Source of the DNA: Stappia stellulata DSM 5886
Lineage (GTDB): Bacteria > Pseudomonadota > Alphaproteobacteria > Rhizobiales > Stappiaceae
Direction of reading: 5' to 3'
DNA: 64,000 nucleotides
NCBI RefSeq assembly: GCF_000423705.1
Contig: NZ_KE384082.1
Location: 618,843-682,842, forward strand
The notes beneath the pieces were generated by a model. That model did no database searches, was not told where the DNA came from, and saw only the letters and a list, made by a program, of their open reading frames with translations. This document shows positions 1 to 64,000 of the stretch, in pieces; positions within the stretch are counted from its first letter, which is position 1, and the number at the start of each line of letters is the position of its first letter. A program made the position numbers and the translations under genes.

Positions 1-896
1 ATCAGCCGCGAATAGAGCGGCACGATGATCTCGAAGTTCTTGCCGTTGACCTGGCGGTCGCGCAGGCCGAACTGGACCGCGTTGGTGAGCGAGTTCACCA
101 TGTTGCCGCCGTAGTGGTTGAGCACCAGCACGTCGGCGTCGGACTGCAGGATCGGCGTGATATAGGCCGAGAAGTCGGTTGCCGCGAGCGGGGTGAGAAC
201 GTTGTTGACCGTCTCCCAGCCCATGGCCTCGGTCGCCGAGGCGATCGATTCCTGCTGCGTCCAGCCCCAGGTGTAGTCGGCGGTCAGGTGATAGGCCTTG
301 CGATCCGTGCCGTAGGCATTCTTCAGCACCGGCGCGAGAGCCGCCGCGGACATATAGCCGTTGAAGAAGTGGCGGAAGCCGTTGGCCTTCTTGTCCTTGC
401 CGGTCGTGTCGTTGGAGTGGGTCAGGCCGGCCATGAAGATCACGCCGGCCTCCTGGCAAAGGCTCTGAACCGCAACCGCGACTCCCGACGACGACCCGCC
501 GGTGATCATGATCGCGCCGTCCTTCTCGATCATCGACTTGGCGGACGCGCGCGCTGCATCCGACTTGGTCTGCGTGTCGCCGGTGACGAACTCGACCTTC
601 TTGCCGAGGATGCCGTTGCCCTTCAGCGCCTTCGACGAGAAGGTGTTGAGCATGCCGCCGTCGCCCTCGCCGTTGAGATGCTCGACGGCAAGCTCGTAGG
701 CGCGAAGCTCGTCAGCCCCCTCGTCGGCATAGGGACCGGTCTGCGGAACGTTGAAGCCGAGCGTGACGGTACCGCCCGTCGGCTCGTTGTTGAAGGCATT
801 TGCGTTGCGAATGAAAACATGCGGTGCCGCGAGCCCGACGCCGACGACACCGGCTGTCTTGATGAGCCCGCGACGGCTGATTGGTCGCTTTATCAT
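1..896 (-). CDS. ABC transporter substrate-binding protein, amide/branched-chain amino acid type (partial)
   Basis: Periplasmic ligand-binding subunit of a urea/amide/branched-chain amino acid type ABC importer (type I binding fold). The gene runs off the left edge, so only the N-terminal 298 residues are visible. The ATG at 894-896 follows GGAGGAGATATTTC. The N-terminus carries a twin-arginine motif (SRRGLIK, residues 7-13) before a hydrophobic stretch, so Tat export is likely. Motifs such as NVPQTGPYADEG and TGGSSSGVAVAV fit the UrtA/amide-binding branch. The permease and ATPase genes are presumably left of the window. The substrate cannot be told. An AT-rich 440-base gap lies upstream and should hold its promoter. 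Confidence 0.85.
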   Translation of the reverse strand, partial: MIKRPISRRGLIKTAGVVGVGLAAPHVFIRNANAFNNEPTGGTVTLGFNVPQTGPYADEGADELRAYELAVEHLNGEGDGGMLNTFSSKALKGNGILGKKVEFVTGDTQTKSDAARASAKSMIEKDGAIMITGGSSSGVAVAVQSLCQEAGVIFMAGLTHSNDTTGKDKKANGFRHFFNGYMSAAALAPVLKNAYGTDRKAYHLTADYTWGWTQQESIASATEAMGWETVNNVLTPLAATDFSAYITPILQSDADVLVLNHYGGNMVNSLTNAVQFGLRDRQVNGKNFEIIVPLYSRL

Positions 897-1336
897 GAAA
901 TATCTCCTCCAGCATTTCCCTGCGCCCGCCGTTTCACGGGCCTTTTCTTGGGATGAAAGCGTACGCAAGGTCACTCTCGATCCGAAGGGTCAGCGTTCCG
1001 GAAACACCAGAAGTCCGCAACTCTCATTTAGTATAATATGGCGATTAAACGGCACGGCGTTTTCTCCCAAAATCAACATTCAGGATAAACCGCAAAAAAT
1101 CATGTATAAATAATTGTGCAATGCAGCATAATACTTAGTTTCATCGTATAAATTGCATAAAATTTGCGCAATCAATATATTCATACAGAAAATTCAAAAA
1201 ACATAATTCAATTATCACGTTAAATACATATTATACTACAAACAAATTACAATCCGGGTTTTCACAACTTTCAAACTCACAGAAATCGCGGCGCACAGGC
1301 TGATCTCTAGGCATGACCTCAGCGCCACGCGGGGCC
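897..1336. other. AT-rich intergenic region, likely promoter of the upstream binding protein
   Basis: No gene is supported here. From about 1010 to 1260 the sequence is strikingly AT-rich compared with the GC-rich surroundings. It holds a perfect 8-base palindrome TTGCGCAA (1164-1171) and a related imperfect one ATTGTGCAAT (1113-1122), which could be regulator sites for the gene reading leftwards from 896. No convincing terminator was seen for the DUF1028 gene that ends at 1337. Confidence 0.4.
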
Positions 1337-2083
1337 TCAGGGTGTGGCCAGCGACGCCGAGGACTGCCCCCGTGCCTTTCGCTCTGCCTCCAGCTCCGCA
1401 ATCTTCAGGTCGATATGGGACCGATCGAGCAGGCCGGACACATCCTGCGCTGTCGGCAGGGTTTCCGCCACATGCAGGAAGCGCTCTCCGGCAACCGCCA
1501 ACAGACGGCGCAGTTCGGCAAGCGGGTCGCCGTGATCGTCGGCGCGGATGTCGAGCCAGGGATAGGCCTCGCCGCGGGTGATCCGAAGGGCCGCGGACTG
1601 CTTGCCGCGCCTGTCTCCGCCCGCGGCCTCGCCCGCCTCCATCGCACGGAGCAAGCGCTCCGCAAATTCCAGATCGCCGCCGTCCCGATAGGCGGCAAGG
1701 GTTGCCTCCAGCACCTGCGGCCCCGCCAGCATGTTGCCCGCGACCGACACGTTGTCCGCCACCAGATGCCCTGCCCAGTCGACGCAGTTCTCGCCGGTGA
1801 AAGCCGCATTTCGCCCTTGCGCGTCGATCACATGCATCTGCCGCGAATGACGGCCGGCGTCGCGCCCGGTGACGGTCTCCATCACCGTTTGCGCCTGCTC
1901 GCCGCGCTTCAGCATGTCGAGCCCGTCGGTGCCGTAGAGCGGACTGACGAAGGCCTGGGTGGCGATCGCGCCGGCCTGCCCGTGCATATGCGGCACCAGC
2001 GCGCCCACGGCGAAGAAGCGGCTGGCAACGGCGATGCCGAAGGCGCCGGTGCGCGCATCGCGCGCAACAATCGAATAGGTCAT
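1337..2083 (-). CDS. DUF1028 family protein (Ntn-hydrolase-like)
   Basis: A 248-residue DUF1028 protein. The N-terminus MTYSIVARDARTGAFG is the family signature; after Met removal Thr2 would sit where Ntn-type hydrolases place their nucleophile, but no activity has been proven for the family as far as I know. The middle holds the conserved region around HSRQMHVIDAQGRNAAFTG (residues 93-111). The frame stays open far upstream into the neighbouring gene; the start at 2083 was chosen because the DUF1028 domain begins exactly there, with GAGGAGACGAGG just before it. It is the last gene of the peptide importer operon and follows gamma-glutamyltranspeptidase, which suggests a role in handling the imported peptides. 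Confidence 0.85.
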   Translation of the reverse strand: MTYSIVARDARTGAFGIAVASRFFAVGALVPHMHGQAGAIATQAFVSPLYGTDGLDMLKRGEQAQTVMETVTGRDAGRHSRQMHVIDAQGRNAAFTGENCVDWAGHLVADNVSVAGNMLAGPQVLEATLAAYRDGGDLEFAERLLRAMEAGEAAGGDRRGKQSAALRITRGEAYPWLDIRADDHGDPLAELRRLLAVAGERFLHVAETLPTAQDVSGLLDRSHIDLKIAELEAERKARGQSSASLATP

Positions 2084-2154
2084 CCTCGTCTCCTCTTCGT
2101 TCAGCGCAGGCGAATTGCCCCCTTGCGTCCGCCCCCGGCACGGCTGGCCGGCCG

Positions 2155-3942
2155 CTATCGCCCGATGGCATAGGCCTGCATCAGCCGCGGCGTCGCCGCC
2201 GCCTTCAACAGGCCGTCCGCCTCGCGCTTTGCGGCGGTGAGACGCCCGACGGTCCAAGGCGGCGCCACATCGAGGATATGGCCGCGCGTGCGCAGGGCAT
2301 TCAGCACGCCCTCGCCGAAGTTCTCCTCGACCATCACATGGCCCGGCGCGCGCTTGCGCGGATGGAAGGAGGCCGGGAAATGGGTGGTGTGAAACAGCGG
2401 CATGTCGATGGCCTGCTGCAGGTTGAGGTCGTGATGCACCAGCCTGAGGAACAGCGACAGCTGCCACTGGTCCTGCTGGTCGCCGCCGGGCGTGCCGAAG
2501 GCAAGCACCGGCTTTCCGTAGCGCGAGGCGAGGCTCGGCGTCAGCGTCGTGCGCGGCCGCTTGCCCGGCGCAAGCGAGGTCGGCAGGCCCGGCGTCATCA
2601 GGAACATCTGCGCGCGCGAGTTGAGGCAGAAGCCGAGACCGGGGATCACCGGCGAGGACTGAAGCCAGCCGCCCGACGGCGTGGCGGAGACCATGTTGCC
2701 CCAACGGTCGATGACGTCGATATGCACCGTGTCGCCGCGCCGCTCCGACAGATGCGCCATCGTCGGCTCGTAGACCCCCGTTTCCGACACGCCGAGCGCA
2801 TCGATGGCGGCAAGCGCGCGGGCGCGCTGATCCTCGAAGCCGGGAACGGCGCCGGGCCTGAGATCGTAGGAGGCCTGCAAGCCGATCAGCCTGCGACGCT
2901 CCACATTGTAACTGTCCGACAGAAGGTGCTGCATCGGCACCTCGGCGAAATCGGGGTCGCCGTAATAGACCTCGCGGTCGGCATAGGCGAGCTTCATCGT
3001 CTCCGCGACCAGATGGACGAAGTCGGCCCCAGCCGGATCCAGCGAAGCGACATCGAGTCCCTTGAGGATCGCCAGGCTTTGCAGCAGGACCGGCCCCTGC
3101 CCCCAGGGCCCGGTCTTGGCCACGCTCCAGCCGTGGTAATCGTAGGTGAGCGGCGCCTCGACGGTTGCCTGCCAGCCGGCGAGGTCCTCGCCCGTCATCA
3201 CCCCCTTGTGGCGCTGTCCGCTGCCGTCCATCGCCTCGGTCTCGCGCAGGAAGGTATCGATCTCCTCCGCGATAAAGCCGCGGTAGAAGGTGGCGCGCGC
3301 CGCCTCGATCTGCGCCTCGCGGCCCGAAACGGCCTCGGCTTCGCGCAGCATCCGCTTCCAGGTCTCCGCCAGCACCGGGTTCTTGAACAGCGCATGCGCC
3401 TTCGGCGCGGAGCCGCCGGGCAGCCAGGTCGCGTGCGAGGTGGGCCAATGCTCCTCGAAGAAGCCGTCCAGCCCCGCGATGGTCGCGCTGACGCGCGGCA
3501 GCACCGGATGGCCGGCCTCGGCATAATGGATCGCCGGTTCCAGCACCTCGCGCAGCGGCAGGCTGCCGTGATCGCGCAGCATCAGCATCCAGGCGTCGAA
3601 AGCGCCGGGGATCACCGTCGCCAGCAGGCCGTCGCCCGGAATGAGGTCGATGCCCTCCGCCTTGTAACGCTCGATGGTCGCGCCCGCCGGCGCCCCGCCC
3701 TGCCCGCAAATCACCTCGATCCGGTCCTGGCCAGCGTCATAGACAATCGCCGGCATGTCCCCGCCCGGACCGTTCAGATGCGGCTCGACGACCTGCAGGA
3801 CGAACCCCGTGGCCGCCGCCGCGTCGAACGCATTGCCGCCGATCTCCAGAATGCGCATGCCGACGGCCGAAGCGATCCAGTGCGTCGAGGTGACAACGCC
3901 GAAGGTGCCCTGGATTTCCGGGCGGGTGGTAAAGGTGGACAT
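2155..3942 (-). CDS. ggt: gamma-glutamyltranspeptidase (gamma-glutamyl hydrolase)
   Basis: An Ntn hydrolase of 595 residues that removes or transfers the gamma-glutamyl group of glutathione and related peptides. The family precursor cleaves itself before a threonine; the matching site is Thr405 in GDTVHIDVIDRWGNMVSAT. The N-terminal half has the NAFDAAAATGFVL and GPGGDMPA family motifs, and the small-subunit half has TPGGDQQDQWQL. No clear signal peptide is visible: the N-terminus MSTFTTRPEIQG is hydrophilic, so a cytoplasmic, bacterial-branch enzyme is likely. It lies directly after the permease gene dppC-like (36-base gap) and before DUF1028, so it probably cleaves gamma-glutamyl peptides taken up by this importer. 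Confidence 0.9.
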   Translation of the reverse strand: MSTFTTRPEIQGTFGVVTSTHWIASAVGMRILEIGGNAFDAAAATGFVLQVVEPHLNGPGGDMPAIVYDAGQDRIEVICGQGGAPAGATIERYKAEGIDLIPGDGLLATVIPGAFDAWMLMLRDHGSLPLREVLEPAIHYAEAGHPVLPRVSATIAGLDGFFEEHWPTSHATWLPGGSAPKAHALFKNPVLAETWKRMLREAEAVSGREAQIEAARATFYRGFIAEEIDTFLRETEAMDGSGQRHKGVMTGEDLAGWQATVEAPLTYDYHGWSVAKTGPWGQGPVLLQSLAILKGLDVASLDPAGADFVHLVAETMKLAYADREVYYGDPDFAEVPMQHLLSDSYNVERRRLIGLQASYDLRPGAVPGFEDQRARALAAIDALGVSETGVYEPTMAHLSERRGDTVHIDVIDRWGNMVSATPSGGWLQSSPVIPGLGFCLNSRAQMFLMTPGLPTSLAPGKRPRTTLTPSLASRYGKPVLAFGTPGGDQQDQWQLSLFLRLVHHDLNLQQAIDMPLFHTTHFPASFHPRKRAPGHVMVEENFGEGVLNALRTRGHILDVAPPWTVGRLTAAKREADGLLKAAATPRLMQAYAIGR

Positions 3943-3977
3943 GGGAACTCCCGAAATTTCTTGTTTGATTGTTTTGG

Positions 3978-4856
3978 TCAGCTTTCGCGCGGGTCGAGCG
4001 CGTCGCGCAGGCCGTCGCCGAGTAGATTGAAGCCGAGCACGACGAGGAAGATCGCGGCCCCCGGCCACCACGCCATCCAGGGCGCCTGGGTCATGAAGTT
4101 CTTGGCGACGTTCAGCATCGACCCCCAGCTCGGATAGGGGGGCTGCTGGCCGAGGCCGAGGAAGGACAGGCTCGCCTCCGCGATGATCGCCGTGGCAATC
4201 GTCAGCGTCGCCTGCACGAGGATGGGCGCAAAGACATTGGGCAGGATGTAGCGCGACATGATCGCCACATCGCTCAACCCGATGGCGCGCGCGCCCTCCA
4301 CATAGTCTTCCGTCTTGACGCTGAGCACCTGACCACGGGTCAGGCGGATGAAGATCGGCGTCGCCGACAGGCCGATGGCGATCATCGCATTGGTCAGGCT
4401 CGGGCCGAGAAAGGCGGCCAGCGCAATGGCCAGGATCAGGAACGGCGTCGCCAGAAGTGCGTCGGTCACCCGCGAAATCGCCTGATCCGTCCAACCTCCG
4501 AAATACCCCGACACCAGCCCGAAGGGCACGCCGATGACGACCGCGATCAGCACCGACACGACGCCCGCCAGCAGCGAGGCCTGCGCGCCCCAGATCATGC
4601 GCGAGAAGATGTCGCGGCCGATCTCGTCGGTGCCGAGCCAGTAGAGCGCCGACGGCGCCTTGCGCACCGCGGTCCAGCTCGTTGCGGTCGGGTCGGCGAT
4701 GGGCAGCAAGGGCGCCAACGCTGCGACGATCACGAAGAAACCGACGATCAACGCGCCGATCAGCGCGCCGCGGTTGCGCTTCAGCTTGCTCCAGACCCGG
4801 CTCTGGCGCCGGGGCGCGACCCCGTCTGAGGCGGGAGAAACGGTTGCACCGGTCAC
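3978..4856 (-). CDS. peptide ABC transporter permease, DppC/OppC type
   Basis: Inner membrane permease of 292 residues. It has the OppC-type N-terminal segment (first membrane helix near residues 30-50) and a BPD_transp_1 domain from about residue 95. The coupling motif that contacts the ATPases is seen as EGARAIGLSDVAIMSRYILPN. I chose GTG at 4854-4856 as start because it overlaps the stop of the upstream permease gene by four bases (GTGA), the usual arrangement of translationally coupled DppB/DppC pairs; a longer reading would run through the other permease. It works with the permease at 4853-5800 and the ATPases at 8442-10612. Confidence 0.9.
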   Translation of the reverse strand: MTGATVSPASDGVAPRRQSRVWSKLKRNRGALIGALIVGFFVIVAALAPLLPIADPTATSWTAVRKAPSALYWLGTDEIGRDIFSRMIWGAQASLLAGVVSVLIAVVIGVPFGLVSGYFGGWTDQAISRVTDALLATPFLILAIALAAFLGPSLTNAMIAIGLSATPIFIRLTRGQVLSVKTEDYVEGARAIGLSDVAIMSRYILPNVFAPILVQATLTIATAIIAEASLSFLGLGQQPPYPSWGSMLNVAKNFMTQAPWMAWWPGAAIFLVVLGFNLLGDGLRDALDPRES

Positions 4857-5800
4857 TGGGCGTTCCTCATGCGCGGATTGAGAAGGACATAGAGAACGTC
4901 GGCGATCAGGTTCATCAGGATGAAGCCGGCGGCCGTGCACAGCACGACGCCCTGCACCACCGCGTAATCGCGGGTGAAGACCGCATCGACGATAAGCTTG
5001 CCGAAACCGGGAATGGTGAAGATCTGCTCGGTCAGCACCGCACCGGCGAGCAGCTCGCCGAAGAGCAACGCGCCGAGCGTCACCACCGGCAGCAGCGCAT
5101 TGCGGAAGGCATGCTTGATGACGACGACGCGCTCGCTCAGGCCCTTGGCGCGGGCGGTGCGCACATAATCGGCCTTGAGCACGCCAAGCATTGCCGAGCG
5201 GGTGTGGCGCATCAAGGTGGCGGCGAGCGCCGTTCCCAGCACGAAGGCCGGCATGATCATCGTTTCCAGCGAGCGCACGGGATCGACGAAGATCGATTCG
5301 TAGCCCGACGCCGGAAGCCAGCCGAGATTGACCGACACCAGCAGGATCAACATGATCCCGAGCCAGAAATTGGGGATCGACAGACCCGACAGCGCCAGGA
5401 AGTTGGCGATATAGTCGACCGGTCCGCCCTTCTTCACGGCGGAGAGGATGCCGGTGGGAATGCCGATCGCCATGGCGATGATCATCGCCATCACCGCGAG
5501 CTGGATCGTCACCGGCAGCTTGTCGGCAATCAGCGACAGCACCGGCTGGTTGGTTCTGAGCGAAACGCCGAGATCGCCCTGCAGCAACCCGCCAACCCAA
5601 TAGAAATACTGATACAGGATCGGTTCGTTGAGATGGTATTTCTCGCGGATGAAGGCGAGTGTCTCCGGGTCGCGTTCCTCACCCGCCAGCACCAGCGCGG
5701 GATCGCCCGGCAGGAGCTTTTGCAGGGTGAAGACGAAGATCGACACCAGAACCAGTGTTGGCAGCGCGATCAGCAGGCGGCGGGCGATAAAGGCAAGCAT
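4853..5800 (-). CDS. peptide ABC transporter permease, DppB/OppB type
   Basis: Inner membrane permease of 315 residues with the typical DppB layout: an N-terminal helix in MLAFIARRLLIALPTLVLVS, the family motif LLPGDPA shortly after it, a periplasmic loop with LNEPILYQYFYWV, and a BPD_transp_1 domain from about residue 95. The coupling loop is DYVRTARAKGLSERVV. The frame is open 70 codons further upstream but that part overlaps the glycosyltransferase gene and lacks family similarity, so the start is set at 5800. It ends inside the start codon of the partner permease. Confidence 0.9.
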   Translation of the reverse strand: MLAFIARRLLIALPTLVLVSIFVFTLQKLLPGDPALVLAGEERDPETLAFIREKYHLNEPILYQYFYWVGGLLQGDLGVSLRTNQPVLSLIADKLPVTIQLAVMAMIIAMAIGIPTGILSAVKKGGPVDYIANFLALSGLSIPNFWLGIMLILLVSVNLGWLPASGYESIFVDPVRSLETMIMPAFVLGTALAATLMRHTRSAMLGVLKADYVRTARAKGLSERVVVIKHAFRNALLPVVTLGALLFGELLAGAVLTEQIFTIPGFGKLIVDAVFTRDYAVVQGVVLCTAAGFILMNLIADVLYVLLNPRMRNAQ

Positions 5801-5843
5801 CACGCTGGTCCTGTCGCGATAGAAAGAAGGGCGGGACGCCGGG

Positions 5844-6650
5844 TCATCGGAAATCGACCACGGCGGTCCGGCGGCGGCCGAGGAATTCCATTGCGGCCTG
5901 ACCGAAGTCACGCCGGCCCTGGCCGAGATACTCCACGAACCTTTCGGGGCGGGACAGCGGCCGGCGCACCTTTTGCTCCCGTTCCTCGATGCTCGTGTCG
6001 GGATCGACATCTGGCGACGGTTCCACCGCCTCCAGCCATCGCTCCTGCACGAAGGGCGCCGGGTCCATCTGGTAGTTCACCAGCCGGCCGTGCAGCGGGG
6101 AGCGTTCGGTGAACAGAAGTTCGTCGACCTCGTCGCGAAAGCGCAGCGTTTCTCGAAGCAACCGCTGCGCCGCGTGCCGGGTGACAACATAAGCGGCGGT
6201 GCAGTCGTGGGAGGAATACAGCCGTGTGACGGCATGGCGCGCGGCCTGTGCGACATGCCCGCGGGCAAGCCACACCGGCTTGCGGTTGGTCTCCAGTTTC
6301 ACGAGGTCGGCGTCGGGCGGCACCCAGTCAACGTTGGAAAACAGCGCCCCGACGTCCTCGCCCGGCACCACGTCGTCCTCCAGCACGACCCCGTGCGGCA
6401 GCCCCCTGTCGACGATCCGCTGCCAGCAGGCGCGGTGGCTCAGGAAACAGGCGACCTCGCCGCGCGTCAGACGCCCCCAGTAGCCAATACCGTCCACGTG
6501 GCGCGCGATGTCGGCATCGCCGAGAAGCCGCGCATCCACCGCCGGCATACGCTCGAAGACGACCCCTTGGGCACGAAGCCGCCCGCCGAGCCGTTCAATA
6601 CGGTCCGGAGCCCGGTCGAGATTGATCACAAAGGTCTGCATCCTGGTCAT
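5844..6650 (-). CDS. glycosyltransferase family 25 protein (LPS-type)
   Basis: A 268-residue protein with the glycosyltransferase family 25 signature: FVINLDRAPDRIERL at the N-terminus (residues 7-21), LTRGEVACFLSHRACW (about 61-76) and the acidic motif VVLEDDVVPGEDV (about 88-100), which in this family binds the metal and nucleotide sugar. Such enzymes usually add galactose or another hexose to lipooligosaccharide, or act on collagen-like lysines. The odd point is its place: it lies between the binding protein and permease genes of a peptide importer, on the same strand, after a terminator-like hairpin at 6688-6714. The last 60 residues are charged and not recognised. The acceptor is unknown. 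Confidence 0.8.
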   Translation of the reverse strand: MTRMQTFVINLDRAPDRIERLGGRLRAQGVVFERMPAVDARLLGDADIARHVDGIGYWGRLTRGEVACFLSHRACWQRIVDRGLPHGVVLEDDVVPGEDVGALFSNVDWVPPDADLVKLETNRKPVWLARGHVAQAARHAVTRLYSSHDCTAAYVVTRHAAQRLLRETLRFRDEVDELLFTERSPLHGRLVNYQMDPAPFVQERWLEAVEPSPDVDPDTSIEEREQKVRRPLSRPERFVEYLGQGRRDFGQAAMEFLGRRRTAVVDFR

Positions 6651-6687
6651 GTTTTACGCTTCAGGCGGGTCGTGTCGTCATGAAAAC

Positions 6688-6714
6688 GCGAGGGGCGGCA
6701 TGCCCGCCCCTCGC
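6688..6714 (-). terminator. intra-operon hairpin with short U-tract after the peptide-binding protein gene
   Basis: Reading leftwards, an 11-base perfect stem (GCGAGGGGCGG and its complement) with a 5-base loop is followed by GTTTTC. It lies 20 bases after the stop of the binding protein gene. Partial termination here would keep the binding protein in excess over the permeases. Confidence 0.6.
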
Positions 6715-6733
6715 TGGAACCGGTCAGGCCGGA

Positions 6734-8245
6734 TCAGGACTTGAACTTGACGTTCTCGAGCCGGATCATGCCGTCGGGATAGGGGGTGAAGCCCTCGATC
6801 TTGCCATCGAGCGCCCAGATCCACGTCGGATGGTACAGATAGATGATCGGCATGTCGTTCGCGAGAATGGCGCGGGCCGCATCATAGCTCTTTTTCCGCT
6901 CGGCGAGATCGTTGCTCGTGCGCGCGGCATTGAGCAGGCGGTCGACCTCGGGGTTGCAGTATTTGGAATCGTTGATCCCGCCCTTGCAGGTCATGAACTG
7001 GTGGATGTTGCCGTCCGGATCGACACGGCCCGACCAGCCCACCTGACTGGCCTGGTAGTTGCCGCCCGACTGGTCGGCAAGCAGGCTGGCGAACTCCATC
7101 GACTTGAGCTTGACGTTGAAACCGGCTTCCGCCGCCATCGCCTGGACCACCTGCATCATCTGCGTCTGCACGGGGTTGTTGGCGACCTGCACCTCGACGT
7201 CCAGCGTCTCGTAGCCGGCTTCCTTCATCAGTTCCCTGGCCTTGGCGACATCACGCGCGGGCACGGGATGCGACTTGTCATACCAGGGGCTCGTGGACGG
7301 ATAGGGCTGGTTGCCAGGTGCGAAGGCGCCCTCGAACACCACCTGGTTGATCGCGTCGCGATCGAGCGACAGCGAGAATGCCTGGCGCAACTTCGGCTCG
7401 TTGCCGAAGGGGTTGTCGCCGCGTTCGCCATTGTCGACGTTCACGGTGATGCCCTGGTAGCCGAGGCTGACGGCTTCCGCGTAAACGAGATCCTCATCGC
7501 CCTTGACAGCGGCCGCGTCCGTGGCCGCCAGACGCTCCAGCATGTCGAGATCGCCGGCGCGCAGGTTGGCAAGACGCACGGTCGTGTCGGGGATCGGCAG
7601 AAAGGTGACGGTGTCGAAGTTGATCGCGTCCGCGTTCCAGTAATCGGCGAACTTTGCCAGAACGATCCGGTCCTGCTGCACGCGCTCGACGAAGGTGAAG
7701 GGTCCAGAGCAGATCGGGTTTGCACCGAAGTCGGTGCCGGCGGCGGCCGTTGCCGTCGGCGACAACATCATGCCGGCGCGGTCGGCGAACTGTCCAAGCA
7801 GCGTCGCGTCGGGTGCGTTGAGGGTAAAGGCGACCTGATGCGGGCCGGTCACGGCAACGCTTTCGATCGACTTGACCTCGCTCTTGCGCCGGCTTTCCGG
7901 CATGGTCTTGGAGCGGTCGATGTTGGCCTTGACCGCCTCCGCGTCGAAGGCCGTTCCGTCGTGGAAGGTCACGCCCTCGCGCAGGTCCATCGTCAGCGTC
8001 AGCCCGTCGTCGGACCACGACCAGTCCGTTGCGAGCTGAGGAACGATTTCCAGCTCCGGAGTGATGTCGACCAGCTTGTCGCAGAGCGAGGCATAAACGA
8101 TGCGGCCGACGAACGTGCGCGACTGGTCCGGATCGAGCACGTCCGGGTCGTCCTGAAGACCGATGCGAAGATCGGCCGCCTGTGCCGTCAGCGCCGTGGA
8201 GGCGCCAAGGGCGAACAGCATTGCAGCTAGCAGTTTGGTTTTCAT
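6734..8245 (-). CDS. peptide ABC transporter substrate-binding protein (family 5, DppA/GsiB type)
   Basis: Periplasmic binding protein of 503 residues, the usual size of the SBP_bac_5 family. Residues 1-23 (MKTKLLAAMLFALGASTALTAQA) form a classical Sec signal peptide ending in AQA-A. Family motifs are visible: GLQDDPDVLDPDQSRT near the mature N-terminus, LREGVTFHDGTAFDAEAV around 105-122, and GWSGRVDPDGNIHQFMTC near 400. Given gamma-glutamyltranspeptidase in the same operon, glutathione or gamma-glutamyl peptides are plausible ligands, but family 5 proteins bind many substrates. A hairpin at 6688-6714 follows the gene. Confidence 0.9.
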   Translation of the reverse strand: MKTKLLAAMLFALGASTALTAQAADLRIGLQDDPDVLDPDQSRTFVGRIVYASLCDKLVDITPELEIVPQLATDWSWSDDGLTLTMDLREGVTFHDGTAFDAEAVKANIDRSKTMPESRRKSEVKSIESVAVTGPHQVAFTLNAPDATLLGQFADRAGMMLSPTATAAAGTDFGANPICSGPFTFVERVQQDRIVLAKFADYWNADAINFDTVTFLPIPDTTVRLANLRAGDLDMLERLAATDAAAVKGDEDLVYAEAVSLGYQGITVNVDNGERGDNPFGNEPKLRQAFSLSLDRDAINQVVFEGAFAPGNQPYPSTSPWYDKSHPVPARDVAKARELMKEAGYETLDVEVQVANNPVQTQMMQVVQAMAAEAGFNVKLKSMEFASLLADQSGGNYQASQVGWSGRVDPDGNIHQFMTCKGGINDSKYCNPEVDRLLNAARTSNDLAERKKSYDAARAILANDMPIIYLYHPTWIWALDGKIEGFTPYPDGMIRLENVKFKS

Positions 8246-8441
8246 CTAACGCTCCTCTGGTGGGATGAAGTCGGTCGATCCCTGCCGGATCTTGTGACGG
8301 CGGCTCCGCAAGGGAAGCGCGCCCGGGTGCCCGGCTGTGGCGATACGGACACGGCATCCGGCGACGGTCGCCCGGCGCCGTGTCCGGCAACGTGTCGTCC
8401 CTCGCGGGACGAAACAAGAAGACAAGGACCAAGGCCCGCGA

Positions 8442-9574
8442 TCATGGCGTGCGATCCGAGGCCGCTGCTGTCCCGGCGAGACTGTGTTCCCGGTAAAGCG
8501 CGAAACGCCGCTCGGCCGCGTGCGAATGCGCCGGTGTCTCCGCGGCCGACGGAATGCCGGCGCGCGCCTCTTCCCAGTGATGACAGGCGACCATCCTGTC
8601 GTGTGCCACCGTGGCGAGCGGCGGACGCTCGACCTTGCAAATTCCGCTCGCCAGCGGACAGCGGGTGTGGAAGCGACAGCCCGGCGGCGGCGCCAGCGGC
8701 GAGGGAACATCGCCCGTCAGCCCGGAATCCACCTTGCGGCTGCGCGGCGAGGGAATGGGAATCGCGCGCATCAGCGCCTGCGTGTAGGGATGCAGCGGTG
8801 CATCGTAGAGCGTGTCGGTCTCGCCCTGCTCGACGATCTCGCCCAGATACATCACCGCCACCCGGTCGCTCATATGCCGGATCACCGCCAGATCATGGGC
8901 GATCAGCACCAGCGTCAGGTCGAACTCCGCCTTCAGCTCCTCCAGCAGATTGATGACCTGGGCCTGGATCGAGACGTCGAGCGCGGAAACAGGCTCGTCG
9001 CCGATCAGCACCCTGGGCCCGCAGGCAAGCGCGCGGGCGATGCCGATGCGCTGGCGCTGCCCACCGGAAAACTCGTGCGGATAGCGGTTGGCGTATTCCG
9101 CCCTGAGGCCGACGCGCCGCAGGAGATCGGCAACCTGCTGCGGGCGGGACGCGCGGGTGCCGATGCCGTGTACCCGCATCGGTTCCTCGACAATCGCCCC
9201 GACGGTCATGCGCGGATTGAGCGAGGAAAAAGGGTCCTGGAAGATGAACTGGAGATCCTTGCGCAACCGCCGCATCTCCCGCTCCGGCAGGTCGCTGATA
9301 TCCGTCCCGTCGTAGAGGACCTGCCCCGAACTCGGCCGCAGCAGCCGCAAGAGCAGCCGCGCCAGCGTCGATTTCCCGCAACCGCTCTCGCCGACGATGG
9401 CCAGGGTCTCGCCGCGCCGAACGCTCAGCGACACGCCGTCGACGGCCCGCACCACCTGCGGCGTCGCGAGAAACGACGAGCCGACCTTGAAGCGCCGCGC
9501 CAGATCGCGCGCTTCGAGCACATAGTCGCCCCGGGCGGGCGCCCCGGCTCCGGCGTTGTCATGGCCCTTCCCGT

Positions 9575-9578
<4 letters not shown>
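8442..9578 (-). CDS. peptide ABC transporter ATP-binding protein, DppF/OppF type
   Basis: Cytoplasmic ATPase of 378 residues. Walker A is GESGCGKSTLARLLLRLL (about 63-80), the signature is SGGQRQRIGIARAL, and Walker B is VLIGDEPVSALD. The oligopeptide-specific C-terminal domain is present (FHTRCPLASGICKVERPP), followed by about 50 further residues (EEARAGIPSAAETPAHSH onward) that look like an unstructured tail. The ATG at 9576-9578 overlaps the stop of the partner ATPase gene by four bases (ATGA). A gap of 196 bases separates it from the binding protein gene and contains that gene's ribosome binding site but no other clear feature. Confidence 0.92.
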
Positions 9579-10601
<1,023 letters not shown>

Positions 10602-10612
<11 letters not shown>

Positions 10613-11360
10613 CGGCGGTCTCCTCCGTCGATTGCAGCAGCAGGCGCTCCTGAAGCGCCAACAGGTGTCGGCGCATCGCCCGCTCGGCCGCGACCGGATC
10701 GCGCCGCTCGATGGCGTCGAGCACCTCCGAATGCTGCGAGGTGTAAAGTTCTGCCGTGCCGTGGGTGCGCAGGGCTTCGCGCACGTGACGCCAGGTCTCG
10801 TCCTGACGCACCCGGTCGACGACCTCGAAAACGGCAAGGAAAAGCGTGTTGCCGGCGGCCTCGGCGATGGCCCGGTGCAGCGCCCCGTCCCAGAGCTCGC
10901 GGCTGTCCATGTCCTCCGCCTGCCACACGCTGTCGCACAAGGCCCGCATCCGCGCCACGTCGGCGGCCGAGGCCCTGACGGCGGCAAGCCGCGCAAGCGC
11001 GGGCTCCAGCCGCAGGCGTACCTCCATGACCTCGAACATGTTGCTCATCTGCGGAAGCTGCGCCATCTGGCGCGCGCCGGTCAGCCGCGTCGCGGCGCCG
11101 ATGAAGGTGCCGGCCCCCTGGCGCCGCCAGATGCGCCCTTCCGCCGCCAGCACATCGAGCGCCCGCCGCACGGCGCGGCGGCCGACGCCGATCTGCTCGG
11201 CAAGCTCGCGTTCCGTGGGTAGCTGCTCACGCGCCTCCAGCTCCAGCTGGTCGACAATGATGCGCAACCGCTCGAGCGCGAGGCTTGAATTCCGGGGCGA
11301 TTGGGATGTGTCTGACAAGACGTACGAACCCTTGCGAACCTTTATCAGCATTGGTTTCAT
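10602..11360 (-). CDS. GntR family regulator, FadR (FCD) subgroup
   Basis: DNA-binding regulator of about 252 residues. A winged helix-turn-helix spans roughly residues 30-90 with the GntR pattern LPTERELAEQIGVGRRAVRR and GAGTFIG, followed by an all-helical FCD ligand domain whose metal-binding pattern is partly visible (ELWDGALHRAIAEAAGN and SQHSEVLDAIERRDP with late RRHL). A longer TTG start at 11387 is possible, but its GGAGGG is too close; ATG at 11358-11360 is preferred. It heads the peptide importer operon, overlaps the first ATPase gene by 11 bases, and faces an SDR gene across a 275-base gap, so it likely controls both directions. Confidence 0.85.
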
Positions 11361-11635
11361 TATTTGCCACCGACGCTGAATAGGCAAGCCCTCCGGGACA
11401 GCTTGCTGCGCATAAATTTCAATCAGCCTGCCAAAAAAATAACTTTGTGAAATATCCGTCCCTTAAAACGTCCATAAAAACGCGGTGCGTGCCGAAGACG
11501 CAGAACCAATCCGCAATTTTGGTATCCTTGACGCCCGGTGACGGCAGGATTGGCTTGCGCCCCTTCGCCTGACATGAATGATCGAAAGCCAACACCGACC
11601 GCGCCGTGTCGCGCGACCATTCAGGGAGCGAAACG

Positions 11636-12394
11636 ATGGCGGATGCCGCCTTTGCCGGACGTGTCGTGCTGATCACCGGCGCCGCCGGCGGGTTCGGGGG
11701 CCTGCTCGCGGCGCGTCTTGCCGAAGCGGGCGCGAAGCTCGTTCTCGGCGACCGCGATGCGGCGGGACTTGAGCGGCGCGCCGCAAACCTGCGCGAGAGC
11801 GGGGCCGACGTCCTCGCAAAGCCCTGCGACGTGACCCGCGAGGCGGAGGTCGAAGCGCTGGTCGCCGCCGCCGTCTCCGCTTTCGGGCGGCTCGACATTG
11901 CGGTCAACAATGCCGGTGCCACCGGCGCTGTAAAGCCGCTGGTGGAGACGACGGAAGCCGATCTCGATTTCGCCCTTGCGGTGAACGCCAAGGGCGTGTT
12001 CTTCGGCGTCAGGCACCAGATCCGCCAGATGCTGACACAAGGTGGCGGCGCGATCCTGAACGTCAGTTCGCTCGCCGGCATCGGCGCGGGGCCGAGGCTT
12101 GCCGCCTATTCGGCCGCGAAACACGCGGTGATCGGCATCACCCGCACGGCGGCGGTCGAACACGCCCGCGACAACATCCGCGTCAATGCGATCTGCCCCT
12201 ATTACAGCCCGACGCCGCTTCTGAGCGAGGGCCCGCTTGCCGGACGCGCCGACCGGCTTGCCGCCGGATCGCCGATGAAGCGCTTGCCGGAGCCGGCGGA
12301 AGTCGTCGCCGCAATGATCGCGCTGATCTCTCCCGACAACAGCTATGTGACGGGTCAGGCGCTTGCCGTGGACGGCGGAATTTCCGCCTATTGA
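11636..12394 (+). CDS. short-chain dehydrogenase/reductase (SDR)
   Basis: NAD(P)-dependent oxidoreductase of 252 residues with the classical SDR layout: nucleotide motif TGAAGGFG (residues 15-22), DRD after the second strand suggesting NAD preference, NNAG, catalytic Ser in NVSSLAG, and the YxxxK pair in AYSAAKHAV. The C-terminal SYVTGQALAVDGGI is typical. I chose ATG at 11636 over an upstream in-frame ATG at 11606 because AGGGAG lies six bases before it and the fold begins there. It is transcribed away from the GntR regulator. The substrate is unknown; secondary alcohols or hydroxy acids are usual. Confidence 0.88.
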   Translation: MADAAFAGRVVLITGAAGGFGGLLAARLAEAGAKLVLGDRDAAGLERRAANLRESGADVLAKPCDVTREAEVEALVAAAVSAFGRLDIAVNNAGATGAVKPLVETTEADLDFALAVNAKGVFFGVRHQIRQMLTQGGGAILNVSSLAGIGAGPRLAAYSAAKHAVIGITRTAAVEHARDNIRVNAICPYYSPTPLLSEGPLAGRADRLAAGSPMKRLPEPAEVVAAMIALISPDNSYVTGQALAVDGGISAY

Positions 12395-12500
12395 GCAGGG
12401 CGCAGCCACTCTCCGGCGCAATTCGAGAGGAGCGCGCGTCCGCCCCGGTCATGCGGGCACCGGCCCACCGGGCGTGTCTTGCAGGCCCGGGCATGACCCT

Positions 12501-12521
12501 GCCGCCCCCGACTGGGGCGGC
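12501..12521. terminator. hairpin between convergent SDR and TRAP genes
   Basis: An 8-base GC stem (GCCGCCCC and its complement) with a 5-base loop lies in the 160-base gap where the SDR gene and the TRAP operon end facing each other. There is no U-tract on either side, so termination would be weak or factor-aided. Confidence 0.35.
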
Positions 12522-12554
12522 ATCCTCACCGTCGAGACCAGACAGGCCGCGCCC

Positions 12555-13898
12555 TCACCGCGCCAGCGCGTTCGGGATATAGAGCGCGATCTGCGGCCAG
12601 GCGATGACCGAGGCCAGCGCCACGATCTGCAGCACCACGAAGGGAATGACGCCGCGATAGATCATGCCGATGGTCACGCCCTTCGGCGCGATGCCGCGAA
12701 GGTAAAACAGCGCATAGCCGAACGGCGGGGTCAGGAACGAGGTCTGAAGGTTCACGGCAAGCGCAATCGCGAACCAGACCAGCACCTGCTCGGGCGGCAG
12801 GCCGAAGTCGAGCGCCGCCACCACAGGAGCAACGATGGGCACGACCACCAGCGAGATTTCCACCCACTCCAGGAAAAAGCCGAGCACGAAGACCAGCGCC
12901 ATGATCATGATGAAGACGACATAGGGGTTGCCGTCGTGGATCGCGAAGGCATCCGCGATCAGCGCATCGCCGCCGAGCTTTCGGAACACGACGGAAAACA
13001 CCGTCGCGCCCATCATCACGAAGATGATCATCGCCGTGGTCTTGGTGGTGTCGCGCAGCGCCGAACTCAGGGTTTTCCAGTCGAGCTTGCGCGAAACAAG
13101 CGCGAGAAGCATGGCGCCGAGCGCGCCGATGGCCGCCGATTCCGTCGGCGTGGCGATGCCCGCGACGATGGTGCCGAGCACCGAGACGATCAGGATCACC
13201 GGCGCCAGAAGGTCGAGCGCAAGCGAGGCAACCGCCGACCAGAACGGCTTTTGCTCGGCAGCTTGTGCCGGGGGCATGCGATGCGGCTGGAAAATGGCGA
13301 CAAGCACCAGATAACCGATGTAGAGCCCGCCGAGCAGAAGCCCGGGCCCGACCGCCGCCATGAACAGGTCGCCGACGGAAACGCGCAGCTGGTCGCCGAG
13401 CACGATCAGCATGATGCTGGGCGGAATGAGAATGCCGAGCGTGCCGCTTGCCGCGATCAGGCCGGAGGAGATCTTCGGGTCGTAGTTGTTCTGCAGCATG
13501 GTCGGCAGCGCCATCATGCCCATCAGCACGACGGAGGCCCCGATGATGCCGGTCGATGCCGCCATGATCACGCCGATCACCGCGACGGCGAACCCGTAGC
13601 CGCCCGGCAGTCCGCGAAAGATCGCGGCGAGCGACTTCAAGAGCCGCTCCGCAATGCCGGAGCGCTCCAGCATCAGCCCCATGAAGACGAAGAGCGGGAT
13701 CGCGATCAAGAGCCAGTTGGTGAGAATGCCGGAATACATGCGCGACACGGTGGTCGACAGGAACAGCATCGGCACGCCGGCGAGAACGGCGAAACAGATG
13801 CCGATGCCGGCAAGCACGAAGGCGACCGGATAGCCGGCGAAAATCCCGCCCATCAGGCCGATGAGCATCAGGACGGGCCAGAAGGCATCTTCCATCAT
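12555..13898 (-). CDS. dctM: TRAP transporter large permease (DctM type)
   Basis: Inner membrane subunit of 447 residues with about twelve hydrophobic helices, the ion-coupled transport unit of TRAP importers. Typical DctM stretches are visible: AGIGICFAVLAGVP near the N-terminus, IAIPLFVFMGLMLERSG (about 62-78), GVIMAASTGIIGASVVLMG and GTLGILIPPSIMLIV (about 150). It begins with ATG at 13896-13898, overlapping the stop of the small permease by four bases. It works with the DctQ and DctP subunits encoded upstream. Confidence 0.93.
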   Translation of the reverse strand: MMEDAFWPVLMLIGLMGGIFAGYPVAFVLAGIGICFAVLAGVPMLFLSTTVSRMYSGILTNWLLIAIPLFVFMGLMLERSGIAERLLKSLAAIFRGLPGGYGFAVAVIGVIMAASTGIIGASVVLMGMMALPTMLQNNYDPKISSGLIAASGTLGILIPPSIMLIVLGDQLRVSVGDLFMAAVGPGLLLGGLYIGYLVLVAIFQPHRMPPAQAAEQKPFWSAVASLALDLLAPVILIVSVLGTIVAGIATPTESAAIGALGAMLLALVSRKLDWKTLSSALRDTTKTTAMIIFVMMGATVFSVVFRKLGGDALIADAFAIHDGNPYVVFIMIMALVFVLGFFLEWVEISLVVVPIVAPVVAALDFGLPPEQVLVWFAIALAVNLQTSFLTPPFGYALFYLRGIAPKGVTIGMIYRGVIPFVVLQIVALASVIAWPQIALYIPNALAR

Positions 13899-14488
13899 CG
13901 GGCCGGCCTTTCCATGTCATCCGCGGTCGACCCGGGCGCGGGCCGGCCGAAGAGAAAGGCCGCGGTCGAAACGATCCGCGCAAATGCGGTCGTTCCAAGC
14001 AGGAAGAACCCGGCCGGAATGCAGGCCTTCACGAACCAGCGGTCGATCATGCCGCCATAGGTGGAGCCTTCTCCGGTGAGATAGGCGCGATAGGCGAATT
14101 TGGTGCCGAACCAGACGACAATCGCGCAAAAGGGCAGCAGAAAGAACAGGTCGCACAGCATGTCGACCCAGGCCTTGCGCCGCCTGGAAAAATGCGCGGC
14201 GAGGAAATCGACGCTGACATGCTCGCGGTCGCGATAGGCATAGACGCCGCCGAAGAGCACCACCATGGCGAAGATGTGCCACTGCAGGTCCAGCATGCTG
14301 TTGACGGTCAGCGCCTCGTCGAAGAAGGGCACGCTGCCCTCCCAGTCGGCGAGACGGTTGATGCCGAGCTGCGCGGCAAGAACCCCAAGGCAGACCGACA
14401 GGATCAGCGGCAGGATCAGCCACCCCACGATCGTTCCGGGAAGCGCGCAGGCATTCCCCACTGTTTCACCAAGCCGTTTCACGCCCAA
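13895..14488 (-). CDS. dctQ: TRAP transporter small permease (DctQ type)
   Basis: Inner membrane subunit of 197 residues with four hydrophobic helices, as usual for DctQ. The first helix is near residues 20-40 (IVGWLILPLILSVCLGVL), the second contains HIFAMVVLFGGVYAYRDREH (about 70-90), a family-typical 'RDREHVSVDFL' motif follows. It is translationally coupled to the large permease by an ATGA overlap and separated from the binding-protein gene by 69 bases with a hairpin. Confidence 0.88.
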   Translation of the reverse strand: MGVKRLGETVGNACALPGTIVGWLILPLILSVCLGVLAAQLGINRLADWEGSVPFFDEALTVNSMLDLQWHIFAMVVLFGGVYAYRDREHVSVDFLAAHFSRRRKAWVDMLCDLFFLLPFCAIVVWFGTKFAYRAYLTGEGSTYGGMIDRWFVKACIPAGFFLLGTTAFARIVSTAAFLFGRPAPGSTADDMERPAR

Positions 14489-14508
14489 GCTCCCCGATCC
14501 ATACCGAT

Positions 14509-14535
14509 GGGCGACCCCCCGTCCGGGAGCCGCCC
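14509..14535 (-). other. intra-operon hairpin between dctP and dctQ
   Basis: Reading leftwards, GGGCGGCTCCC pairs with the following GGGGGTCGCCC through an 11-base stem that includes G-U pairs and a short loop. No U-tract follows. It sits between the binding protein and permease genes and could stabilise the dctP message. Confidence 0.4.
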
Positions 14536-14557
14536 ACTGATGTCACAATCTATCGGT

Positions 14558-15589
14558 TCAGCGCGGCAGAGCCTGAAGCTGACCCCATTCGCCGACCCGC
14601 TCGACATAGGCGTTAAGCGATTCATAGGCTTCTTTGAAGATCGGATCCTTCTCCGCTTCCTCGTCCATCACTGCGCGCGAGGCCGCCCGCAGTTCGGCAA
14701 GCACCGGATCGGGGAAGCGCTTGATCTCCACACCGGCTTCGCGAATGGCGGCAATCGCCTCGGCCTGCTGATGGATCTGGTCGCCAAGATTGTAGGCGAT
14801 GTTGGCGCGGCAGGCCTCGACCATGATGGTCTGCTGGTCTTCCGAGAAGCCGTTCCACACATCCATGTTGATGATGATGGAATCCCAGCTCGACGGCTGG
14901 TGCCAGCCCGGGAAGTAATAGTTCTTGGCCACTTTCTGGAAGCCGAAGCCGAGATCGAGCTGCGGTGCGGAGAACTCGGTCGCATCGATGCGGCCGGTTT
15001 CCAGCGACACGAAGATCTCGCCCGCCGGGACCAGCTGGGTGTTGGCGCCGAGACGAGCCAGCGCCTTGCCGCCGAGGCCGGCGATGCGCATGTTCAGGCC
15101 CTTGAAGTCCTCGACCGTCTCGATGTCCTTGTTGAACCAGCCGCCTGCTTCCGGCACCACCAGATGACAGGGGATAACCTTCACGCCGTGCGGATCGTAG
15201 GCCTTCTGGATGATTTCCAGGCCACCGCCTTCGAACATCCACGCATTGGCGACTTCCGGGCTCGGACCGAACGGCATGGAGCCGATCAGGTTGGCGACCG
15301 GAATGGTGCTTGCCCAATAGCCGATCCAGTCGAAGCCCATCGGGATCGCGCCGGTGCTGACCGCGCCGAACACCTCGAAGGGCGGGACGAAATCGCCGGC
15401 ACCGTGAACCGTGATATCGATCTCGCCACCGGTCATGAGCTTCACGCGCTCCGCCCATTTGACCGGACTCGGGCCGATTGACGGCACCTGAAGGCCGAAC
15501 ACGCTTTGCAGGTCGTAGCTGTCGGCAACGGCCGGGGCCGCGGTGAGCATCGTTGCCGCAAGTGCTGCGGACATAAGCCGAGCTTTCAT
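14558..15589 (-). CDS. dctP: TRAP transporter substrate-binding protein (DctP type)
   Basis: Periplasmic binding protein of 343 residues. Residues 1-22 (MKARLMSAALAATMLTAAPA) are a Sec signal peptide with cleavage near AVA-D. Family features include GGEIDITVHGAGDFVPPFE and the RIAGLGGKALARLGANTQ stretch around residue 175, where TRAP proteins keep the arginine that clamps the ligand carboxylate. The start at 15589 follows GGAGG. The subgroup with 'FDWIGYWASTIP' often binds 2-oxo or aromatic acids, but the ligand is not fixed by sequence. It is first in a TRAP operon and diverges from an SDR gene. Confidence 0.92.
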   Translation of the reverse strand: MKARLMSAALAATMLTAAPAVADSYDLQSVFGLQVPSIGPSPVKWAERVKLMTGGEIDITVHGAGDFVPPFEVFGAVSTGAIPMGFDWIGYWASTIPVANLIGSMPFGPSPEVANAWMFEGGGLEIIQKAYDPHGVKVIPCHLVVPEAGGWFNKDIETVEDFKGLNMRIAGLGGKALARLGANTQLVPAGEIFVSLETGRIDATEFSAPQLDLGFGFQKVAKNYYFPGWHQPSSWDSIIINMDVWNGFSEDQQTIMVEACRANIAYNLGDQIHQQAEAIAAIREAGVEIKRFPDPVLAELRAASRAVMDEEAEKDPIFKEAYESLNAYVERVGEWGQLQALPR

Positions 15590-15746
15590 GAAGTCCTCCC
15601 TTTCTGGCGTCCTTTTCGAACGCATTCGATGCGCCGTTTCCTCAACGCATTTGCAGCGACGCCCGCGTCGAAGCGACGACGTCTGAGGCCGCCCGACTTT
15701 CCCAATCAGCCGCTTGCCCTGCCCGAGTATTATCTATAATCAAACG

Positions 15747-15765
15747 AATTAGCAATATACTAATT
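15747..15765. promoter_or_regulatory. operator-like inverted repeat between divergent dctP and SDR genes
   Basis: AATTAG at 15747-15752 and its exact complement CTAATT at 15760-15765 are separated by seven AT bases in the 189-base gap between divergent genes. This spacing is typical for dimeric winged-helix regulators. It ends 14 bases before the SDR start codon, so binding would block that promoter or ribosome site. Confidence 0.45.
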
Positions 15766-15778
15766 CATGGAGGACGCG

Positions 15779-16531
15779 ATGATTGGTGTGAGCGGTTCGG
15801 TCGCGGTCGTGACCGGCGCAGGCCAGGGAAATGGCCGCGCAATCGCCCTTGGGCTGGCCCGCGCCGGTGCCCGTCTGGCGCTCTGCGATATCGACCGGGA
15901 AATGGCGGAAGACACTGCGAAAGCGATTCGCGCTGAGGGCGGACAGGCGTTCGCCGCACACTGCGACGTGTCCGACCTTGCCGCCGCCCGGGCGTTTGCC
16001 GCAAGCGTCGAAGCCGAGTTCGGCGCGGCCGGTATCCTGGTCAACAACGCCGGCGTCATCCGCCGCCAGCCGTTGAGCGACCCCGGTTTCGCCGACGGCT
16101 GGGACGCGACCTTTCGCGTCAATGTCGACGGCATCCGCAACATGGTTCTGGCCTTTTCCGCACAGCTCGAGGCGAGTGCCGGGCGGATCGTCAACATGGC
16201 CTCGATCATGTCGCAGGCCGCCGGCCCCGGCATCAGCGCCTATGTCGCTAGCAAGGGCGCGGTCGCCCAGTTCACCAAGGCGCTGGCGCATGAATTCGCG
16301 CCGCGCGGCGTCAGGGTCAACGCAATCGCCCCCGGCGTGATCGACACGCCGATGACCACCGGAACCCGCGCCAACGAGGCGGCGATCTCCCGTTTCATGG
16401 CGCATACGCCGCTGGCGCGCACCGGTCAGCCGGAAGAGCTGGTCGGCCCGGTCCTGTTCCTCGCCTCCGACATGTCGAGCTACGTCACCGGCGCCATCCT
16501 GCCCGTCGACGGCGGCTATCTCGCAGCCTGA
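15779..16531 (+). CDS. short-chain dehydrogenase/reductase (SDR)
   Basis: Oxidoreductase of 250 residues with classical SDR motifs: TGAGQGNGRAIA, acidic CDIDRE after strand two (NAD preference), NNAGVI, catalytic Ser in NMASIMSQ, and the YxxxK pair in AYVASKGAV; it ends SSYVTGAILPVDGGY. An in-frame ATG lies four codons upstream at 15767, but GGAGG is centred five bases before the ATG at 15779, which decides the start. It opens a plus-strand operon with a flavoprotein dehydrogenase and an exporter, opposite a TRAP importer, so it likely oxidises or reduces the imported acid or alcohol. Confidence 0.88.
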   Translation: MIGVSGSVAVVTGAGQGNGRAIALGLARAGARLALCDIDREMAEDTAKAIRAEGGQAFAAHCDVSDLAAARAFAASVEAEFGAAGILVNNAGVIRRQPLSDPGFADGWDATFRVNVDGIRNMVLAFSAQLEASAGRIVNMASIMSQAAGPGISAYVASKGAVAQFTKALAHEFAPRGVRVNAIAPGVIDTPMTTGTRANEAAISRFMAHTPLARTGQPEELVGPVLFLASDMSSYVTGAILPVDGGYLAA

Positions 16532-16563
16532 CGCTCCCCGTTATTGCCTGAAGGAAACTTGAG

Positions 16564-18264
16564 ATGAAAAAACACACTTGCGATGTTCTGGTCGTTGGAT
16601 CGGGCGCCGGCGGACTGGCAAGCGCGGTATCGGCCGCGCACCGGCGCCTCGATGTTCTGGTGGTCGAGAAGGAACCCGTCTTCGGCGGGACCACGGCCCG
16701 TTCGGGCGGCTGGATGTGGATCCCCTGCAACGCGCCGGCCAAGCGTGCCGGTGTGGAGGACAGCCCCGAAAAGGCACGCACTTACCTCGAGCACGAGGCG
16801 GGCGAGCATTTCGACGCGGCCCGTGTCGACGCCTTCCTGGAGGCCGGCCCCAAGGCGGTGGAGTTCTTCGAGGAAAAAACCGCCCTGCAGTTCGACCTCG
16901 GCCCGACCTTCGCCGACTATCACCCCGATGCGCCGGGCGGCATGCCGGGCGGACGCTCCATCGTGGCGCGGCCCTTCGACGGGCGCGAGATCAAGGACGA
17001 GATCAAGCGCCTGCGCCCGCCGCTCGCCGAGATCACCTTCCTTGGAATGATGATCGGCTCGGGCAAGGAGCTCTTGCATTTCTTCCGCGTCACCAAATCG
17101 CCGATCTCGGCGTTCTATGTCGCCAAGCTCTTCCTCAAGTTCCTGCGCGACATGGCGTTCTACGGCCGTCCGATGCGACTGATGAACGGCAACGCGCTGG
17201 TCGGCCGGCTGGCGAAATCCTGCTTCGACATGAATGTGCCGATCTGGACGCGCGCCGCCGTCAAGGAACTGCTGCGCGACGAGACCGGCAAGGTGACCGG
17301 CGCCATCGTCGACACCGCCGAGGGCCGTGTCGAGATCGAGGCGAAGAAGGGCGTGGTGCTGGCCGCCGGCGGCTTCCCGCAGGACGCCGTGCGGCGCAAG
17401 GAGCTGTTTCCGCATGCGCCGAGCGGTCACGAGCATGTGTCCCCGGCCCCTCCGGGCAACACCGGCGACGGCCTGCGGCTCGGCTCCGCGGCCGGCGCGT
17501 CGATCAAGGACGGGTTGCCGAACGACGCCGCCTGGGTGCCGGTGTCGCGCCCGCCCAAGCGCGACGGGACGCTGGGCGTCTTCCCGCATTTCGTCGACCG
17601 CTCCAAGCCGGGCGTGATCGCGGTGACGCGCTCGGGCAAGCGTTTCGTCAACGAGGCGGATTCCTATCACGACTTCTGTCAGGCGATGAGGAAGGCCTGC
17701 ACCGAGGAAGGCGGCGAGATCTGCGCCTATTTCATCGCCGACCACAAGACGCTGCGCACCTATGGCCTTGGCTTCGTCAAGCCTTCGCCGGTGCCTTATC
17801 GCAATCACATCCGTTCCGGCTATCTCTTCCAGGGCCGCACGCTGGGCGACCTTGCCGAACAGATCGGCGCCGACGCCGCGCAGCTGGAGCAAACGGTCGC
17901 GACCTTCAACGAACATGCGCGCAAGGGCGAGGACCCCGAGTTCCACAAGGGGTCCACCTCCTACAACCGCTCGCTCGGCGATCCCGAGCACGGCCCCAAT
18001 CCCTGCGTCGCGCCGGTGGAAAAAGGCCCGTTCTACGCGGTCAAGCTGGTGATCGGCGATCTCGGCACCTTCGCCGGGCTGCGCTGCGATGAAAACGCCC
18101 GCGTGCTCGGCGACGACGGCCAGCCGGTCGGCGGGCTTTATGCCGCCGGCAACGATGCACTCTCCATCATGGGCGGCAATTACCCCGGCGGCGGCATCAC
18201 GCTCGGCCCGGCCATCACCTTCGGCTATATCGCCGCAAGGCACATGTCCGGCGCCAATTCGTGA
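16564..18264 (+). CDS. FAD-dependent dehydrogenase, 3-ketosteroid delta1-dehydrogenase/fumarate reductase family
   Basis: Flavoprotein of 566 residues, the usual length of the KstD branch. The N-terminus has a dinucleotide fold (CDVLVVGSGAGGLASAVSA) and the FAD loop FGGTTARSGGWMWIP. The C-terminus keeps the KstD-like GGNYPGGGITLGPAITFG, in which the Tyr before Pro aligns with the catalytic Tyr of 3-ketosteroid dehydrogenases. Whether the substrate is a steroid or another cyclic enone acid precursor is not clear. It lies 32 bases after the SDR gene and overlaps the next gene by four bases, so SDR, flavoprotein and exporter are one operon. Confidence 0.82.
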   Translation: MKKHTCDVLVVGSGAGGLASAVSAAHRRLDVLVVEKEPVFGGTTARSGGWMWIPCNAPAKRAGVEDSPEKARTYLEHEAGEHFDAARVDAFLEAGPKAVEFFEEKTALQFDLGPTFADYHPDAPGGMPGGRSIVARPFDGREIKDEIKRLRPPLAEITFLGMMIGSGKELLHFFRVTKSPISAFYVAKLFLKFLRDMAFYGRPMRLMNGNALVGRLAKSCFDMNVPIWTRAAVKELLRDETGKVTGAIVDTAEGRVEIEAKKGVVLAAGGFPQDAVRRKELFPHAPSGHEHVSPAPPGNTGDGLRLGSAAGASIKDGLPNDAAWVPVSRPPKRDGTLGVFPHFVDRSKPGVIAVTRSGKRFVNEADSYHDFCQAMRKACTEEGGEICAYFIADHKTLRTYGLGFVKPSPVPYRNHIRSGYLFQGRTLGDLAEQIGADAAQLEQTVATFNEHARKGEDPEFHKGSTSYNRSLGDPEHGPNPCVAPVEKGPFYAVKLVIGDLGTFAGLRCDENARVLGDDGQPVGGLYAAGNDALSIMGGNYPGGGITLGPAITFGYIAARHMSGANS

Positions 18265-19223
18265 CAAAGGTCCCGCCAGGATGGTTTCAGGGTCCGGGGA
18301 GGCGCCTTGTCGAAGGCGTCCTCCTCGGCCTTGCCGCCGCCCTCACCTGGGCGATCTACAACATCGGCGTCGACATCGGCCGCGCCGACGGATTTTCCAG
18401 CGCCGATCTCGCGATCCTGCGCTATGCCGGCGCCGGGGCGCTGCTGCTGCCCGTCCTGCTGTTGCGCCACGGACGGCTGTCGGCGGGCATGAGCGCGGGG
18501 CGCATGCTGATTCTCAGCGTTGCCATCGGCCCGCCCTTCGCCTTTTTGATCAACACCGGCTACGGCATCGCCCCGCTTGCCCATGCGGTGGTGATCTCGC
18601 CCGGCATGACGATGATCGTCGCCAATCTCCTGCCGGTCCTCCTCGACGGAGCGCGGCTGCCGCGCCACCGCCAGGTCGGTATCGCCGTGCTGATCGGCGG
18701 CCTCGTCGCCATCGCGCTCGACCAGCCGCCGTCGAAGGATCCGGACATTTCGACCCTTGTCGGCGACCTGTGCTTCGTCGGATCGGGCACGCTGTGGGGG
18801 CTTTTCACCTATCTCGTCGGGCGCTGGCGCATACCGGCCATCGAGGCGATCGGCACCATCTCGGTGTTGACGACCCTCGTCTGCCTGCCGGTCTATCTGA
18901 TCGCGGTCACACCCGCGAGCGCCACCCCGGCGCAATGGGGCGAGCAGCTATTCTATCAGGGCGTTCTCGGCGGTTGCATCGCCATCGTCGTCTATGCCGC
19001 CTCCATCGCGCGGCTGGGACCCGGGCTCGCCGGCCTGTTCCCGGCCATCGTGCCGCCGCTCGCGGTGCTGATCGCGATCCCTTACGCCGGCATCTGGCCG
19101 AATGGCATCCAGATGATCGGTGTCGGCATCGCCGCCTTCGGCCTGATCCTGTCGCTCGACGGTTTCGCCGCGCTGGTCAGGCGTCTTCGATATGGCCGAG
19201 ATCGCTGGACAGCGCCTTCGTGA
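18261..19223 (+). CDS. EamA/DMT family transporter
   Basis: Inner membrane protein of 320 residues with ten predicted helices in two EamA repeats (first about residues 18-145, second about 165-305), as in drug/metabolite exporters such as RhaT/YdcZ relatives. It starts with GTG at 18261, overlapping the flavoprotein stop (GTGA), so it is translationally coupled. Its last 47 bases overlap the 3' end of the convergent IclR gene. Such carriers often export metabolites or amino acids; here it may remove a pathway intermediate. Confidence 0.85.
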   Translation: MTKVPPGWFQGPGRRLVEGVLLGLAAALTWAIYNIGVDIGRADGFSSADLAILRYAGAGALLLPVLLLRHGRLSAGMSAGRMLILSVAIGPPFAFLINTGYGIAPLAHAVVISPGMTMIVANLLPVLLDGARLPRHRQVGIAVLIGGLVAIALDQPPSKDPDISTLVGDLCFVGSGTLWGLFTYLVGRWRIPAIEAIGTISVLTTLVCLPVYLIAVTPASATPAQWGEQLFYQGVLGGCIAIVVYAASIARLGPGLAGLFPAIVPPLAVLIAIPYAGIWPNGIQMIGVGIAAFGLILSLDGFAALVRRLRYGRDRWTAPS

Positions 19224-19965
19224 AACCGATCAGCCGGTCGAGCGTCGCGCCGTCTTCCGACAGGTCGATGTAGTTGGTGGGACCGATGATGGTCACCGCC
19301 AGCTGAATGGTGCCCGTATGGTCGAACACCGGCGCGGCAATCGCGCTGACGCCGGGGATCGGCGCGTCCCGCGTGATCGAATAGCCGACCTTGGCGGCAT
19401 CGCGTACGTCGGCGCGATAGGCCTCCTCGTCCACCGCCGGAATCGCATAGAGCGGCGGCTGCGCGCCCGAGAGTTCCGCGCGCACCAGCGGCTCGGAGGT
19501 TGAGAGCGGCAGGAAGGCGGAAAACACCTTGCCCGTTGCCGTCGCCGTCATCATGAAGGTACCGCCCACCGCGACGTTGGAGTGAATGCGCGCCGTCGAT
19601 TCCGCGATATAGACAATGGTCGGTCCGTGCAGGCCCCAGACGCTGATCGCGACCATCAGCCCGAGTTCGTCGGCAAGATCGGGAACACGGCGGATCGTCT
19701 CGCGGTAGGCATTCTGGTTGCGCAACCGCGTCAGACCCAGACGCAGCGCGAAAGGCCCGAGCTGATACTGCCCCGTCTCCGTCTGCTCGACCATGTTGAT
19801 GTTGCGGAAGCTGACGAGATAGGGATGCAGCTGCGCGGCCACCATTCCCATCGTCTCGGCGAGGTCGCGCAGCTTCAGCGGACCGCCGGCCTGCGCCAGG
19901 GCCATGAGTATGGCGCCGCCGGTTTCAATCGACTGCACGCCGCGTGGCGCGCGCGGCTTCGACAT
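19177..19965 (-). CDS. IclR family transcriptional regulator
   Basis: Regulator of 262 residues: an N-terminal winged helix (about 8-75; GVQSIETGGAILMALAQAGG, LRDLAETMGM) and a C-terminal IclR effector domain (about 80-255; VAVGGTFMMTATATGKVFSAFLP; IAAPVFDHTGTIQLAVTI). The open frame continues 19 codons upstream to 20022, but that stretch would cover the operator-like palindrome; ATG at 19963-19965 with AGGA four bases before is preferred. It converges on and overlaps the EamA gene. A palindrome at 20010-20036 suggests autoregulation, and the SDR/flavoprotein/TRAP genes are probable targets. Confidence 0.88.
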   Translation of the reverse strand: MSKPRAPRGVQSIETGGAILMALAQAGGPLKLRDLAETMGMVAAQLHPYLVSFRNINMVEQTETGQYQLGPFALRLGLTRLRNQNAYRETIRRVPDLADELGLMVAISVWGLHGPTIVYIAESTARIHSNVAVGGTFMMTATATGKVFSAFLPLSTSEPLVRAELSGAQPPLYAIPAVDEEAYRADVRDAAKVGYSITRDAPIPGVSAIAAPVFDHTGTIQLAVTIIGPTNYIDLSEDGATLDRLIGFTKALSSDLGHIEDA

Positions 19966-20009
19966 GGCGTCCTGACCCACCCGCAACTCCCTTTCAAACC
20001 AAACAGAAT

Positions 20010-20036
20010 TATGGAACCGCAATACCCGGTTTCATA
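20010..20036. promoter_or_regulatory. IclR-type operator palindrome upstream of the iclR gene
   Basis: TATGGAACCG at 20010-20019 and CGGTTTCATA at 20027-20036 form an inverted repeat with 9 of 10 positions matching and a 7-base spacer. It lies 45-71 bases before the regulator start codon. GGAA/TTTC-type half-sites of this form are common for IclR proteins. Confidence 0.55.
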
Positions 20037-20122
20037 GCCATAATTTCAGGTGCGGTCGAGACGCCGACGCGTTTTCTGAAAGGCTTCGAAAACCGCCGCG
20101 ACGCCCGTGTGCGGCCGATCCC

Positions 20123-20896
20123 CTAGGATGGCAGCGCCGGCGCGATCTCAAGCACGGTGCCCGCCTCGCCAAGCCGCGCGACAAGGGCTTGCGAGGGCGG
20201 GGCATCGGTGACGATGCGGTCGATCTCGGAAAAGCCGGCAACGCGCACCAGCGCCCGGCGGTCGAACTTGGTGTGATCGGTGATCACGCTCGAGGTCTCG
20301 CCGCATCTGAGCGCCGTGCGCGCGAAATCGGCCTCGGCCAGCTGGTAGTCCATCAACCCGCCGACGGGGTCGACGGCGGAAATCGAGATGATGACATGGC
20401 GTACCCGGAACGAGGCGATGAACTCGATGGCCGAACGTCCGAACGCCCCGCCATTGTCGCCATGCAGCTCGCCGCCGGCCATATAGACCCGGTTGCCGTT
20501 GACGGTCGCAAGCGTGCGGGCGACGTCGGAGGAATTGGTGACAACCGTCAGCCCGGCCTTGCCGCGCAGCTCGCGCGCCAAAACGCTCGTGGTCGTGCCG
20601 GTGTCCATCATCACGCTGTCGCCATCCTCGATGCCGGCCGCGACATGCCGCGCAATCGCCTGCTTGGCGGGCAGGTTTTCGCGCATCCGCCGCTCGAACG
20701 GGGCCTCCGCGTCCTGGCGCGCAAGGCTGACGAAGCCGTGCGACTTGACCAGGTCACCGGCGTCGACCAGCGGACGAATGTCGCGGCGAATGGTTTCAAG
20801 CGACACGCCAAGCTCGACCGCGAGGTCGCCGATGCGCGCGCTGCCCGCCTGACGGGCGCGCTCGAGGATCTTCATCTGACGTTTTCCAAAGCTCAT
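20123..20896 (-). CDS. DeoR family transcriptional regulator
   Basis: Regulator of 257 residues. The N-terminal helix-turn-helix (about 5-58) shows the DeoR pattern ARIGDLAVELGVSLETIRRD. The C-terminal sensor domain has the sugar-phosphate-isomerase-like motifs VMMDTGTTTSVLARELRG and SAVDPVGGLMDYQLAEADF and SVITDHTKFDRRALVR. It is transcribed away from a betaine-type ABC operon across a 240-base AT-rich gap and probably represses it. DeoR proteins usually sense phosphorylated metabolites, and the target operon encodes a kinase-like enzyme, which fits. Confidence 0.88.
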   Translation of the reverse strand: MSFGKRQMKILERARQAGSARIGDLAVELGVSLETIRRDIRPLVDAGDLVKSHGFVSLARQDAEAPFERRMRENLPAKQAIARHVAAGIEDGDSVMMDTGTTTSVLARELRGKAGLTVVTNSSDVARTLATVNGNRVYMAGGELHGDNGGAFGRSAIEFIASFRVRHVIISISAVDPVGGLMDYQLAEADFARTALRCGETSSVITDHTKFDRRALVRVAGFSEIDRIVTDAPPSQALVARLGEAGTVLEIAPALPS

Positions 20897-20913
20897 GACG
20901 ACTCCGGCAGCAA

Positions 20914-20991
20914 TTTGGCTTTCATGCCCGATTTGTGGCTATTGATCAGATAAACAACATAATTACCACATCAACAGGATTTAAAGCCAAA
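20914..20991. promoter_or_regulatory. 9-base inverted repeat pair in the DeoR/betaine-operon control region
   Basis: TTTGGCTTT at 20914-20922 and its exact complement AAAGCCAAA at 20983-20991 bracket the AT-rich middle of the divergent intergenic region. Widely spaced sites of this kind fit DeoR-type repression by looping. A TTGACA-like box follows at about 21009. Confidence 0.35.
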
Positions 20992-21136
20992 AAATTACCT
21001 CAAAATAATTGACAGCGAAATGAAACGAATGCGACGATCCAGTGTCGGTTGCTGAAAGATCCCACCAAAAGGCCGCTTGAAAGGTCGCAAGGGACGGGCA
21101 CCGCCTTCCAGACGGTCATTCCAAAGGGGACCAGCC

Positions 21137-22096
21137 ATGACCTTTGCCCGCCCTGCCGCCGCGCTGCTGTCGACCTTGCTTGTCGCCACCGCGCTTTCGG
21201 GGACGCCCGCGCTTGCAGCTGAAAACGACGATCCCATTCGCCTGACGCTGCACGACTGGACCGGACAGCTCCTGTCGACCCGCATCATGGGCGAGGTCCT
21301 GAAGAAGGCCGGTTACAACATCGAATATGTCCAGGCGGACTACATCGCCCAGTTCGCCGGCCTGAAGACCGGCGACCTGCATGTCGCCATGGAAATCTGG
21401 GAAACCACCGGCCGCGATGCGCTCGACGAGGCCACCGCGACCGGCAAGGTCGAGAACCTCGGCGACAGCGGCATGTTCGCCATCGAGGAGTGGTGGTACC
21501 CCGCCTACATGAAGGAGGTCTGCCCGGGCCTGCCCAACTGGGAAGCGCTGAAGAGCGAGGCCTGCGCGGAAGCCTTCGGCACCGCCGAAACTCTGCCCAA
21601 GGGCCGCTACCTCGGCGCGCCGGTGACCTGGGGCGGCTATGACGACGAACGCGTCGAAGCACTCGAACTGCCCTTCGAGGTCGTTCACGCAGGCACGGAC
21701 GCAGCACTCTTCGCCGAACTGGAATCCGCCTATCAGCGCAAGGCGCCGGTGCTCCTGTGGGTCTATGCCCCCCACTGGGCGCCGCTGAAGTACGACGGCG
21801 AATGGGTGGAATTCCCGGCCTATGAAAAGGCCTGCTACGAGGATCCCGCCTGGGGCTCCAATCCGGACATGGCCTACGACTGCGGCAAGCCGCGCGGGCC
21901 GATCTGGAAGGTCGCCTGGTCCGGCGTGAAGGACCAGTGGCCCGGCGCCCACAAGGCGATCTCGGCCTTTTCCATCGACAACGACGAGATGGGAGCGCTG
22001 ATCACCCGCGTCGATATCGACGGGGAGACCGTCGAGAATGTGGTCGCCAACTGGGTCGACGACAATCAGGACCGTTGGTCCGCCTGGATCAAATAG
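21137..22096 (+). CDS. glycine betaine/choline-type ABC transporter substrate-binding protein (OpuAC family)
   Basis: Periplasmic binding protein of 319 residues. Residues 1-27 (MTFARPAAALLSTLLVATAL and onward) are a Sec signal ending ALA-A. The mature protein shows the OpuAC pattern of tryptophans that form the quaternary-amine cage: HDWTGQLLSTRI, AMEIWETTGRD, IEEWWYPAYMKE and LLWVYAPHWAPLKY. The start at 21137 follows AAAGGGGACC; a longer reading from 21077 lacks a signal sequence at its start. A terminator-like hairpin follows the stop. With the sarcosine/dimethylglycine dehydrogenase downstream, a methylated glycine or related amine is the likely ligand. Confidence 0.9.
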   Translation: MTFARPAAALLSTLLVATALSGTPALAAENDDPIRLTLHDWTGQLLSTRIMGEVLKKAGYNIEYVQADYIAQFAGLKTGDLHVAMEIWETTGRDALDEATATGKVENLGDSGMFAIEEWWYPAYMKEVCPGLPNWEALKSEACAEAFGTAETLPKGRYLGAPVTWGGYDDERVEALELPFEVVHAGTDAALFAELESAYQRKAPVLLWVYAPHWAPLKYDGEWVEFPAYEKACYEDPAWGSNPDMAYDCGKPRGPIWKVAWSGVKDQWPGAHKAISAFSIDNDEMGALITRVDIDGETVENVVANWVDDNQDRWSAWIK

Positions 22097-22113
22097 CCGC
22101 TTTCTTGCCGACT

Positions 22114-22155
22114 GGCTGCCGCCGCCCTGTCCCCTTTGGCGGCAGCCGTTTTTTT
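22114..22155 (+). terminator. terminator/attenuator between binding protein and ATPase genes
   Basis: GGCTGCCGCC (22114-22123) pairs with GGCGGCAGCC (22138-22147), followed by G and seven T. This is a canonical intrinsic terminator placed 17 bases after the binding-protein stop, inside the operon, so only part of transcription should continue into the ATPase. Confidence 0.75.
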
Positions 22156-22214
22156 CCTTCGCCTTCTGGCGCCGGAGCGAATTCCCGCGTCCGGTCCCAC
22201 GGGATGATCCGATC

Positions 22215-23282
22215 GTGCAAAGTTCCGCCACCACCTCGCCTCCCTTGTCACCGGCTGCAACCCGAGCGGCTCCGGCGAAGCTGGAATGCCGGGGCGTCTG
22301 GAAACTGTTCGGCGCCGGCGCCGAGCGCTACTCCGTCCGTGACCCGAACGCGACCGACAGCGGAAAGCTTGCGGCCGCCGGCCTCGTCGGTGCGGTACGC
22401 GACGTCAATCTCGCGGTGCGCGACGGCGAGATCTTCGTCATCATGGGGCTTTCGGGGTCCGGCAAGTCGACGCTGGTGCGCTGCCTGTCGCGCCTCGTCG
22501 AGCCGACCGCCGGCGAGATCCTGTTCAACGGCGAGAACCTGCTCGCGGCCGGCGACAAGCGGATGATCGAGATCCGCCGCCACAGCATGGGCATGGTGTT
22601 CCAGCATTTCGCGCTGCTGCCGCATTTGAGCGTGTTGGGCAATGTCGCCTTTCCGCTGGAGGTTCAGGGCATGGCGCGCGCCGCGCGCGAGGACCGCGCC
22701 CGCGAGATGATCGAGCTTGTCGGACTGGGCGGACGCGAGGGCTTCTTCCCGCGCGAATTGTCCGGCGGCCAGCAACAGCGCGTCGGCATCGCCCGCTCGC
22801 TTGCGGTCGAACCCGAGCTCTGGTTCCTCGATGAACCCTTTTCCGCACTCGACCCGTTGATCCGTCAGGAAATGCAGGACGAATTCATGCGGCTTCAGTC
22901 CGTCCTGAAGAAGACCATCGTCTTCATCACCCATGATTTCGACGAGGCGATCCGCCTCGCCGACCGCATCGCCATCATGAAGGACGGCGCGGTCGTTCAA
23001 CTGGGCACCCCGGAGGACCTGGTGATGAACCCGGCCACCGACTATGTCGCCGAATTCACGAAGAACGTCACCCGCGCCAAGGTCGTCCGCGTCGCCTCCG
23101 TGATGGAGGCCGCGACGGCCGCCGGCGAAGGCACCCCGACAATCGCCGCGACGGCCACCGTGTCGCAGGCGGCGGGACTTTTTTCGGACGGCGTCAGCAC
23201 GGTGACTGTTCTCGGCGCACACGGACAGCCCGCCGGACGCCTCACCCGCGATGCCGTCGTCAACGTCCTGATGCTGGGCTGA
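22215..23282 (+). CDS. glycine betaine-type ABC transporter ATP-binding protein (ProV/OpuAA family)
   Basis: Cytoplasmic ATPase of 355 residues if translation begins at GTG 22215. Walker A is GLSGSGKSTLVRCLSRL, the signature ELSGGQQQRVGIARSLAV, Walker B ELWFLDEPFSALD, and the ProV-type THDFDEAIRLADRIAIMKDG follows. The N-terminal 'GVWKLFGAG' and an inserted segment before the nucleotide domain are typical of ProV. The C-terminal part after residue 275 is short and shows only remnants of a CBS-like region. The start is not certain: no ATG lies nearby, and an ATG at 22038 would overlap the binding protein by 59 bases. Confidence 0.85.
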   Translation: MQSSATTSPPLSPAATRAAPAKLECRGVWKLFGAGAERYSVRDPNATDSGKLAAAGLVGAVRDVNLAVRDGEIFVIMGLSGSGKSTLVRCLSRLVEPTAGEILFNGENLLAAGDKRMIEIRRHSMGMVFQHFALLPHLSVLGNVAFPLEVQGMARAAREDRAREMIELVGLGGREGFFPRELSGGQQQRVGIARSLAVEPELWFLDEPFSALDPLIRQEMQDEFMRLQSVLKKTIVFITHDFDEAIRLADRIAIMKDGAVVQLGTPEDLVMNPATDYVAEFTKNVTRAKVVRVASVMEAATAAGEGTPTIAATATVSQAAGLFSDGVSTVTVLGAHGQPAGRLTRDAVVNVLMLG

Positions 23283-23284
23283 CG

Positions 23285-25360
23285 ATGACCGCGCCGCTCG
23301 CGATCCAGACCGAGACAGCCACGACCGCCACGGCACCCCCGCCGGCCGCGTCGCAATCGGCCCCGGGCGGGCGCTGGCCCGCGCGCCTTCTCTGGGGGAT
23401 TGCGCTTGCCGCCTTTATTCTCCTGTGGCAATTCGGCAAGCCCGTCGCGGACTGGGCCTTCAAGGTGCCACGCGACTGGCGCATCCCGGCGCAGCGCTGG
23501 ATATCGGATGCCATGCGCTGGCTGCTCGACGAGGCAAGCTTCGGCCTCTTCACCTTCACCGACCTGACCCGCTTTATCGCGGGCGCCATCGAGGCGCCCT
23601 ACCGCTTCATTCTCGGCTTGCTCTCGACCGGCATCCTCGACGGGCGCGGCTCCTCGGCGACCCAGCTTCTGCCGCCGCTCTCCTGGATCGCCGTCATCGG
23701 CGTGGCGATGCTGATCGGCCACTACGCCGGCGGACGCCGCCTTGCGGCTCTCGTCGGCGGCTGTTTCGCCTTTCTCGCCGTCTTCGGACAGTGGAGCGCG
23801 GCGATGGTGACGCTCGCCTCGATCCTGATCGCGGTGCCCATCGGCATCCTCGGCGGATTGCTGCTCGGCCTTGCCGCCTTCCGCTGGCGCCCGGTGGAGG
23901 CGGCGCTGCGCCCGCTGCTCGACCTGATGCAGACGGTGCCGGTCTTTGCCTATCTGGTGCCGATCCTGTTCCTCTTCGGCTTCGGTCCGAGTTCCGCGAT
24001 CATCGCCACCATCGTCTACGCCTTGCCGCCGATGACGCGCATCTCCCTGCTCGCCCTCAGGGCGGTTCCGGAAGAGGCGCATGAGCTTGGCCGCATGACC
24101 GGCTGCTCGAAGCGCCAGATGACCTGGCGCATCCTCGTGCCCAGCGCCATGCCGGGGCTGATGGTCGGCGTCAACCAGGTGATCATGCTGTCGCTCAACA
24201 TGGTGATCATCGCCTCGATGATCGGCGCCGGGGGCCTCGGCTTCGAGGTGCTCGCGGCCCTGCGGCGGCTCGACATCGGCGCGGGCTTTGAAGCCGGCCT
24301 TGCCATCGTCGCGCTTGCCATCGCGCTCGACCGGCTGAGCCAGGCCTTCGCCGCGCGCCGTCCGCACCACGAAAGCGCGGAGGAACGGGAACGCTCCATC
24401 GCAAAGCGTCATCCCTATCTGGCCTCGGGCGTGGCGCTGATCCTGATCAGCACGCTGGCCGGGCTGGTGTCCGCCCCCTTGCAGGCCTACCCGGAGGCCC
24501 TGCAAATCTCCTCCGGCACGATCGGCAGCGACATCGTCGGCTGGATCAACGTGCATTTCTTCGACCAGCTGGAAGCGGTGAAGAACACGCTGCTGCTCAA
24601 TGTCCTGATCCCCTTCAAGCGCTTCCTCACCGGCCTGCCCTGGATCGGTGTCGTCGGACTGCTGGCGCTTGCCGGCTTCCGGCTCGGCGGCTGGCGTCTG
24701 GCGCTGACCGCAGCCGCCCTTTCCGCGCTGATCGCGCTGACCGGCCAATGGGAAAAGGCGATGATCACCGTCTATCTCTGCGGGATTTCAGTTGCCATCG
24801 CCTGCCTCATCGGCGTGCCGGTCGGCATTCTGGCGGCCGGGCGCGAGCGGCTGTGGAAGGCGGTCGAGCTTGTCATCGACACGCTGCAGACGCTTCCCTC
24901 CTTCGTGTACCTGATGCCCGCCGTCATGCTGTTTCGCGTCGGCGATTTCACCGCGATGATCGCGGTTGTCGCCTATGCCGTCGCGCCCGCGATCCGCTAC
25001 ACCGCCTACGGCCTGCGCCGGGTCGATCCGCATCTGATCGAGGCCGGCATCGCCGCCGGCGCCACCCCCTGGCAATTGCTCACCAAGGTACGGCTGAAGC
25101 TCGCCCTGCCGGAAATCCTGCTCGGGCTCAACCAGACGATCATGCTGGCGCTGTCGATGCTGGTGATCACCGCTCTGGTCGGCACCCGCGACCTCGGCCA
25201 GGAGGTCTATATCGCGCTCACAAAGGCGGACACCGGTCGCGGTCTGGTCGCCGGTCTGGCGGTCGCCTTCATCGCGATCATCGCCGACCGGCTGATTTCG
25301 GCCGGCGCCGCGCGGCTGCGCGTCCGCCTTGGCCTTGCAACGGCTGAGGAGATCCGTTGA
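23285..25360 (+). CDS. glycine betaine-type ABC transporter permease, two fused ProW domains
   Basis: Inner membrane protein of 691 residues, about twice the length of ProW. Two BPD_transp_1 units are visible: the first about residues 170-350 (QTVPVFAYLVPILFLFGFGP and HELGRMTGCSKRQMTWRIL), the second about 500-670 (LQTLPSFVYLMPAVMLFRVG and IEAGIAAGATPWQLLTKV). Each has its own ATPase-coupling loop, so one polypeptide may form the whole channel. It starts two bases after the ATPase stop and its stop codon overlaps the next ATG (TGATG). Confidence 0.9.
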   Translation: MTAPLAIQTETATTATAPPPAASQSAPGGRWPARLLWGIALAAFILLWQFGKPVADWAFKVPRDWRIPAQRWISDAMRWLLDEASFGLFTFTDLTRFIAGAIEAPYRFILGLLSTGILDGRGSSATQLLPPLSWIAVIGVAMLIGHYAGGRRLAALVGGCFAFLAVFGQWSAAMVTLASILIAVPIGILGGLLLGLAAFRWRPVEAALRPLLDLMQTVPVFAYLVPILFLFGFGPSSAIIATIVYALPPMTRISLLALRAVPEEAHELGRMTGCSKRQMTWRILVPSAMPGLMVGVNQVIMLSLNMVIIASMIGAGGLGFEVLAALRRLDIGAGFEAGLAIVALAIALDRLSQAFAARRPHHESAEERERSIAKRHPYLASGVALILISTLAGLVSAPLQAYPEALQISSGTIGSDIVGWINVHFFDQLEAVKNTLLLNVLIPFKRFLTGLPWIGVVGLLALAGFRLGGWRLALTAAALSALIALTGQWEKAMITVYLCGISVAIACLIGVPVGILAAGRERLWKAVELVIDTLQTLPSFVYLMPAVMLFRVGDFTAMIAVVAYAVAPAIRYTAYGLRRVDPHLIEAGIAAGATPWQLLTKVRLKLALPEILLGLNQTIMLALSMLVITALVGTRDLGQEVYIALTKADTGRGLVAGLAVAFIAIIADRLISAGAARLRVRLGLATAEEIR

Positions 25361-26274
25361 TGACCCACGCACCCTCAAAACCCGGCCTCTCGCCGGAGAC
25401 CGAACGCCGCGTCGCCGCCCTGCCCGTGTGGCGCGGCACGCCGGACATGGAACCGCTGTCGGGCGGCCTGTCGAACGAAAGCGTTCTGGTGCGCGATCGA
25501 TCCGGCGCCCATGTGGTGCGGCTGGGTCGCGACTTTCCGTTTCATCATGTCGAACGCGAACGCGAGACCATGGTGACCCGCGCCGCGGTTTCGCGCGGCT
25601 TCGCACCCGATCTCGTCCATGCCGAACCCGGCGTGATGGTCACCCGCTTCATCGACGGCCACACCTATGCGGCCGAGGACGTGCGCCGGGACAGACTGCG
25701 CATTGCCGCACTCATTCGCCGATTCCACCGGGAGATGCAGGAAGAGGTCTCGGGCGCCGGCTTTTTCTTCTGGGTGTTTCACGTCATTCGCGACTATGCC
25801 CGCACGCTCAAGGCCGGCCACTCTCGCATGGCCGACCGGCTGCCCGGGTTCCTCAAGATCGCCGAGGCCATGGAACATGCGCAGATCCCGATGCCCATCG
25901 TCTTCGGCCATCACGACCTCCTGCCGGCGAACTTCATCGACGACGGCGAGCGGCTCTGGCTGATCGATTTCGAATACGCGGGCTTCGGCACCGCGATGTT
26001 CGATCTCGCCGGCGTCACCTCCAACGCCGGCCTGTCGGCCGCGGAATCGGCCGAGCTGATGAACGCCTATCTGGGCCACGCGCCCGACGCGGCGATGCAG
26101 CGGGCCTATGCGGCGATGCAAGTCGCCTCGCTCCTGCGCGAAACCATGTGGAGCCTCGTCTCCGAACTCCACCTCACGGCCCCCGGCGTCGATTACGCCG
26201 CCTATACGGCCGAAACGCTGGCGGCCTACGAGGCCGCCCTTGCCGATTACCAATTCCGCTTCGAGAAGGTCTGA
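25360..26274 (+). CDS. choline/ethanolamine kinase-like phosphotransferase
   Basis: Protein-kinase-fold phosphotransferase of 304 residues (APH/choline kinase family). The catalytic motif FGHHDLLPANFI (about 184-195) supplies the Asp base and Asn metal ligand, and LIDFEYAGFG (about 205-214) holds the metal-binding Asp, matching the HNDLLPANF/LIDWEYAG pattern of choline kinases. The N-terminal nucleotide loop is GGLSNESVLV. It is coupled to the permease by a one-base overlap and to the following dehydrogenase by four bases. The likely acceptor is choline or a related amino alcohol or amine; a product phosphate could be what the DeoR regulator senses. Confidence 0.8.
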   Translation: MTHAPSKPGLSPETERRVAALPVWRGTPDMEPLSGGLSNESVLVRDRSGAHVVRLGRDFPFHHVERERETMVTRAAVSRGFAPDLVHAEPGVMVTRFIDGHTYAAEDVRRDRLRIAALIRRFHREMQEEVSGAGFFFWVFHVIRDYARTLKAGHSRMADRLPGFLKIAEAMEHAQIPMPIVFGHHDLLPANFIDDGERLWLIDFEYAGFGTAMFDLAGVTSNAGLSAAESAELMNAYLGHAPDAAMQRAYAAMQVASLLRETMWSLVSELHLTAPGVDYAAYTAETLAAYEAALADYQFRFEKV

Positions 26275-26278
26275 ATCC

Positions 26279-28723
26279 ATGTCGCTTCCCTCGCACGCCC
26301 AGGTCGTCGTCATCGGCGGCGGTATCATCGGCTGCTCGACCGCCTATCACCTGGCCCGCGATCACAAGGCCGACGTGCTGCTCCTGGAACAGGGCCAGCT
26401 CACCAGCGGCTCGACCTGGCATGCCGCCGGTCTCGTCGGCCAGCTGCGCTCCTCCGCCTCCATTACCCAGGTGCTGAAATACTCCGTCGACCTCTACAAG
26501 CGGCTCGACGCCGAGACGGGGCTTGAGACCGGCTGGAAGATGACCGGCTGCCTGCGCCTTGCCTGCAACGAGGACCGCTGGACCGAATACAAACGCCTGG
26601 CGACGACCGCGCGCAGCTTCGGCATGGAGATGGCCCTGCTGTCGCCCGCCGAGGTCAAGGCGATGTGGCCGCTGATGAATGTCGACGACCTCGTCGGCGC
26701 GAGCTTCCTGCCGACCGACGGGCAGGCAAGCCCCTCCGACATCACCCAGTCGCTCGCCAAGGGCGCGCGCATGCACGGAGCGCGCATCGTCGAGGGCGTC
26801 GGCGTCACCGGTTTCGCCATGGACGGCAAGCGCATCACCCGCGTCGAGACGACGGCGGGTCCCGTGACCTGCGATCTCGTCATCAATTGCGCCGGCCAGT
26901 GGGCGCGACAGGTCGGCACGATGGCCGGGATCAACGTGCCGCTGCAGCCGGTCAAGCATCAGTTCGTCATCACCGAGCAGATCGAGGGCATTACCTCGGC
27001 AACGCCGACCGTGCGCGATCCCGACCGGCGCACCTATTTCAAGGAAGAAGTCGGCGGCCTCGCGCTTGGCGGATACGAGCCCGACCCCATCGCCTGGACC
27101 ACGGGCGATGTGCCGAACGACTTCCAGTTCCAGCTGTTCGATGACAACTGGGACCATTTCGAGCAGCATCTGGTCAACGCCGTGCACCGCGTTCCGGCGC
27201 TGGAGACCAGCGGCGTCAAGCAGATGATCAACGGACCGGAAAGCTTCACGCCCGACGGCAATTTCATCCTGGGCGCGGCGCCGGAATGCGACAACATGTT
27301 CGTCGGTGCCGGCTTCAACGCCTTCGGCATCGCATCCGGCGGCGGCGCCGGTTGGGTGCTGGCGGAATGGGCGATGACCGGCGAGGCGCCGCTCGACCTG
27401 TGGAGCGTCGACATCCGCCGCTTTTCCGGCCTGCACCGCGACCGCGACTGGGTGTGCGAGCGCACGCTGGAAGCCTACGGCAAGCATTACACCATCGGCT
27501 TTCCCCATGAGGAATACGAAAGCGGCCGGCCGCGCATCGTCTCCCCGCTTTACGAACGCCTCAAGGAACGCGGCGCCGTCTTCGGCTCCAAGCTCGGCTG
27601 GGAGCGGCCCAACTGGTTCGCCCGCCCGGGCGACGAGCCGCGCGACATCTATTCCATGGGCCGGCAGAACTGGTTCGACGCCGTCGGCGAGGAACACAAG
27701 GCGGTGCGTAAAAGCGTCGGCCTGTTCGACCAGTCGTCCTTCGCCAAGTTCGAGCTGTCCGGCCCGGGCGCGGCCGACGCGCTGGAGGCGATCTGTTCCA
27801 ACAAGGTCGGAAAGCCGGCCGGACGCCTCACCTATACGCAGCTCCTCAACTCGCGCGGCGGCATCGAATGCGACCTGACCGTCGCCCGGCTCGCCGAGGA
27901 TCTGTTCTACATCGTCACCGGCACGGGCTTTCGCACCCATGACGGCGCCTGGATCGCCGATCACCTGCCGGATGGCACCAATGCGACGCTGCGCGACGTG
28001 ACCGAGGACTACGGCACGCTGTCGCTGATGGGGCCGAACGCGCGTCTGGTGCTCGCGGAGGCGGCGCCCGACGATGACGTGAGCAACGAGGCCTTCCGCT
28101 TCGGCCACTTGCGCGAAATCACCATCGCCGGCTGCCCGGTGCGGGCCTTGCGCGTCACCTATGTCGGCGAACTGGGCTGGGAGCTGCACATCCCGATTGA
28201 AAAGACCGGCGAGGTCTTCGACACCTTGATGCGCGTCGGCAAGGCCCATGACATTCGCCTGGCCGGCTACCGCGCCATCGAGTCACTGCGCCTGGAAAAG
28301 GGCTACCGCGCCTGGGGCGCCGACATCACGGCGAATGACAGCCCCTATGAAGCGGGCCTCGGCTGGGCGGTGAAACTCAAGTCGGGCCTTGCCTTCAACG
28401 GTCGCGCGGCGGCCGAACGGGCAGCCAATTCGCCCTTGAAGAAGAAGCTTGCCGCCTTCACCGTGGAGGATCCGAACGTCGTTCTGCTCGGTCGGGAAAC
28501 CATCCTGCGCGACGGCGCCTTCGCCGGTTATCTGACCAGCGGCGGCTTCGGCTACACGCTCGGCAAGCCCATCGGCTACGGCTACGTCAGGAACGCGGAC
28601 GGGGTGACCGACGACTATCTCACGGACGGAAGCTACGAGCTGGTGGTCGCCAACGAGCCCGTTCCGGCCACCCTTCATCTGGGACCGCTCTACGATCCGA
28701 AGAACGAACGGGTGAAGGCATAA
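26279..28723 (+). CDS. dimethylglycine/sarcosine dehydrogenase-type FAD oxidoreductase with GcvT domain
   Basis: Two-part enzyme of 814 residues. Residues 1-390 form a DAO-type FAD domain (VVVIGGGIIGCSTAYHLARD; the flavin-attachment region GSTWHAAGLVGQLR) and the middle FAO_M segment; residues 430-800 form an aminomethyltransferase (GcvT-like) fold that passes the oxidised methyl group to tetrahydrofolate (RQNWFDAVGEEHKAVRKSVG, LEKGYRAWGADIT, ANDSPYEAGLGWAV). The family demethylates dimethylglycine or sarcosine. The start at 26279 is the beginning of the FAD domain; upstream frame overlaps the kinase. It is the last gene of the betaine-type import operon. Confidence 0.9.
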   Translation: MSLPSHAQVVVIGGGIIGCSTAYHLARDHKADVLLLEQGQLTSGSTWHAAGLVGQLRSSASITQVLKYSVDLYKRLDAETGLETGWKMTGCLRLACNEDRWTEYKRLATTARSFGMEMALLSPAEVKAMWPLMNVDDLVGASFLPTDGQASPSDITQSLAKGARMHGARIVEGVGVTGFAMDGKRITRVETTAGPVTCDLVINCAGQWARQVGTMAGINVPLQPVKHQFVITEQIEGITSATPTVRDPDRRTYFKEEVGGLALGGYEPDPIAWTTGDVPNDFQFQLFDDNWDHFEQHLVNAVHRVPALETSGVKQMINGPESFTPDGNFILGAAPECDNMFVGAGFNAFGIASGGGAGWVLAEWAMTGEAPLDLWSVDIRRFSGLHRDRDWVCERTLEAYGKHYTIGFPHEEYESGRPRIVSPLYERLKERGAVFGSKLGWERPNWFARPGDEPRDIYSMGRQNWFDAVGEEHKAVRKSVGLFDQSSFAKFELSGPGAADALEAICSNKVGKPAGRLTYTQLLNSRGGIECDLTVARLAEDLFYIVTGTGFRTHDGAWIADHLPDGTNATLRDVTEDYGTLSLMGPNARLVLAEAAPDDDVSNEAFRFGHLREITIAGCPVRALRVTYVGELGWELHIPIEKTGEVFDTLMRVGKAHDIRLAGYRAIESLRLEKGYRAWGADITANDSPYEAGLGWAVKLKSGLAFNGRAAAERAANSPLKKKLAAFTVEDPNVVLLGRETILRDGAFAGYLTSGGFGYTLGKPIGYGYVRNADGVTDDYLTDGSYELVVANEPVPATLHLGPLYDPKNERVKA

Positions 28724-31254
<2,531 letters not shown>

Positions 31255-31302
31255 CGCCGAAACGCCCGAAGGCTCGGGCGGACGGTTTGAAACCGACACA
31301 AG

Positions 31303-31333
31303 CGGCGGCCCGGACATCCGGGCCGCCGTTTTT
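31303..31333 (+). terminator. intrinsic terminator of katG
   Basis: A perfect 12-base stem CGGCGGCCCGGA / TCCGGGCCGCCG followed by TTTTT lies 49 bases after the katG stop and just before the end of the convergent bciA gene. Confidence 0.85.
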
Positions 31334-31345
31334 CTGTGTCGCGGC

Positions 31346-32377
31346 TCAAAAGACCGAATGCGCGCCGCGTTCCACGGTGGCCTCGCCGTTCAAAACCCGT
31401 TCGTAATAGGCAAACAGCGTGTCGCTGCCGGTCGATGGTGTCGCCTCCGCATCATATTTGCCGGTCGCCGGATCGAGGAGCAACATGGACTGGGTCGCGT
31501 AGTAGCGACCGATGCGCGCAAGTTCGGCCTTTTCCGCAAGCCTCGGACTGATCCGGCCGAGCAGCGCCAGTCCGCCGACAATTGCATCCAGCAAGGCGAC
31601 CGGGACGTGCTTGAACCTCGGGCTTCGTCCGAGCAGGCGAAACAACGCCTCGCCCTGGTCCTTCGGCGTAATCGCCGGGCCCGGACCGCCGATCGGCAGC
31701 ACCTGGTTGTGACGGCTCTCGTCAAAGACACACGCGGCAATGTAGCGCCCGAGATCCTCGTCACTGATCGGCTTGCAGGCGGTCAGTTCGCCGTCGCCGA
31801 AGACCAGAAAGGGCTTTCCCTGCCTTACCCGTTCGATCTGCCCGGAGAGCGACTTGAAGAAAGCGGTTGGCCGGACGATGGAATAGGCGAGACCGGAGGC
31901 CATCAGCTCCGCCTCGAAAGTGCGTTTGGCCTGCTGGAACGCGAGCAGAGGCCTCTGGACGCAGATCGCCGACAACAGGACGAATGTCCCGGCCCCCGCC
32001 TCCCGCGCCGCCTCCAGTGCATTGAGATTTGCCCGGTGATCGACGGCCCAGGCATCCTTCGGCGCACCGCTGCGCGAGGCGAGACAGGAAACCACCGCAT
32101 CGAAGCGCTCGCCGCAAAGCCCGTCGCGGACGAGCGAATTCCGGTCGGTCACACTGGCGAAACGAACCTTGGCACCGCCAAGCGCTCCTTCGTGATCGAC
32201 CGCGGCGGCGACCGTCTCCCGGTCCGGGCGCGGACGCACCGGACACACCACCTCGGCCCCGGCCTCGACCAGCGCCCGCGCCGTCGCCCGCCCGATGGTG
32301 CCGGTCGCGCCGAGCAAAAGAACACGCGGCGCGGCCGCTGGCGCGGACCGCGACGCAACTTGCGATTGATCGCTCAT
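31346..32377 (-). CDS. bciA: divinyl chlorophyllide a 8-vinyl-reductase
   Basis: NADPH-dependent reductase of 343 residues (extended SDR/NmrA fold) that reduces the C8 vinyl group of divinyl (proto)chlorophyllide in bacteriochlorophyll synthesis. The nucleotide motif is LLLGATGTIGRATARAL. Diagnostic stretches shared with plant DVR and proteobacterial BciA are VVSCLASRSG, FVLLSAICVQRPLLAFQ, YSIVRPTAFFKSLSGQ, LTACKPISDEDLG and LPIGGPGPAITPKDQGEALF. The start was set at MSDQSQ (32377); a start eight codons upstream is possible. The gene stands alone between katG and an IclR regulator, with no other photosynthesis gene in the window. Confidence 0.9.
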   Translation of the reverse strand: MSDQSQVASRSAPAAAPRVLLLGATGTIGRATARALVEAGAEVVCPVRPRPDRETVAAAVDHEGALGGAKVRFASVTDRNSLVRDGLCGERFDAVVSCLASRSGAPKDAWAVDHRANLNALEAAREAGAGTFVLLSAICVQRPLLAFQQAKRTFEAELMASGLAYSIVRPTAFFKSLSGQIERVRQGKPFLVFGDGELTACKPISDEDLGRYIAACVFDESRHNQVLPIGGPGPAITPKDQGEALFRLLGRSPRFKHVPVALLDAIVGGLALLGRISPRLAEKAELARIGRYYATQSMLLLDPATGKYDAEATPSTGSDTLFAYYERVLNGEATVERGAHSVF

Positions 32378-32695
32378 GAGCACTCGTGATCTGTCATGCA
32401 TCCGAGTTTAGACGAAGCGGACGGCAAATGTGGAGGGTCCGGATGGCGCACGCACACCCGGCGGCCCTTTGGCCAGCGCTCGAAACGCCCCAGCAGCGCG
32501 GCCCGGATCGTCCCGCAAACCGTCGAATTCCTGCATTTGCAGGAAGACGTAACTAGCGAGAATCGTGTAAGAAACACTTGTCAACGAGGGCACTTGCCCA
32601 GCGGTCTTGCCGGCGGACCCAAAACCTGCCTGAGCAAAAGACGACGCAGCGCATCTTCGGGCCGACGCCGAAAACAAGAGATAGAAAGCAAACAC

Positions 32696-33469
32696 ATGGC
32701 CGAAGGCACCCAAAGCTTCGACCGGGCAGTAGGGCTTCTCGACATCGTCTCGAAGAACAACCGGGACGGGGTCGCCTTTTCCGAACTTCTGGACACAACC
32801 CGGTTGACCCGGCCAACGGCGCGCCGCCTGCTGATGGCGCTCGCGGAACATGGGTTTATCGAGCAGGATGCCTCCAACAAACGCTATTTTCTGGGCCCCA
32901 AGGTCTATGATCTGGCTTTGCTGGTCCTGCCCTCCTTCGACTTTCGCGAAATCTACCAGCCAAGCCTCAACCGGCTTGTCGAGGACACCGGCGACACGGT
33001 GTTTCTCAACCGTGTGGTTTCCGACGACATCGTTTGTATCGCGCGGGAATCCGGCAGTTTTCCCGTGAAGGCCTTCATTCTGGACGTCGGGGTGCAACGG
33101 CCGATCGGCATCGGCGCCGGCGGTCTCGCCGTTTTGTCCGAAATGGACGCGGCAAAGGCCAATGCCCTGCTCCGGCGCAACGCCGAGCGCATCGCCGCCC
33201 ATGGCGGCGACACCGGCGTCGCCGCGCGCCTCGTCGATGAAGCACGGGAACGGGGCTATGTCGCACGCGATGGGTCGGGACTTGGAACGCGGACCATCGC
33301 CATGGCCCTGCACGACAGCACCGGCAAGCCTTTCGCGTCGCTCAGCGTCTCCACGATCCGCGACCGCATGCAGGGCGACCATCTGGAGAGCGTGGTGTCG
33401 GCGCTGCGCGAGGAAGTCGCCGCGATCCGGGAAAAACTCAGCCGGCTGCGCCCCCAGCACACCGGCTGA
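32696..33469 (+). CDS. IclR family transcriptional regulator
   Basis: Regulator of 257 residues with an N-terminal winged helix (about 6-65; SFDRAVGLLDIVSKNNRDG, TRPTARRLLMALAEHGFI) and a C-terminal IclR effector domain (about 75-250; VGVQRPIGIGAGGLAVLSEM, TRTIAMALHDSTGKPFASL). I start it at ATG 32696; the open frame reaches 300 bases further but without family similarity. The gene converges on the aldehyde dehydrogenase gene, 46 bases apart, and its most likely target is the aromatic-acid operon reading towards it. Upstream, 32400-32695 holds no other gene. Confidence 0.9.
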   Translation: MAEGTQSFDRAVGLLDIVSKNNRDGVAFSELLDTTRLTRPTARRLLMALAEHGFIEQDASNKRYFLGPKVYDLALLVLPSFDFREIYQPSLNRLVEDTGDTVFLNRVVSDDIVCIARESGSFPVKAFILDVGVQRPIGIGAGGLAVLSEMDAAKANALLRRNAERIAAHGGDTGVAARLVDEARERGYVARDGSGLGTRTIAMALHDSTGKPFASLSVSTIRDRMQGDHLESVVSALREEVAAIREKLSRLRPQHTG

Positions 33470-33515
33470 CGGCGCAATCCGGCCCCGGCACCTGGTGGCG
33501 TCGGGTGTCGGCGTG

Positions 33516-34994
33516 TCAGGCTGCGCCGGTATCGAGGCAGAGGTACTTCATTTCCAGATAGTCCTCGATCCCGTAGCGCGAACCTTCGCGCCCCATGCCG
33601 GCCTGCTTGATGCCGCCAAAGGGCGCCATCGCCGTGGAGATCTGGCCTGTGTTGATCCCGACCATGCCGAATTCCAGCCCTTCGGAAATCCGGATCGTAC
33701 GGTTGAGGTCGCGGGTGTAGAAGTAGGATGCGAGGCCGTATTCCGTGTCATTGGCAAGCGCGAGCGCTTCTTCCTCGCCCTTGAAGCGAAAAATCTGCGC
33801 AACCGGCCCGAAGGTCTCCTGCCGCGCCACCAGCATGTCCGGCGTGACGTGGCTCAGCACGGTCGGCAGCATGCAGGACGGGCGATCCGGGGCACGCGAG
33901 CCGCCGGTGAGAAGCCGGGCGCCTTTTGCAAGTGCATCCGAGAGCTGGCCTTCCACCTTTTTCAACGCGGCCTCGTCGATCAGCGGCCCGATGCGCGTCC
34001 CGGCCCGCAGGCCGTCGCCAACCGCGAGTTTCGCCGTTTCCTCGGCCAGCCGCCCGGCGAAGGCATCGTGGATGCCGTCCTCGACAATGAAGCGGTTGAC
34101 GCAGACGCAGGTCTGACCGGCGTTCCTGTATTTCGCGGCAATCGCCCCCTCGACCGCGCGCTCGAGATCCGCGTCGTCAAAGACGATGAAGGGCGCATTC
34201 CCGCCAAGTTCCAGGCTGAGTTTCTTCAAAGTGTCCGCCGACTGGCGCATGAGCAGGCGCCCCACGTCCGTGGACCCGGTGAAACTGATCTTGCGCACGG
34301 CTTTCGACCCGCACAGAACCCGTCCGGCCATATCCGCGTCCCGTGTCGTCAGGACCGACAAGAGGCCTTTCGGCACGCCGGCCTTTTCGGCAAGCGCGGC
34401 CAGCGCCAGTGCCGACAGCGGCGTGCGCGCGTCCGGCTTGGCGACAAGGGAACAGCCGGCGGCAAGCGCCGGCGCGAGCTTGCGCGCAAGCATGGCATTG
34501 GGAAAATTCCACGGCGTGATCGCCGCCACCGTGCCGACCGGCTGGCGAATGACCAGGATCCGCTTGTCGCGGCCATGGCCGGGCATGATGTCACCCTGAA
34601 TGCGCTTCGCCTCCTCGGCGAACCACTCCACATAGGACGCGCCGTAAAGCACCTCGCCCTTCGCCTCGGCGAGCGGTTTTCCCATTTCCAGGGTCAAAAT
34701 CATCGCCAGGTCATCAGCATGGGCGACCATGAGATCGTGAAGGCGGCGGAGGACGATGGAACGTTCTTCGGCGGATTGCGCCGCCCACGCACCCCGCGCC
34801 GCCTCCGCCGCCGATATGGCGCGCTCGAAATCGGCAGCCCCGAGATCCGGCACCCGGGCGATGGTCTCGCCGCTTGCCGGGTTGACCACATCGAAGCAAC
34901 GCTCCGTCTCGACCCACTCGCCGCCAATCAACGCCCGGGTTTCCAGGAGCCCCGGATCGGAAAGCCGTTCACGAACGGCAGCCGCATTGCTCAT
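33516..34994 (-). CDS. NAD(P)-dependent succinic-semialdehyde-type dehydrogenase
   Basis: Aldehyde dehydrogenase of 492 residues, closest by motif to GabD-type succinic semialdehyde dehydrogenases. Visible features are PWNFPNAMLARKLAPALAAG, FTGSTDVGRLLM, the catalytic Glu in LELGGNAPFIVFDDADL, the catalytic Cys in NAGQTCVCVNRF (the double CVC is characteristic of this branch), and the C-terminal GGIKQAGMGREGSRYGIEDY. GGGGGA precedes the ATG at 34994. It is the last gene of the operon and would oxidise the succinic semialdehyde released by the HpcH aldolase two genes up the pathway, giving succinate. Confidence 0.88.
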   Translation of the reverse strand: MSNAAAVRERLSDPGLLETRALIGGEWVETERCFDVVNPASGETIARVPDLGAADFERAISAAEAARGAWAAQSAEERSIVLRRLHDLMVAHADDLAMILTLEMGKPLAEAKGEVLYGASYVEWFAEEAKRIQGDIMPGHGRDKRILVIRQPVGTVAAITPWNFPNAMLARKLAPALAAGCSLVAKPDARTPLSALALAALAEKAGVPKGLLSVLTTRDADMAGRVLCGSKAVRKISFTGSTDVGRLLMRQSADTLKKLSLELGGNAPFIVFDDADLERAVEGAIAAKYRNAGQTCVCVNRFIVEDGIHDAFAGRLAEETAKLAVGDGLRAGTRIGPLIDEAALKKVEGQLSDALAKGARLLTGGSRAPDRPSCMLPTVLSHVTPDMLVARQETFGPVAQIFRFKGEEEALALANDTEYGLASYFYTRDLNRTIRISEGLEFGMVGINTGQISTAMAPFGGIKQAGMGREGSRYGIEDYLEMKYLCLDTGAA

Positions 34995-35013
34995 CTTGTC
35001 CCCCTGCAATCGT

Positions 35014-35817
35014 TCAGTACCCACCCGACGCGCCGGCCTGCTCCGCCGGCCGGTCGAAAAACGCCTTCGCCAGGGTCGATGTCGCGGAGGAAAACAGGGT
35101 CACATCCGTACCGACGGCCACGAAACTTGCCCCAAGCGACAGGCACTCGCGGGCAAAGGCCTGGTCGGCCGTGAGGAGGCCGGCCGGTTTTCCGCAGGCC
35201 GTTATGCTCGCAATGGCATCGCGAACGGCCTGCTTGACCGCCGGCGCCCCGGGATTTCCGAGATAGCCCATGTCGGCGGCAAGATCGGCCGGGCCGATGA
35301 AGACCGCATCGACGCCCTCGACGGCGGCGATTTCCGGGAGGGCCTCGAGTGCCTTTTGCGATTCCACCTGGACGATGAGGCAGATTTCCGCATCCGCCGT
35401 CGTGAGATAGTCGCCGATCCGGTTGAACGCGGAACTGCGCGCCAGCGCCGCGCCGACGCCGCGCTTGCCATGCGGCGGGTAACGCACAGCCTGCACCAGC
35501 TCCGCCGCCTGCGCGGCGCTTTCCACCATGGGCACCAGCACCGTCTGGGCGCCGATATCGAGAAGCTGCTTCAGGATCCAGGTTTCGCCGATGGGCGCGC
35601 GCACCACCGGCGCGACAGGATGGGCGGCGAGCGCCTGCAACTGGCCGACCATGCGCTGCAGGTCGTTGGGCGCATGCTCGCCGTCGATCACCAGCCAGTC
35701 GAAACCGGCGCCGGCGCAAATCTCCGCCGTATAGGCGTTGGCAAGGCCCATCCACAGGCCGATCTGCGCGTCTCCCGCCCTGAGGCGGGCCTTGAACGGA
35801 TTACTTGGAGCCGGCAT
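35014..35817 (-). CDS. hpcH: HpcH/HpaI-type 2-oxo acid aldolase (4-hydroxy-2-oxoheptanedioate aldolase)
   Basis: Class II pyruvate aldolase of 267 residues. It shows the family core: [33 protein letters not shown] (His base), [20 protein letters not shown], the metal ligands Glu in [10 protein letters not shown] and Asp in [14 protein letters not shown]. In the homoprotocatechuate pathway it splits 4-hydroxy-2-oxoheptanedioate into pyruvate and succinic semialdehyde. GGAGGT lies five bases before the ATG at 35817; five extra codons upstream are possible. It follows hpcG by 11 bases and precedes the dehydrogenase that would use its product. Confidence 0.9.
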
Positions 35818-35828
35818 CGCGACCTCCC

Positions 35829-36632
35829 TCAACGAAAATGGGTACTGACCGTGCCGGCCGCGCCGAAGTCGGCGGTGATCGTGTCGCCATGGGCGGTTTC
35901 CACAGGGCGGATAAACGAGCCCGACAAGACGACTTCACCGGCGTCGAGCCCGAGCCCGAGCGTGTCGAGACGCCGGACCAGCCAGACGATCCCCATCGCC
36001 GGGTGGTTGAGGACGCCGGCGCCCAGGCCGGTTTCCTCGACAACGCCATTGCGCGACACGCAGGCGCCGATCCATCGCATGTCCATGTCGAGCGGACGCA
36101 TCGGGCGCCCGCCGGTCACGATGCCGGCGTTGGCGGCGTTGTCGGCGATGGTGTCGATGACATTGCGCATCTGCCCGGTTTCCGGGTCCTGGCGCTGCAC
36201 GCGGGTGTCCAGGATCTCAAGCGCCGGCAGGATGTAGTCCGTGGCGTTCAGCACATCGGTGATGCCGACGGTCGCCCCCTTGAGCGGCGTCTTGAGCACG
36301 AAGGCGATCTCCGCCTCGATGCGCGGCTGGATGAAGCGATCCTCGGGAACCGCGTCACCGTCCTGAAATGCCATGTCGTCGAACAGGATGCCGGAATCGG
36401 GCGTGTCGATCTTGAGCGCCGCCTGCATCGCGCGCGACGTCAGGCCGATCTTCCAGCCGATCCGCCGGCGTCCGGCCGCTTCCTTGAGCGACACCCAGCG
36501 CTCCTGGATGCGATAGGCATCGCCCATGTCGGCGTCGGGAAAGCGACCGGAGATCAACGGGATCTGCGAGCGGGATCGCTCCGCCGCGTCCAGCTCGCCG
36601 GCAAGCCCGGCGATATCGGCTTCGGCTAGCAT
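35829..36632 (-). CDS. hpcG: 2-oxohept-4-ene-1,7-dioate hydratase
   Basis: Hydratase of 267 residues in the HpcG/MhpD family (FAH superfamily fold). Visible are [32 protein letters not shown], the acidic metal site [13 protein letters not shown] (Glu-x-Glu), [14 protein letters not shown] and [13 protein letters not shown], all typical of HpcG. It adds water to 2-oxohept-4-ene-dioate to give the substrate of the aldolase. Its ATG overlaps the stop of the preceding decarboxylase gene by one base (TGATG), and the aldolase gene follows after 11 bases, so three successive pathway steps are encoded side by side. Confidence 0.9.
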
Positions 36633-37507
36633 CACGCCTCCTCCGCCACGACGCCATTGCGCAGCTGGCCAATGCCTTCGGCCTCGACCACGATCTCGTC
36701 GCCGGGCTTCAGCCAGATCGGCGGATCGAAGCGCGCACCCGCCCCCGTCGGCGTGCCGGTGACGATGACATCGCCGGGCTGCAGGGTGGTGAAGGTGGAG
36801 ATGTAGTTGAGCAGCTTGCGGAAGCTGAAGATCATGCGGCCGGTGCGGTCTTCCTGGCGCAAGTCGCCGTTGACCCGCGTCGACAGCGCAATGTCGGCAA
36901 TCTGCGCCTCGTCGACAAAGGGCACGATCCAGGGCCCCATCGCTCCCGAGCCGTCGAAGTTCTTGCCCTGGGTGACGTTGAACTTGGCGTGACGCACCCA
37001 GTCGCGGATCGTGCCTTCGTTGCAAAGCGTGACGGCGGCAATATGCGACAGCGCGTCGGCTTCCGCGATCCGGCGCCCGGCCTTGCCGATCACCAGCGCG
37101 ATCTCGCCCTCGTAGTCGAGCTGCTCGGACTCGCGCGGACGCACCAGCGGCTGGCCGTGACCGGTGAAGGAACCGGGAAAGCGGATGAAGAGCGAGGGGT
37201 TGGGCGGGGCGGCCTTGTCGTCCTTGTACTCCGCGTTCCGGTCGGGATAGTTCACGCCGACGCAGATGATCTTCTGCGGCGCCTGGATCGGGATCTCGTA
37301 GCGGATGTCGGACAGGGCGAAGTCGACCGGCTGGCCGGCGGCCGCATCGACGGCACGGCGAAGGTCGCCATCGCACACCACCTGCTGAAGGTCGGCCCAC
37401 GCCCCCCGTCCCGCCGCCGTCAGGTCGACGACGCCAGCGTCGGTGACAAGACCGAAGCGTGTTTTTCCATCCGCCGTGAAGGTTGCAAGGCGACCGTAGT
37501 CAGACAT
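36632..37507 (-). CDS. fumarylacetoacetate hydrolase family protein, likely HpaG-type isomerase/decarboxylase
   Basis: FAH-fold enzyme of 291 residues: an N-terminal domain (1-75) and a C-terminal catalytic domain with IICVGVNYPDRNAEY, the metal site QLDYEGEIALVIGK (Glu-x-Glu) and TGTPTGAGARFDPPIWLK. E. coli HpaG is a tandem of two such domains; this is a single-domain form, as in many soil bacteria. By context it decarboxylates 5-oxopent-3-ene-1,2,5-tricarboxylate between HpcD and HpcG. A different 2-oxo acid hydrolase role in the same superfamily cannot be excluded. It starts at 37507, 80 bases after tctA. Confidence 0.8.
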   Translation of the reverse strand: MSDYGRLATFTADGKTRFGLVTDAGVVDLTAAGRGAWADLQQVVCDGDLRRAVDAAAGQPVDFALSDIRYEIPIQAPQKIICVGVNYPDRNAEYKDDKAAPPNPSLFIRFPGSFTGHGQPLVRPRESEQLDYEGEIALVIGKAGRRIAEADALSHIAAVTLCNEGTIRDWVRHAKFNVTQGKNFDGSGAMGPWIVPFVDEAQIADIALSTRVNGDLRQEDRTGRMIFSFRKLLNYISTFTTLQPGDVIVTGTPTGAGARFDPPIWLKPGDEIVVEAEGIGQLRNGVVAEEA

Positions 37508-37587
37508 GTCTCGTCTCCGATTTTGCAAGGGGGTGCCGTTCCGCCGCGCGCACGCGCCGGCCCGGCCGTTTGTGAGAAGGAAAGCCG

Positions 37588-39078
37588 TCACCCGGCGGGT
37601 TGCGGCGCTTTCGTGCGGAAGCCGCGCACGACCGACCAGAGCAACAGGCCCGCGGTCAGGCAGTGAATGACGATGCTCGTGGGTGTGCTGAACAGATAGC
37701 TGTAGTCCCCGGCCGAGATCATCAGCGCCCGGCGCAGGTATTCCTCCACCATCGGCCCCAGCACGAAGCCGATCAGCAGGGGCGCCGGAGGAAAGCCGTA
37801 GCAGCGCAGCACATAGCCGAGCACGCCCATCAAGAGCACCATCCAGATGTCGAAGGAGGAATTCGACACGCCAAACACCCCGATGCAGACAAGCGCGACG
37901 ATCACCGGAAAGAAGAACCGGCGGGGTACCGCGACAAGCCGGGCCCAGACCCCGATCAGCGGAATGTTCAGCATCAACAAGAAGACGTTGCCGATCCAGA
38001 AGCTCGCGACCAGTCCCCAGAACAGGTCCGGGTGATCGACGACCAGTTGGGGCCCCGGCGAAATGCCGTGGATCATCAAGGCGCCGAGAATGATCGCCAT
38101 CGTCGGCGTTCCCGGAATGCCGAGCGTCATCGTCGGGATGAACGCGGTCTGCGCTGCGGCGTTGTTGGCCGCCTCCGGCGCGGCGACGCCGTTGACGCGG
38201 CCGGTTCCGAACTCTTCCGGGTTGCGGGAGGTGGACCGCTCCAGCGAATAGGCGAGGAAAGAGGAAATCGTCGGACCGGCACCGGGGAGCGGGCCCAGGA
38301 GGCCGCCGACCGTCGCGCCGCGCAGGACGGAGGGAACGATGGCACCGAGACGGCGGAAGGCGGAGTACATCGCGCGCGCATTGACCGCGATGGGCTTTTC
38401 CTTCGCTTGCGAGGCGCTGATGTTTGCGATCACCTCGGGAATGCCGAACAGTCCCATTGCAACCGCCACGATGCTCAAGCCGTCGAGAAGGTTGGGAATG
38501 CCGAGATCGAAACGGGCGAAACCGCTGTTGAGATCGAGACCGACCGTGCCGAACAACATGCCGACGGCCACCATCGCGATCCCCTTCAAGGGTCCCGCCC
38601 CAATGGCGGACGCCCCAGCGACAAGCCCGAGCAACAGGGTGGCGAAATACTCCGCCGGTCCGAACGACAGCGAGAAACTGACGATCAGCGGCGAAAACAC
38701 CACCATCGCGACGATGCCGAGCGTGCCGCCGGAAAAGGAGGAGATCTGTGCGGTCAGCAGGGCAAGACCGGCCTCGCCGCGCCGCGCGAGCGGATAACCG
38801 TCGAGCGTGGTGATGGCATTGGACGCCGTGCCGGGCAGGTTCAGGAGGATGGAGGCAATCGATCCGCCGTATTCGGCGCCGTAGTAGACGCCGGCCAGCA
38901 TGATCACCGCGGTCGTCGGCTCCAGGCTGAAGGTCAGCGGCAGCAGGATCGAGATCGCGGCGATCGCGCCGATGCCCGGCAGCACGCCGACGATGTTGCC
39001 GAGTATGACCCCGGCAAAGCAATAGAGGAGATTGACGGGCTGAAGCGCGGTTGCGAAACCGGAGAGAAAATCGCTCAT
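37588..39078 (-). CDS. tctA: tripartite tricarboxylate transporter large permease (TctA)
   Basis: Inner membrane protein of 496 residues with about twelve helices. The TctA duplication is visible in the two glycine/proline motifs GNIVGVLPGIGAIAAISILL (about 28-47) and GGLLGPLPGAGPTISSF (about 255-271), which form the substrate site; SGNPEEFGTGRVNGVAAPEA-type family residues (EEFGTGRVNGVAAPEAANN) follow. Its ATG overlaps the stop of tctB by four bases. Together with TctB and the binding protein at 40003 it makes a complete sodium- or proton-driven carboxylate importer inside the aromatic-acid operon. Confidence 0.93.
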   Translation of the reverse strand: MSDFLSGFATALQPVNLLYCFAGVILGNIVGVLPGIGAIAAISILLPLTFSLEPTTAVIMLAGVYYGAEYGGSIASILLNLPGTASNAITTLDGYPLARRGEAGLALLTAQISSFSGGTLGIVAMVVFSPLIVSFSLSFGPAEYFATLLLGLVAGASAIGAGPLKGIAMVAVGMLFGTVGLDLNSGFARFDLGIPNLLDGLSIVAVAMGLFGIPEVIANISASQAKEKPIAVNARAMYSAFRRLGAIVPSVLRGATVGGLLGPLPGAGPTISSFLAYSLERSTSRNPEEFGTGRVNGVAAPEAANNAAAQTAFIPTMTLGIPGTPTMAIILGALMIHGISPGPQLVVDHPDLFWGLVASFWIGNVFLLMLNIPLIGVWARLVAVPRRFFFPVIVALVCIGVFGVSNSSFDIWMVLLMGVLGYVLRCYGFPPAPLLIGFVLGPMVEEYLRRALMISAGDYSYLFSTPTSIVIHCLTAGLLLWSVVRGFRTKAPQPAG

Positions 39079-39521
39079 GACCGGACGTCCGGCAGGAACG
39101 ACAAAGGCATGCCAAGCCCCTTCACGAAGACGACCCAGGCGAACACCGACAGCGCGATGCCGACGACCAGCGTCTCGGCCGCACGCAGCTGCGGCCGGGC
39201 AAGGGCCAGAACGAAGACCGCAACGATCGTGGTGACGAACACGCCGGCCGTCTCCAGCATCACCGCATAAAGCGCGATGGCGGCCGCGACGCAGACAAGC
39301 GCGCGCAGATCGAAGCCGCTGGCTCCGCCCGACCCGCGCAGGACCTCGCTCACGGCGATGGCAAGTCCGGCGACGATGGCAACGACGCTGAGCGCGGTCG
39401 GGACCATGCCGGGGCCCATGTTGCGCAGATCGCCAAGCGCCATGTCCCTGGCTCCCAGCAAAAACAGCAGCCCGATCGTCGAAATCAGCAGGCCTCCACC
39501 TGCGTCCCTCAAGGTCTTCAT
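39075..39521 (-). CDS. tctB: tripartite tricarboxylate transporter small permease (TctB)
   Basis: Inner membrane protein of 148 residues with four hydrophobic helices, the usual form of TctB. The N-terminal half contains LLISTIGLLFLLGARDMALG and the family loop LRNMGPGMVPTALSVV, in which TctB proteins keep a Gly-Pro-Gly turn. GGAGG lies before the ATG at 39521; nine extra upstream codons are open but unsupported. It follows hpcD by 26 bases and is translationally coupled to tctA. Confidence 0.88.
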   Translation of the reverse strand: MKTLRDAGGGLLISTIGLLFLLGARDMALGDLRNMGPGMVPTALSVVAIVAGLAIAVSEVLRGSGGASGFDLRALVCVAAAIALYAVMLETAGVFVTTIVAVFVLALARPQLRAAETLVVGIALSVFAWVVFVKGLGMPLSFLPDVRS

Positions 39522-39547
39522 GTTTCCTCCCAACCGCCGTGGCGGCA

Positions 39548-39934
39548 TTACTTGGCAGCGAGGTGCCGATGCAGATTGTTCATCTTGTAACTGAAGGGGC
39601 CGGGGATCTCCTGCATCTCGAAGGCCACGGCCAGAGGGGTTCGGTCGGCAAGCGTCTTGAGGTGCGTTGAAATGCGCTCGAAGACCAGATCGGCCGCCGC
39701 CTGTTTCGTCTCCATGTCGCGCCCTTCGCCGATCCGGATGGCAAGATGCACGAAGGCGTTCTCCGGCTTTCCGTCCGCGACGATGCAGTCGTCGATCCGG
39801 TTGATGCGGATCCGGACGCCGGCAAGCGGGAAGATGCCGGTTTCCATCATTGCGTCATGGACGCATCTGCCAAACCCCTGAACCTCGGCCTCGTCGGCGA
39901 TGTTCTTCGAATATTCGATCCATGCGTGCGGCAT
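39548..39934 (-). CDS. hpcD: 5-carboxymethyl-2-hydroxymuconate delta-isomerase
   Basis: Small tautomerase-superfamily enzyme of 128 residues. The N-terminus MPHAWIEYSKNI places Pro at position 2, which becomes the catalytic N-terminal proline after Met removal, as in HpcD/HpaF (MPHFIVEYS type). FVHLAIRIGEGRDMETKQ (about 61-78) is typical. It converts the ring-cleavage product 5-carboxymethyl-2-hydroxymuconate into its keto form for decarboxylation. It lies between tctC and tctB, which is unusual and links transporter and pathway. Confidence 0.9.
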   Translation of the reverse strand: MPHAWIEYSKNIADEAEVQGFGRCVHDAMMETGIFPLAGVRIRINRIDDCIVADGKPENAFVHLAIRIGEGRDMETKQAAADLVFERISTHLKTLADRTPLAVAFEMQEIPGPFSYKMNNLHRHLAAK

Positions 39935-39959
39935 GACCTGCTCCATTCCTGTTCGGGAT

Positions 39960-39986
39960 GGGCGGAGGCGCGCGGCGCCTCCGCCC
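39960..39986 (-). other. strong hairpin between tctC and hpcD
   Basis: A perfect 12-base stem GGGCGGAGGCGC / GCGCCTCCGCCC with a 3-base loop lies 17 bases after the tctC stop. On the coding (minus) side no U-tract follows, so a message-stabilising or pausing role is more likely than full termination. Confidence 0.5.
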
Positions 39987-40002
39987 GGTCTTTTGCCGCG
40001 GC

Positions 40003-40974
40003 TTACTTCGCTTCCAGACCGGCCTCGGCGATTTCCGCCGTCCACAGGTCGTATTCCTTGGCGATGTAGTCCGTGACGGCCTGCTGGCCGAGCGCCAGTC
40101 CCGACGGCGTCACGCCGATTTCGGACAGGCGCTGGCTGGTCTTGGGATCGGCGACCGCCTTGTTGAAGGCCGCATTCAGTTTCGCGAGACGGTCCTGGGG
40201 GACCCCCTTGGGAGCGACGATGCTGTACCAACCGACAACCTTGAAGCCCTCGAAGCCCAGTTCATCCGCGGTCGGCGCCTGCGGCAACGCATGATAGCGG
40301 TCCGCACTGGTCACCAGGACCGGCTTCAGCGCACCGCTCTCGATGTGCGGAAGCACCGACACCGGGCTGCTGATGAGCGCATTGACGCGCCCGGCCAGAA
40401 TGTCGGAGATCGCGGCACCCGAACCGGAGTAAGGGATGTTGGAGAACTTCAGATCCGCGTCACGGGCCAGAAGCCGTGCCGCGAGCAATGCGGCGCTGCC
40501 GCCATTCGCCATCGTCATCCGCTCGGAGGCCGCTTCGGCGAACTCCTCGTAGGTGTTGATGTCGGAAGCCCCCGGAACCGTGATCACATAAGGCGATTCC
40601 GAGATCAGGGCGACGCCGTCGAAGTCCTCTTTCGGCTTGTAGGTCGCGGCCTTGAACAGGGACGGATTGAGCGCCATCGTGGCCTGAATGCCGAACAACA
40701 GCGTGTATCCGTCCGCCTTCTCGCGCGAGGCAAGCAGCGTGCCGACCGTGCCCGACGCACCGGGGCGGTTTTCCACGACCACCGGCTGACCGATGTTTTC
40801 GGAAACCGCCTCGGCAACGATCCGCGCCGTGACGTCCGTTCCCCCTCCCGGGGAATAGGGGACGATCAGACGGATCGGCTCTGCCGGAAAGGCGTCGGTG
40901 GCCTGCGCCGCCGGAAGGGCCGCCAGCGCGAAGGCGCTGGCGAAACCTGCAAGGATTGCTCTCTTGGTAAACAT
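40003..40974 (-). CDS. tctC: tripartite tricarboxylate transporter substrate-binding protein (TctC/Bug family)
   Basis: Periplasmic binding protein of 323 residues. Residues 1-26 (MFTKRAILAGFASAFALAAL onward) form a Sec signal peptide with cleavage near AQA-T. Bug-family motifs are visible: IRLIVPYSPGGGTDVTAR near the mature N-terminus, VVENRPGASGTVG, and VNALISSPVSVLPHIESGALK. These proteins bind carboxylates through main-chain amides in the SPGGGTD loop. The gene lies 25 bases after prpB and is followed by a strong hairpin. Confidence 0.92.
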   Translation of the reverse strand: MFTKRAILAGFASAFALAALPAAQATDAFPAEPIRLIVPYSPGGGTDVTARIVAEAVSENIGQPVVVENRPGASGTVGTLLASREKADGYTLLFGIQATMALNPSLFKAATYKPKEDFDGVALISESPYVITVPGASDINTYEEFAEAASERMTMANGGSAALLAARLLARDADLKFSNIPYSGSGAAISDILAGRVNALISSPVSVLPHIESGALKPVLVTSADRYHALPQAPTADELGFEGFKVVGWYSIVAPKGVPQDRLAKLNAAFNKAVADPKTSQRLSEIGVTPSGLALGQQAVTDYIAKEYDLWTAEIAEAGLEAK

Positions 40975-40999
40975 CTCTCTCTCCCTAGACGTCTCGTGA

Positions 41000-41893
41000 T
41001 TACTTTTGCGTCTTGAACAGTTCGTCGATCTTCCTCTCGTAGCTGTGGTAGTTCAGGTAGTCGTAGAGCTCTTCACGATCCTGCATGATGTCGAGAATGC
41101 CCTTGGCCGAGCCTTCCTTGCGGATGTGCTTGTACACCTTGAGAGCAGCGGCATTCATGGCGCGCGCCGCCGACAGCGGATAGAGCGCGGCCGAAACGCC
41201 GACGCCACGCAGCTCCTCGAGCGTGAAATTCGGCGTCTTGGAGAACTCGGTGATGTTGGCCAGCACCGGATAGGGCGTGTCGAGCGCATCGACGAAGGCC
41301 TTGTACTGCGACAGTTCGGTGCAGGCCTCGGCGAAGATCATGTCGGCGCCGGCTTCCACATAGGCGCAGGCCCGGTCGATCGCACCGTCCAGCCCTTCGA
41401 TGGCCAGCGCATCCGTCCGTGCGACAATGAAGAAGTCCGAATCGGTCTTCGCATCAACCGCCGCCTTGATGCGATCCACCATTTCCTGCTTGGAAACGAT
41501 CTCCTTGCCCGGACGATGGCCGCAGCGCTTGAGCGAGACCTGGTCTTCCATGTGCATGGCGCCGGCACCGTCCTTGATCAGGCCGCGCACGAGGCGGGCA
41601 ATCGAGAAGGCACCGCCGAAGCCGGTGTCCACGTCGACCAGGACGGGAAGGCTGGTCGCATCCGTGACACGACGCAGGTCGGTCAGGACGTCGGTCATGG
41701 TGGTAATGCCGAGGTCCGGCAGGCCGTAGGACGCGTTGGCGACGCCGGCGCCGGCAAGGTAGAGCGCCTTGTAGCCGGTGCGCTCGGCCATCATCGCCGT
41801 ATACGCGTTGATGGCGCCCATCACCTGCAAGGGGTTCTCTTCGGCCAGCGCCTTGCGGAACTTCGCGCCAGCGGAAAGCTGCGATGCGGTCAT
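41000..41893 (-). CDS. prpB: 2-methylisocitrate lyase (isocitrate lyase/PEP mutase superfamily)
   Basis: Lyase of 297 residues that in the methylcitrate cycle splits 2-methylisocitrate into pyruvate and succinate. The catalytic motif [20 protein letters not shown] (Cys123-Gly-His area), the preceding DVDTGFGG metal loop, [15 protein letters not shown] and the C-terminal [17 protein letters not shown] match PrpB closely. The start at 41893 follows AAAGGA; upstream frame lies in the operator region. No prpC or prpD is present. It heads the aromatic-acid/TTT operon, so it may act on a pathway metabolite or share control for carbon balance. Confidence 0.88.
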
Positions 41894-41910
41894 TCGGGAT
41901 CCTTTCACAA

Positions 41911-41927
41911 TAACCATATTGTGGTCA
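41911..41927. promoter_or_regulatory. operator-like palindrome 1 upstream of prpB
   Basis: TAACCA-TATTG-TGGTCA, matching the TGACCA-N5-TGGTCA palindrome at 42037 except one base. It lies 17 bases before the prpB start codon, so a bound protein would block expression. It contains the 9-mer CCATATTGT, the complement of ACAATATGG found at 42042 and 43389. Confidence 0.55.
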
Positions 41928-41950
41928 TTTTTGTTCATATTCAGCATATA

Positions 41951-41963
41951 TGACCATATTTTG
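41951..41963. promoter_or_regulatory. operator-like half-site upstream of prpB
   Basis: TGACCATATTTTG keeps the TGACCA half of the neighbouring palindromes and seven of nine bases of CCATATTGT. It sits between the two full sites, in an AT-rich stretch that probably carries the promoter. Confidence 0.4.
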
Positions 41964-42036
41964 TTTTCTCCGACTGTCAAGCAACCGGAGATCAAATTCA
42001 TCACATTGCGAAACCATGAGGGGAAATCAGATCAAT

Positions 42037-42053
42037 TGACCACAATATGGTCA
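42037..42053. promoter_or_regulatory. operator-like palindrome 2 upstream of prpB
   Basis: A perfect inverted repeat TGACCA-CAATA-TGGTCA. It is about 110 bases (roughly eleven helical turns) from palindrome 1, which would suit cooperative or looped binding. Confidence 0.55.
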
Positions 42054-42479
42054 CCGCACCTTCGGCAGGGAGGCGCGCCTGCCGACCTGCACGGACCGGG
42101 ACCCATTGCATCTGCGGACCAGGGTCGCGCCAGGAAAGGGTCGGACTGGGGACGAACGGGTAAAGGCGGCCAGAGACACGACAATCGCCTCAGCCTCCAT
42201 CGCCGCCAGATCGACCGCAAACCCGCCAGTCCGGACGAGCGCGGGCATCTTCGATGAAGGGGAATAGCTACGCGCAATGCGCCGGACAGTCGGCGTGCCG
42301 AAGGAGGGGCTGCACGTCTCGTCGGCCCCGATTCCGGGTGGCCAAGGGCTGAGACCAGGCCCGCATCGCGCGGCCCGAGAGATCGGTCAGAATCGACGGC
42401 ATCGCCAGCGCGACGGGCGCGAGAAATCGCGCCCGTTCAACGCGACCCCCCGTCCGGCTTCATGAGAAAACAGAGCCCC
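42054..42479. other. GC-rich intergenic stretch, no gene seen
   Basis: About 430 bases between the prpB control region and the end of the DeoR gene. Open frames here are short, arginine-rich and without family features, so none is annotated. No clear terminator for the DeoR gene was found. Confidence 0.4.
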
Positions 42480-43253
42480 TCACGGGCAGGTGACGAGTTT
42501 CACGTTGCGGGCGGCAAGCAGGGCCGCGATATCGGCATCCGGCGCCTTGTCGCTGATCACATAGTCCATGGCGCCGACGTGGCACAGGCGCACCAGGCCA
42601 CCCTTGCCGAACTTGCTGGAATCCAGCGCCAGCACGATCGTCTTGGCACGCTTCATCGCCATGCTGGCGAAGCGGACCTCGAACTGGTCGTCGTCGCAAA
42701 TGTTGCCGGCCGCATCCATCCCGCTCACCGACAGGATGGCGTAGTCGAACAGGAACTGTTCCAGAAAACCGGTGTCCTGACCGCCGACCACGGCACCGTC
42801 GACATGACGGACGAAGCCCGCCGGAACGGCGACCACGAAGTCGTCCCTCTCGCTGAACCGCAAGGCCGAGCGCAGGCTGTAGGTCACGACCTTCAGGTGC
42901 CGGCGCGCCGTCAGCGCCGAGGCAATCGCCTCGCAGGTGGTGCCGGTGTCGAGAAAGACGGACGATCCATCCTCCACCAGATCCGCAACCTGACGGGCAA
43001 TCAGCTGTTTCTCCGCGGCACGTTGCAGGCGACGCTGCGCATAGACCGAGCGGTCGATATTGCCCTGGATCGCGGCTCCGCCGTGTGCCCGGCGAACCTT
43101 TCCCGCCGCATCCAGCTCGGAAATGTCGCGCCGCACGGTCTGCTCCGACACCGCGAGCTCTCTCGCCAGATCCGCCAATGTCGCGTATCCCTGCGCCTCG
43201 ATACGCTCGACGAGACGCTGCTGGCGCTTCTGCTTCTTCGGAATCTCGATCAC
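42480..43253 (-). CDS. DeoR family transcriptional regulator
   Basis: Regulator of 257 residues. The helix-turn-helix (about 8-60) reads YATLADLARELAVSEQTVRRD, and the sugar-phosphate sensor domain shows VFLDTGTTCEAIASALTARR and DAAGNICDDDQFEVRFASMA and LALDSSKFGKGGLVR. It is transcribed away from an ABC importer operon across about 200 bases that hold a perfect palindrome (43372-43395). DeoR/GlpR proteins usually respond to phosphorylated sugars or glycerol phosphate, consistent with an organophosphate importer and phosphatase as targets. Confidence 0.9.
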   Translation of the reverse strand: MIEIPKKQKRQQRLVERIEAQGYATLADLARELAVSEQTVRRDISELDAAGKVRRAHGGAAIQGNIDRSVYAQRRLQRAAEKQLIARQVADLVEDGSSVFLDTGTTCEAIASALTARRHLKVVTYSLRSALRFSERDDFVVAVPAGFVRHVDGAVVGGQDTGFLEQFLFDYAILSVSGMDAAGNICDDDQFEVRFASMAMKRAKTIVLALDSSKFGKGGLVRLCHVGAMDYVISDKAPDADIAALLAARNVKLVTCP

Positions 43254-43371
43254 CCTGCCTCCGCTCCGGCCGTCCTGTCGCCAACGGGCCGTCTCCGGTT
43301 CTTAACGCCGCCCCCGCAGCGACGCCATATTCGATGAGTCGATCCCGAGGAAATGTAATTTTTCTAACATA

Positions 43372-43395
43372 ATATTGTAAATTGGATTACAATAT
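43372..43395. promoter_or_regulatory. palindromic operator upstream of the Afu-like importer operon
   Basis: ATATTGTAA (43372-43380) and TTACAATAT (43387-43395) form a perfect 9-base inverted repeat with a 6-base spacer, about 62 bases before the binding-protein start. It ends in ACAATATGG, the same 9-mer as in the prpB operators. The adjacent DeoR protein is the likely binder. Confidence 0.6.
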
Positions 43396-43456
43396 GGTTT
43401 TCATGAGGCAGCTTGAGAGAGCGCATTGCCCACACACAAGACGAGGATCATCACGG

Positions 43457-44458
43457 ATGGATTCGAAACTCTGCATCACCGCCCTTGCAGCCCTGCTCCT
43501 TTCGGTGCCGGCCGCAGCGGACGAGATCACGGTTTACACCTCCTACGAAGAGGACGAAGCCGCCAGGTTCCTCGAGCTTGCCAAGCAGGACATGCCCGAT
43601 CTCGAGGTCAACATGCTGCGCCTGTCGACGGGCGAGCTTGCGGCACGGATCATCGCCGAAAAGGCCAACCCGCAGCACGACGTCATCTGGGGCTTTGCCG
43701 CCTCGACCATCGTCACCCCGCAGATCGAGGAAACGCTCGAGGCCTACCGCCCGAAGGGCATCGACGCCGTGCCGGCAGAATTCCGCGACGCCGACGACAA
43801 GTGGTTCGCGGTCACCGGCTACATGGCCGCCTTCTGCGTCAACGACGAACGCCTGGAAAAGCTCGGCCTTGAAAAGCCGACCTCCTGGAAGGATCTGCTC
43901 GACCCGAAATACAAGGGCGAGATCGTGATGCCGAACCCGGCCAGCTCCGGCACCGGCTACATCCAGGTCAGCTCGCTTTTGCAGATGATGGGCGAGGACG
44001 AAGGCTGGGCGTTCCTGGAAAAGCTCGACGAGAACATCGCGCAGTACATCAAGTCCGGTTCCAAGCCGTGCCATGCCGCCTCTGCCGGCGAATTCGCGGT
44101 CGGCGCCTCCTATGACATGCGCGCCATCAAGAACATCGAGGAAGGCTATCCGATCTCGATGGTGATCCCGGCCGAAGGTTCCGGCAACGAGCTCGAAGCC
44201 AACGCGCTCGTCGCGACGTCGAAGAACAAGGACGCAGCCAAGCGTTTCCTCGACTGGACCGTTACCAAGACGGCCGCCGACGCCTACCTGGAATGGAAGG
44301 CCATCGTGACGATTCCGGGCGGCAACATGCCGCAGCGCTTCCTGGATGCCGGCCTGCCGGCGGACACCAACAGCGTCCTGCACCCGACCGACTTCAAGGC
44401 CGCTGCAGAAGACCGCAAGGAAATCATCACAACGTGGCAGGAAAAATTCGAGCGCTGA
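43457..44458 (+). CDS. ABC transporter substrate-binding protein, AfuA/PhnS (iron-like, probably organophosphate) type
   Basis: Periplasmic binding protein of 333 residues in the iron(III)/2-aminoethylphosphonate/hexose-phosphate family. Residues 1-21 (MDSKLCITALAALLLSVPAA) are a Sec signal. The mature start ITVYTSYEEDEAARF and the motif MPNPASSGTGYIQV are family hallmarks. No adjacent Tyr-Tyr pair, the iron ligand of FbpA-type proteins, occurs anywhere in the protein, which argues against iron and for a phosphorylated ligand. The neighbouring DeoR regulator and HAD phosphatase support this. The ATG at 43457 was chosen because the signal peptide starts there. Confidence 0.82.
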   Translation: MDSKLCITALAALLLSVPAAADEITVYTSYEEDEAARFLELAKQDMPDLEVNMLRLSTGELAARIIAEKANPQHDVIWGFAASTIVTPQIEETLEAYRPKGIDAVPAEFRDADDKWFAVTGYMAAFCVNDERLEKLGLEKPTSWKDLLDPKYKGEIVMPNPASSGTGYIQVSSLLQMMGEDEGWAFLEKLDENIAQYIKSGSKPCHAASAGEFAVGASYDMRAIKNIEEGYPISMVIPAEGSGNELEANALVATSKNKDAAKRFLDWTVTKTAADAYLEWKAIVTIPGGNMPQRFLDAGLPADTNSVLHPTDFKAAAEDRKEIITTWQEKFER

Positions 44459-44535
44459 GGCCGGTTACACCTCACGCCGAACACCACGATCCGGCCGGGC
44501 GAAGTCGCGCGGCCGCATCGTCTTCAAGCGACACC

Positions 44536-44560
44536 GGCATCCGCCCTTGCGGCGGATGCC
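44536..44560 (+). other. hairpin between binding protein and ATPase genes
   Basis: GGCATCCGCC and GGCGGATGCC form a perfect 10-base stem with loop CTTGC, 78 bases after the binding-protein stop. No U-tract follows. It repeats the hairpin-after-binding-protein pattern seen in four other operons of the window. Confidence 0.45.
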
Positions 44561-44644
44561 GCGTCTCCCGCCCGATATCCTATCGCGACCGGCGCCCACC
44601 GCGCGCCGTTCGCCTTCGCTGCGCCTGAAAGCCTGAGGACAAAG

Positions 44645-45679
44645 ATGGACATTCGCGTCACCGGCCTGACCAAGAGATTCGGTTCGACCACCGCGCTCAG
44701 CGACGTCACCATGAACGTGCCCGAAGGCAGCTTGACCTGCTTCCTCGGCCCCTCCGGCTGTGGCAAGACCACGCTCTTGCGCGTGATCGCCGGCCTGGAG
44801 GACGCGGATTCGGGCGCGATCATGCTGGGCGACGCCGACCTGTCGCACACGCCGGCCCGCGACCGGAACTTCGGTGTCGTCTTTCAGTCCTACTCGCTGT
44901 TTCCCAATCTGAGCGCCGCGCAAAACGTCGCCTACGGTCTTGAATGCCGCAAATGGTCGAAAGCCGACATCCGCGTCCGCGTCGCGGAAATGCTCGAGCT
45001 CGTGCATCTGGAAGACCAGCGCGACAAACTCCCGGCCCAAATGTCGGGCGGACAGCAGCAACGCGTCGCCATTGCGCGGGCCCTGGCGCCCCACCCGTCA
45101 CTGCTTCTTCTCGATGAGCCGCTGTCGGCGCTCGATGCCAAGGTCCGCGAAGAACTGCGCCATGAAATCCGCGCCATCCAGCAGCGGCTCGGCATCACCA
45201 CGATCATGGTGACCCACGACCAGAACGAAGCACTTGAAATGGCCGACCAGATCGTCGTCCTCAACGCCGGCCGGATCGAACAGGCCGGCAGCGCGCGCGC
45301 GCTCTACGATCGCCCGCGCACCCGCTTCGTCGCGGAATTCATCGGCGCGATCAACACCTTCACCGTTCAAGACCCGCAAACCGACCCGCACCTCGGCACC
45401 CTGCGCCTTCGCACGTCGGAACCTCTCGCCAGCAGCACCGTCGGCGTGCGCCCCGAGGCGATCAAGGTCCTTGGCGATGCGGAAGAGGCCGACAACGTCT
45501 TTGCGGCGACGATCGAGAAGGCAACCTTCCTCGGCAACATGACGGTGCTGCATGCGCGTCTCGAGGCCGCTCCCGACCAGCCGGTCGTCTTCGAGGCGCA
45601 TGGCCCGGCCGACGGACTGGAAGCCGGCCGGAAACTGCGTCTCGGCATTGCCGCCGGCGATGTGAAGGACCTGGCATGA
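44645..45679 (+). CDS. ABC transporter ATP-binding protein (PotA/FbpC family)
   Basis: Cytoplasmic ATPase of 344 residues. Walker A is GPSGCGKTTLLRVIAGLE, the signature MSGGQQQRVAIARAL, Walker B LLLLDEPLSALDAKVR, and the switch His lies in MVTHDQNEALEMADQI. The C-terminal 110 residues form an OB-fold regulatory domain (TOBE) as in FbpC, PotA and PhnT. It is fourth-base coupled to the permease (ATGA overlap at 45676). Confidence 0.92.
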   Translation: MDIRVTGLTKRFGSTTALSDVTMNVPEGSLTCFLGPSGCGKTTLLRVIAGLEDADSGAIMLGDADLSHTPARDRNFGVVFQSYSLFPNLSAAQNVAYGLECRKWSKADIRVRVAEMLELVHLEDQRDKLPAQMSGGQQQRVAIARALAPHPSLLLLDEPLSALDAKVREELRHEIRAIQQRLGITTIMVTHDQNEALEMADQIVVLNAGRIEQAGSARALYDRPRTRFVAEFIGAINTFTVQDPQTDPHLGTLRLRTSEPLASSTVGVRPEAIKVLGDAEEADNVFAATIEKATFLGNMTVLHARLEAAPDQPVVFEAHGPADGLEAGRKLRLGIAAGDVKDLA

Positions 45680-47370
45680 GCGGCGCGGCACCAACGGCGG
45701 CCCCGCGCGGCGAAAGCCGCTCCCGGCTGGCACTGACCAGCGATCGGGGCATCGCGCTTCTGCTGTCGGCCGTCATGGCCGGCCTGATGCTGGTGTTCCT
45801 CGTCCTGCCGGTCGGCGCGATCCTGCTGCGCAGCCTGGACACGCCGGCGGGCGCGGGCCTCGGCAATTTCGCGCTGACCTTCGCCGACCCGCGCTTCTGG
45901 GACCTGCTGGTCAACTCGCTTTCGGTGTCCCTGCTCTCCTCGACGCTCGCCGTCGGCCTTGCCTATCTCTACGCCTATGCTTTGCAGCGCTCGAACGTTC
46001 CGCTCAAGCCGCTGTTGCGCATCGTGGTGATGATGCCGCTCTTTGCGCCATCGCTCGTGCAAGCGCAGGGCCTGCTGCTGCTTCTGGGCCGAAACGGCGC
46101 CTTCAACCGCTTTCTCGGCTTCGATTTCGACATCTACGGCTTCTGGGGCGTGGCGCTTGCCAACACGCTCTACACGTTTCCCTACGCCTTCCTGATCCTG
46201 TCGGCCGCCCTCGCTGTGGCGGATGCGCGCGTCTACGAAAGCGCGACCATGCTCGGTGCGCGGCCGGGACGGATCTTCCGGACGGTCACCCTTCCGGCCA
46301 CCCGCTATGGCATCGCGGCCGCGGTTTTCGTCACCTTCTCGCTGTCGGTGACGGATTTCGGCAACGCCATCGTCATCGGCGGCAACTTCAGCGTTCTGGC
46401 AACCGAGATCTACAACAAGGTGATCGGCCAGGGACAATTCGCACTGGGTGCCGTGATCGGCGTCGTCCTGCTCGCACCCGCCGTCATCTCCAAGCTTCTG
46501 GAAAAGCGCATCTCGAGCCGTCAGCAAGCGCAGATGACCGACAAGTCCGTTCCGCTGACGACACGCGCAAACCGGATGCGCGATCTCCTCCTCGGCGGAT
46601 ACTGCCTTGCGATCATGATCGTTTTCCTTGCCATTCCCGGCATTGTCGCGACCGCGAGCTTCGTCAAGCTGTGGCCCTACAACATGGCGTTCTCGTTCAC
46701 GCACTATGCCTTCGACGTCCAGAATGGCACGGAACCGCTTTGGAACTCCGTCTATGTCGCGCTGGCCACTGCAGGGCTCGGCGTCACGATCGCGACGGTG
46801 TCGGCCATCGTCGTGCAGAAATTCAAGACCCCGTTGAGCGGGCCGCTGTCCTTCCTCGCGATCCTGCCGAGTTCGATCCCCGGCATGGTGCTCGGACTTG
46901 GCTATGTGCTGGCCTTCAACAATCCGGCCAATCCGCTCAATCTGATGTACGGCAGTCTCGCGCTGATCATCTTTCTCTATGTCTACTACAATCACGCGCA
47001 GGCCTTCCTGATCACCTCCACCAGCCTGAAGCAGATCAGCAGTTCCTTCGACGAGGCCTCGACAATGCTGGGCGGCGGCGTCTTGCGGACGTTCTTCAAG
47101 GTCACGCTGCCGCTGCTGTGGCCCACACTTCTGGGGGTCGGCGTCTTCTTCTTCATGCGCGCCATGGTCTCGCTGTCGGCGGTGATCTTCCTGATCACGC
47201 CGGAAACCCAGGTGGCCGCCGTCTCCGTGCTTCAGCTTGCGGATCGCGGCGCCGTCAACCAGGCGGCGGCGTTTTCCATGTGCATCATGGCGATCGTGAT
47301 CGCCTGTCTCCTGATCGTGCGCATGGTGCTGTGGCTTGCCGGCGCGAAATCGGTCACGCTCATCCGTTAG
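45676..47370 (+). CDS. ABC transporter permease with two fused transmembrane domains (FbpB/AfuB type)
   Basis: Inner membrane protein of 564 residues with two BPD_transp_1 domains (about 65-265 and 350-550), the normal form for iron-type and hexose-phosphate-type importers. Coupling loops are ESATMLGARPGRIFRTVTLP and EASTMLGGGVLRTFFKVTLP. Its ATG overlaps the ATPase stop. One polypeptide serves as both channel halves for the binding protein at 43457. Confidence 0.92.
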   Translation: MSGAAPTAAPRGESRSRLALTSDRGIALLLSAVMAGLMLVFLVLPVGAILLRSLDTPAGAGLGNFALTFADPRFWDLLVNSLSVSLLSSTLAVGLAYLYAYALQRSNVPLKPLLRIVVMMPLFAPSLVQAQGLLLLLGRNGAFNRFLGFDFDIYGFWGVALANTLYTFPYAFLILSAALAVADARVYESATMLGARPGRIFRTVTLPATRYGIAAAVFVTFSLSVTDFGNAIVIGGNFSVLATEIYNKVIGQGQFALGAVIGVVLLAPAVISKLLEKRISSRQQAQMTDKSVPLTTRANRMRDLLLGGYCLAIMIVFLAIPGIVATASFVKLWPYNMAFSFTHYAFDVQNGTEPLWNSVYVALATAGLGVTIATVSAIVVQKFKTPLSGPLSFLAILPSSIPGMVLGLGYVLAFNNPANPLNLMYGSLALIIFLYVYYNHAQAFLITSTSLKQISSSFDEASTMLGGGVLRTFFKVTLPLLWPTLLGVGVFFFMRAMVSLSAVIFLITPETQVAAVSVLQLADRGAVNQAAAFSMCIMAIVIACLLIVRMVLWLAGAKSVTLIR

Positions 47371-47381
47371 GTCCGGCTCCC

Positions 47382-48104
47382 ATGACGTTTCCCGAAATCC
47401 GCGCCGTCCTTTTCGACAAGGACGGCACCCTGCTCGACTTCGACAAGAGCTGGGCCCCGGTCAACCGCAGCACGGCCAGTTGGGCGGCGGGCGGCGACGC
47501 CGCATTCGCCGACCGGCTGATGGCCGTGGCGGGGTTCGACCCAATGAGCGAAAAGACGCGGTCCGGGAGCCTTTATGCCGCCGGAAACACCGCCGAGATC
47601 GCCGAAGCCTGGCGCGCGGCCGGCGTGCGCCTTCCGCTTCCCGAACTGGTCGCGGAACTCGACAGGCGGTTCACCGAAAACGCCACACGCGCCGTGGCCG
47701 TGCCACGGCTTGCGGAAACCGTCGGCGGTCTTTCGCGCCGCGGTCTGCTGCTCGGGATCGCGAGCTCCGACAGCAAGGGGGCGATCGCGCGGTTTGTCGC
47801 GACCGTCGGCCTGAGCGACCGCTTCGCCTTTCTCGCCGGCTATGATTCGGGCTACGGCTACAAGCCCGGTCCCGGCATGCTGACGGCCTTCAGCGAAAAG
47901 ACCGGCATTCCGGCCTCGCAGATCGCCATGGTGGGCGACAACCTGCACGACCTGGAGATGGCGCGCGCGGGACACGCCGGGCTGCGCGTCGCGGTGCTCA
48001 CCGGGACCGGCACGCGCGAGGAACTCGCCCCGCATGCCGACCTTTGCCTGGCAAGCATCGCCGACCTGCCGGAAGCCCTGGATGTTCACCACGCCAGCGC
48101 CTGA
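47382..48104 (+). CDS. HAD superfamily phosphatase (Gph-like)
   Basis: HAD-type hydrolase of 240 residues. Motif I is FDKDGTLLDFD (nucleophile Asp12 and acid/base Asp14), motif II is the Ser in GIASSDSK, motif III the Lys in YGYKPGPGM, and motif IV MVGDNLHDLEMARAG. The cap domain is alpha-helical (about 20-90) as in phosphoglycolate phosphatase. It starts 11 bases after the permease and so belongs to the importer operon; a plausible job is to release phosphate from the imported or phosphorylated substrate. Confidence 0.87.
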   Translation: MTFPEIRAVLFDKDGTLLDFDKSWAPVNRSTASWAAGGDAAFADRLMAVAGFDPMSEKTRSGSLYAAGNTAEIAEAWRAAGVRLPLPELVAELDRRFTENATRAVAVPRLAETVGGLSRRGLLLGIASSDSKGAIARFVATVGLSDRFAFLAGYDSGYGYKPGPGMLTAFSEKTGIPASQIAMVGDNLHDLEMARAGHAGLRVAVLTGTGTREELAPHADLCLASIADLPEALDVHHASA

Positions 48105-49271
48105 CAACCTCCTGAAAGCTCCCCCCAGACCGCAGGCGGATGCGCGGTCGCCAGGGACCGCACCATCCGTCCGCAGAGCCGGAACGCCAGGCCATGCGCG
48201 CCCAGCTGGATCGCCGCGACGCAGGGGAGGATCATTCCCCAATAGAGGCGAGCGGGTGTGACGCGGTCGTTTCGGATCACCCGGGCAATCTCCGGCGCGA
48301 TGCGAGTGTGTTCCGCGATGGCGGCTCGCCCTCCGGCCGGGCGGCGAGCCGGCCGTCCCGGAACCTGCGAAGGGGGCGCAGCTCGAAGCAATCATCCGCG
48401 CGGCCCATGTGAGCGCAACAGGCGGTGGTCAGGAAACAGTCCCTTGGCTTGCCGCAGGTCTGCGGACCGCCCCCTCCCGCGCCAGGCAGGCGCGTATGTC
48501 ATTCGTGAGCCGGTCGAGCGCACCGGCGAGACCTTCGGCGTCCACATCGTTCGGCGCGATGCGTTTCCACGTCTTGTCACCAGTGTTGAAATAGCCGGCC
48601 TTGAGCTGCAGCCGTTGTGCGTCGCGCAGCAGGCCGGCTGCCGCGTAGGTCTGTTTCCGCAGCGAGACCTTTTTGCTGCGCCAACCCGTTGCGCCGGGGC
48701 GCGCGGCATCTAGCCCTGGAGGCTGGTCGGGCCACTGTTCAGGTCGAACGTCAGTCCTGTCGGGCGATGCAAGGCCGTGGCGGGATACCTGTGTTCGATG
48801 AATATCTTGTCGCTGCAGCGCGGTCGGATCGCGATCTTGAAGGGCCAGTCCCTGAACCTCGTTTCCGCGTTGCAAGGCCCTCGTCCGCTTGCGCGAAGGC
48901 CGGCAGCGAAGAGCCGGAGGCCGCGACTGCGCCGGGCACACGGCGTCGGGTCAGCTTCACCAGGAAAGTCCCGCAAATTGCTTGCGGGGGCAATTGTTCT
49001 CGAAGAGAACGCCGCTGGTCGAGCCTTCCAAAACGGCCCTGCCCTCACCGACCTGGCCTGACAAGACACGCTTCCGCGCGAACAATGGGCGCCCGCTTGA
49101 GATGCACGGACATTCAAGCGGGCGCGGCGCGGGCGTCGGCGCGCTGTGGGTCATGCCGACGCGCACGCCTGCAGCCGGCATGAGGACAGCCGGCTGTGCC
49201 GTTGCGATCTGGCGCTTAGCCAGCCGGGCGCGCGACAGCCGCACGCCGTCGCCAAAGACCGGAGATCCCCG
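48105..49271. other. long stretch without a convincing gene
   Basis: About 1.2 kb between the HAD gene and the tautomerase. All open frames are short, arginine/proline/alanine-rich and mutually overlapping. Fragments on the minus strand (48429-48880) look more protein-like and may be remains of a gene. No repeat, IS end or tRNA that would explain an insertion or deletion was seen. Confidence 0.4.
48429..48880 (-). pseudogene. possible decayed gene, unrecognised
   Basis: Two minus-strand segments in different frames read like real protein: one around 48880-48713 (with FKIAIRPRC, KIFIEHRYPATALHRPTG) ending in a stop at 48710, and one from about 48690 to the stop at 48429 (with KVSLRKQTYAAAGLLRDAQ and KTWKRIAPNDVDAEGLAG). 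A single frameshift near 48700 would join them. No start with a good ribosome site and no family match is visible, so this may be a chance frame. Confidence 0.2.
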
Positions 49272-49481
49272 TCAGTCCGCGCCGGCCGGTGGCGTGCGAA
49301 CAAATGTCTTGCCGCCGGAACCCCAGTTCCCTTCCGGATAATCCTGGATCATCACCCGCGTGATCGCGCGCTGCTTTTCGCCGCCCACCCGCACGATTGC
49401 ATCGGTCAGCTCCCCGATCAGGGTGTCTTTCTGGTCACGCGTATACACCCCTTCGGGAATCGCAACGGTCACGATCGGCAT
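49272..49481 (-). CDS. 4-oxalocrotonate tautomerase-like protein
   Basis: Small tautomerase of 69 residues. MPIVTVAIPEGVYTRDQK gives Pro as first residue after Met removal, the catalytic base of the superfamily; TRVMIQDYPEGNWGSGGK matches the usual C-terminal hairpin. Arginines at the 4-OT substrate-binding places are only partly present. GGGAGGA before the ATG at 49481 fixes the start; the open frame extends upstream through the tandem repeat but is not coding-like there. It diverges from the hydantoinase operon and may isomerise an unsaturated oxo acid made by that pathway. Confidence 0.85.
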   Translation of the reverse strand: MPIVTVAIPEGVYTRDQKDTLIGELTDAIVRVGGEKQRAITRVMIQDYPEGNWGSGGKTFVRTPPAGAD

Positions 49482-49535
49482 GGTCTTTTCCTCCCAGTGA
49501 ATGCCACCGTCCGGCACAGCGCCGCGACGGTCTTG

Positions 49536-49597
49536 AACACCGTCCAAGTGTCGCTGTTCAGTCTGAAACACCGTCCAAGTGTCGCTGTTCAGTCTGA
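49536..49597. repeat. tandem direct repeat, two 31-base units
   Basis: A 31-base unit beginning AACACCGTCC and ending TTCAGTCTGA occurs twice head to tail (49536-49566 and 49567-49597) without mismatch, in the gap between the divergent tautomerase and hydantoinase genes. Each unit carries one ACACCGTCCAAGTGT stretch whose ends are inverted (ACAC...GTGT). Confidence 0.85.
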
Positions 49598-49608
49598 GGT
49601 CGCCATCC

Positions 49609-49624
49609 AAAACTGTCAACAGTT
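49609..49624. promoter_or_regulatory. TGTCRACA box 1
   Basis: AAAACTGTCAACAGTT; its last 14 bases are a palindrome (AACTGT-CA-ACAGTT). The first 13 bases recur exactly at 49880. TGTCAACA is shared, with A/G exchange, by all four boxes of this operon. It lies 128 bases upstream of the tautomerase start. Confidence 0.55.
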
Positions 49625-49879
49625 ATACAAAATGCGGTAACCTGCTCTACAAACCCGTTCGATGTCTGCGTCAAAAGAGGACGGGCCACGAACAGCAGTG
49701 ACGGGCCCTTTCCAGATCGCGCTGGCAGAAAAACAACAATTACATCAAAACCTCGAACACCCAATCGCCTCTGTTTTCATCTTGTGAGGCATACGCGGTC
49801 GATGAGACGCACCCCATTGTCGGAACGCTCCGCGTCCGGTGCGACGCCCGGAAGTGGCAACCCGCTTGACACTCCACTC

Positions 49880-49892
49880 AAAACTGTCAACA
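49880..49892. promoter_or_regulatory. TGTCRACA box 2
   Basis: AAAACTGTCAACA, identical to 13 bases of box 1, 89 bases before the hydantoinase start. TTGACACT, also present at 54513, lies 7 bases upstream of it (49866-49873). Confidence 0.55.
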
Positions 49893-49980
49893 CAATTACG
49901 GATCACCCCTCGCAGATCCGAGCACCCGGGCATCGCCGGTTCCGGGCCGCCACAGATCCGCCAGACAACGCGAGCCGTCA

Positions 49981-51339
49981 ATGATCCTCGACCTGCTGTT
50001 GCACAATGCGCAATTGGTGCTCCCGGATGTCGGCGTGACGCCAGGAGCTGTCGGCGTGAAGGACGGGCGCATTGCTGCAATTCTCGCGCCCGACGCCCTG
50101 CTGCCTGCCGCCGAAACGGTGGACTGCGGCGGGCTTTGGCTCATGCCCGGCCTCGTCGACCCTCATGTCCATTTCGGCTACGGCGCGCCGGAAACGGATT
50201 TTTCCACCGAAGCGCGTTCCGCAGCCCTTGGCGGGGTGACCAGCGTGCTCTCCTTCCATCGCAGCCCCGACCCGCGCGAGGCCCTGGCGAAGGAGCGCGA
50301 CCTCGCGCTTGCTCAAAGCTGCATCGACGTCGGCTTCCACCTCGGCATCACGCACCGGCTGCATGTCGAGACGATGGTCGAATGCGCCAGGAGGTTCGGG
50401 ATCACGTCCTGCAAGCTCTATCTCCAGTACAAGGGACAGGCCGGGCTGTCGAAGGGCTTTACCGAAATCGATGACGGGCTGCTCTATCACGCCATGCTGG
50501 AAACCCTGAAGGTGCCGGGCGGTGTGCTCGGCGTGCATTGCGAGAACGTCGAGGTGATCCCCGTGCTGCGCGACCCGCTTCGCCGCGAGGGGCGCACCGA
50601 CCTTGCGGCCTGGGATGCCCAAAGCCCGGACTTCCTGGAAGCGGAGAACGTTCACCGGGTGGGATACTTTGCCCAAAAGACCGGCTGCCCGGTCAACATT
50701 GTGCATCTTTCGAGTCGCGAGGCGCTGGAAGAAGCGCGACGGCATCGCCGCCGCTCCCGCGTGCCGATGGGGATCGAAACCTGTCCGCACTATCTTTCGC
50801 TCACCCGCGAGGCGGACACCGGCCCGCTTGCCAAGGTGAACCCGCCGTTGCGGAGCCAGGACGATGTCGATGCGCTTTGGGAGGGCGTGCTGGACGGCAC
50901 CGTGACGACGATCGGCACCGACCATGTCCCGCGCAAGCGCGAAACCAAGCAGGAAATCTGGTCTGCGAGCATGGGCCTTCCGGGCGTCGGCACCATGTTG
51001 CCGCTCCTGATCCACGAAGGTTACCACCGGCGCGGCGTGCCGATCGAACGGATCGCCGCCCTCACCTCTTCCAATGCGGCGCGTCTCTACGGCCTTTCCT
51101 CAAAGGGGCAGATCGCGGTTGGCTACGACGCGGACCTCGTGCTGATCGATCCGCACCTGGAACGCGTCGTCGACCCCGCCGGACTGGAAAGCTTTGCCGA
51201 CTATTCGCCGTTTGAGGGCATGTCCCTGAAAGGCTGGCCGGTGATGACCGTGCTGCGCGGGCGAACGATCGCCAGAAATCACGCCATTCCCGAACAGGTT
51301 CGAACCGCCCCGTCGGGCCGCTATCTGGCACGGGGCTAA
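49981..51339 (+). CDS. dihydropyrimidinase/hydantoinase-type cyclic amidohydrolase
   Basis: Binuclear-metal amidohydrolase of 452 residues that should open a cyclic amide or imide. All ligands expected for the hydantoinase/dihydroorotase group are visible: His62 and His64 in DPHVHFGYG, the carboxylated Lys145 in TSCKLYLQY, His186 in GVHCENVEV, His242 in VHLSSREAL, and Asp314 in IGTDHVPRKR. GIETCPHYLSL is typical of the dihydropyrimidinase/allantoinase branch. The true substrate (hydantoin, dihydropyrimidine, succinimide-like or other ring) is not fixed by sequence. It is first in a plus-strand operon, followed by a metal-delivering GTPase. Confidence 0.88.
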   Translation: MILDLLLHNAQLVLPDVGVTPGAVGVKDGRIAAILAPDALLPAAETVDCGGLWLMPGLVDPHVHFGYGAPETDFSTEARSAALGGVTSVLSFHRSPDPREALAKERDLALAQSCIDVGFHLGITHRLHVETMVECARRFGITSCKLYLQYKGQAGLSKGFTEIDDGLLYHAMLETLKVPGGVLGVHCENVEVIPVLRDPLRREGRTDLAAWDAQSPDFLEAENVHRVGYFAQKTGCPVNIVHLSSREALEEARRHRRRSRVPMGIETCPHYLSLTREADTGPLAKVNPPLRSQDDVDALWEGVLDGTVTTIGTDHVPRKRETKQEIWSASMGLPGVGTMLPLLIHEGYHRRGVPIERIAALTSSNAARLYGLSSKGQIAVGYDADLVLIDPHLERVVDPAGLESFADYSPFEGMSLKGWPVMTVLRGRTIARNHAIPEQVRTAPSGRYLARG

Positions 51340-51379
51340 GCGCGCGCCCAGGCCGGAAGATCAGCAGGAGCCACGAACG

Positions 51380-52375
51380 ATGCCAGCATCCATTCCCCTG
51401 TTTCTCCTCACCGGCTTTCTGGGCAGCGGAAAATCGACACTGTTGTCGCGGCTGATCCGGCACCCGGGCTTCGCCGACACCGCGGTCATCGTCAACGAGT
51501 TCGGCGAGGTCGGACTCGACCATGCCCTGGTCAGCCAGGGCGAGGAAGGCAACACGGTCCTGCTCGATTCAGGCTGTATCTGCTGCACCTTGACCACATC
51601 GCTGGAGGAGACACTCGAGGCGCTTTACTACAAGGCCGAGCGCGGCGAGATCCCGCGCTTCGCGCGCGTCGTCGTCGAGACGACGGGCCTTGCCGATCCG
51701 GGCCCCATCGCAACGTCCCTTGCAGGCGGGACGTTCGTCTCGCGCTTCGTCCATCTCGCCGCCATTCTCACGACGCTCGACGGCCACCAGGGGGCCGACC
51801 ATCTCGCGCAATTCGCGGAAGCGCGGTTGCAGCTCGCCATGGCCGACCGGGCAATCGTCACCAAAAGCGACGTGGCAACGGACATCGCGCTGGCAAAAAC
51901 ACTGGGCGCCGCGACCAGGCTCAACCCGCGGTGCGACCGGCTGATGGCCGTTTCGGGCGATATCGATCCTGCCTGTGTGCTCATGTACGGGCTGACCGGA
52001 AACCGGCAGCGGTCGGCCTCCCCCCCCAGTTGCGGCCACGACGCTTCCGAGGCGGACGCCCATCTTCAGGCGCACGGCTATGTCACCTGTGCCGTTCCGA
52101 TCGAGACGCCCGTGACATGGTCGGGATACGCGGCCTGGGTTGCGCATCTGCAATCGGTTCATGCCGACAGCCTGCTGCGCGTCAAGGGCCTCGTCACCTT
52201 CGAGGATGGCCGGGTCCATGCCGTCCAGGGCGTGCGTCTGCTGTTCGATCCGCCACGCCCGGTCGATTGGCCCGTCGAGCGGGAGGTTCGCGATACAATG
52301 GTACTGATTGCGCGCAACACGGACACGGCAACGCTTGCCGCAAGCGTGTCCCTGCTCGGAAAGGCATCCGCATGA
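51380..52375 (+). CDS. CobW/COG0523 family metal-chaperone GTPase
   Basis: G3E-type GTPase of 331 residues. The P-loop is TGFLGSGKSTLLSRL (about 11-25), the metal-binding CxCC motif is Cys66-Ile-Cys68-Cys69 in DSGCICCTL, and TKSD serves as guanine-specificity motif. The C-terminal CobW_C domain (about 235-325) has GLVTFEDGRVHAVQGV. The family loads metals (Zn, Co, Fe or Ni) into client enzymes; the neighbouring binuclear hydantoinase is the natural client. The gap to that gene is 40 bases and the next gene overlaps by four. Confidence 0.88.
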   Translation: MPASIPLFLLTGFLGSGKSTLLSRLIRHPGFADTAVIVNEFGEVGLDHALVSQGEEGNTVLLDSGCICCTLTTSLEETLEALYYKAERGEIPRFARVVVETTGLADPGPIATSLAGGTFVSRFVHLAAILTTLDGHQGADHLAQFAEARLQLAMADRAIVTKSDVATDIALAKTLGAATRLNPRCDRLMAVSGDIDPACVLMYGLTGNRQRSASPPSCGHDASEADAHLQAHGYVTCAVPIETPVTWSGYAAWVAHLQSVHADSLLRVKGLVTFEDGRVHAVQGVRLLFDPPRPVDWPVEREVRDTMVLIARNTDTATLAASVSLLGKASA

Positions 52376-54378
52376 GCGTCGTGTCGGTCCCTGGCGTCCA
52401 GACCGCCTACCCGAACCTGCAAAGCCCGTTCGAGCTGGCCGGACACAGGCTCCGCAACCGGCTTGTTCACGCCTCGATGACAACGCGCATGCAGGCGAAG
52501 GGGCGCATCACCGATCGACTGATCCGCTACTCTGAAAACCGCGCCGCCGGCGGCGCGGCCATGATCGTGTCGGAACCGCTCGCCATGCTGCCCTCGCAGT
52601 CGGACCAGCCGAAGGTGCAGGTTCTCGACCCGGCGAATGCCGACGGCTTCCGGCGCTGGGTGGCGGCAATCGCTGCCCGTGACAGCCTGCTTCTCGCACA
52701 GGTTCAGCACCCGGGCCGCGGCCGCCATGTGCGCGGCCGCACGCAGCAGGCCATCGGGGCATCGGTTCTTCCCGACGATCTGAGCTGGACGGTCCCACAC
52801 GCGCTGAGCCCGGTCGAGATCGGCGCCCTGGTTGCCGATTTCGCCGAAGGCGCCGCGCGATTGCAGGCGTATGGCGTGGCCGGCGTCGAAATCTCCGCCG
52901 GCCACGGACATTTGTTCCATCAGTTCCTGTCACCGCATTCGAACCGGCGCGAAGACGACTACGGCGGCGGACTGGAGGGCCGCACGCGTTTGCTGGTGGA
53001 GTTGATGGCGGCCATTCGCGCGGCCTGCGGAGCAGGGTTCATCATCGGCCTCAAGCTGCCGGGTGACGACGGGGTCGCCGGCAGCATCGGCCCCCGGGAG
53101 GCCGCCCGAATTGCCGGACGGCTGAGCGGGACCGGGCTTTCAAGCTACATCTGTTTCACGCAAGGCTCTCACGCGCGCTCGCTGGAGATGCATCTCCCCG
53201 ACCGCTACGGGCCGCCGATGCCGTATCGCGACCTTCACCGCCAACTGCGCAAGGCTTGCGCCGACGTGCCGACAATGGCGCTTGGACGCATCACCGATCC
53301 GGCAGAGGCAGAAGGCCTGCTTGCCGCCGGCGAGGCGGATCTCATCGCCGTCGGGCGGGCGCTTCTGGCCGATCCCGCGTGGCTCGACAAGGCGGCCGCC
53401 GGACGCACCGACGAGATCCGCTATTGCCTGTCCTGCAACACCTGCTGGGGGTACGGCACACTGTTCCACCGCGCCTTGAGCTGCGTGAACAATCCACGCG
53501 TCGCCGCAGCGGACGAGGTCGATTTCAAGCCCGCTCCGGCAACCGACAGCAAGCGGGTCGTGGTGGTCGGCGCCGGCATTGCCGGCATGGAAGCCGCTTG
53601 GCTTGCAGCCGCACGCGGCCATGACGTCACCGTGCTGGGATCGGGCGCGGAGGTCGGCGGCAAGGCGCACCTGCGCGCCCGGCTTCCCGGCGGCGAGACA
53701 ATCACAAGCATCTACGACTATCAGCACATGGCGGCCCTGCGCGCCGGCGCGCGGATCGACCTCGGCATTGCCGCCGATGCCGCCGGCATTCTCGCCCTCC
53801 AGCCCGACGTCGTGGTGCTCGCAACGGGCGCGACGCCCCTTGCGCCGGACTGGATTCCGCCCGACATCCGGGAAGAAGGCCTGATTCCGGACCTGCATCG
53901 GGCCATGGAAGACGTGCTGCGTCATCCCGGTCGGCAGCCGGGAACTGCCGTGATCCACGACATGGACCAGTCGGACGGTGTTTACGCCGCCGCCGAACAC
54001 CTCGCCGACATCTTCGACAAGGTGGTCCTGCTCACCCCGTGCGACACCGTCGCCTCGGAGCTGTGGATCGTTGCCCGGCAAGGCATATTGCGACGTCTTT
54101 CGCGCAAGTCCATCGATGTCGTGACGCTGGTCGAACCGGTGTGGAGCGACGCAATCGAGGACGGCCACCTCGAATACGAGGATGTCTATTCCGGACTGCG
54201 CAAGCGCGTCGAGGACGTGGCGCTGCTGACCTACGCCAGTCCGAAAGCACCGAATGACGCCTTGGTCGAACCTCTTCGCGCAGCCGGGATCGAGGTGCGC
54301 CGTGTCGGCGATTGCCGCAGCCCCGGCGACCTTTTGTCGGCCACTGCCGACGGGCATGCCACCGGCCTTGAAATCTAG
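52372..54378 (+). CDS. Old Yellow Enzyme/trimethylamine-dehydrogenase-like flavoenzyme with 4Fe-4S cluster
   Basis: Two-part flavoprotein of 668 residues. Residues 20-350 form an FMN TIM barrel (SPFELAGHRLRNRLVHASM; QVQHPGRGRH; FLSPHSNRREDDYGGG). Cys352, 355, 358 and 371 (C-x2-C-x2-C-x12-C in CLSCNTCWG...) match the 4Fe-4S spacing of trimethylamine dehydrogenase. From about 393 a second dinucleotide domain follows (KRVVVVGAGIAGMEAAW). In the barrel, the usual His (or Tyr in TMADH) of the 'IHxAHG' motif is Ser175 (VEISAGHGHL), while His178 is kept, so the reaction may differ from known enoate reductases and amine dehydrogenases. It is coupled to the GTPase by an ATGA overlap. Confidence 0.85.
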   Translation: MSVVSVPGVQTAYPNLQSPFELAGHRLRNRLVHASMTTRMQAKGRITDRLIRYSENRAAGGAAMIVSEPLAMLPSQSDQPKVQVLDPANADGFRRWVAAIAARDSLLLAQVQHPGRGRHVRGRTQQAIGASVLPDDLSWTVPHALSPVEIGALVADFAEGAARLQAYGVAGVEISAGHGHLFHQFLSPHSNRREDDYGGGLEGRTRLLVELMAAIRAACGAGFIIGLKLPGDDGVAGSIGPREAARIAGRLSGTGLSSYICFTQGSHARSLEMHLPDRYGPPMPYRDLHRQLRKACADVPTMALGRITDPAEAEGLLAAGEADLIAVGRALLADPAWLDKAAAGRTDEIRYCLSCNTCWGYGTLFHRALSCVNNPRVAAADEVDFKPAPATDSKRVVVVGAGIAGMEAAWLAAARGHDVTVLGSGAEVGGKAHLRARLPGGETITSIYDYQHMAALRAGARIDLGIAADAAGILALQPDVVVLATGATPLAPDWIPPDIREEGLIPDLHRAMEDVLRHPGRQPGTAVIHDMDQSDGVYAAAEHLADIFDKVVLLTPCDTVASELWIVARQGILRRLSRKSIDVVTLVEPVWSDAIEDGHLEYEDVYSGLRKRVEDVALLTYASPKAPNDALVEPLRAAGIEVRRVGDCRSPGDLLSATADGHATGLEI

Positions 54379-54414
54379 GCGTGCAAGGCAGGGCACGCGA
54401 CGGCATGCCCCTCA

Positions 54415-54427
54415 AAAGTGTCGACAG
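54415..54427. promoter_or_regulatory. TGTCRACA box 3
   Basis: AAAGTGTCGACAG, 37 bases after the flavoenzyme stop. It is the exact reverse complement of box 4 at 54522-54534, 107 bases apart. Confidence 0.5.
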
Positions 54428-54521
54428 AATTCATCAAATTTCCGCGATAACCCGCGAATTCATCCTTATATTTCGCAAAAACTGCAATTATTGTTCGAAT
54501 AATTCAATTCAGTTGACACTA

Positions 54522-54534
54522 CTGTCGACACTTT
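54522..54534. promoter_or_regulatory. TGTCRACA box 4
   Basis: CTGTCGACACTTT, the exact reverse complement of box 3, preceded by GTTGACACTA so that GTTGACA and TGTCGAC form a further inverted repeat. The AT-rich 95 bases between boxes 3 and 4 probably hold a second promoter for the transporter genes. Confidence 0.5.
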
Positions 54535-54600
54535 GCCATGTTGTGCCGGCTGACCGGCGTCACCATCGACCTCGCCGTCATGCATATGGGAGGAGACATC

Positions 54601-55572
54601 ATGCGCAACTTCATCAAGGGCCTCGCACTGGCGGCGGCGCTCTTTTCCGTCGCGCCGACACCGGCCTCTGCCTTTCCGGAAGCCGGCAAACCGATCACCA
54701 TCATCGTGCCCTTCTCGCCCGGCGGGACCACAGACGTCAGCGCGCGCGTTCTTGCGGAATTTCTCGAGCCGGAACTCGGCGTGCCGTTCGAGGTGATCAA
54801 CCGGCCCGGCGCCACCACACAAATCGGCAGCACCGCGCTGTCGCAGGCCGATCCGGACGGGCACACGCTGTCGCTCGCCTCGCTGCCCTCACTGGTGATG
54901 ACCTATGTCGACGAGGCCCGACAGGCCCCCTACGACCGCTCCAGCTTCACGCCGGTCGCCCACTATATCTCCGGCGCCAACCTTCTCGCCGTTCAGGCGG
55001 ACAGCCCCTACAAGAGCGTCAACGACCTGATCGACGCGGCCCGGGAAAACCCGCGCACGGTCCGCATGGGCACGGTCGGGCTGATGAGCAACGGTCACCT
55101 TCCCGGCATCGCGCTCGAGGACACGGCCGACGTGCAATTCGCCTTCGTCCACTTCAACGGTGCGGCACCGCTCGTCACCGCGCTCCTGGCCGGAGACGTG
55201 GATGTGGCGATCAACGGCACGCAGACGACGATCCCCCACATCAAGGCGGGAAAAATGCGCGCCATCGGCTTTTTCGGCGACCGTCGGACGGCCTTCCTGC
55301 CCGAGCTGCCGACGCTGCGCGACCAGCAGATCGACGTTGCGGCACCGTCTTCCTTTGCGGTCATCGGGCCGGCCGGGATGGACGCCTCCACGGTCGAAAC
55401 CCTCTCCAGCGCCATTGAAACCGTCATCGCCAAGCCGGAATTCCAGGACCGTCTGACGGCGCTGTCGCTGGAATCGAACTACATGACCGCGGACGAGCTG
55501 GAAGCCTACTGGGCTGACTTCGAAACGCGCCAGGCCCGGCTTATCGAGCTTGCACGCAGCGCACAGCAATGA
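54601..55572 (+). CDS. tctC: tripartite tricarboxylate transporter substrate-binding protein (TctC/Bug family)
   Basis: Periplasmic binding protein of 323 residues. Residues 1-24 (MRNFIKGLALAAALFSVAPT onward) are a Sec signal ending ASA-F. Bug-family motifs: ITIIVPFSPGGTTDVSAR, VINRPGATTQIGSTAL, and DVAINGTQTTIPHIKAGKMR. GGGAGGAGA precedes the ATG at 54601. Unlike the other binding proteins in the window, its stop overlaps the next gene (ATGA) and no hairpin follows. Confidence 0.92.
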   Translation: MRNFIKGLALAAALFSVAPTPASAFPEAGKPITIIVPFSPGGTTDVSARVLAEFLEPELGVPFEVINRPGATTQIGSTALSQADPDGHTLSLASLPSLVMTYVDEARQAPYDRSSFTPVAHYISGANLLAVQADSPYKSVNDLIDAARENPRTVRMGTVGLMSNGHLPGIALEDTADVQFAFVHFNGAAPLVTALLAGDVDVAINGTQTTIPHIKAGKMRAIGFFGDRRTAFLPELPTLRDQQIDVAAPSSFAVIGPAGMDASTVETLSSAIETVIAKPEFQDRLTALSLESNYMTADELEAYWADFETRQARLIELARSAQQ

Positions 55573-56102
55573 CCTCGGCAGACCCGCAGCCTGATACGGG
55601 CGCAACATCGCAAACCGGCTCCGGGGGGCAAGGGACGCGGCAGGTGCATCGCACCTACGCCATCGCCGCGCTCACGCTTCTCCTCATCGCAGGCATCGTT
55701 GGCCAGCAAGCCGTGAGCATGCGTTTCTATACGTACCTCGGTCCGGGGGCGGGATTTTTTCCCGCCATCCTGGCCGGGCTTCTGGCGCTCCTGTCGGTGA
55801 GCCTGTTGTATCAGGCGCTGTTTCGTCCCGACACGCTGCCACGGGTCGCCTTCACCGGCGATCCGCGCGCCTACGCCCGCATCGCGACCGTTCTGCTCGC
55901 GCTGCTGGCCATCGCGGTGTTCATCGAGGACCTGGGCTTTCGGCCCATGATGGCGCTCTTCTTTTTCGTGATGTTCGCGGTGCTGGGGCGACATCGCCTG
56001 CTCCTGAGCGCGACGCTGGCAATCACCTTGACGTTTGCCTACCACTTTTTCTTCAAGAGCCTGCTGAACGTGCCGCTGCCTTCCGGCGCCTTCGGCCTGT
56101 GA
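55569..56102 (+). CDS. tctB: tripartite tricarboxylate transporter small permease (TctB)
   Basis: Inner membrane protein of 177 residues with four helices. A hydrophilic N-terminal tail of about 28 residues precedes the first helix (YAIAALTLLLIAGIVG). The family loop YTYLGPGAGFFPAILAGLLA holds the usual Gly-Pro-Gly turn. It is coupled by ATGA to the binding-protein gene and followed after 16 bases by tctA. Confidence 0.87.
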   Translation: MTSADPQPDTGATSQTGSGGQGTRQVHRTYAIAALTLLLIAGIVGQQAVSMRFYTYLGPGAGFFPAILAGLLALLSVSLLYQALFRPDTLPRVAFTGDPRAYARIATVLLALLAIAVFIEDLGFRPMMALFFFVMFAVLGRHRLLLSATLAITLTFAYHFFFKSLLNVPLPSGAFGL

Positions 56103-56118
56103 CGGACACCGCTCCACA

Positions 56119-57639
56119 ATGTCGGAAAATTTCAGTCTGCTCCTGTCCGGGTTCGGCAATGCCCTTCGGATGGAAAACCTCATCTTCGCATTCGCCGGCT
56201 GTTTCCTGGGCACGCTGGTCGGCATGTTGCCCGGCCTCGGTCCGTCGGCGGCGATAGCGATCCTGCTGCCAATCACCGCGGCGATGGACCCGACCGCGGC
56301 AATCGTCATGCTGGCGGCGATCTACTACGGCTGCCAGTACGGCGACACGATCACCGCCGTGCTGTTCAACACCCCCGGCACCGGCGGCGCCGCTATGACG
56401 GCCGTCGAGGGGCACATGATGGCCAAGCAGGGGCGGGCCGGAACGGCGCTGGCAATCGCCGCGATTGCCTCCTTCGTCGGCGGCACGATCACGGTGGGCG
56501 TGCTTGCCATGATCGCCCTGCCCCTGACCTCGCTCGCGCTGAGCTTCGGCCCGCCGGAGTTCTTTGCCCTGATCGTGCTCAGCCTTGTGCTTGTTGTCAC
56601 GCTGGGAAGCAGCTCGATCCTGCGCGGCCTGATCACCACCGTCTTCGGGCTTATCCTGGCCATGGTCGGGACCGATCCGGTCATGGGCCTGCCCAGGCTG
56701 ACGTTCGGGCAAATGCACCTGCTGGACGGGGTCGCCTTCATTCCCGTGATTATCGGGCTGTTCGGCGTCGGCGAGATTCTCAAGAACCTGGAGGACCCGT
56801 CGAACAGCTTTCGCGAGGCCGTCGTCAGCAAGCTGCAGATCACCCGCGACGATGCGCGCCGCTCGGCGCCGGCAATCGCGCGCGGCACGGTGCTCGGCTT
56901 TTTGATCGGCATCATTCCCGGCATGGGCACGATCCCGGCCGCCTTCATGTCCTATGTCACCGAGAAACGGCTGTCGCGCACGCCAGAGCGCTTCGGAACC
57001 GGAATGATCGAGGGCGTTGCGGGTCCGGAAAGCGCCAACAACGCGGCCGCCAATGGCGCGCTTTTGCCGCTGTTGACCCTGGGCATTCCCGGTTCCGGCG
57101 TCGTCGCGATCCTGATGGGCGCACTGATGATGAACGGCATCGTTCCCGGGCCGTTGATGTTCGAGGAACAAAGCGATCTCGTCTGGACGCTGATTGCGTC
57201 GATGTATGTCGGCAACGTCATTCTGCTGGTCCTGAACCTGCCGTTCATTCCGATGTGGGTCTCGATCCTGCGCATTCCCTACAGTTTTCTGTTCCCGGTG
57301 ATCCTCGGCTTCACCGTCGTGGGCGCCTACAGTCTGGCAAACAGCCAGTTCGACCTCGGTCTGATCGCCGTTTTCGGGCTTATCGGCTACGTGATGCGAA
57401 AGCTCGACTTCCCCCTCGTTCCGATCATCATGACCCTGATCCTCGGGCCGATGATGGAGGGCGGCCTGCGGCGGTCGCTGGAGATGTCGCAAGGCGACTT
57501 CACGATTTTCCTCAATCGCCCGATCACGGCGGGGTTCCTTGCGCTGGCGGTCGTGTTTCTGCTGCTGCCGCTCGTTTCCGGCGTGCGGCGGAGACTGAAA
57601 CGCGCCTCGACGCCGGTCTCTTCCGGCGAAACCGACTGA
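56119..57639 (+). CDS. tctA: tripartite tricarboxylate transporter large permease (TctA)
   Basis: Inner membrane protein of 506 residues with about twelve helices. The two TctA motifs are GTLVGMLPGLGPSAAIAILL (about 33-52) and GFLIGIIPGMGTIPAAFMSY (about 258-277); ERFGTGMIEGVAGPESANNA follows the second. It completes the second TTT importer of the window. Because it is encoded with ring-opening enzymes, the imported compound is likely an acid from the same pathway rather than citrate. Confidence 0.92.
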   Translation: MSENFSLLLSGFGNALRMENLIFAFAGCFLGTLVGMLPGLGPSAAIAILLPITAAMDPTAAIVMLAAIYYGCQYGDTITAVLFNTPGTGGAAMTAVEGHMMAKQGRAGTALAIAAIASFVGGTITVGVLAMIALPLTSLALSFGPPEFFALIVLSLVLVVTLGSSSILRGLITTVFGLILAMVGTDPVMGLPRLTFGQMHLLDGVAFIPVIIGLFGVGEILKNLEDPSNSFREAVVSKLQITRDDARRSAPAIARGTVLGFLIGIIPGMGTIPAAFMSYVTEKRLSRTPERFGTGMIEGVAGPESANNAAANGALLPLLTLGIPGSGVVAILMGALMMNGIVPGPLMFEEQSDLVWTLIASMYVGNVILLVLNLPFIPMWVSILRIPYSFLFPVILGFTVVGAYSLANSQFDLGLIAVFGLIGYVMRKLDFPLVPIIMTLILGPMMEGGLRRSLEMSQGDFTIFLNRPITAGFLALAVVFLLLPLVSGVRRRLKRASTPVSSGETD

Positions 57640-57654
57640 GAAAGCGGGACGCAC

Positions 57655-58455
57655 ATGCGCATCTGGTATCAAAGTCTCGGCCGGCTCGACGCCTGGGGCG
57701 GTTATCCGGCGCAACTCGGCGCCATGATCGACCGCGCCCGGTCGCCGACCACCGAAATCGTCCTCAACGGGACGCAACGCGGCATTGCCGAGTATCATGC
57801 AACGCTGGCGCATGAGGCAAAAGGCGATGTCCTGCGCAACCTGCGCCAGGCGGTGGCCGAACAGGCCGACGCCTTCGTCATCGGCAACTTCTTCGATATC
57901 GGCCTGGAGGAAGCGCGCGAAGTTGCGCCCTTCCCCGTGCTTGGCCTCGGCGAGACAAGCATCGCGCTCAGCCATTTCATGGGGCAATCCTACGGCCTGA
58001 TCTGTCCAAACGCGAAATACGCGGCACGGATGGAAAGGCGCTTGCGTGCCGACCGGCTGGACGCCCGCCTCGCCGGGCTCGCCGTCCTCGACATGCCGCG
58101 TCTGACCGCCATGGGGGCGGCCTTCGACGATCCCGACGCCCTTGCGCGTCTCGTCGAGGCAATCGGACATGCGGTCGACCGCGAGCTGGGCGCGGCGGAG
58201 GTCGTGGTGCCGGCCGGGGGCGTGGTAATGGCGCTGATGGACAAGGCCGGCATTACCCGCTTCGACACCGGGGCGCCGGTCGTGAACGGCATCGCCGGCC
58301 TGATCGCGATGGCGGAAGCGGCAACCTCGCTCTCCCGCCTCAACGGCGGGACGTTCACCAGCCGCCACCTGTCGCATGCCCGCCCCGACATGCAGGAACG
58401 CAAGCGGATCGACGACCTCTACGGAGCCGACATCTTTCCCGACTGGACATCCTGA
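57655..58455 (+). CDS. Asp/Glu/hydantoin racemase-fold protein lacking the catalytic cysteines
   Basis: A 266-residue protein of the aspartate/glutamate/hydantoin racemase superfamily (racemases, maleate isomerase, arylmalonate decarboxylase). In hydantoin racemases the first catalytic Cys lies in a CFxDPGL motif; here the place reads FVIGNFFDIGLEEARE with Asn78. The second Cys, normally in a LGCAGM motif, is replaced in VVVPAGGVVMALMD (Ala187). The only Cys in the protein is Cys117. So ordinary two-base racemisation is impossible, and the protein must do something else or have lost activity. It is last in the operon, 15 bases after tctA, with an intact, unbroken frame. Confidence 0.8.
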   Translation: MRIWYQSLGRLDAWGGYPAQLGAMIDRARSPTTEIVLNGTQRGIAEYHATLAHEAKGDVLRNLRQAVAEQADAFVIGNFFDIGLEEAREVAPFPVLGLGETSIALSHFMGQSYGLICPNAKYAARMERRLRADRLDARLAGLAVLDMPRLTAMGAAFDDPDALARLVEAIGHAVDRELGAAEVVVPAGGVVMALMDKAGITRFDTGAPVVNGIAGLIAMAEAATSLSRLNGGTFTSRHLSHARPDMQERKRIDDLYGADIFPDWTS

Positions 58456-58506
58456 CATCGACCGCGGCAAGCGGCCGGGCCCGGCGAAGAAACCTGACGC
58501 AAAGGG

Positions 58507-59604
58507 TCACTCGCGCGCTGCATCGGGCGTTTCGGACGCCGGCGTGGTGCCCGTACAGGCCGCGACGTGGTCGGCGACAAAAGCGCCGCGTTCACCCATT
58601 GGCCGGTCGCGACCGACCGTCGTGTCGACGCTCGTCTGATGCTCGAGTTCCGCGTTGAGCTCGGCCCCCAGGATCGTCACCGCCGCAGAAAACCACAACC
58701 AGAGCAGAAGGACGACGATGGACGAAAGGGTTCCGTGAACCGCCTCGTAGTTCGCCACTTGTTCCACATAGGTGGTGAAGGCGATGGACCCGGTCAGCCA
58801 GAGCAGCGTTGCCACAATCGCCCCCGTCGTCACCCACCTCGTTTTCGCCTGCCGTCTCGAGGGCCCGAAGCGGTAGGTCAGGGCAAGGCCGATGATCACG
58901 GCGGTCAGGATCACCGGCCAGCGAAACAGCGTCAGCAGCGTCTCGTTGCGGACCGAAAACGGCAGCACGGAGACGGCCACGGGAATGGCAACGAAGGCAA
59001 TGATCGCAAAAACCCCGATCAGGAGCGCAGCGAGCGTCAGGCCCAGCGCCCTCAGGTGAAATCGCAGCAGCGGACGCGCCTCGCGCTCGCGATAGGCGAC
59101 GGTCACGGCGGTCATCATTGCCCGAACACCGGCCCCGGCGGCCCAGAACGCCAGGAGAAGACCGAACAAAGCCTTCAGCGTGAGCGTGGAATCCGACTGG
59201 CTCGAGACGATGATGCGATCGAGCAGGTCGGTAAAAAGGACGGTCGTGCTCTGCGGGAGGATGGCACTGACTTCCTCGAGCAGTTCGCGGATGGCGTCGG
59301 GCGAGGCCAGCAGCGAGACGACCGCGAAAAGGGCGGTGAGTGCCGGCACGAGCGCCAGAAGAAAATAGAAGGCCACGCCCGCGGCAATCAACAGGACATT
59401 GTCCGCATTCGACTGTGTCCATGTGCGCTTCAAGACAGCGCGCCACCCGGTGAGCGGAATGTGCAGCACGGACGTCGCCATGGCGCCATTGCGATTGCGC
59501 AAGGGGGGCTTGGGTTCAGACATGAAAAGCGAACGCATGACGCGCGCGATCGGTTCCCAGACATTTTCAGGAACTCCGGGCGACCTGAGCCGTTTAGGCC
59601 TCAT
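58507..59604 (-). CDS. YihY/BrkB family inner membrane protein
   Basis: Membrane protein of 365 residues with about six helices in the YihY/virulence factor BrkB domain (about 50-325). Family stretches include ADNVLLIAAGVAFYFLLALVP, WAAGAGVRAMMTAVTVAYRE and LLWLWFSAAVTILGAELNAE. The ends are hydrophilic. Its biochemical role is not settled in the family (once thought to be RNase BN). The start at 59604 is the most upstream ATG; ATG at 59523 is an alternative. It converges on the racemase-like gene and diverges from the DUF992 gene, whose EcfG-type promoter lies inside its first codons. Confidence 0.85.
   Translation of the reverse strand: MRPKRLRSPGVPENVWEPIARVMRSLFMSEPKPPLRNRNGAMATSVLHIPLTGWRAVLKRTWTQSNADNVLLIAAGVAFYFLLALVPALTALFAVVSLLASPDAIRELLEEVSAILPQSTTVLFTDLLDRIIVSSQSDSTLTLKALFGLLLAFWAAGAGVRAMMTAVTVAYREREARPLLRFHLRALGLTLAALLIGVFAIIAFVAIPVAVSVLPFSVRNETLLTLFRWPVILTAVIIGLALTYRFGPSRRQAKTRWVTTGAIVATLLWLTGSIAFTTYVEQVANYEAVHGTLSSIVVLLLWLWFSAAVTILGAELNAELEHQTSVDTTVGRDRPMGERGAFVADHVAACTGTTPASETPDAARE
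59570..59594 (+). promoter_or_regulatory. EcfG-type (general stress) promoter for the DUF992 gene
   Basis: GGAAC at 59570-59574, 16 bases, then CGTT at 59591-59594: a perfect match to the alphaproteobacterial EcfG consensus. It predicts a transcript starting about 90 bases before the DUF992 start codon and overlaps the 5' end of the divergent YihY gene. Confidence 0.65.
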
Positions 59605-59694
59605 CGCTGCCGGGTGACGTGTGACACCGGCAGGACAATGAATTCAAGTCCGGCCAACCGGCCGGATGTTTCTCGTCTACCCGAGGAGTACCTG

Positions 59695-60186
59695 ATGAAA
59701 CGCTTTGCAACATATGCCCTCGCCCTCACCGGCGCGACGCTTCTGGCAACGACCGCGATCGCCCAGAGCAACGACAATAACGCCGGCGTCAAGGTCGGCA
59801 CGCTGACCTGCTCCGTCCAGGACGAAACGAGTTTCGTTGTCGGATCCACCGCGAACCTGAACTGCGTGTTCGATCCGGCCGGCACCGGCGCCAAAACGAC
59901 CTACAGGGGTACGATCAACGACTACGGCCTCGACATCGGCACGACATCCAACGCGACGCTCGTTTGGGGCGTTCTGGCCCCGAGCGCCGACACCAAGCCG
60001 GGCGCGCTCGAAGGGTCCTACGGCGGCGTGACCGCGGGCGCGACCCTCGGTGCGGGTGTGAAGGCAAATGCGCTTGTCGGCGGCTTCGACAAGTCCATCG
60101 CGCTGAACCCGATCAGCGTGGAAAGCCAGACGGGGGCCAACATCACCCTCGGCGTGAGCCAGTTGACGCTGACATCGACGAGCTGA
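59695..60186 (+). CDS. DUF992 family secreted protein
   Basis: A 163-residue protein with a Sec signal peptide (residues 1-23, MKRFATYALALTGATLLATT, cleavage after AIA). The mature part, rich in Gly, Thr and Ser, matches the DUF992 pattern: VKVGTLTCSVQ, NLNCVFDPAGTG, YRGTINDYGLDIG, LVWGVLAPS and LEGSYGGVTAGATLGAG. The two Cys residues could form a disulfide in the periplasm. The function is unknown. GAGGAG precedes the ATG; an EcfG-type promoter lies upstream and a strong terminator downstream, so it is a single-gene stress unit. Confidence 0.87.
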   Translation: MKRFATYALALTGATLLATTAIAQSNDNNAGVKVGTLTCSVQDETSFVVGSTANLNCVFDPAGTGAKTTYRGTINDYGLDIGTTSNATLVWGVLAPSADTKPGALEGSYGGVTAGATLGAGVKANALVGGFDKSIALNPISVESQTGANITLGVSQLTLTSTS

Positions 60187-60211
60187 TGCGCGCCTTGCAT
60201 CAATAGAAACG

Positions 60212-60243
60212 AAAGCCCGGCTCGTCGAGCCGGGCTTTTTTTT
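60212..60243 (+). terminator. intrinsic terminator of the DUF992 gene
   Basis: AAAGCCCGGCTCG and its near-perfect complement TCGAGCCGGGCTTT are followed by a run of eight T. It lies 26 bases after the stop codon. Confidence 0.9.
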
Positions 60244-60280
60244 GCCGACGTACCTCTGCCGTGACAAGGACCTGCGCCCA

Positions 60281-60889
60281 ATGACCGCGAAAACCGCAAA
60301 GACCGCAAAGACCGAAGAAACACACACGACGACCGGCGTCCTCGACGCCTGGGAACGGGAGGTCCGGCAGGGACGCTCCGATGTCGATTCCATCATGCGC
60401 GCGACGGGAAGCCGTGCCGCCGGCCCCTTGTTGTTTCTGCCGGCGCTGGTGATGATCTCGCCCGTCGGCGCCGTTCCGGGCGTTCCCATCGTCCTGTCCA
60501 CGCTGGTCGTGTTCGTCGCCGCGCAGATCCTTTTCGGCGCCCGCTCCATCTGGCTCCCGACGAAGCTCCGCGACCGGAGTATTCCCGAAGAAAAAGTGTC
60601 GGAGACGATCGATTGGCTGCGCCCCGGCGCCTGCCGGGTCGACAGGATCCTCGGTCAACGCCTGTCGGGTCTGACCGGCGACACGATGGTCCGGACAATC
60701 GCCGCCTTGTGCATCGTCCTTGCCGGGCTGGTCTATCCGGCAACGCTCCTGCCCTTTGCCGCGGCACTGCCGGGTGGCGCCATCCTGCTCCTGGCGCTCG
60801 GCCTTCTCAGCCGCGACGGCGTCGTGATCCTCGTCGGGCTGGTCGCGACCGCCGGCGCCATTGCCACCGTCGTCGTCCTGACCCTCTAG
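60281..60889 (+). CDS. ExoD family exopolysaccharide synthesis protein
   Basis: Inner membrane protein of 202 residues matching ExoD, first known from Sinorhizobium meliloti, where it affects exopolysaccharide and alkali tolerance. Four hydrophobic segments lie after residue 45; LPALVMISPVGAVPGVPIVL and LPTKLRDRSIPEEKVSETI are typical of the family. The N-terminus starts with a short lysine repeat (TAKTAKTAKT). ATG at 60281 was chosen; a TTG 13 codons upstream is in frame but lies next to the terminator of the previous gene. Confidence 0.83.
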   Translation: MTAKTAKTAKTEETHTTTGVLDAWEREVRQGRSDVDSIMRATGSRAAGPLLFLPALVMISPVGAVPGVPIVLSTLVVFVAAQILFGARSIWLPTKLRDRSIPEEKVSETIDWLRPGACRVDRILGQRLSGLTGDTMVRTIAALCIVLAGLVYPATLLPFAAALPGGAILLLALGLLSRDGVVILVGLVATAGAIATVVVLTL

Positions 60890-61311
60890 CGTGTGGCTCC
60901 GTGCAAATGGCTGCGGTGCGCGGAAAAACGTCACGGATCGGGGCATCTGCCACTCTCGGGACGCAGCGAGCACCAAGGCCCACACGACGACCGTCGACCC
61001 GCCCGGGGCGGGGGCTGCCGGCGAAGTCGCCGATCACGAAAGACAGGTATCGCAACACGGCCACCGCCCGCCCGCTTTGTTGGGAACCCTGTCTATCGGG
61101 CACCCTGCAAGCGCAGCGCCATGCTCACCGACACAGGCCATGTCAGCCGCGAACATGCCGCGCGACCGCTGCGACGAGACGAAGACTTCAACGCGGCTGC
61201 GCACCGGGTAGCGCGCAACCCGGGACGCGGCGGCTTGCACATATGCGTCCATCCCCACCCGACTGCGCAATTGCGTTCCGTGGTCAGCCAGGCACAGCCG
61301 GACCCGGAGAC
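60890..61311. other. intergenic stretch, no gene seen
   Basis: About 420 bases between the convergent exoD-like and PRC-barrel genes. Frames here are short and arginine-rich. Only the terminator of the PRC-barrel gene at its right edge is recognisable. Confidence 0.4.
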
Positions 61312-61340
61312 AAAAAAAACGGGCCGCGAAGGCGGCCCGT
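61312..61340 (-). terminator. intrinsic terminator of the PRC-barrel gene
   Basis: Reading leftwards, ACGGGCCGC and GCGGCCCGT form a 9-base stem with a 4-base loop, followed by eight T (61319-61312 region). It lies 26 bases after the stop at 61366. Confidence 0.9.
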
Positions 61341-61365
61341 TCTTCTGTCCATGCCGGTCAGGCAA

Positions 61366-62364
61366 TCAATTCTGCAGCGTAACGCTGTCCGGATCGGCCT
61401 TGTAGTCGGCTTCCGTGTAGGACCTTGCGTTGTCCAGCTCCTCTTCGGTGAAGGATGCCGTGATCAGCAGGCCCCCGCCGTCACCCTCGTACATCCTCAG
61501 GCTGTCGTAGGACACGGCAACCGGCTTTTCACCGAAGCCGAGGAAGCCGCCCACGTCGATCACGACGGCCTCGACCTGACCGTCCTGCCCGAGAAGGACC
61601 TCGGATACCTCGCCGATGTCAGTGTCGGCCGCAGTGTAGACGGAAGCGCCAACCAGCGCGTCGGTCGACACGGTCGCGGTATCAATCTCGGTCCTCTCGG
61701 CCGTCCAGTCGGAATCCGACATGCTCTCCATCTGCTTCTGGGCGGGCGCGGCCGACTCGTCCTGGGCCGTCCGATAAGCACCATCGGCACCTTCCCCGGT
61801 CTGCTTCATTTCGTCGCCGTTGCGGACCTGGTCCATCTCGCCATCACGGCGAGCCTGGGTCATCTCGCCCTGGCGATTCATGGACATCCAGTTCGGAATA
61901 TTGTCCGGACGCTCATATCCCGGCGCGTTCTCGAGCTCCTGCTTGGAGAGGTCGCTGACGACCCGCATTTGATCCTCGTTGGAAGAGACGAAGGACAGAC
62001 GACCGAAGTCCACGGCAACGTCCTTTTCCCCGAGGCCGATGAACCCGCCGACGCCGACGATCACGGCACGAACGGAGCCGTCGCGCTCCACGATGATGTC
62101 GTTGATGTCACCGATTTCCTCGGCATTTTCACCTTCGCCGGCCATCAAGGACTCGCCGATCATGTTCGACACAAGAAAGCCCCTCGCGGATTCCTGGGCG
62201 ACGGTATCGGTCTCGAACTCGTAGATGCCCGAACCGCGGGCATTCTCGCCCTGCATCATCGTCTGTTCGTCAGCCTTCTTTGCCCTCGGCGTCTCGCTCT
62301 GCGCGATGGCGCCGGAAGTCATCAAGGCAACGATCGCTGTGGATGCCAGAATATTGCGGAGCAT
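61366..62364 (-). CDS. exported protein with two PRC-barrel domains
   Basis: Protein of 332 residues with a Sec signal (MLRNILASTAIVALMTSGAIA, residues 1-21). Two PRC-barrel domains are visible: about 62-145 (FLVSNMIGESLMAGEGENAE; VRAVIVGVGGFIGLGEKDVA) and about 230-325 (LVGASVYTAADTDIGEVSEV; VEAVVIDVGGFLGFGEKPVA). They share the VxxVGGFxGxGEKxVAV core, so they arose by duplication. The linker (about 155-225) is rich in Met, Gln, Glu and Asp. Such proteins are common in Hyphomicrobiales and are often stress-induced; an EcfG-type promoter lies upstream at 62416-62440. Function unknown. Confidence 0.87.
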   Translation of the reverse strand: MLRNILASTAIVALMTSGAIAQSETPRAKKADEQTMMQGENARGSGIYEFETDTVAQESARGFLVSNMIGESLMAGEGENAEEIGDINDIIVERDGSVRAVIVGVGGFIGLGEKDVAVDFGRLSFVSSNEDQMRVVSDLSKQELENAPGYERPDNIPNWMSMNRQGEMTQARRDGEMDQVRNGDEMKQTGEGADGAYRTAQDESAAPAQKQMESMSDSDWTAERTEIDTATVSTDALVGASVYTAADTDIGEVSEVLLGQDGQVEAVVIDVGGFLGFGEKPVAVSYDSLRMYEGDGGGLLITASFTEEELDNARSYTEADYKADPDSVTLQN

Positions 62365-62415
62365 ATTAAGCCCTCCTTCTGAATTTCAGATCACGATTAG
62401 TGATTACGTACTGCA

Positions 62416-62440
62416 AACATCGTGTTCAGGGATTGGTTCC
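62416..62440 (-). promoter_or_regulatory. EcfG-type promoter for the PRC-barrel gene
   Basis: On the minus strand GGAAC (62440-62436), 16 bases, then TGTT (62419-62416). It matches the EcfG consensus except the first, least conserved base of the -10 box. The start codon is 52 bases downstream. Confidence 0.55.
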
Positions 62441-62475
62441 AAAATAAAGCGCCTGTCAGCGCAAGATTTTCGGGA

Positions 62476-62661
62476 TCAGATTGTCTGCGCGCTACCGCGC
62501 GGCCCCGCGAAGAGCCAGACGACAAAACCGATCACCGGGAAAATCAAAATGCCAAGCGTCCATAGAATCTTGGCGCCCGTCGAAGCCCCGCTTCCCAGGG
62601 TCTTGACGATGGCATAGATATCCAGAACAAGAATGATCAGGCCTAGTATCCCGTATTCCAT
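62476..62661 (-). CDS. small membrane protein, PLDc N-terminal (cardiolipin synthase N) domain type
   Basis: A 61-residue protein with two helices: MEYGILGLIILVLDIYAIVK and ILWTLGILIFPVIGFVVWLF, separated by a short GSGASTGAK loop. This is the PLDc_N module otherwise found in front of cardiolipin synthases and in stand-alone small proteins. GGAGG before the ATG at 62661 fixes the start. An EcfG-type promoter is 31-55 bases upstream. A role in the inner membrane under stress is likely; nothing more can be said. Confidence 0.82.
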   Translation of the reverse strand: MEYGILGLIILVLDIYAIVKTLGSGASTGAKILWTLGILIFPVIGFVVWLFAGPRGSAQTI

Positions 62662-62691
62662 GGTGTGCCTCCAATTATCAGACAGGATGCA

Positions 62692-62716
62692 AACCGGGAA
62701 CGGCATGGAAAGTTCC
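62692..62716 (-). promoter_or_regulatory. EcfG-type promoter for the small PLDc_N gene
   Basis: On the minus strand GGAAC (62716-62712), 16 bases, then GGTT (62695-62692). Spacing equals that of the other three sites; the first base of the -10 box differs from the consensus C. Confidence 0.5.
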
Positions 62717-62807
62717 AGTAAAAAACAACGTTATTTTAAAGGCGCCGGGAAAACAGGAGCTTTCACTCGTTTGAAATGAATCTGATACATATCTTTATTT
62801 CAGAAAC

Positions 62808-62832
62808 GGAACGATATCGCTTTGCTGGCGTT
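62808..62832 (+). promoter_or_regulatory. EcfG-type promoter for the DUF1328 gene
   Basis: GGAAC at 62808-62812, 16 bases, CGTT at 62829-62832: perfect consensus. The DUF1328 start codon is 33 bases after the -10 box, leaving room for its GGAGGA ribosome site. Confidence 0.7.
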
Positions 62833-62864
62833 TGTCCTCAAGGTTCACAAAAACGGAGGACGTC

Positions 62865-63035
62865 ATGCTTTCCTGGGCAATTTTTTTCCTGATCGTCGCG
62901 TTGATCGCTGCGGTGCTCGGCTTCGGCGGAATTGCCGGAACGGCCGTTTCGATTGCGAAGATCATTTTCTTCGTCGCCATCGCCCTGTTCCTGATATCCG
63001 CGGTTGTCCATCTGGTTCGCGGCCGGGGCGTTTAA
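62865..63035 (+). CDS. DUF1328 (YtjA) family small membrane protein
   Basis: A 56-residue protein: [20 protein letters not shown] followed by [15 protein letters not shown] and a second helix ending HLVRGRGV. This is the DUF1328/YtjA pattern, a two-helix inner membrane protein of unknown role that is often stress-induced. GGAGGA lies before the ATG at 62865; a longer open frame starts inside the promoter and is rejected. A perfect EcfG promoter precedes it and an 18-base-stem terminator follows. Confidence 0.88.
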
Positions 63036-63060
63036 ACGGGCAACGCCGAAAACAGTACGA

Positions 63061-63099
63061 GACACAAGAAAGGGCGCCGCCGGCGCCCTTTCTTGTGTC
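63061..63099. terminator. very long bidirectional hairpin terminator
   Basis: GACACAAGAAAGGGCGCC and its exact complement form an 18-base perfect stem with a 3-base loop between the DUF1328 gene and the end of the convergent ecfG gene. CTTTCTT on one arm gives a T-rich tail in either direction. Confidence 0.75.
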
Positions 63100-63203
63100 T
63101 TGCATTCTTGTCTCGCCGCGATTGCCGGCACCGGTGCGAACAAAGCCAATGCAGACGGAATTCGCGACCGAGGGCGGTCCGTCGCCGGCGCAGGCGACAG
63201 GGC

Positions 63204-63758
63204 TCAAACGGACAGGGCGTCCTCGATCATCGCCGCGGACTCCGCTATGGCGACTTCGGAGCGGTCGAACTCTTCCCGGCCGCTCATCAACTCTTCCAGA
63301 CGCATTCTTGCACGCGACACCCGGCTCTTGACGGTCCCGACCTTCACACCGAGGATTTCTGCTGCTTCCTCGTAGGAAAAACCGCTGGCGCCGATCAGGA
63401 TAAGCGCTTCGCGCTGGTCGTCCGGCAAAACCTGCAAGGCGCCCATGAAATCCTTGAGTTCCAGATGGCCCGTCTGCTGGGGATTGGATTCAAGCGTCGC
63501 TGCATGCTTGCCGTCGGGATCGGACACCTCGCGCTGCATTTTCCGGCCGACGGAATAAAAATGGTTCCGCAAGATGGTGATCAGCCAGGCGGTCAGATTG
63601 GTGCCTTCCGTGAACTTGTCACGGTTGGCGATCGCCTTGGACAGCGTCTCCTGCACGAGATCGTCCGCACGGTCCCGGTCACCGCTGATGGATCGCGCGA
63701 ATGCACGCAACCGCGGGATCGCATCAACGAGATCCTTCTTGAACTGTGCGGCGCTCAT
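63204..63758 (-). CDS. ecfG: ECF sigma factor EcfG (general stress response)
   Basis: Sigma factor of 184 residues. Region 2 (about 10-75) shows LRAFARSISGDRDRADDLVQ and LTAWLITILRNHFYS; region 4 (about 108-160) shows LPDDQREALILIGASGFSYE and GTVKSRVSRARMRLEELM. Both match alphaproteobacterial EcfG (ECF15), which recognises GGAAC...CGTT promoters and is held by NepR until phosphorylated PhyR takes NepR away. Its ATG overlaps the stop of nepR by four bases, the standard nepR-ecfG arrangement. About 25 residues after region 4 (FDRSEVAIAESAAMIEDAL) are typical too. PhyR is not in the window and may lie just to the right. Confidence 0.95.
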   Translation of the reverse strand: MSAAQFKKDLVDAIPRLRAFARSISGDRDRADDLVQETLSKAIANRDKFTEGTNLTAWLITILRNHFYSVGRKMQREVSDPDGKHAATLESNPQQTGHLELKDFMGALQVLPDDQREALILIGASGFSYEEAAEILGVKVGTVKSRVSRARMRLEELMSGREEFDRSEVAIAESAAMIEDALSV

Positions 63759-63976
63759 TCAGCGGCCTCCTCGTCGGAGGCCGTCTTGTCCGCGTCGCTG
63801 TCATCGAGCGCGGACAGCAGTTCAAGCATGTCCGGCGGAATGTCTTCACACAGGGCTTCATCGTACACTTTTTTAAGCTGGTTGCCGATCCAGTCTTCCT
63901 TTTTTTTCGCCCCAGCCGTCGGTTTGATGATGCCGCAATCGGGATCCAGCCGACCAGGTCGGGTATGTCCTGCCAT
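63755..63976 (-). CDS. nepR: anti-sigma factor NepR
   Basis: Anti-sigma factor of 73 residues. The conserved NepR core lies at about 24-52: WIGNQLKKVYDEALCEDIPP followed by DMLELLSALD, the two short helices that clamp the sigma factor. The ends are hydrophilic and variable. AGGA seven bases before the ATG at 63976 makes that the likely start; a GTG two codons upstream is possible. It is translationally coupled to ecfG by an ATGA overlap. Confidence 0.93.
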   Translation of the reverse strand: MAGHTRPGRLDPDCGIIKPTAGAKKKEDWIGNQLKKVYDEALCEDIPPDMLELLSALDDSDADKTASDEEAAE

Positions 63977-64000
63977 TGCCACTTCCTGAGCTCGTGTTGA

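Follow-up and report, generated by a model that had tools for sequence, protein, structure and literature searches.

A Stappia stellulata operon with a hydantoinase-fold amidohydrolase as a candidate arm of a three-locus regulon for N-heterocyclic acid catabolism

Eight genes within a 64,000-nucleotide stretch of the Stappia stellulata DSM 5886 genome (here called the window) share palindromic operator-like sites with two other loci of the same genome, a core cluster (C4) and a third locus (C1). From sequence comparison, we see about an even chance that the window operon belongs, as an arm, to a regulon of all three loci for N-heterocyclic carboxylic acid catabolism, with the GntR-FCD protein of the core cluster as its probable regulator. 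The shared sites and the downstream half of the route, with a hydratase and a lyase at another locus, are new relative to the first-pass annotation of this DNA.

Gene content of the window operon

All eight predicted genes are present at positions 49272 to 58455 of the window, and open reading frames and domains agree with the gene set named in the first-pass annotation, a divergent tautomerase, an amidohydrolase, a CobW GTPase, an FMN/4Fe-4S/FAD enzyme, TctCBA, and a racemase-fold protein. The features are as follows.

49272..49484, minus strand: 4-oxalocrotonate-tautomerase-family protein, divergent from the operon (Pfam PF01361, 49 bits)
49612..49623, no strand: operator-like site ACTGTCAACAGT, between tautomerase and amidohydrolase
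49883..49894, no strand: operator-like site ACTGTCAACACA, upstream of the amidohydrolase
49981..51339, plus strand: hydantoinase-fold cyclic amidohydrolase, proposed cyclic-imide (ring-opening) hydrolase
51380..52375, plus strand: CobW/COG0523-type GTPase (PF02492/PF07683, CICC motif), proposed metal chaperone for the amidohydrolase
52372..54378, plus strand: TMADH-like FMN/4Fe-4S/FAD oxidoreductase (PF00724 and Pyr_redox_2)
54417..54428, no strand: operator-like site AGTGTCGACAGA, in the gap before tctC
54521..54532, no strand: operator-like site ACTGTCGACACT, in the gap before tctC
54538..55572, plus strand: TctC, solute-binding protein of a tripartite tricarboxylate transporter (PF03401, 155 bits)
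55569..56102, plus strand: TctB, small membrane subunit (PF07331, 61 bits)
56119..57639, plus strand: TctA, large membrane subunit (PF01970, 520.1 bits)
57655..58455, plus strand: Asp/Glu/hydantoin-racemase-fold protein (PF01177, 60.6 bits)

The flavoenzyme gene overlaps the CobW gene by 4 bp, its start being taken at 52372 and not at 51931, where the listed frame opens. With TctA, TctB, and TctC all recognized by Pfam, the tripartite transporter is complete; the true start of TctC may lie further in than 54538. Large open reading frames on the opposite strand (e.g., 56053 to 58470) were taken as shadow frames and set aside. The genes, previously described as one compact unit, may form more than one transcription block, as the 159-bp gap before tctC has two operator-like sites inside.

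Shared operator-like sites

The GntR-type site ASTGTCRACASW has four copies in the window operon. A whole-genome scan of the Stappia stellulata genome yields 15 distinct sites, all of them in the window operon, the core cluster, and the third locus, against one match for the reversed control. The pattern was derived from the window and the core locus, and the six sites in the third locus are independent of that derivation.

Two more genomes of the genus show largely the same pattern. Twelve distinct sites are found in G083 (4 window-type, 5 core, 2 third locus, and 1 elsewhere; reversed control, 0) and also in G080 (4 window-type, 4 core, 3 third locus, and 1 adjoining a TctC/TctA pair; control, 1). 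Genomes with neither cluster have one site (G084) or none (G086), and G075, which has the core without the operon, gives five matches versus three in the reversed control. Across 55 related named loci, there are 94 sites in 43 loci versus 2 reversed-control sites in a single locus, and the inner TGTCRACA occurs 197 times versus 9 to 49 times for six permuted 8-mers. The strict site is absent from 12 of the 55 loci, and in six Bosea/Methylobacterium-type loci (L045, L047, L049, L050, L052, and L077) the sole strict site lies near position 300 to 520, about 6 kb from the core genes.

Occurrence in relatives

The window gene set is rare, being found in 4 of 14 genomes of the genus and in Salinarimonas rosea. 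In G000, G080, and G083 the full set of eight is kept side by side, as are seven of the genes in G077, whose contig begins at the amidohydrolase gene; the window-type genes of S. rosea are rearranged. Operon and core are found together in four of the 14 genomes, the core only in one, the operon only in none, and neither in nine (Fisher p 0.005, kinship not corrected for). The co-occurrence that the first-pass annotation had named as a check is thus seen, in few genomes. Searches of 297 genomes of the order, including this one, return besides the own copy only weak relatives of the racemase-fold protein in four genomes (33 to 35% identity, E 1e-20) and of the flavoenzyme in two (34 to 37% identity, E 1e-100). 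The G genomes and the named loci cannot be counted as independent samples, since contigs of G077 have the same lengths as those of L041 and L093, and contigs of G080 the same lengths as those of L042 and L075.

Enzymes of the window operon

The amidohydrolase residues H62, H64, K145, H186, H242, and D314, which we take to be the metal ligands (HxH, carbamylated lysine, two histidines, and aspartate), are invariant in all eight aligned sequences, window copy included. This bears out the earlier statement that all metal ligands are present and places the protein in the cyclic amidohydrolase superfamily with a binuclear metal site. Fold and ligands are shared with bacterial hydantoinases, dihydropyrimidinases, and allantoinases, and hydantoinases and allantoinases are the best PDB matches. 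However, the window enzyme has a YKGxxGxxKGFTExDD stretch that is invariant in the same alignment (8/8) and falls below the cut-offs of all 25 NCBIfam models shown, including dihydropyrimidinase/D-hydantoinase TIGR02033 (252.7 bits, cut-off 393.25) and allantoinase AllB TIGR03178 (284 bits, cut-off 357.85). It scores 228.8 bits to the hydantoin-5-propionate amidohydrolase ErtD.

The family tree, from which the short rows L087 and L093 were left out, splits 44 family members from 15, and this split alone was used because the outgroup branch is very long. Among the named loci, CobW is found only on the side containing the window copy. The CobW protein has a Walker A motif (GFLGSGKST) and the CxCC of CobW/COG0523 GTPases as CICC, and it lies below the NCBIfam equivalog cut-offs.

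The flavoenzyme combines an Oxidored_FMN domain, a four-cysteine cluster motif, and an FAD domain, as TMADH-like Fe-S enzymes do. The motif C-x2-C-x2-C-x12-C is kept in all four near orthologues (L033, L036, L038, and L043), and the active-site stretch EISAGHGHL is found in these and in the window. Its Ser-His-His matches none of the enzyme classes known to us. The second GxGxxG is absent, with HDMDQSDG aligned at that place, and among the NCBIfam models a mycofactocin-associated one of the OYE type scores best (438.2 bits, cut-off 793.15).

The tautomerase, also present in L033, L036, and L043, has the N-terminal proline after methionine (MPIVTV in the window, L033, and L036; MPVITV in L043), and it passes the Pfam cut-off but falls short of those of the NCBIfam models that it matches (subfamily model, 47.5 versus 56.9). 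The racemase-fold protein, previously called cysteine-less, has Asn and Ala (GNFFDIG and VVVPAGG) in the window, L033, L036, L038, and Salinarimonas L043, presumably at the sites of the family's two catalytic cysteines, so that the cysteine pair of hydantoin/Asp-Glu racemases (PF01177) is absent from these positions. The description holds for the catalytic sites but not for the whole protein, as each of the four Stappia-type sequences, the window protein among them, has one cysteine elsewhere; the Salinarimonas copy has none.

The core cluster and the third locus

The core cluster encodes a PrpB/dimethylmalate-lyase-like lyase, the GntR-FCD regulator, an aconitase-like hydratase, a paralogous amidohydrolase, and an isochorismatase-fold amidase. 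Among the 55 named loci, the hydratase and the amidase are each found in 50, and the lyase and the regulator each in 47; these are tblastn counts with bit-score thresholds that we set, and loci cut by contig ends stay in the total. Clustering of open reading frames mislabeled some genes and was not used for counting. In L048, the position between lyase and amidohydrolase is occupied not by the aconitase-type gene but by a LeuC/LeuD-type pair. In Salinarimonas L043, the sole amidohydrolase found (77%) stands with the core hydratase, amidase, and regulator and with window-type genes; the core lyase was not found in this stretch. The set of imidase-like hydrolase, half-amidase, divergent aconitase, and lyase is seen again in loci labeled as alpha- and betaproteobacterial and in one labeled as Bacillota.

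The hydratase alignment, with one copy per locus (L057 has two; L037 and L075 are both included), shows Q to P, F to S, and N to K changes in 53 of 53 core copies, whereas 30 housekeeping AcnA sequences have Q in 30, F in 29, and N in 30. The L047 copy exceeds the cut-off of AcnA TIGR01341 (1045.4 versus 945), yet the 53 core copies differ from nearly all 30 AcnA at these positions, suggesting that the core hydratase is a divergent subfamily and no spare aconitase. Loss of the carboxylate-binding arginine of aconitase was dropped as a feature, since this column varies in both groups (AcnA: 15 H, 7 N, 6 R, 1 Y, and 1 gap; core: 17 L, 12 Q, 9 A, 7 S, and 8 others). The best PDB match of a core amidase (that of L047) is N-carbamoylsarcosine amidohydrolase, so a ureide would fit instead of a half-amide. 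Because the core has an amidohydrolase of its own, the ring opened by the window copy may be a different one.

The third locus encodes UbiD/UbiX, an AS amidase, an ALDH, an FAD monooxygenase, an MmgE/PrpD protein, and others, with TctC, PrpD, FAD, and TctA genes at its left end. The best UbiD match in the PDB is 7pda, and a family relative of the FAD monooxygenase in a Bosea core locus best matches PnpA and the pyridine enzyme HspB. Ten of 14 genes of this locus are found in G083 and G080 (69 to 94% identical). The left-end genes were not found in the fetched stretches of these two genomes, and UbiD and UbiX were found in none of the 55 core loci, so all or part of the third locus may act on a different substrate.

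Proposed route and alternatives

In the proposed route, TctCBA would import an N-heterocyclic carboxylic acid, and a cyclic imide or comparable ring would arise as the TMADH-like enzyme oxidizes, or less likely reduces, either the ring itself or a substituent on its nitrogen. The window amidohydrolase, supplied with metal by the CobW protein, would open this ring to a half-amide, from which the core amidase would free ammonia. The substituted maleate- or aconitate-like acid so formed would be hydrated by the divergent hydratase and then cleaved by the PrpB/dimethylmalate-lyase-like enzyme, yielding a second acid alongside a 2-oxo acid (pyruvate or glyoxylate). An intermediate would be isomerized by the tautomerase and the racemase-fold protein, and the third locus would process a related aromatic substrate so that it can enter the same core.

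A cyclic imide is suggested as substrate by the set of hydrolase, amidase, hydratase, and lyase. Degradation of an N-heterocyclic or imide carboxylate, as initially proposed, is partly supported and still the best class, with independent support from the sites shared with the other two clusters. At somewhat less than even probability, the route would be a widespread and undescribed one, in which a hydantoinase-fold imidase and an isochorismatase-fold half-amidase lead to a maleate- or aconitate-like acid, followed by a new aconitase subfamily (or LeuCD-type pair) and PrpB/dimethylmalate-lyase-like cleavage, with interchangeable upstream arms (window operon, UbiD locus, and ABC-transporter plus aminotransferase arms) and one GntR-FCD operator in Stappia-type genomes. 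On paper, isonicotinate/citrazinate to aconitate and hematinic acid to methyl-homoaconitate both fit, and we claim neither; no bacterial gene cluster for either was found in the literature searched.

The same amidohydrolase might instead act on a substituted hydantoin or a dihydropyrimidine, and the N-carbamoyl amino acid so formed would be cleaved by the isochorismatase-fold protein as an N-carbamoyl amidase, the racemase-fold protein having once racemized the hydantoin. The PDB matches of the amidohydrolase and the core amidase, the ErtD score, and the best PDB match of the racemase-fold protein, a putative hydantoin racemase, all point this way. We consider it unlikely, as the amidohydrolase falls below every model cut-off shown, the racemase cysteines are apparently missing, and an amino acid product needs no hydratase or lyase, yet both are conserved in most core loci. 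That the enzyme is just a dihydropyrimidinase for reductive pyrimidine breakdown, with neighbors unrelated to it, the outcome the first-pass annotation had named as refuting its proposal, is scarcely credible despite the similar fold and ligands: four other genes of the genome exceed the TIGR02033 cut-off that it misses (439.7 to 553.9 bits), and it shares operator-like sites and conserved neighbors from other families.

Another reading starts from the flavoenzyme, which would demethylate an N-methylated heterocyclic acid (betaine type) imported by TctCBA, the other genes processing the demethylated ring. The cysteine spacing is that of TMADH, and the missing second GxGxxG suggests a dehydrogenase passing electrons to a carrier and no NADPH-dependent reductase. 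This is nevertheless improbable, since no formaldehyde- or folate-handling-like gene is seen among the open reading frames and domains of the operon, the active-site motif starts with Ser where TMADH presumably has Tyr, and the best NCBIfam match is of the OYE type.

Relation to known systems

Nicotinate fermentation in Eubacterium barkeri uses a B12 mutase, and its last steps are catalyzed by a dimethylmaleate hydratase of the LeuCD type and a dimethylmalate lyase of the PEP mutase superfamily, the enzyme types found as the LeuC/LeuD-type pair of L048 and the core lyase. The 2-methylcitrate cycle employs PrpB, AcnD/AcnA, and PrpD, and the lyase, the hydratase, and the third-locus MmgE/PrpD protein belong to the same families. 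Here, however, the own lyase falls below the PrpB cut-off (248 versus 354.4), the hydratase is divergent, and both stand beside two amide hydrolases. The proposed steps from imide to half-amide to diacid are those of the bacterial pathway of cyclic imide hydrolase and half-amidase, after which we know of no hydratase or lyase.

The P. putida imide hydrolase of this type is reported to be a homologue of the fungal HxnM (PMC9304392), of a different family from the window enzyme. HxnM, reportedly near a protein of the peptidoglycan-deacetylase type that is related to PuuE allantoinase, belongs to the nicotinate (hxn) route of Aspergillus nidulans, where a pyridine-derived ring is processed step by step by an OYE-related alkene reductase, a ketoreductase, the cyclic imide hydrolase, and an amidase (PMC9304392). 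The window has a hydantoinase-fold enzyme in place of HxnM, and the hxn route runs to alpha-hydroxyglutarate, apparently with no hydratase-lyase pair to follow; ring opening in E. barkeri is the work of a bifunctional enamidase (PMC9304392). No description of the combined set of imidase-like hydrolase, half-amidase, divergent aconitase, and lyase was found in the open-licence full texts searched.

The enzymes belong to known families, and the proposed route, if right, looks like one not described before. It would provide an extra exit from N-heterocycle breakdown into central metabolism and assign functions to one subfamily of hydantoinases and one of aconitases, both expected to be annotated by their nearest known relatives. 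The common site would then make the substrate findable through a simple inducer screen.

The operon and its enzymes

The eight genes listed in the first-pass annotation were all recovered as open reading frames with domain matches, and the operon they form lies on contig C2 of the 4.6-Mb genome. The features of this region of the window are as follows.

49272-58455: the operon, encoding a tautomerase, a hydantoinase-fold amidohydrolase, a CobW protein, a trimethylamine dehydrogenase-like flavoenzyme, the TctCBA (TTT) importer and a racemase-fold protein
44645-47370: a separate gene group upstream, with an ABC importer ATPase and a fused permease near the 2-aminoethylphosphonate models PhnT2 (428.6, cut-off 457.7) and PhnU2 (498.5, cut-off 593.25), both scores being too low
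58507-59604 (-): a BrkB-family membrane protein (PF03631), adjoining the operon downstream and apparently unrelated

The alignment bears out the earlier claim that the amidohydrolase has all its metal ligands, the six positions being conserved. The protein reaches 252.7 bits where the dihydropyrimidinase model requires 393.25, and 284 bits where the allantoinase model requires 357.85. The genome has four other genes above the former threshold, plus a fifth that encodes a dihydroorotase. Its nearest named relatives include a copy labelled Stappia stellulata (87%). The racemase-fold protein, described before as cysteine-less, does contain one cysteine, but where the family has its two catalytic cysteines it carries Asn and Ala. 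The flavoenzyme carries a four-cysteine motif with the spacing known from trimethylamine dehydrogenase. Its second nucleotide-binding stretch has no GxGxxG, which suggests that the enzyme works as a dehydrogenase and not as an NADPH-dependent reductase.

A search of 87 genomes of the family (E 1e-60), 14 of them in the genus, found a close amidohydrolase orthologue (at least 84%) in four, all of the same genus: Stappia stellulata itself, G077, G080 and G083. Three of the four operons are complete with eight genes, and the G077 contig begins at the amidohydrolase. A paralogue of about 50% is present in 5 of the 14 genus genomes. Beyond the genus, the gene set recurs in rearranged order in Salinarimonas rosea. 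The proposed co-occurrence of amidohydrolase and flavoenzyme genes thus holds in the four genus genomes and S. rosea but is not wide, the flavoenzyme being found in 3 of 55 loci from named genomes, two of which are not independent of G080 and G077.

A conserved core cluster

These 55 loci were obtained by scanning named genomes with the amidohydrolase alignment. Within the fetched DNA, and with gene families assigned from representatives, an aconitase-family gene and an isochorismatase-fold amidase gene each occur in 50 loci, and a lyase of the PEP-mutase/isocitrate-lyase superfamily and a GntR-FCD regulator each in 47. The nine lyases inspected have the PKRCGH motif. In locus L048, a search between lyase and amidohydrolase found no aconitase-type gene; a LeuC-like and LeuD-like pair is located there. 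In Stappia stellulata, the core cluster surrounds the amidohydrolase paralogue on contig C4.

The companion genes vary. One set comprises a TTT system, an SDR and a flavocytochrome-c-like FAD protein, and another an ABC importer, an aldehyde dehydrogenase, a maleate-isomerase/arylmalonate-decarboxylase-like protein and an FAD monooxygenase, whose copy in L047 has PnpA as best and HspB as second PDB match. Loci L062, L065, L067 and L090 have a distinct companion set: upstream of the core genes lies a gene with weak methyltransferase matches, under the cut-off for the L067 copy tested, accompanied in three of the four by an alpha/beta-hydrolase-like gene; LysA-like decarboxylase genes are likewise present in three, as a tandem pair in two. 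A gene related to the methyltransferase-like one is also found in L053. The L067 cluster is on a contig labelled Oceanobacillus (Bacillota), and its amidohydrolase groups in the tree with alphaproteobacterial ones. A class III aminotransferase gene occurs in 9 loci, and a SnoaL-like protein gene in 23 (for example L072:9600-10004), often between the hydratase and the amidohydrolase or amidase genes. For the SnoaL-like gene, a lead may come from Rhodococcus and Arthrobacter, in which the ring of 2,3,6-trihydroxypyridine is opened by a polyketide cyclase (PMC9304392).

Operon and core share an operator-like site

Each of the four genus genomes with the operon also has the core, which otherwise occurs in a single genome of the genus; the remaining nine of the 14 lack both (P = 0.005, kinship ignored). 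The core of G077 is split across two contigs. In Salinarimonas, one locus contains a window-type amidohydrolase (77%) together with two groups of genes: those for the core amidase, hydratase and regulator, and those for the operon's flavoenzyme, CobW protein, racemase-fold protein and TTT system. The lyase was not found in the fetched stretch. The amidohydrolase tree is split with support of 100/99 into 15 rows, including the window copy, and 44 others. A CobW gene was found in nine named loci, all of which fall in the group of 15; three rows of that group (L046, L051 and L057) are without it.

The gap upstream of the window amidohydrolase contains AACTGTCAACA twice, and the same sequence or close variants are located at the C4 cluster, in Stappia orthologues, in Salinarimonas and in Azospirillum. 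We searched with the 12-base pattern ASTGTCRACASW, using the reversed pattern as control. The Stappia stellulata genome has 18 strand matches, representing 15 distinct sites, against 1 for the control. The operon accounts for 4 of the sites, the C4 core cluster for 5 and contig C1, at 248683-262562, for 6; the C1 locus played no part in defining the pattern. The C1 sites are intergenic except for one just inside the listed start of a UbiD frame, which may start later than listed. In G083 and G080, the sites likewise fall into three groups. In G075, which has the core but lacks the window-type operon, 4 sites lie at the core and a further one elsewhere (control 3). The count is 1 for G084, equal to its control, and zero for both patterns in G086. 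The named loci hold 94 sites in 43 loci, compared to 2 control sites in one locus; the pattern search found no strict site in the other 12 of the 55, and in six Bosea/Methylobacterium-type loci the sole strict site is about 6 kb away from the core genes.

Regulators of the FCD type bind such palindromes, and a GntR-FCD protein is the regulator common to most loci, so the site is a putative target of this protein. Operon and core very probably share an operator in Stappia stellulata.

The third locus on C1 is composed of the following genes.

Left part: TctC, an MmgE/PrpD-type protein, an FAD protein and TctBA
Next: UbiX, an AS-family amidase, an aldehyde dehydrogenase, a short NAD-binding protein and an FAD monooxygenase
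Last: a maleate-isomerase-like protein, a GntR-UTRA regulator, UbiD and another TctC/TctA

Ten of the 14 genes tested, from UbiX through the second TctA, were found in both G083 and G080. The other four, namely the first TctC, the PrpD protein, the FAD protein and the first TctA, did not turn up in the stretches fetched from these genomes. The 3-hydroxyisobutyrate-dehydrogenase-like NAD-binding gene (L124:18976-19617) ends at 213 residues, with 249 codons from stop to stop; it looks truncated in Stappia stellulata, since the frames of its orthologues in L127 and L128 are longer (309 and 292 codons).

A divergent hydratase and the proposed route

Comparing 53 core hydratases with 30 housekeeping AcnA proteins, we find the motifs SGNRNFEGR and SSRDW conserved in the core copies, with a Gly-to-Ser change in S. 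rosea (L043) as the sole exception. All 53 differ from AcnA at three positions: Gln (30/30 AcnA) is replaced by Pro, Phe (29/30) by Ser, and Asn (30/30), three residues past the last cysteine of GCTTC, by Lys. In aconitase, this Gln contacts the substrate. The replacements speak against a spare aconitase and for a substrate of the core hydratase other than that of AcnA.

The core hydratase and lyase resemble those at the end of nicotinate fermentation and in the methylcitrate cycle. In the order most consistent with the parts, an acid would be taken up and oxidized to a ring with an imide or similar amide, the ring would be opened hydrolytically, a second amidase would remove ammonia, a C=C bond of the resulting diacid or triacid would be hydrated, and cleavage would yield two acids, one of them a 2-oxo acid. 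We infer every chemical step here, and give this order roughly even chances. The product has to be one that the hydratase and lyase can use, which makes an imide likelier than a hydantoin; any single substrate assignment would probably be wrong. The third locus suggests an aromatic carboxylate, decarboxylated and hydroxylated, as one entry. The nearest described logic is the fungal hxn nicotinate pathway, in which an alkene reductase and a ketoreductase act alongside an amidase and a cyclic imide hydrolase, the latter from a family other than that of the window amidohydrolase (PMC9304392). No description of the gene set was found in the open-licence literature searched.

Degradation of an N-heterocyclic or imide carboxylate, as first proposed, appears right in kind but incomplete, being drawn without the three loci, the shared site and the conserved core. 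The stronger finding is that three loci carry a common site and are grouped around a conserved core of hydrolase, amidase, hydratase and lyase.
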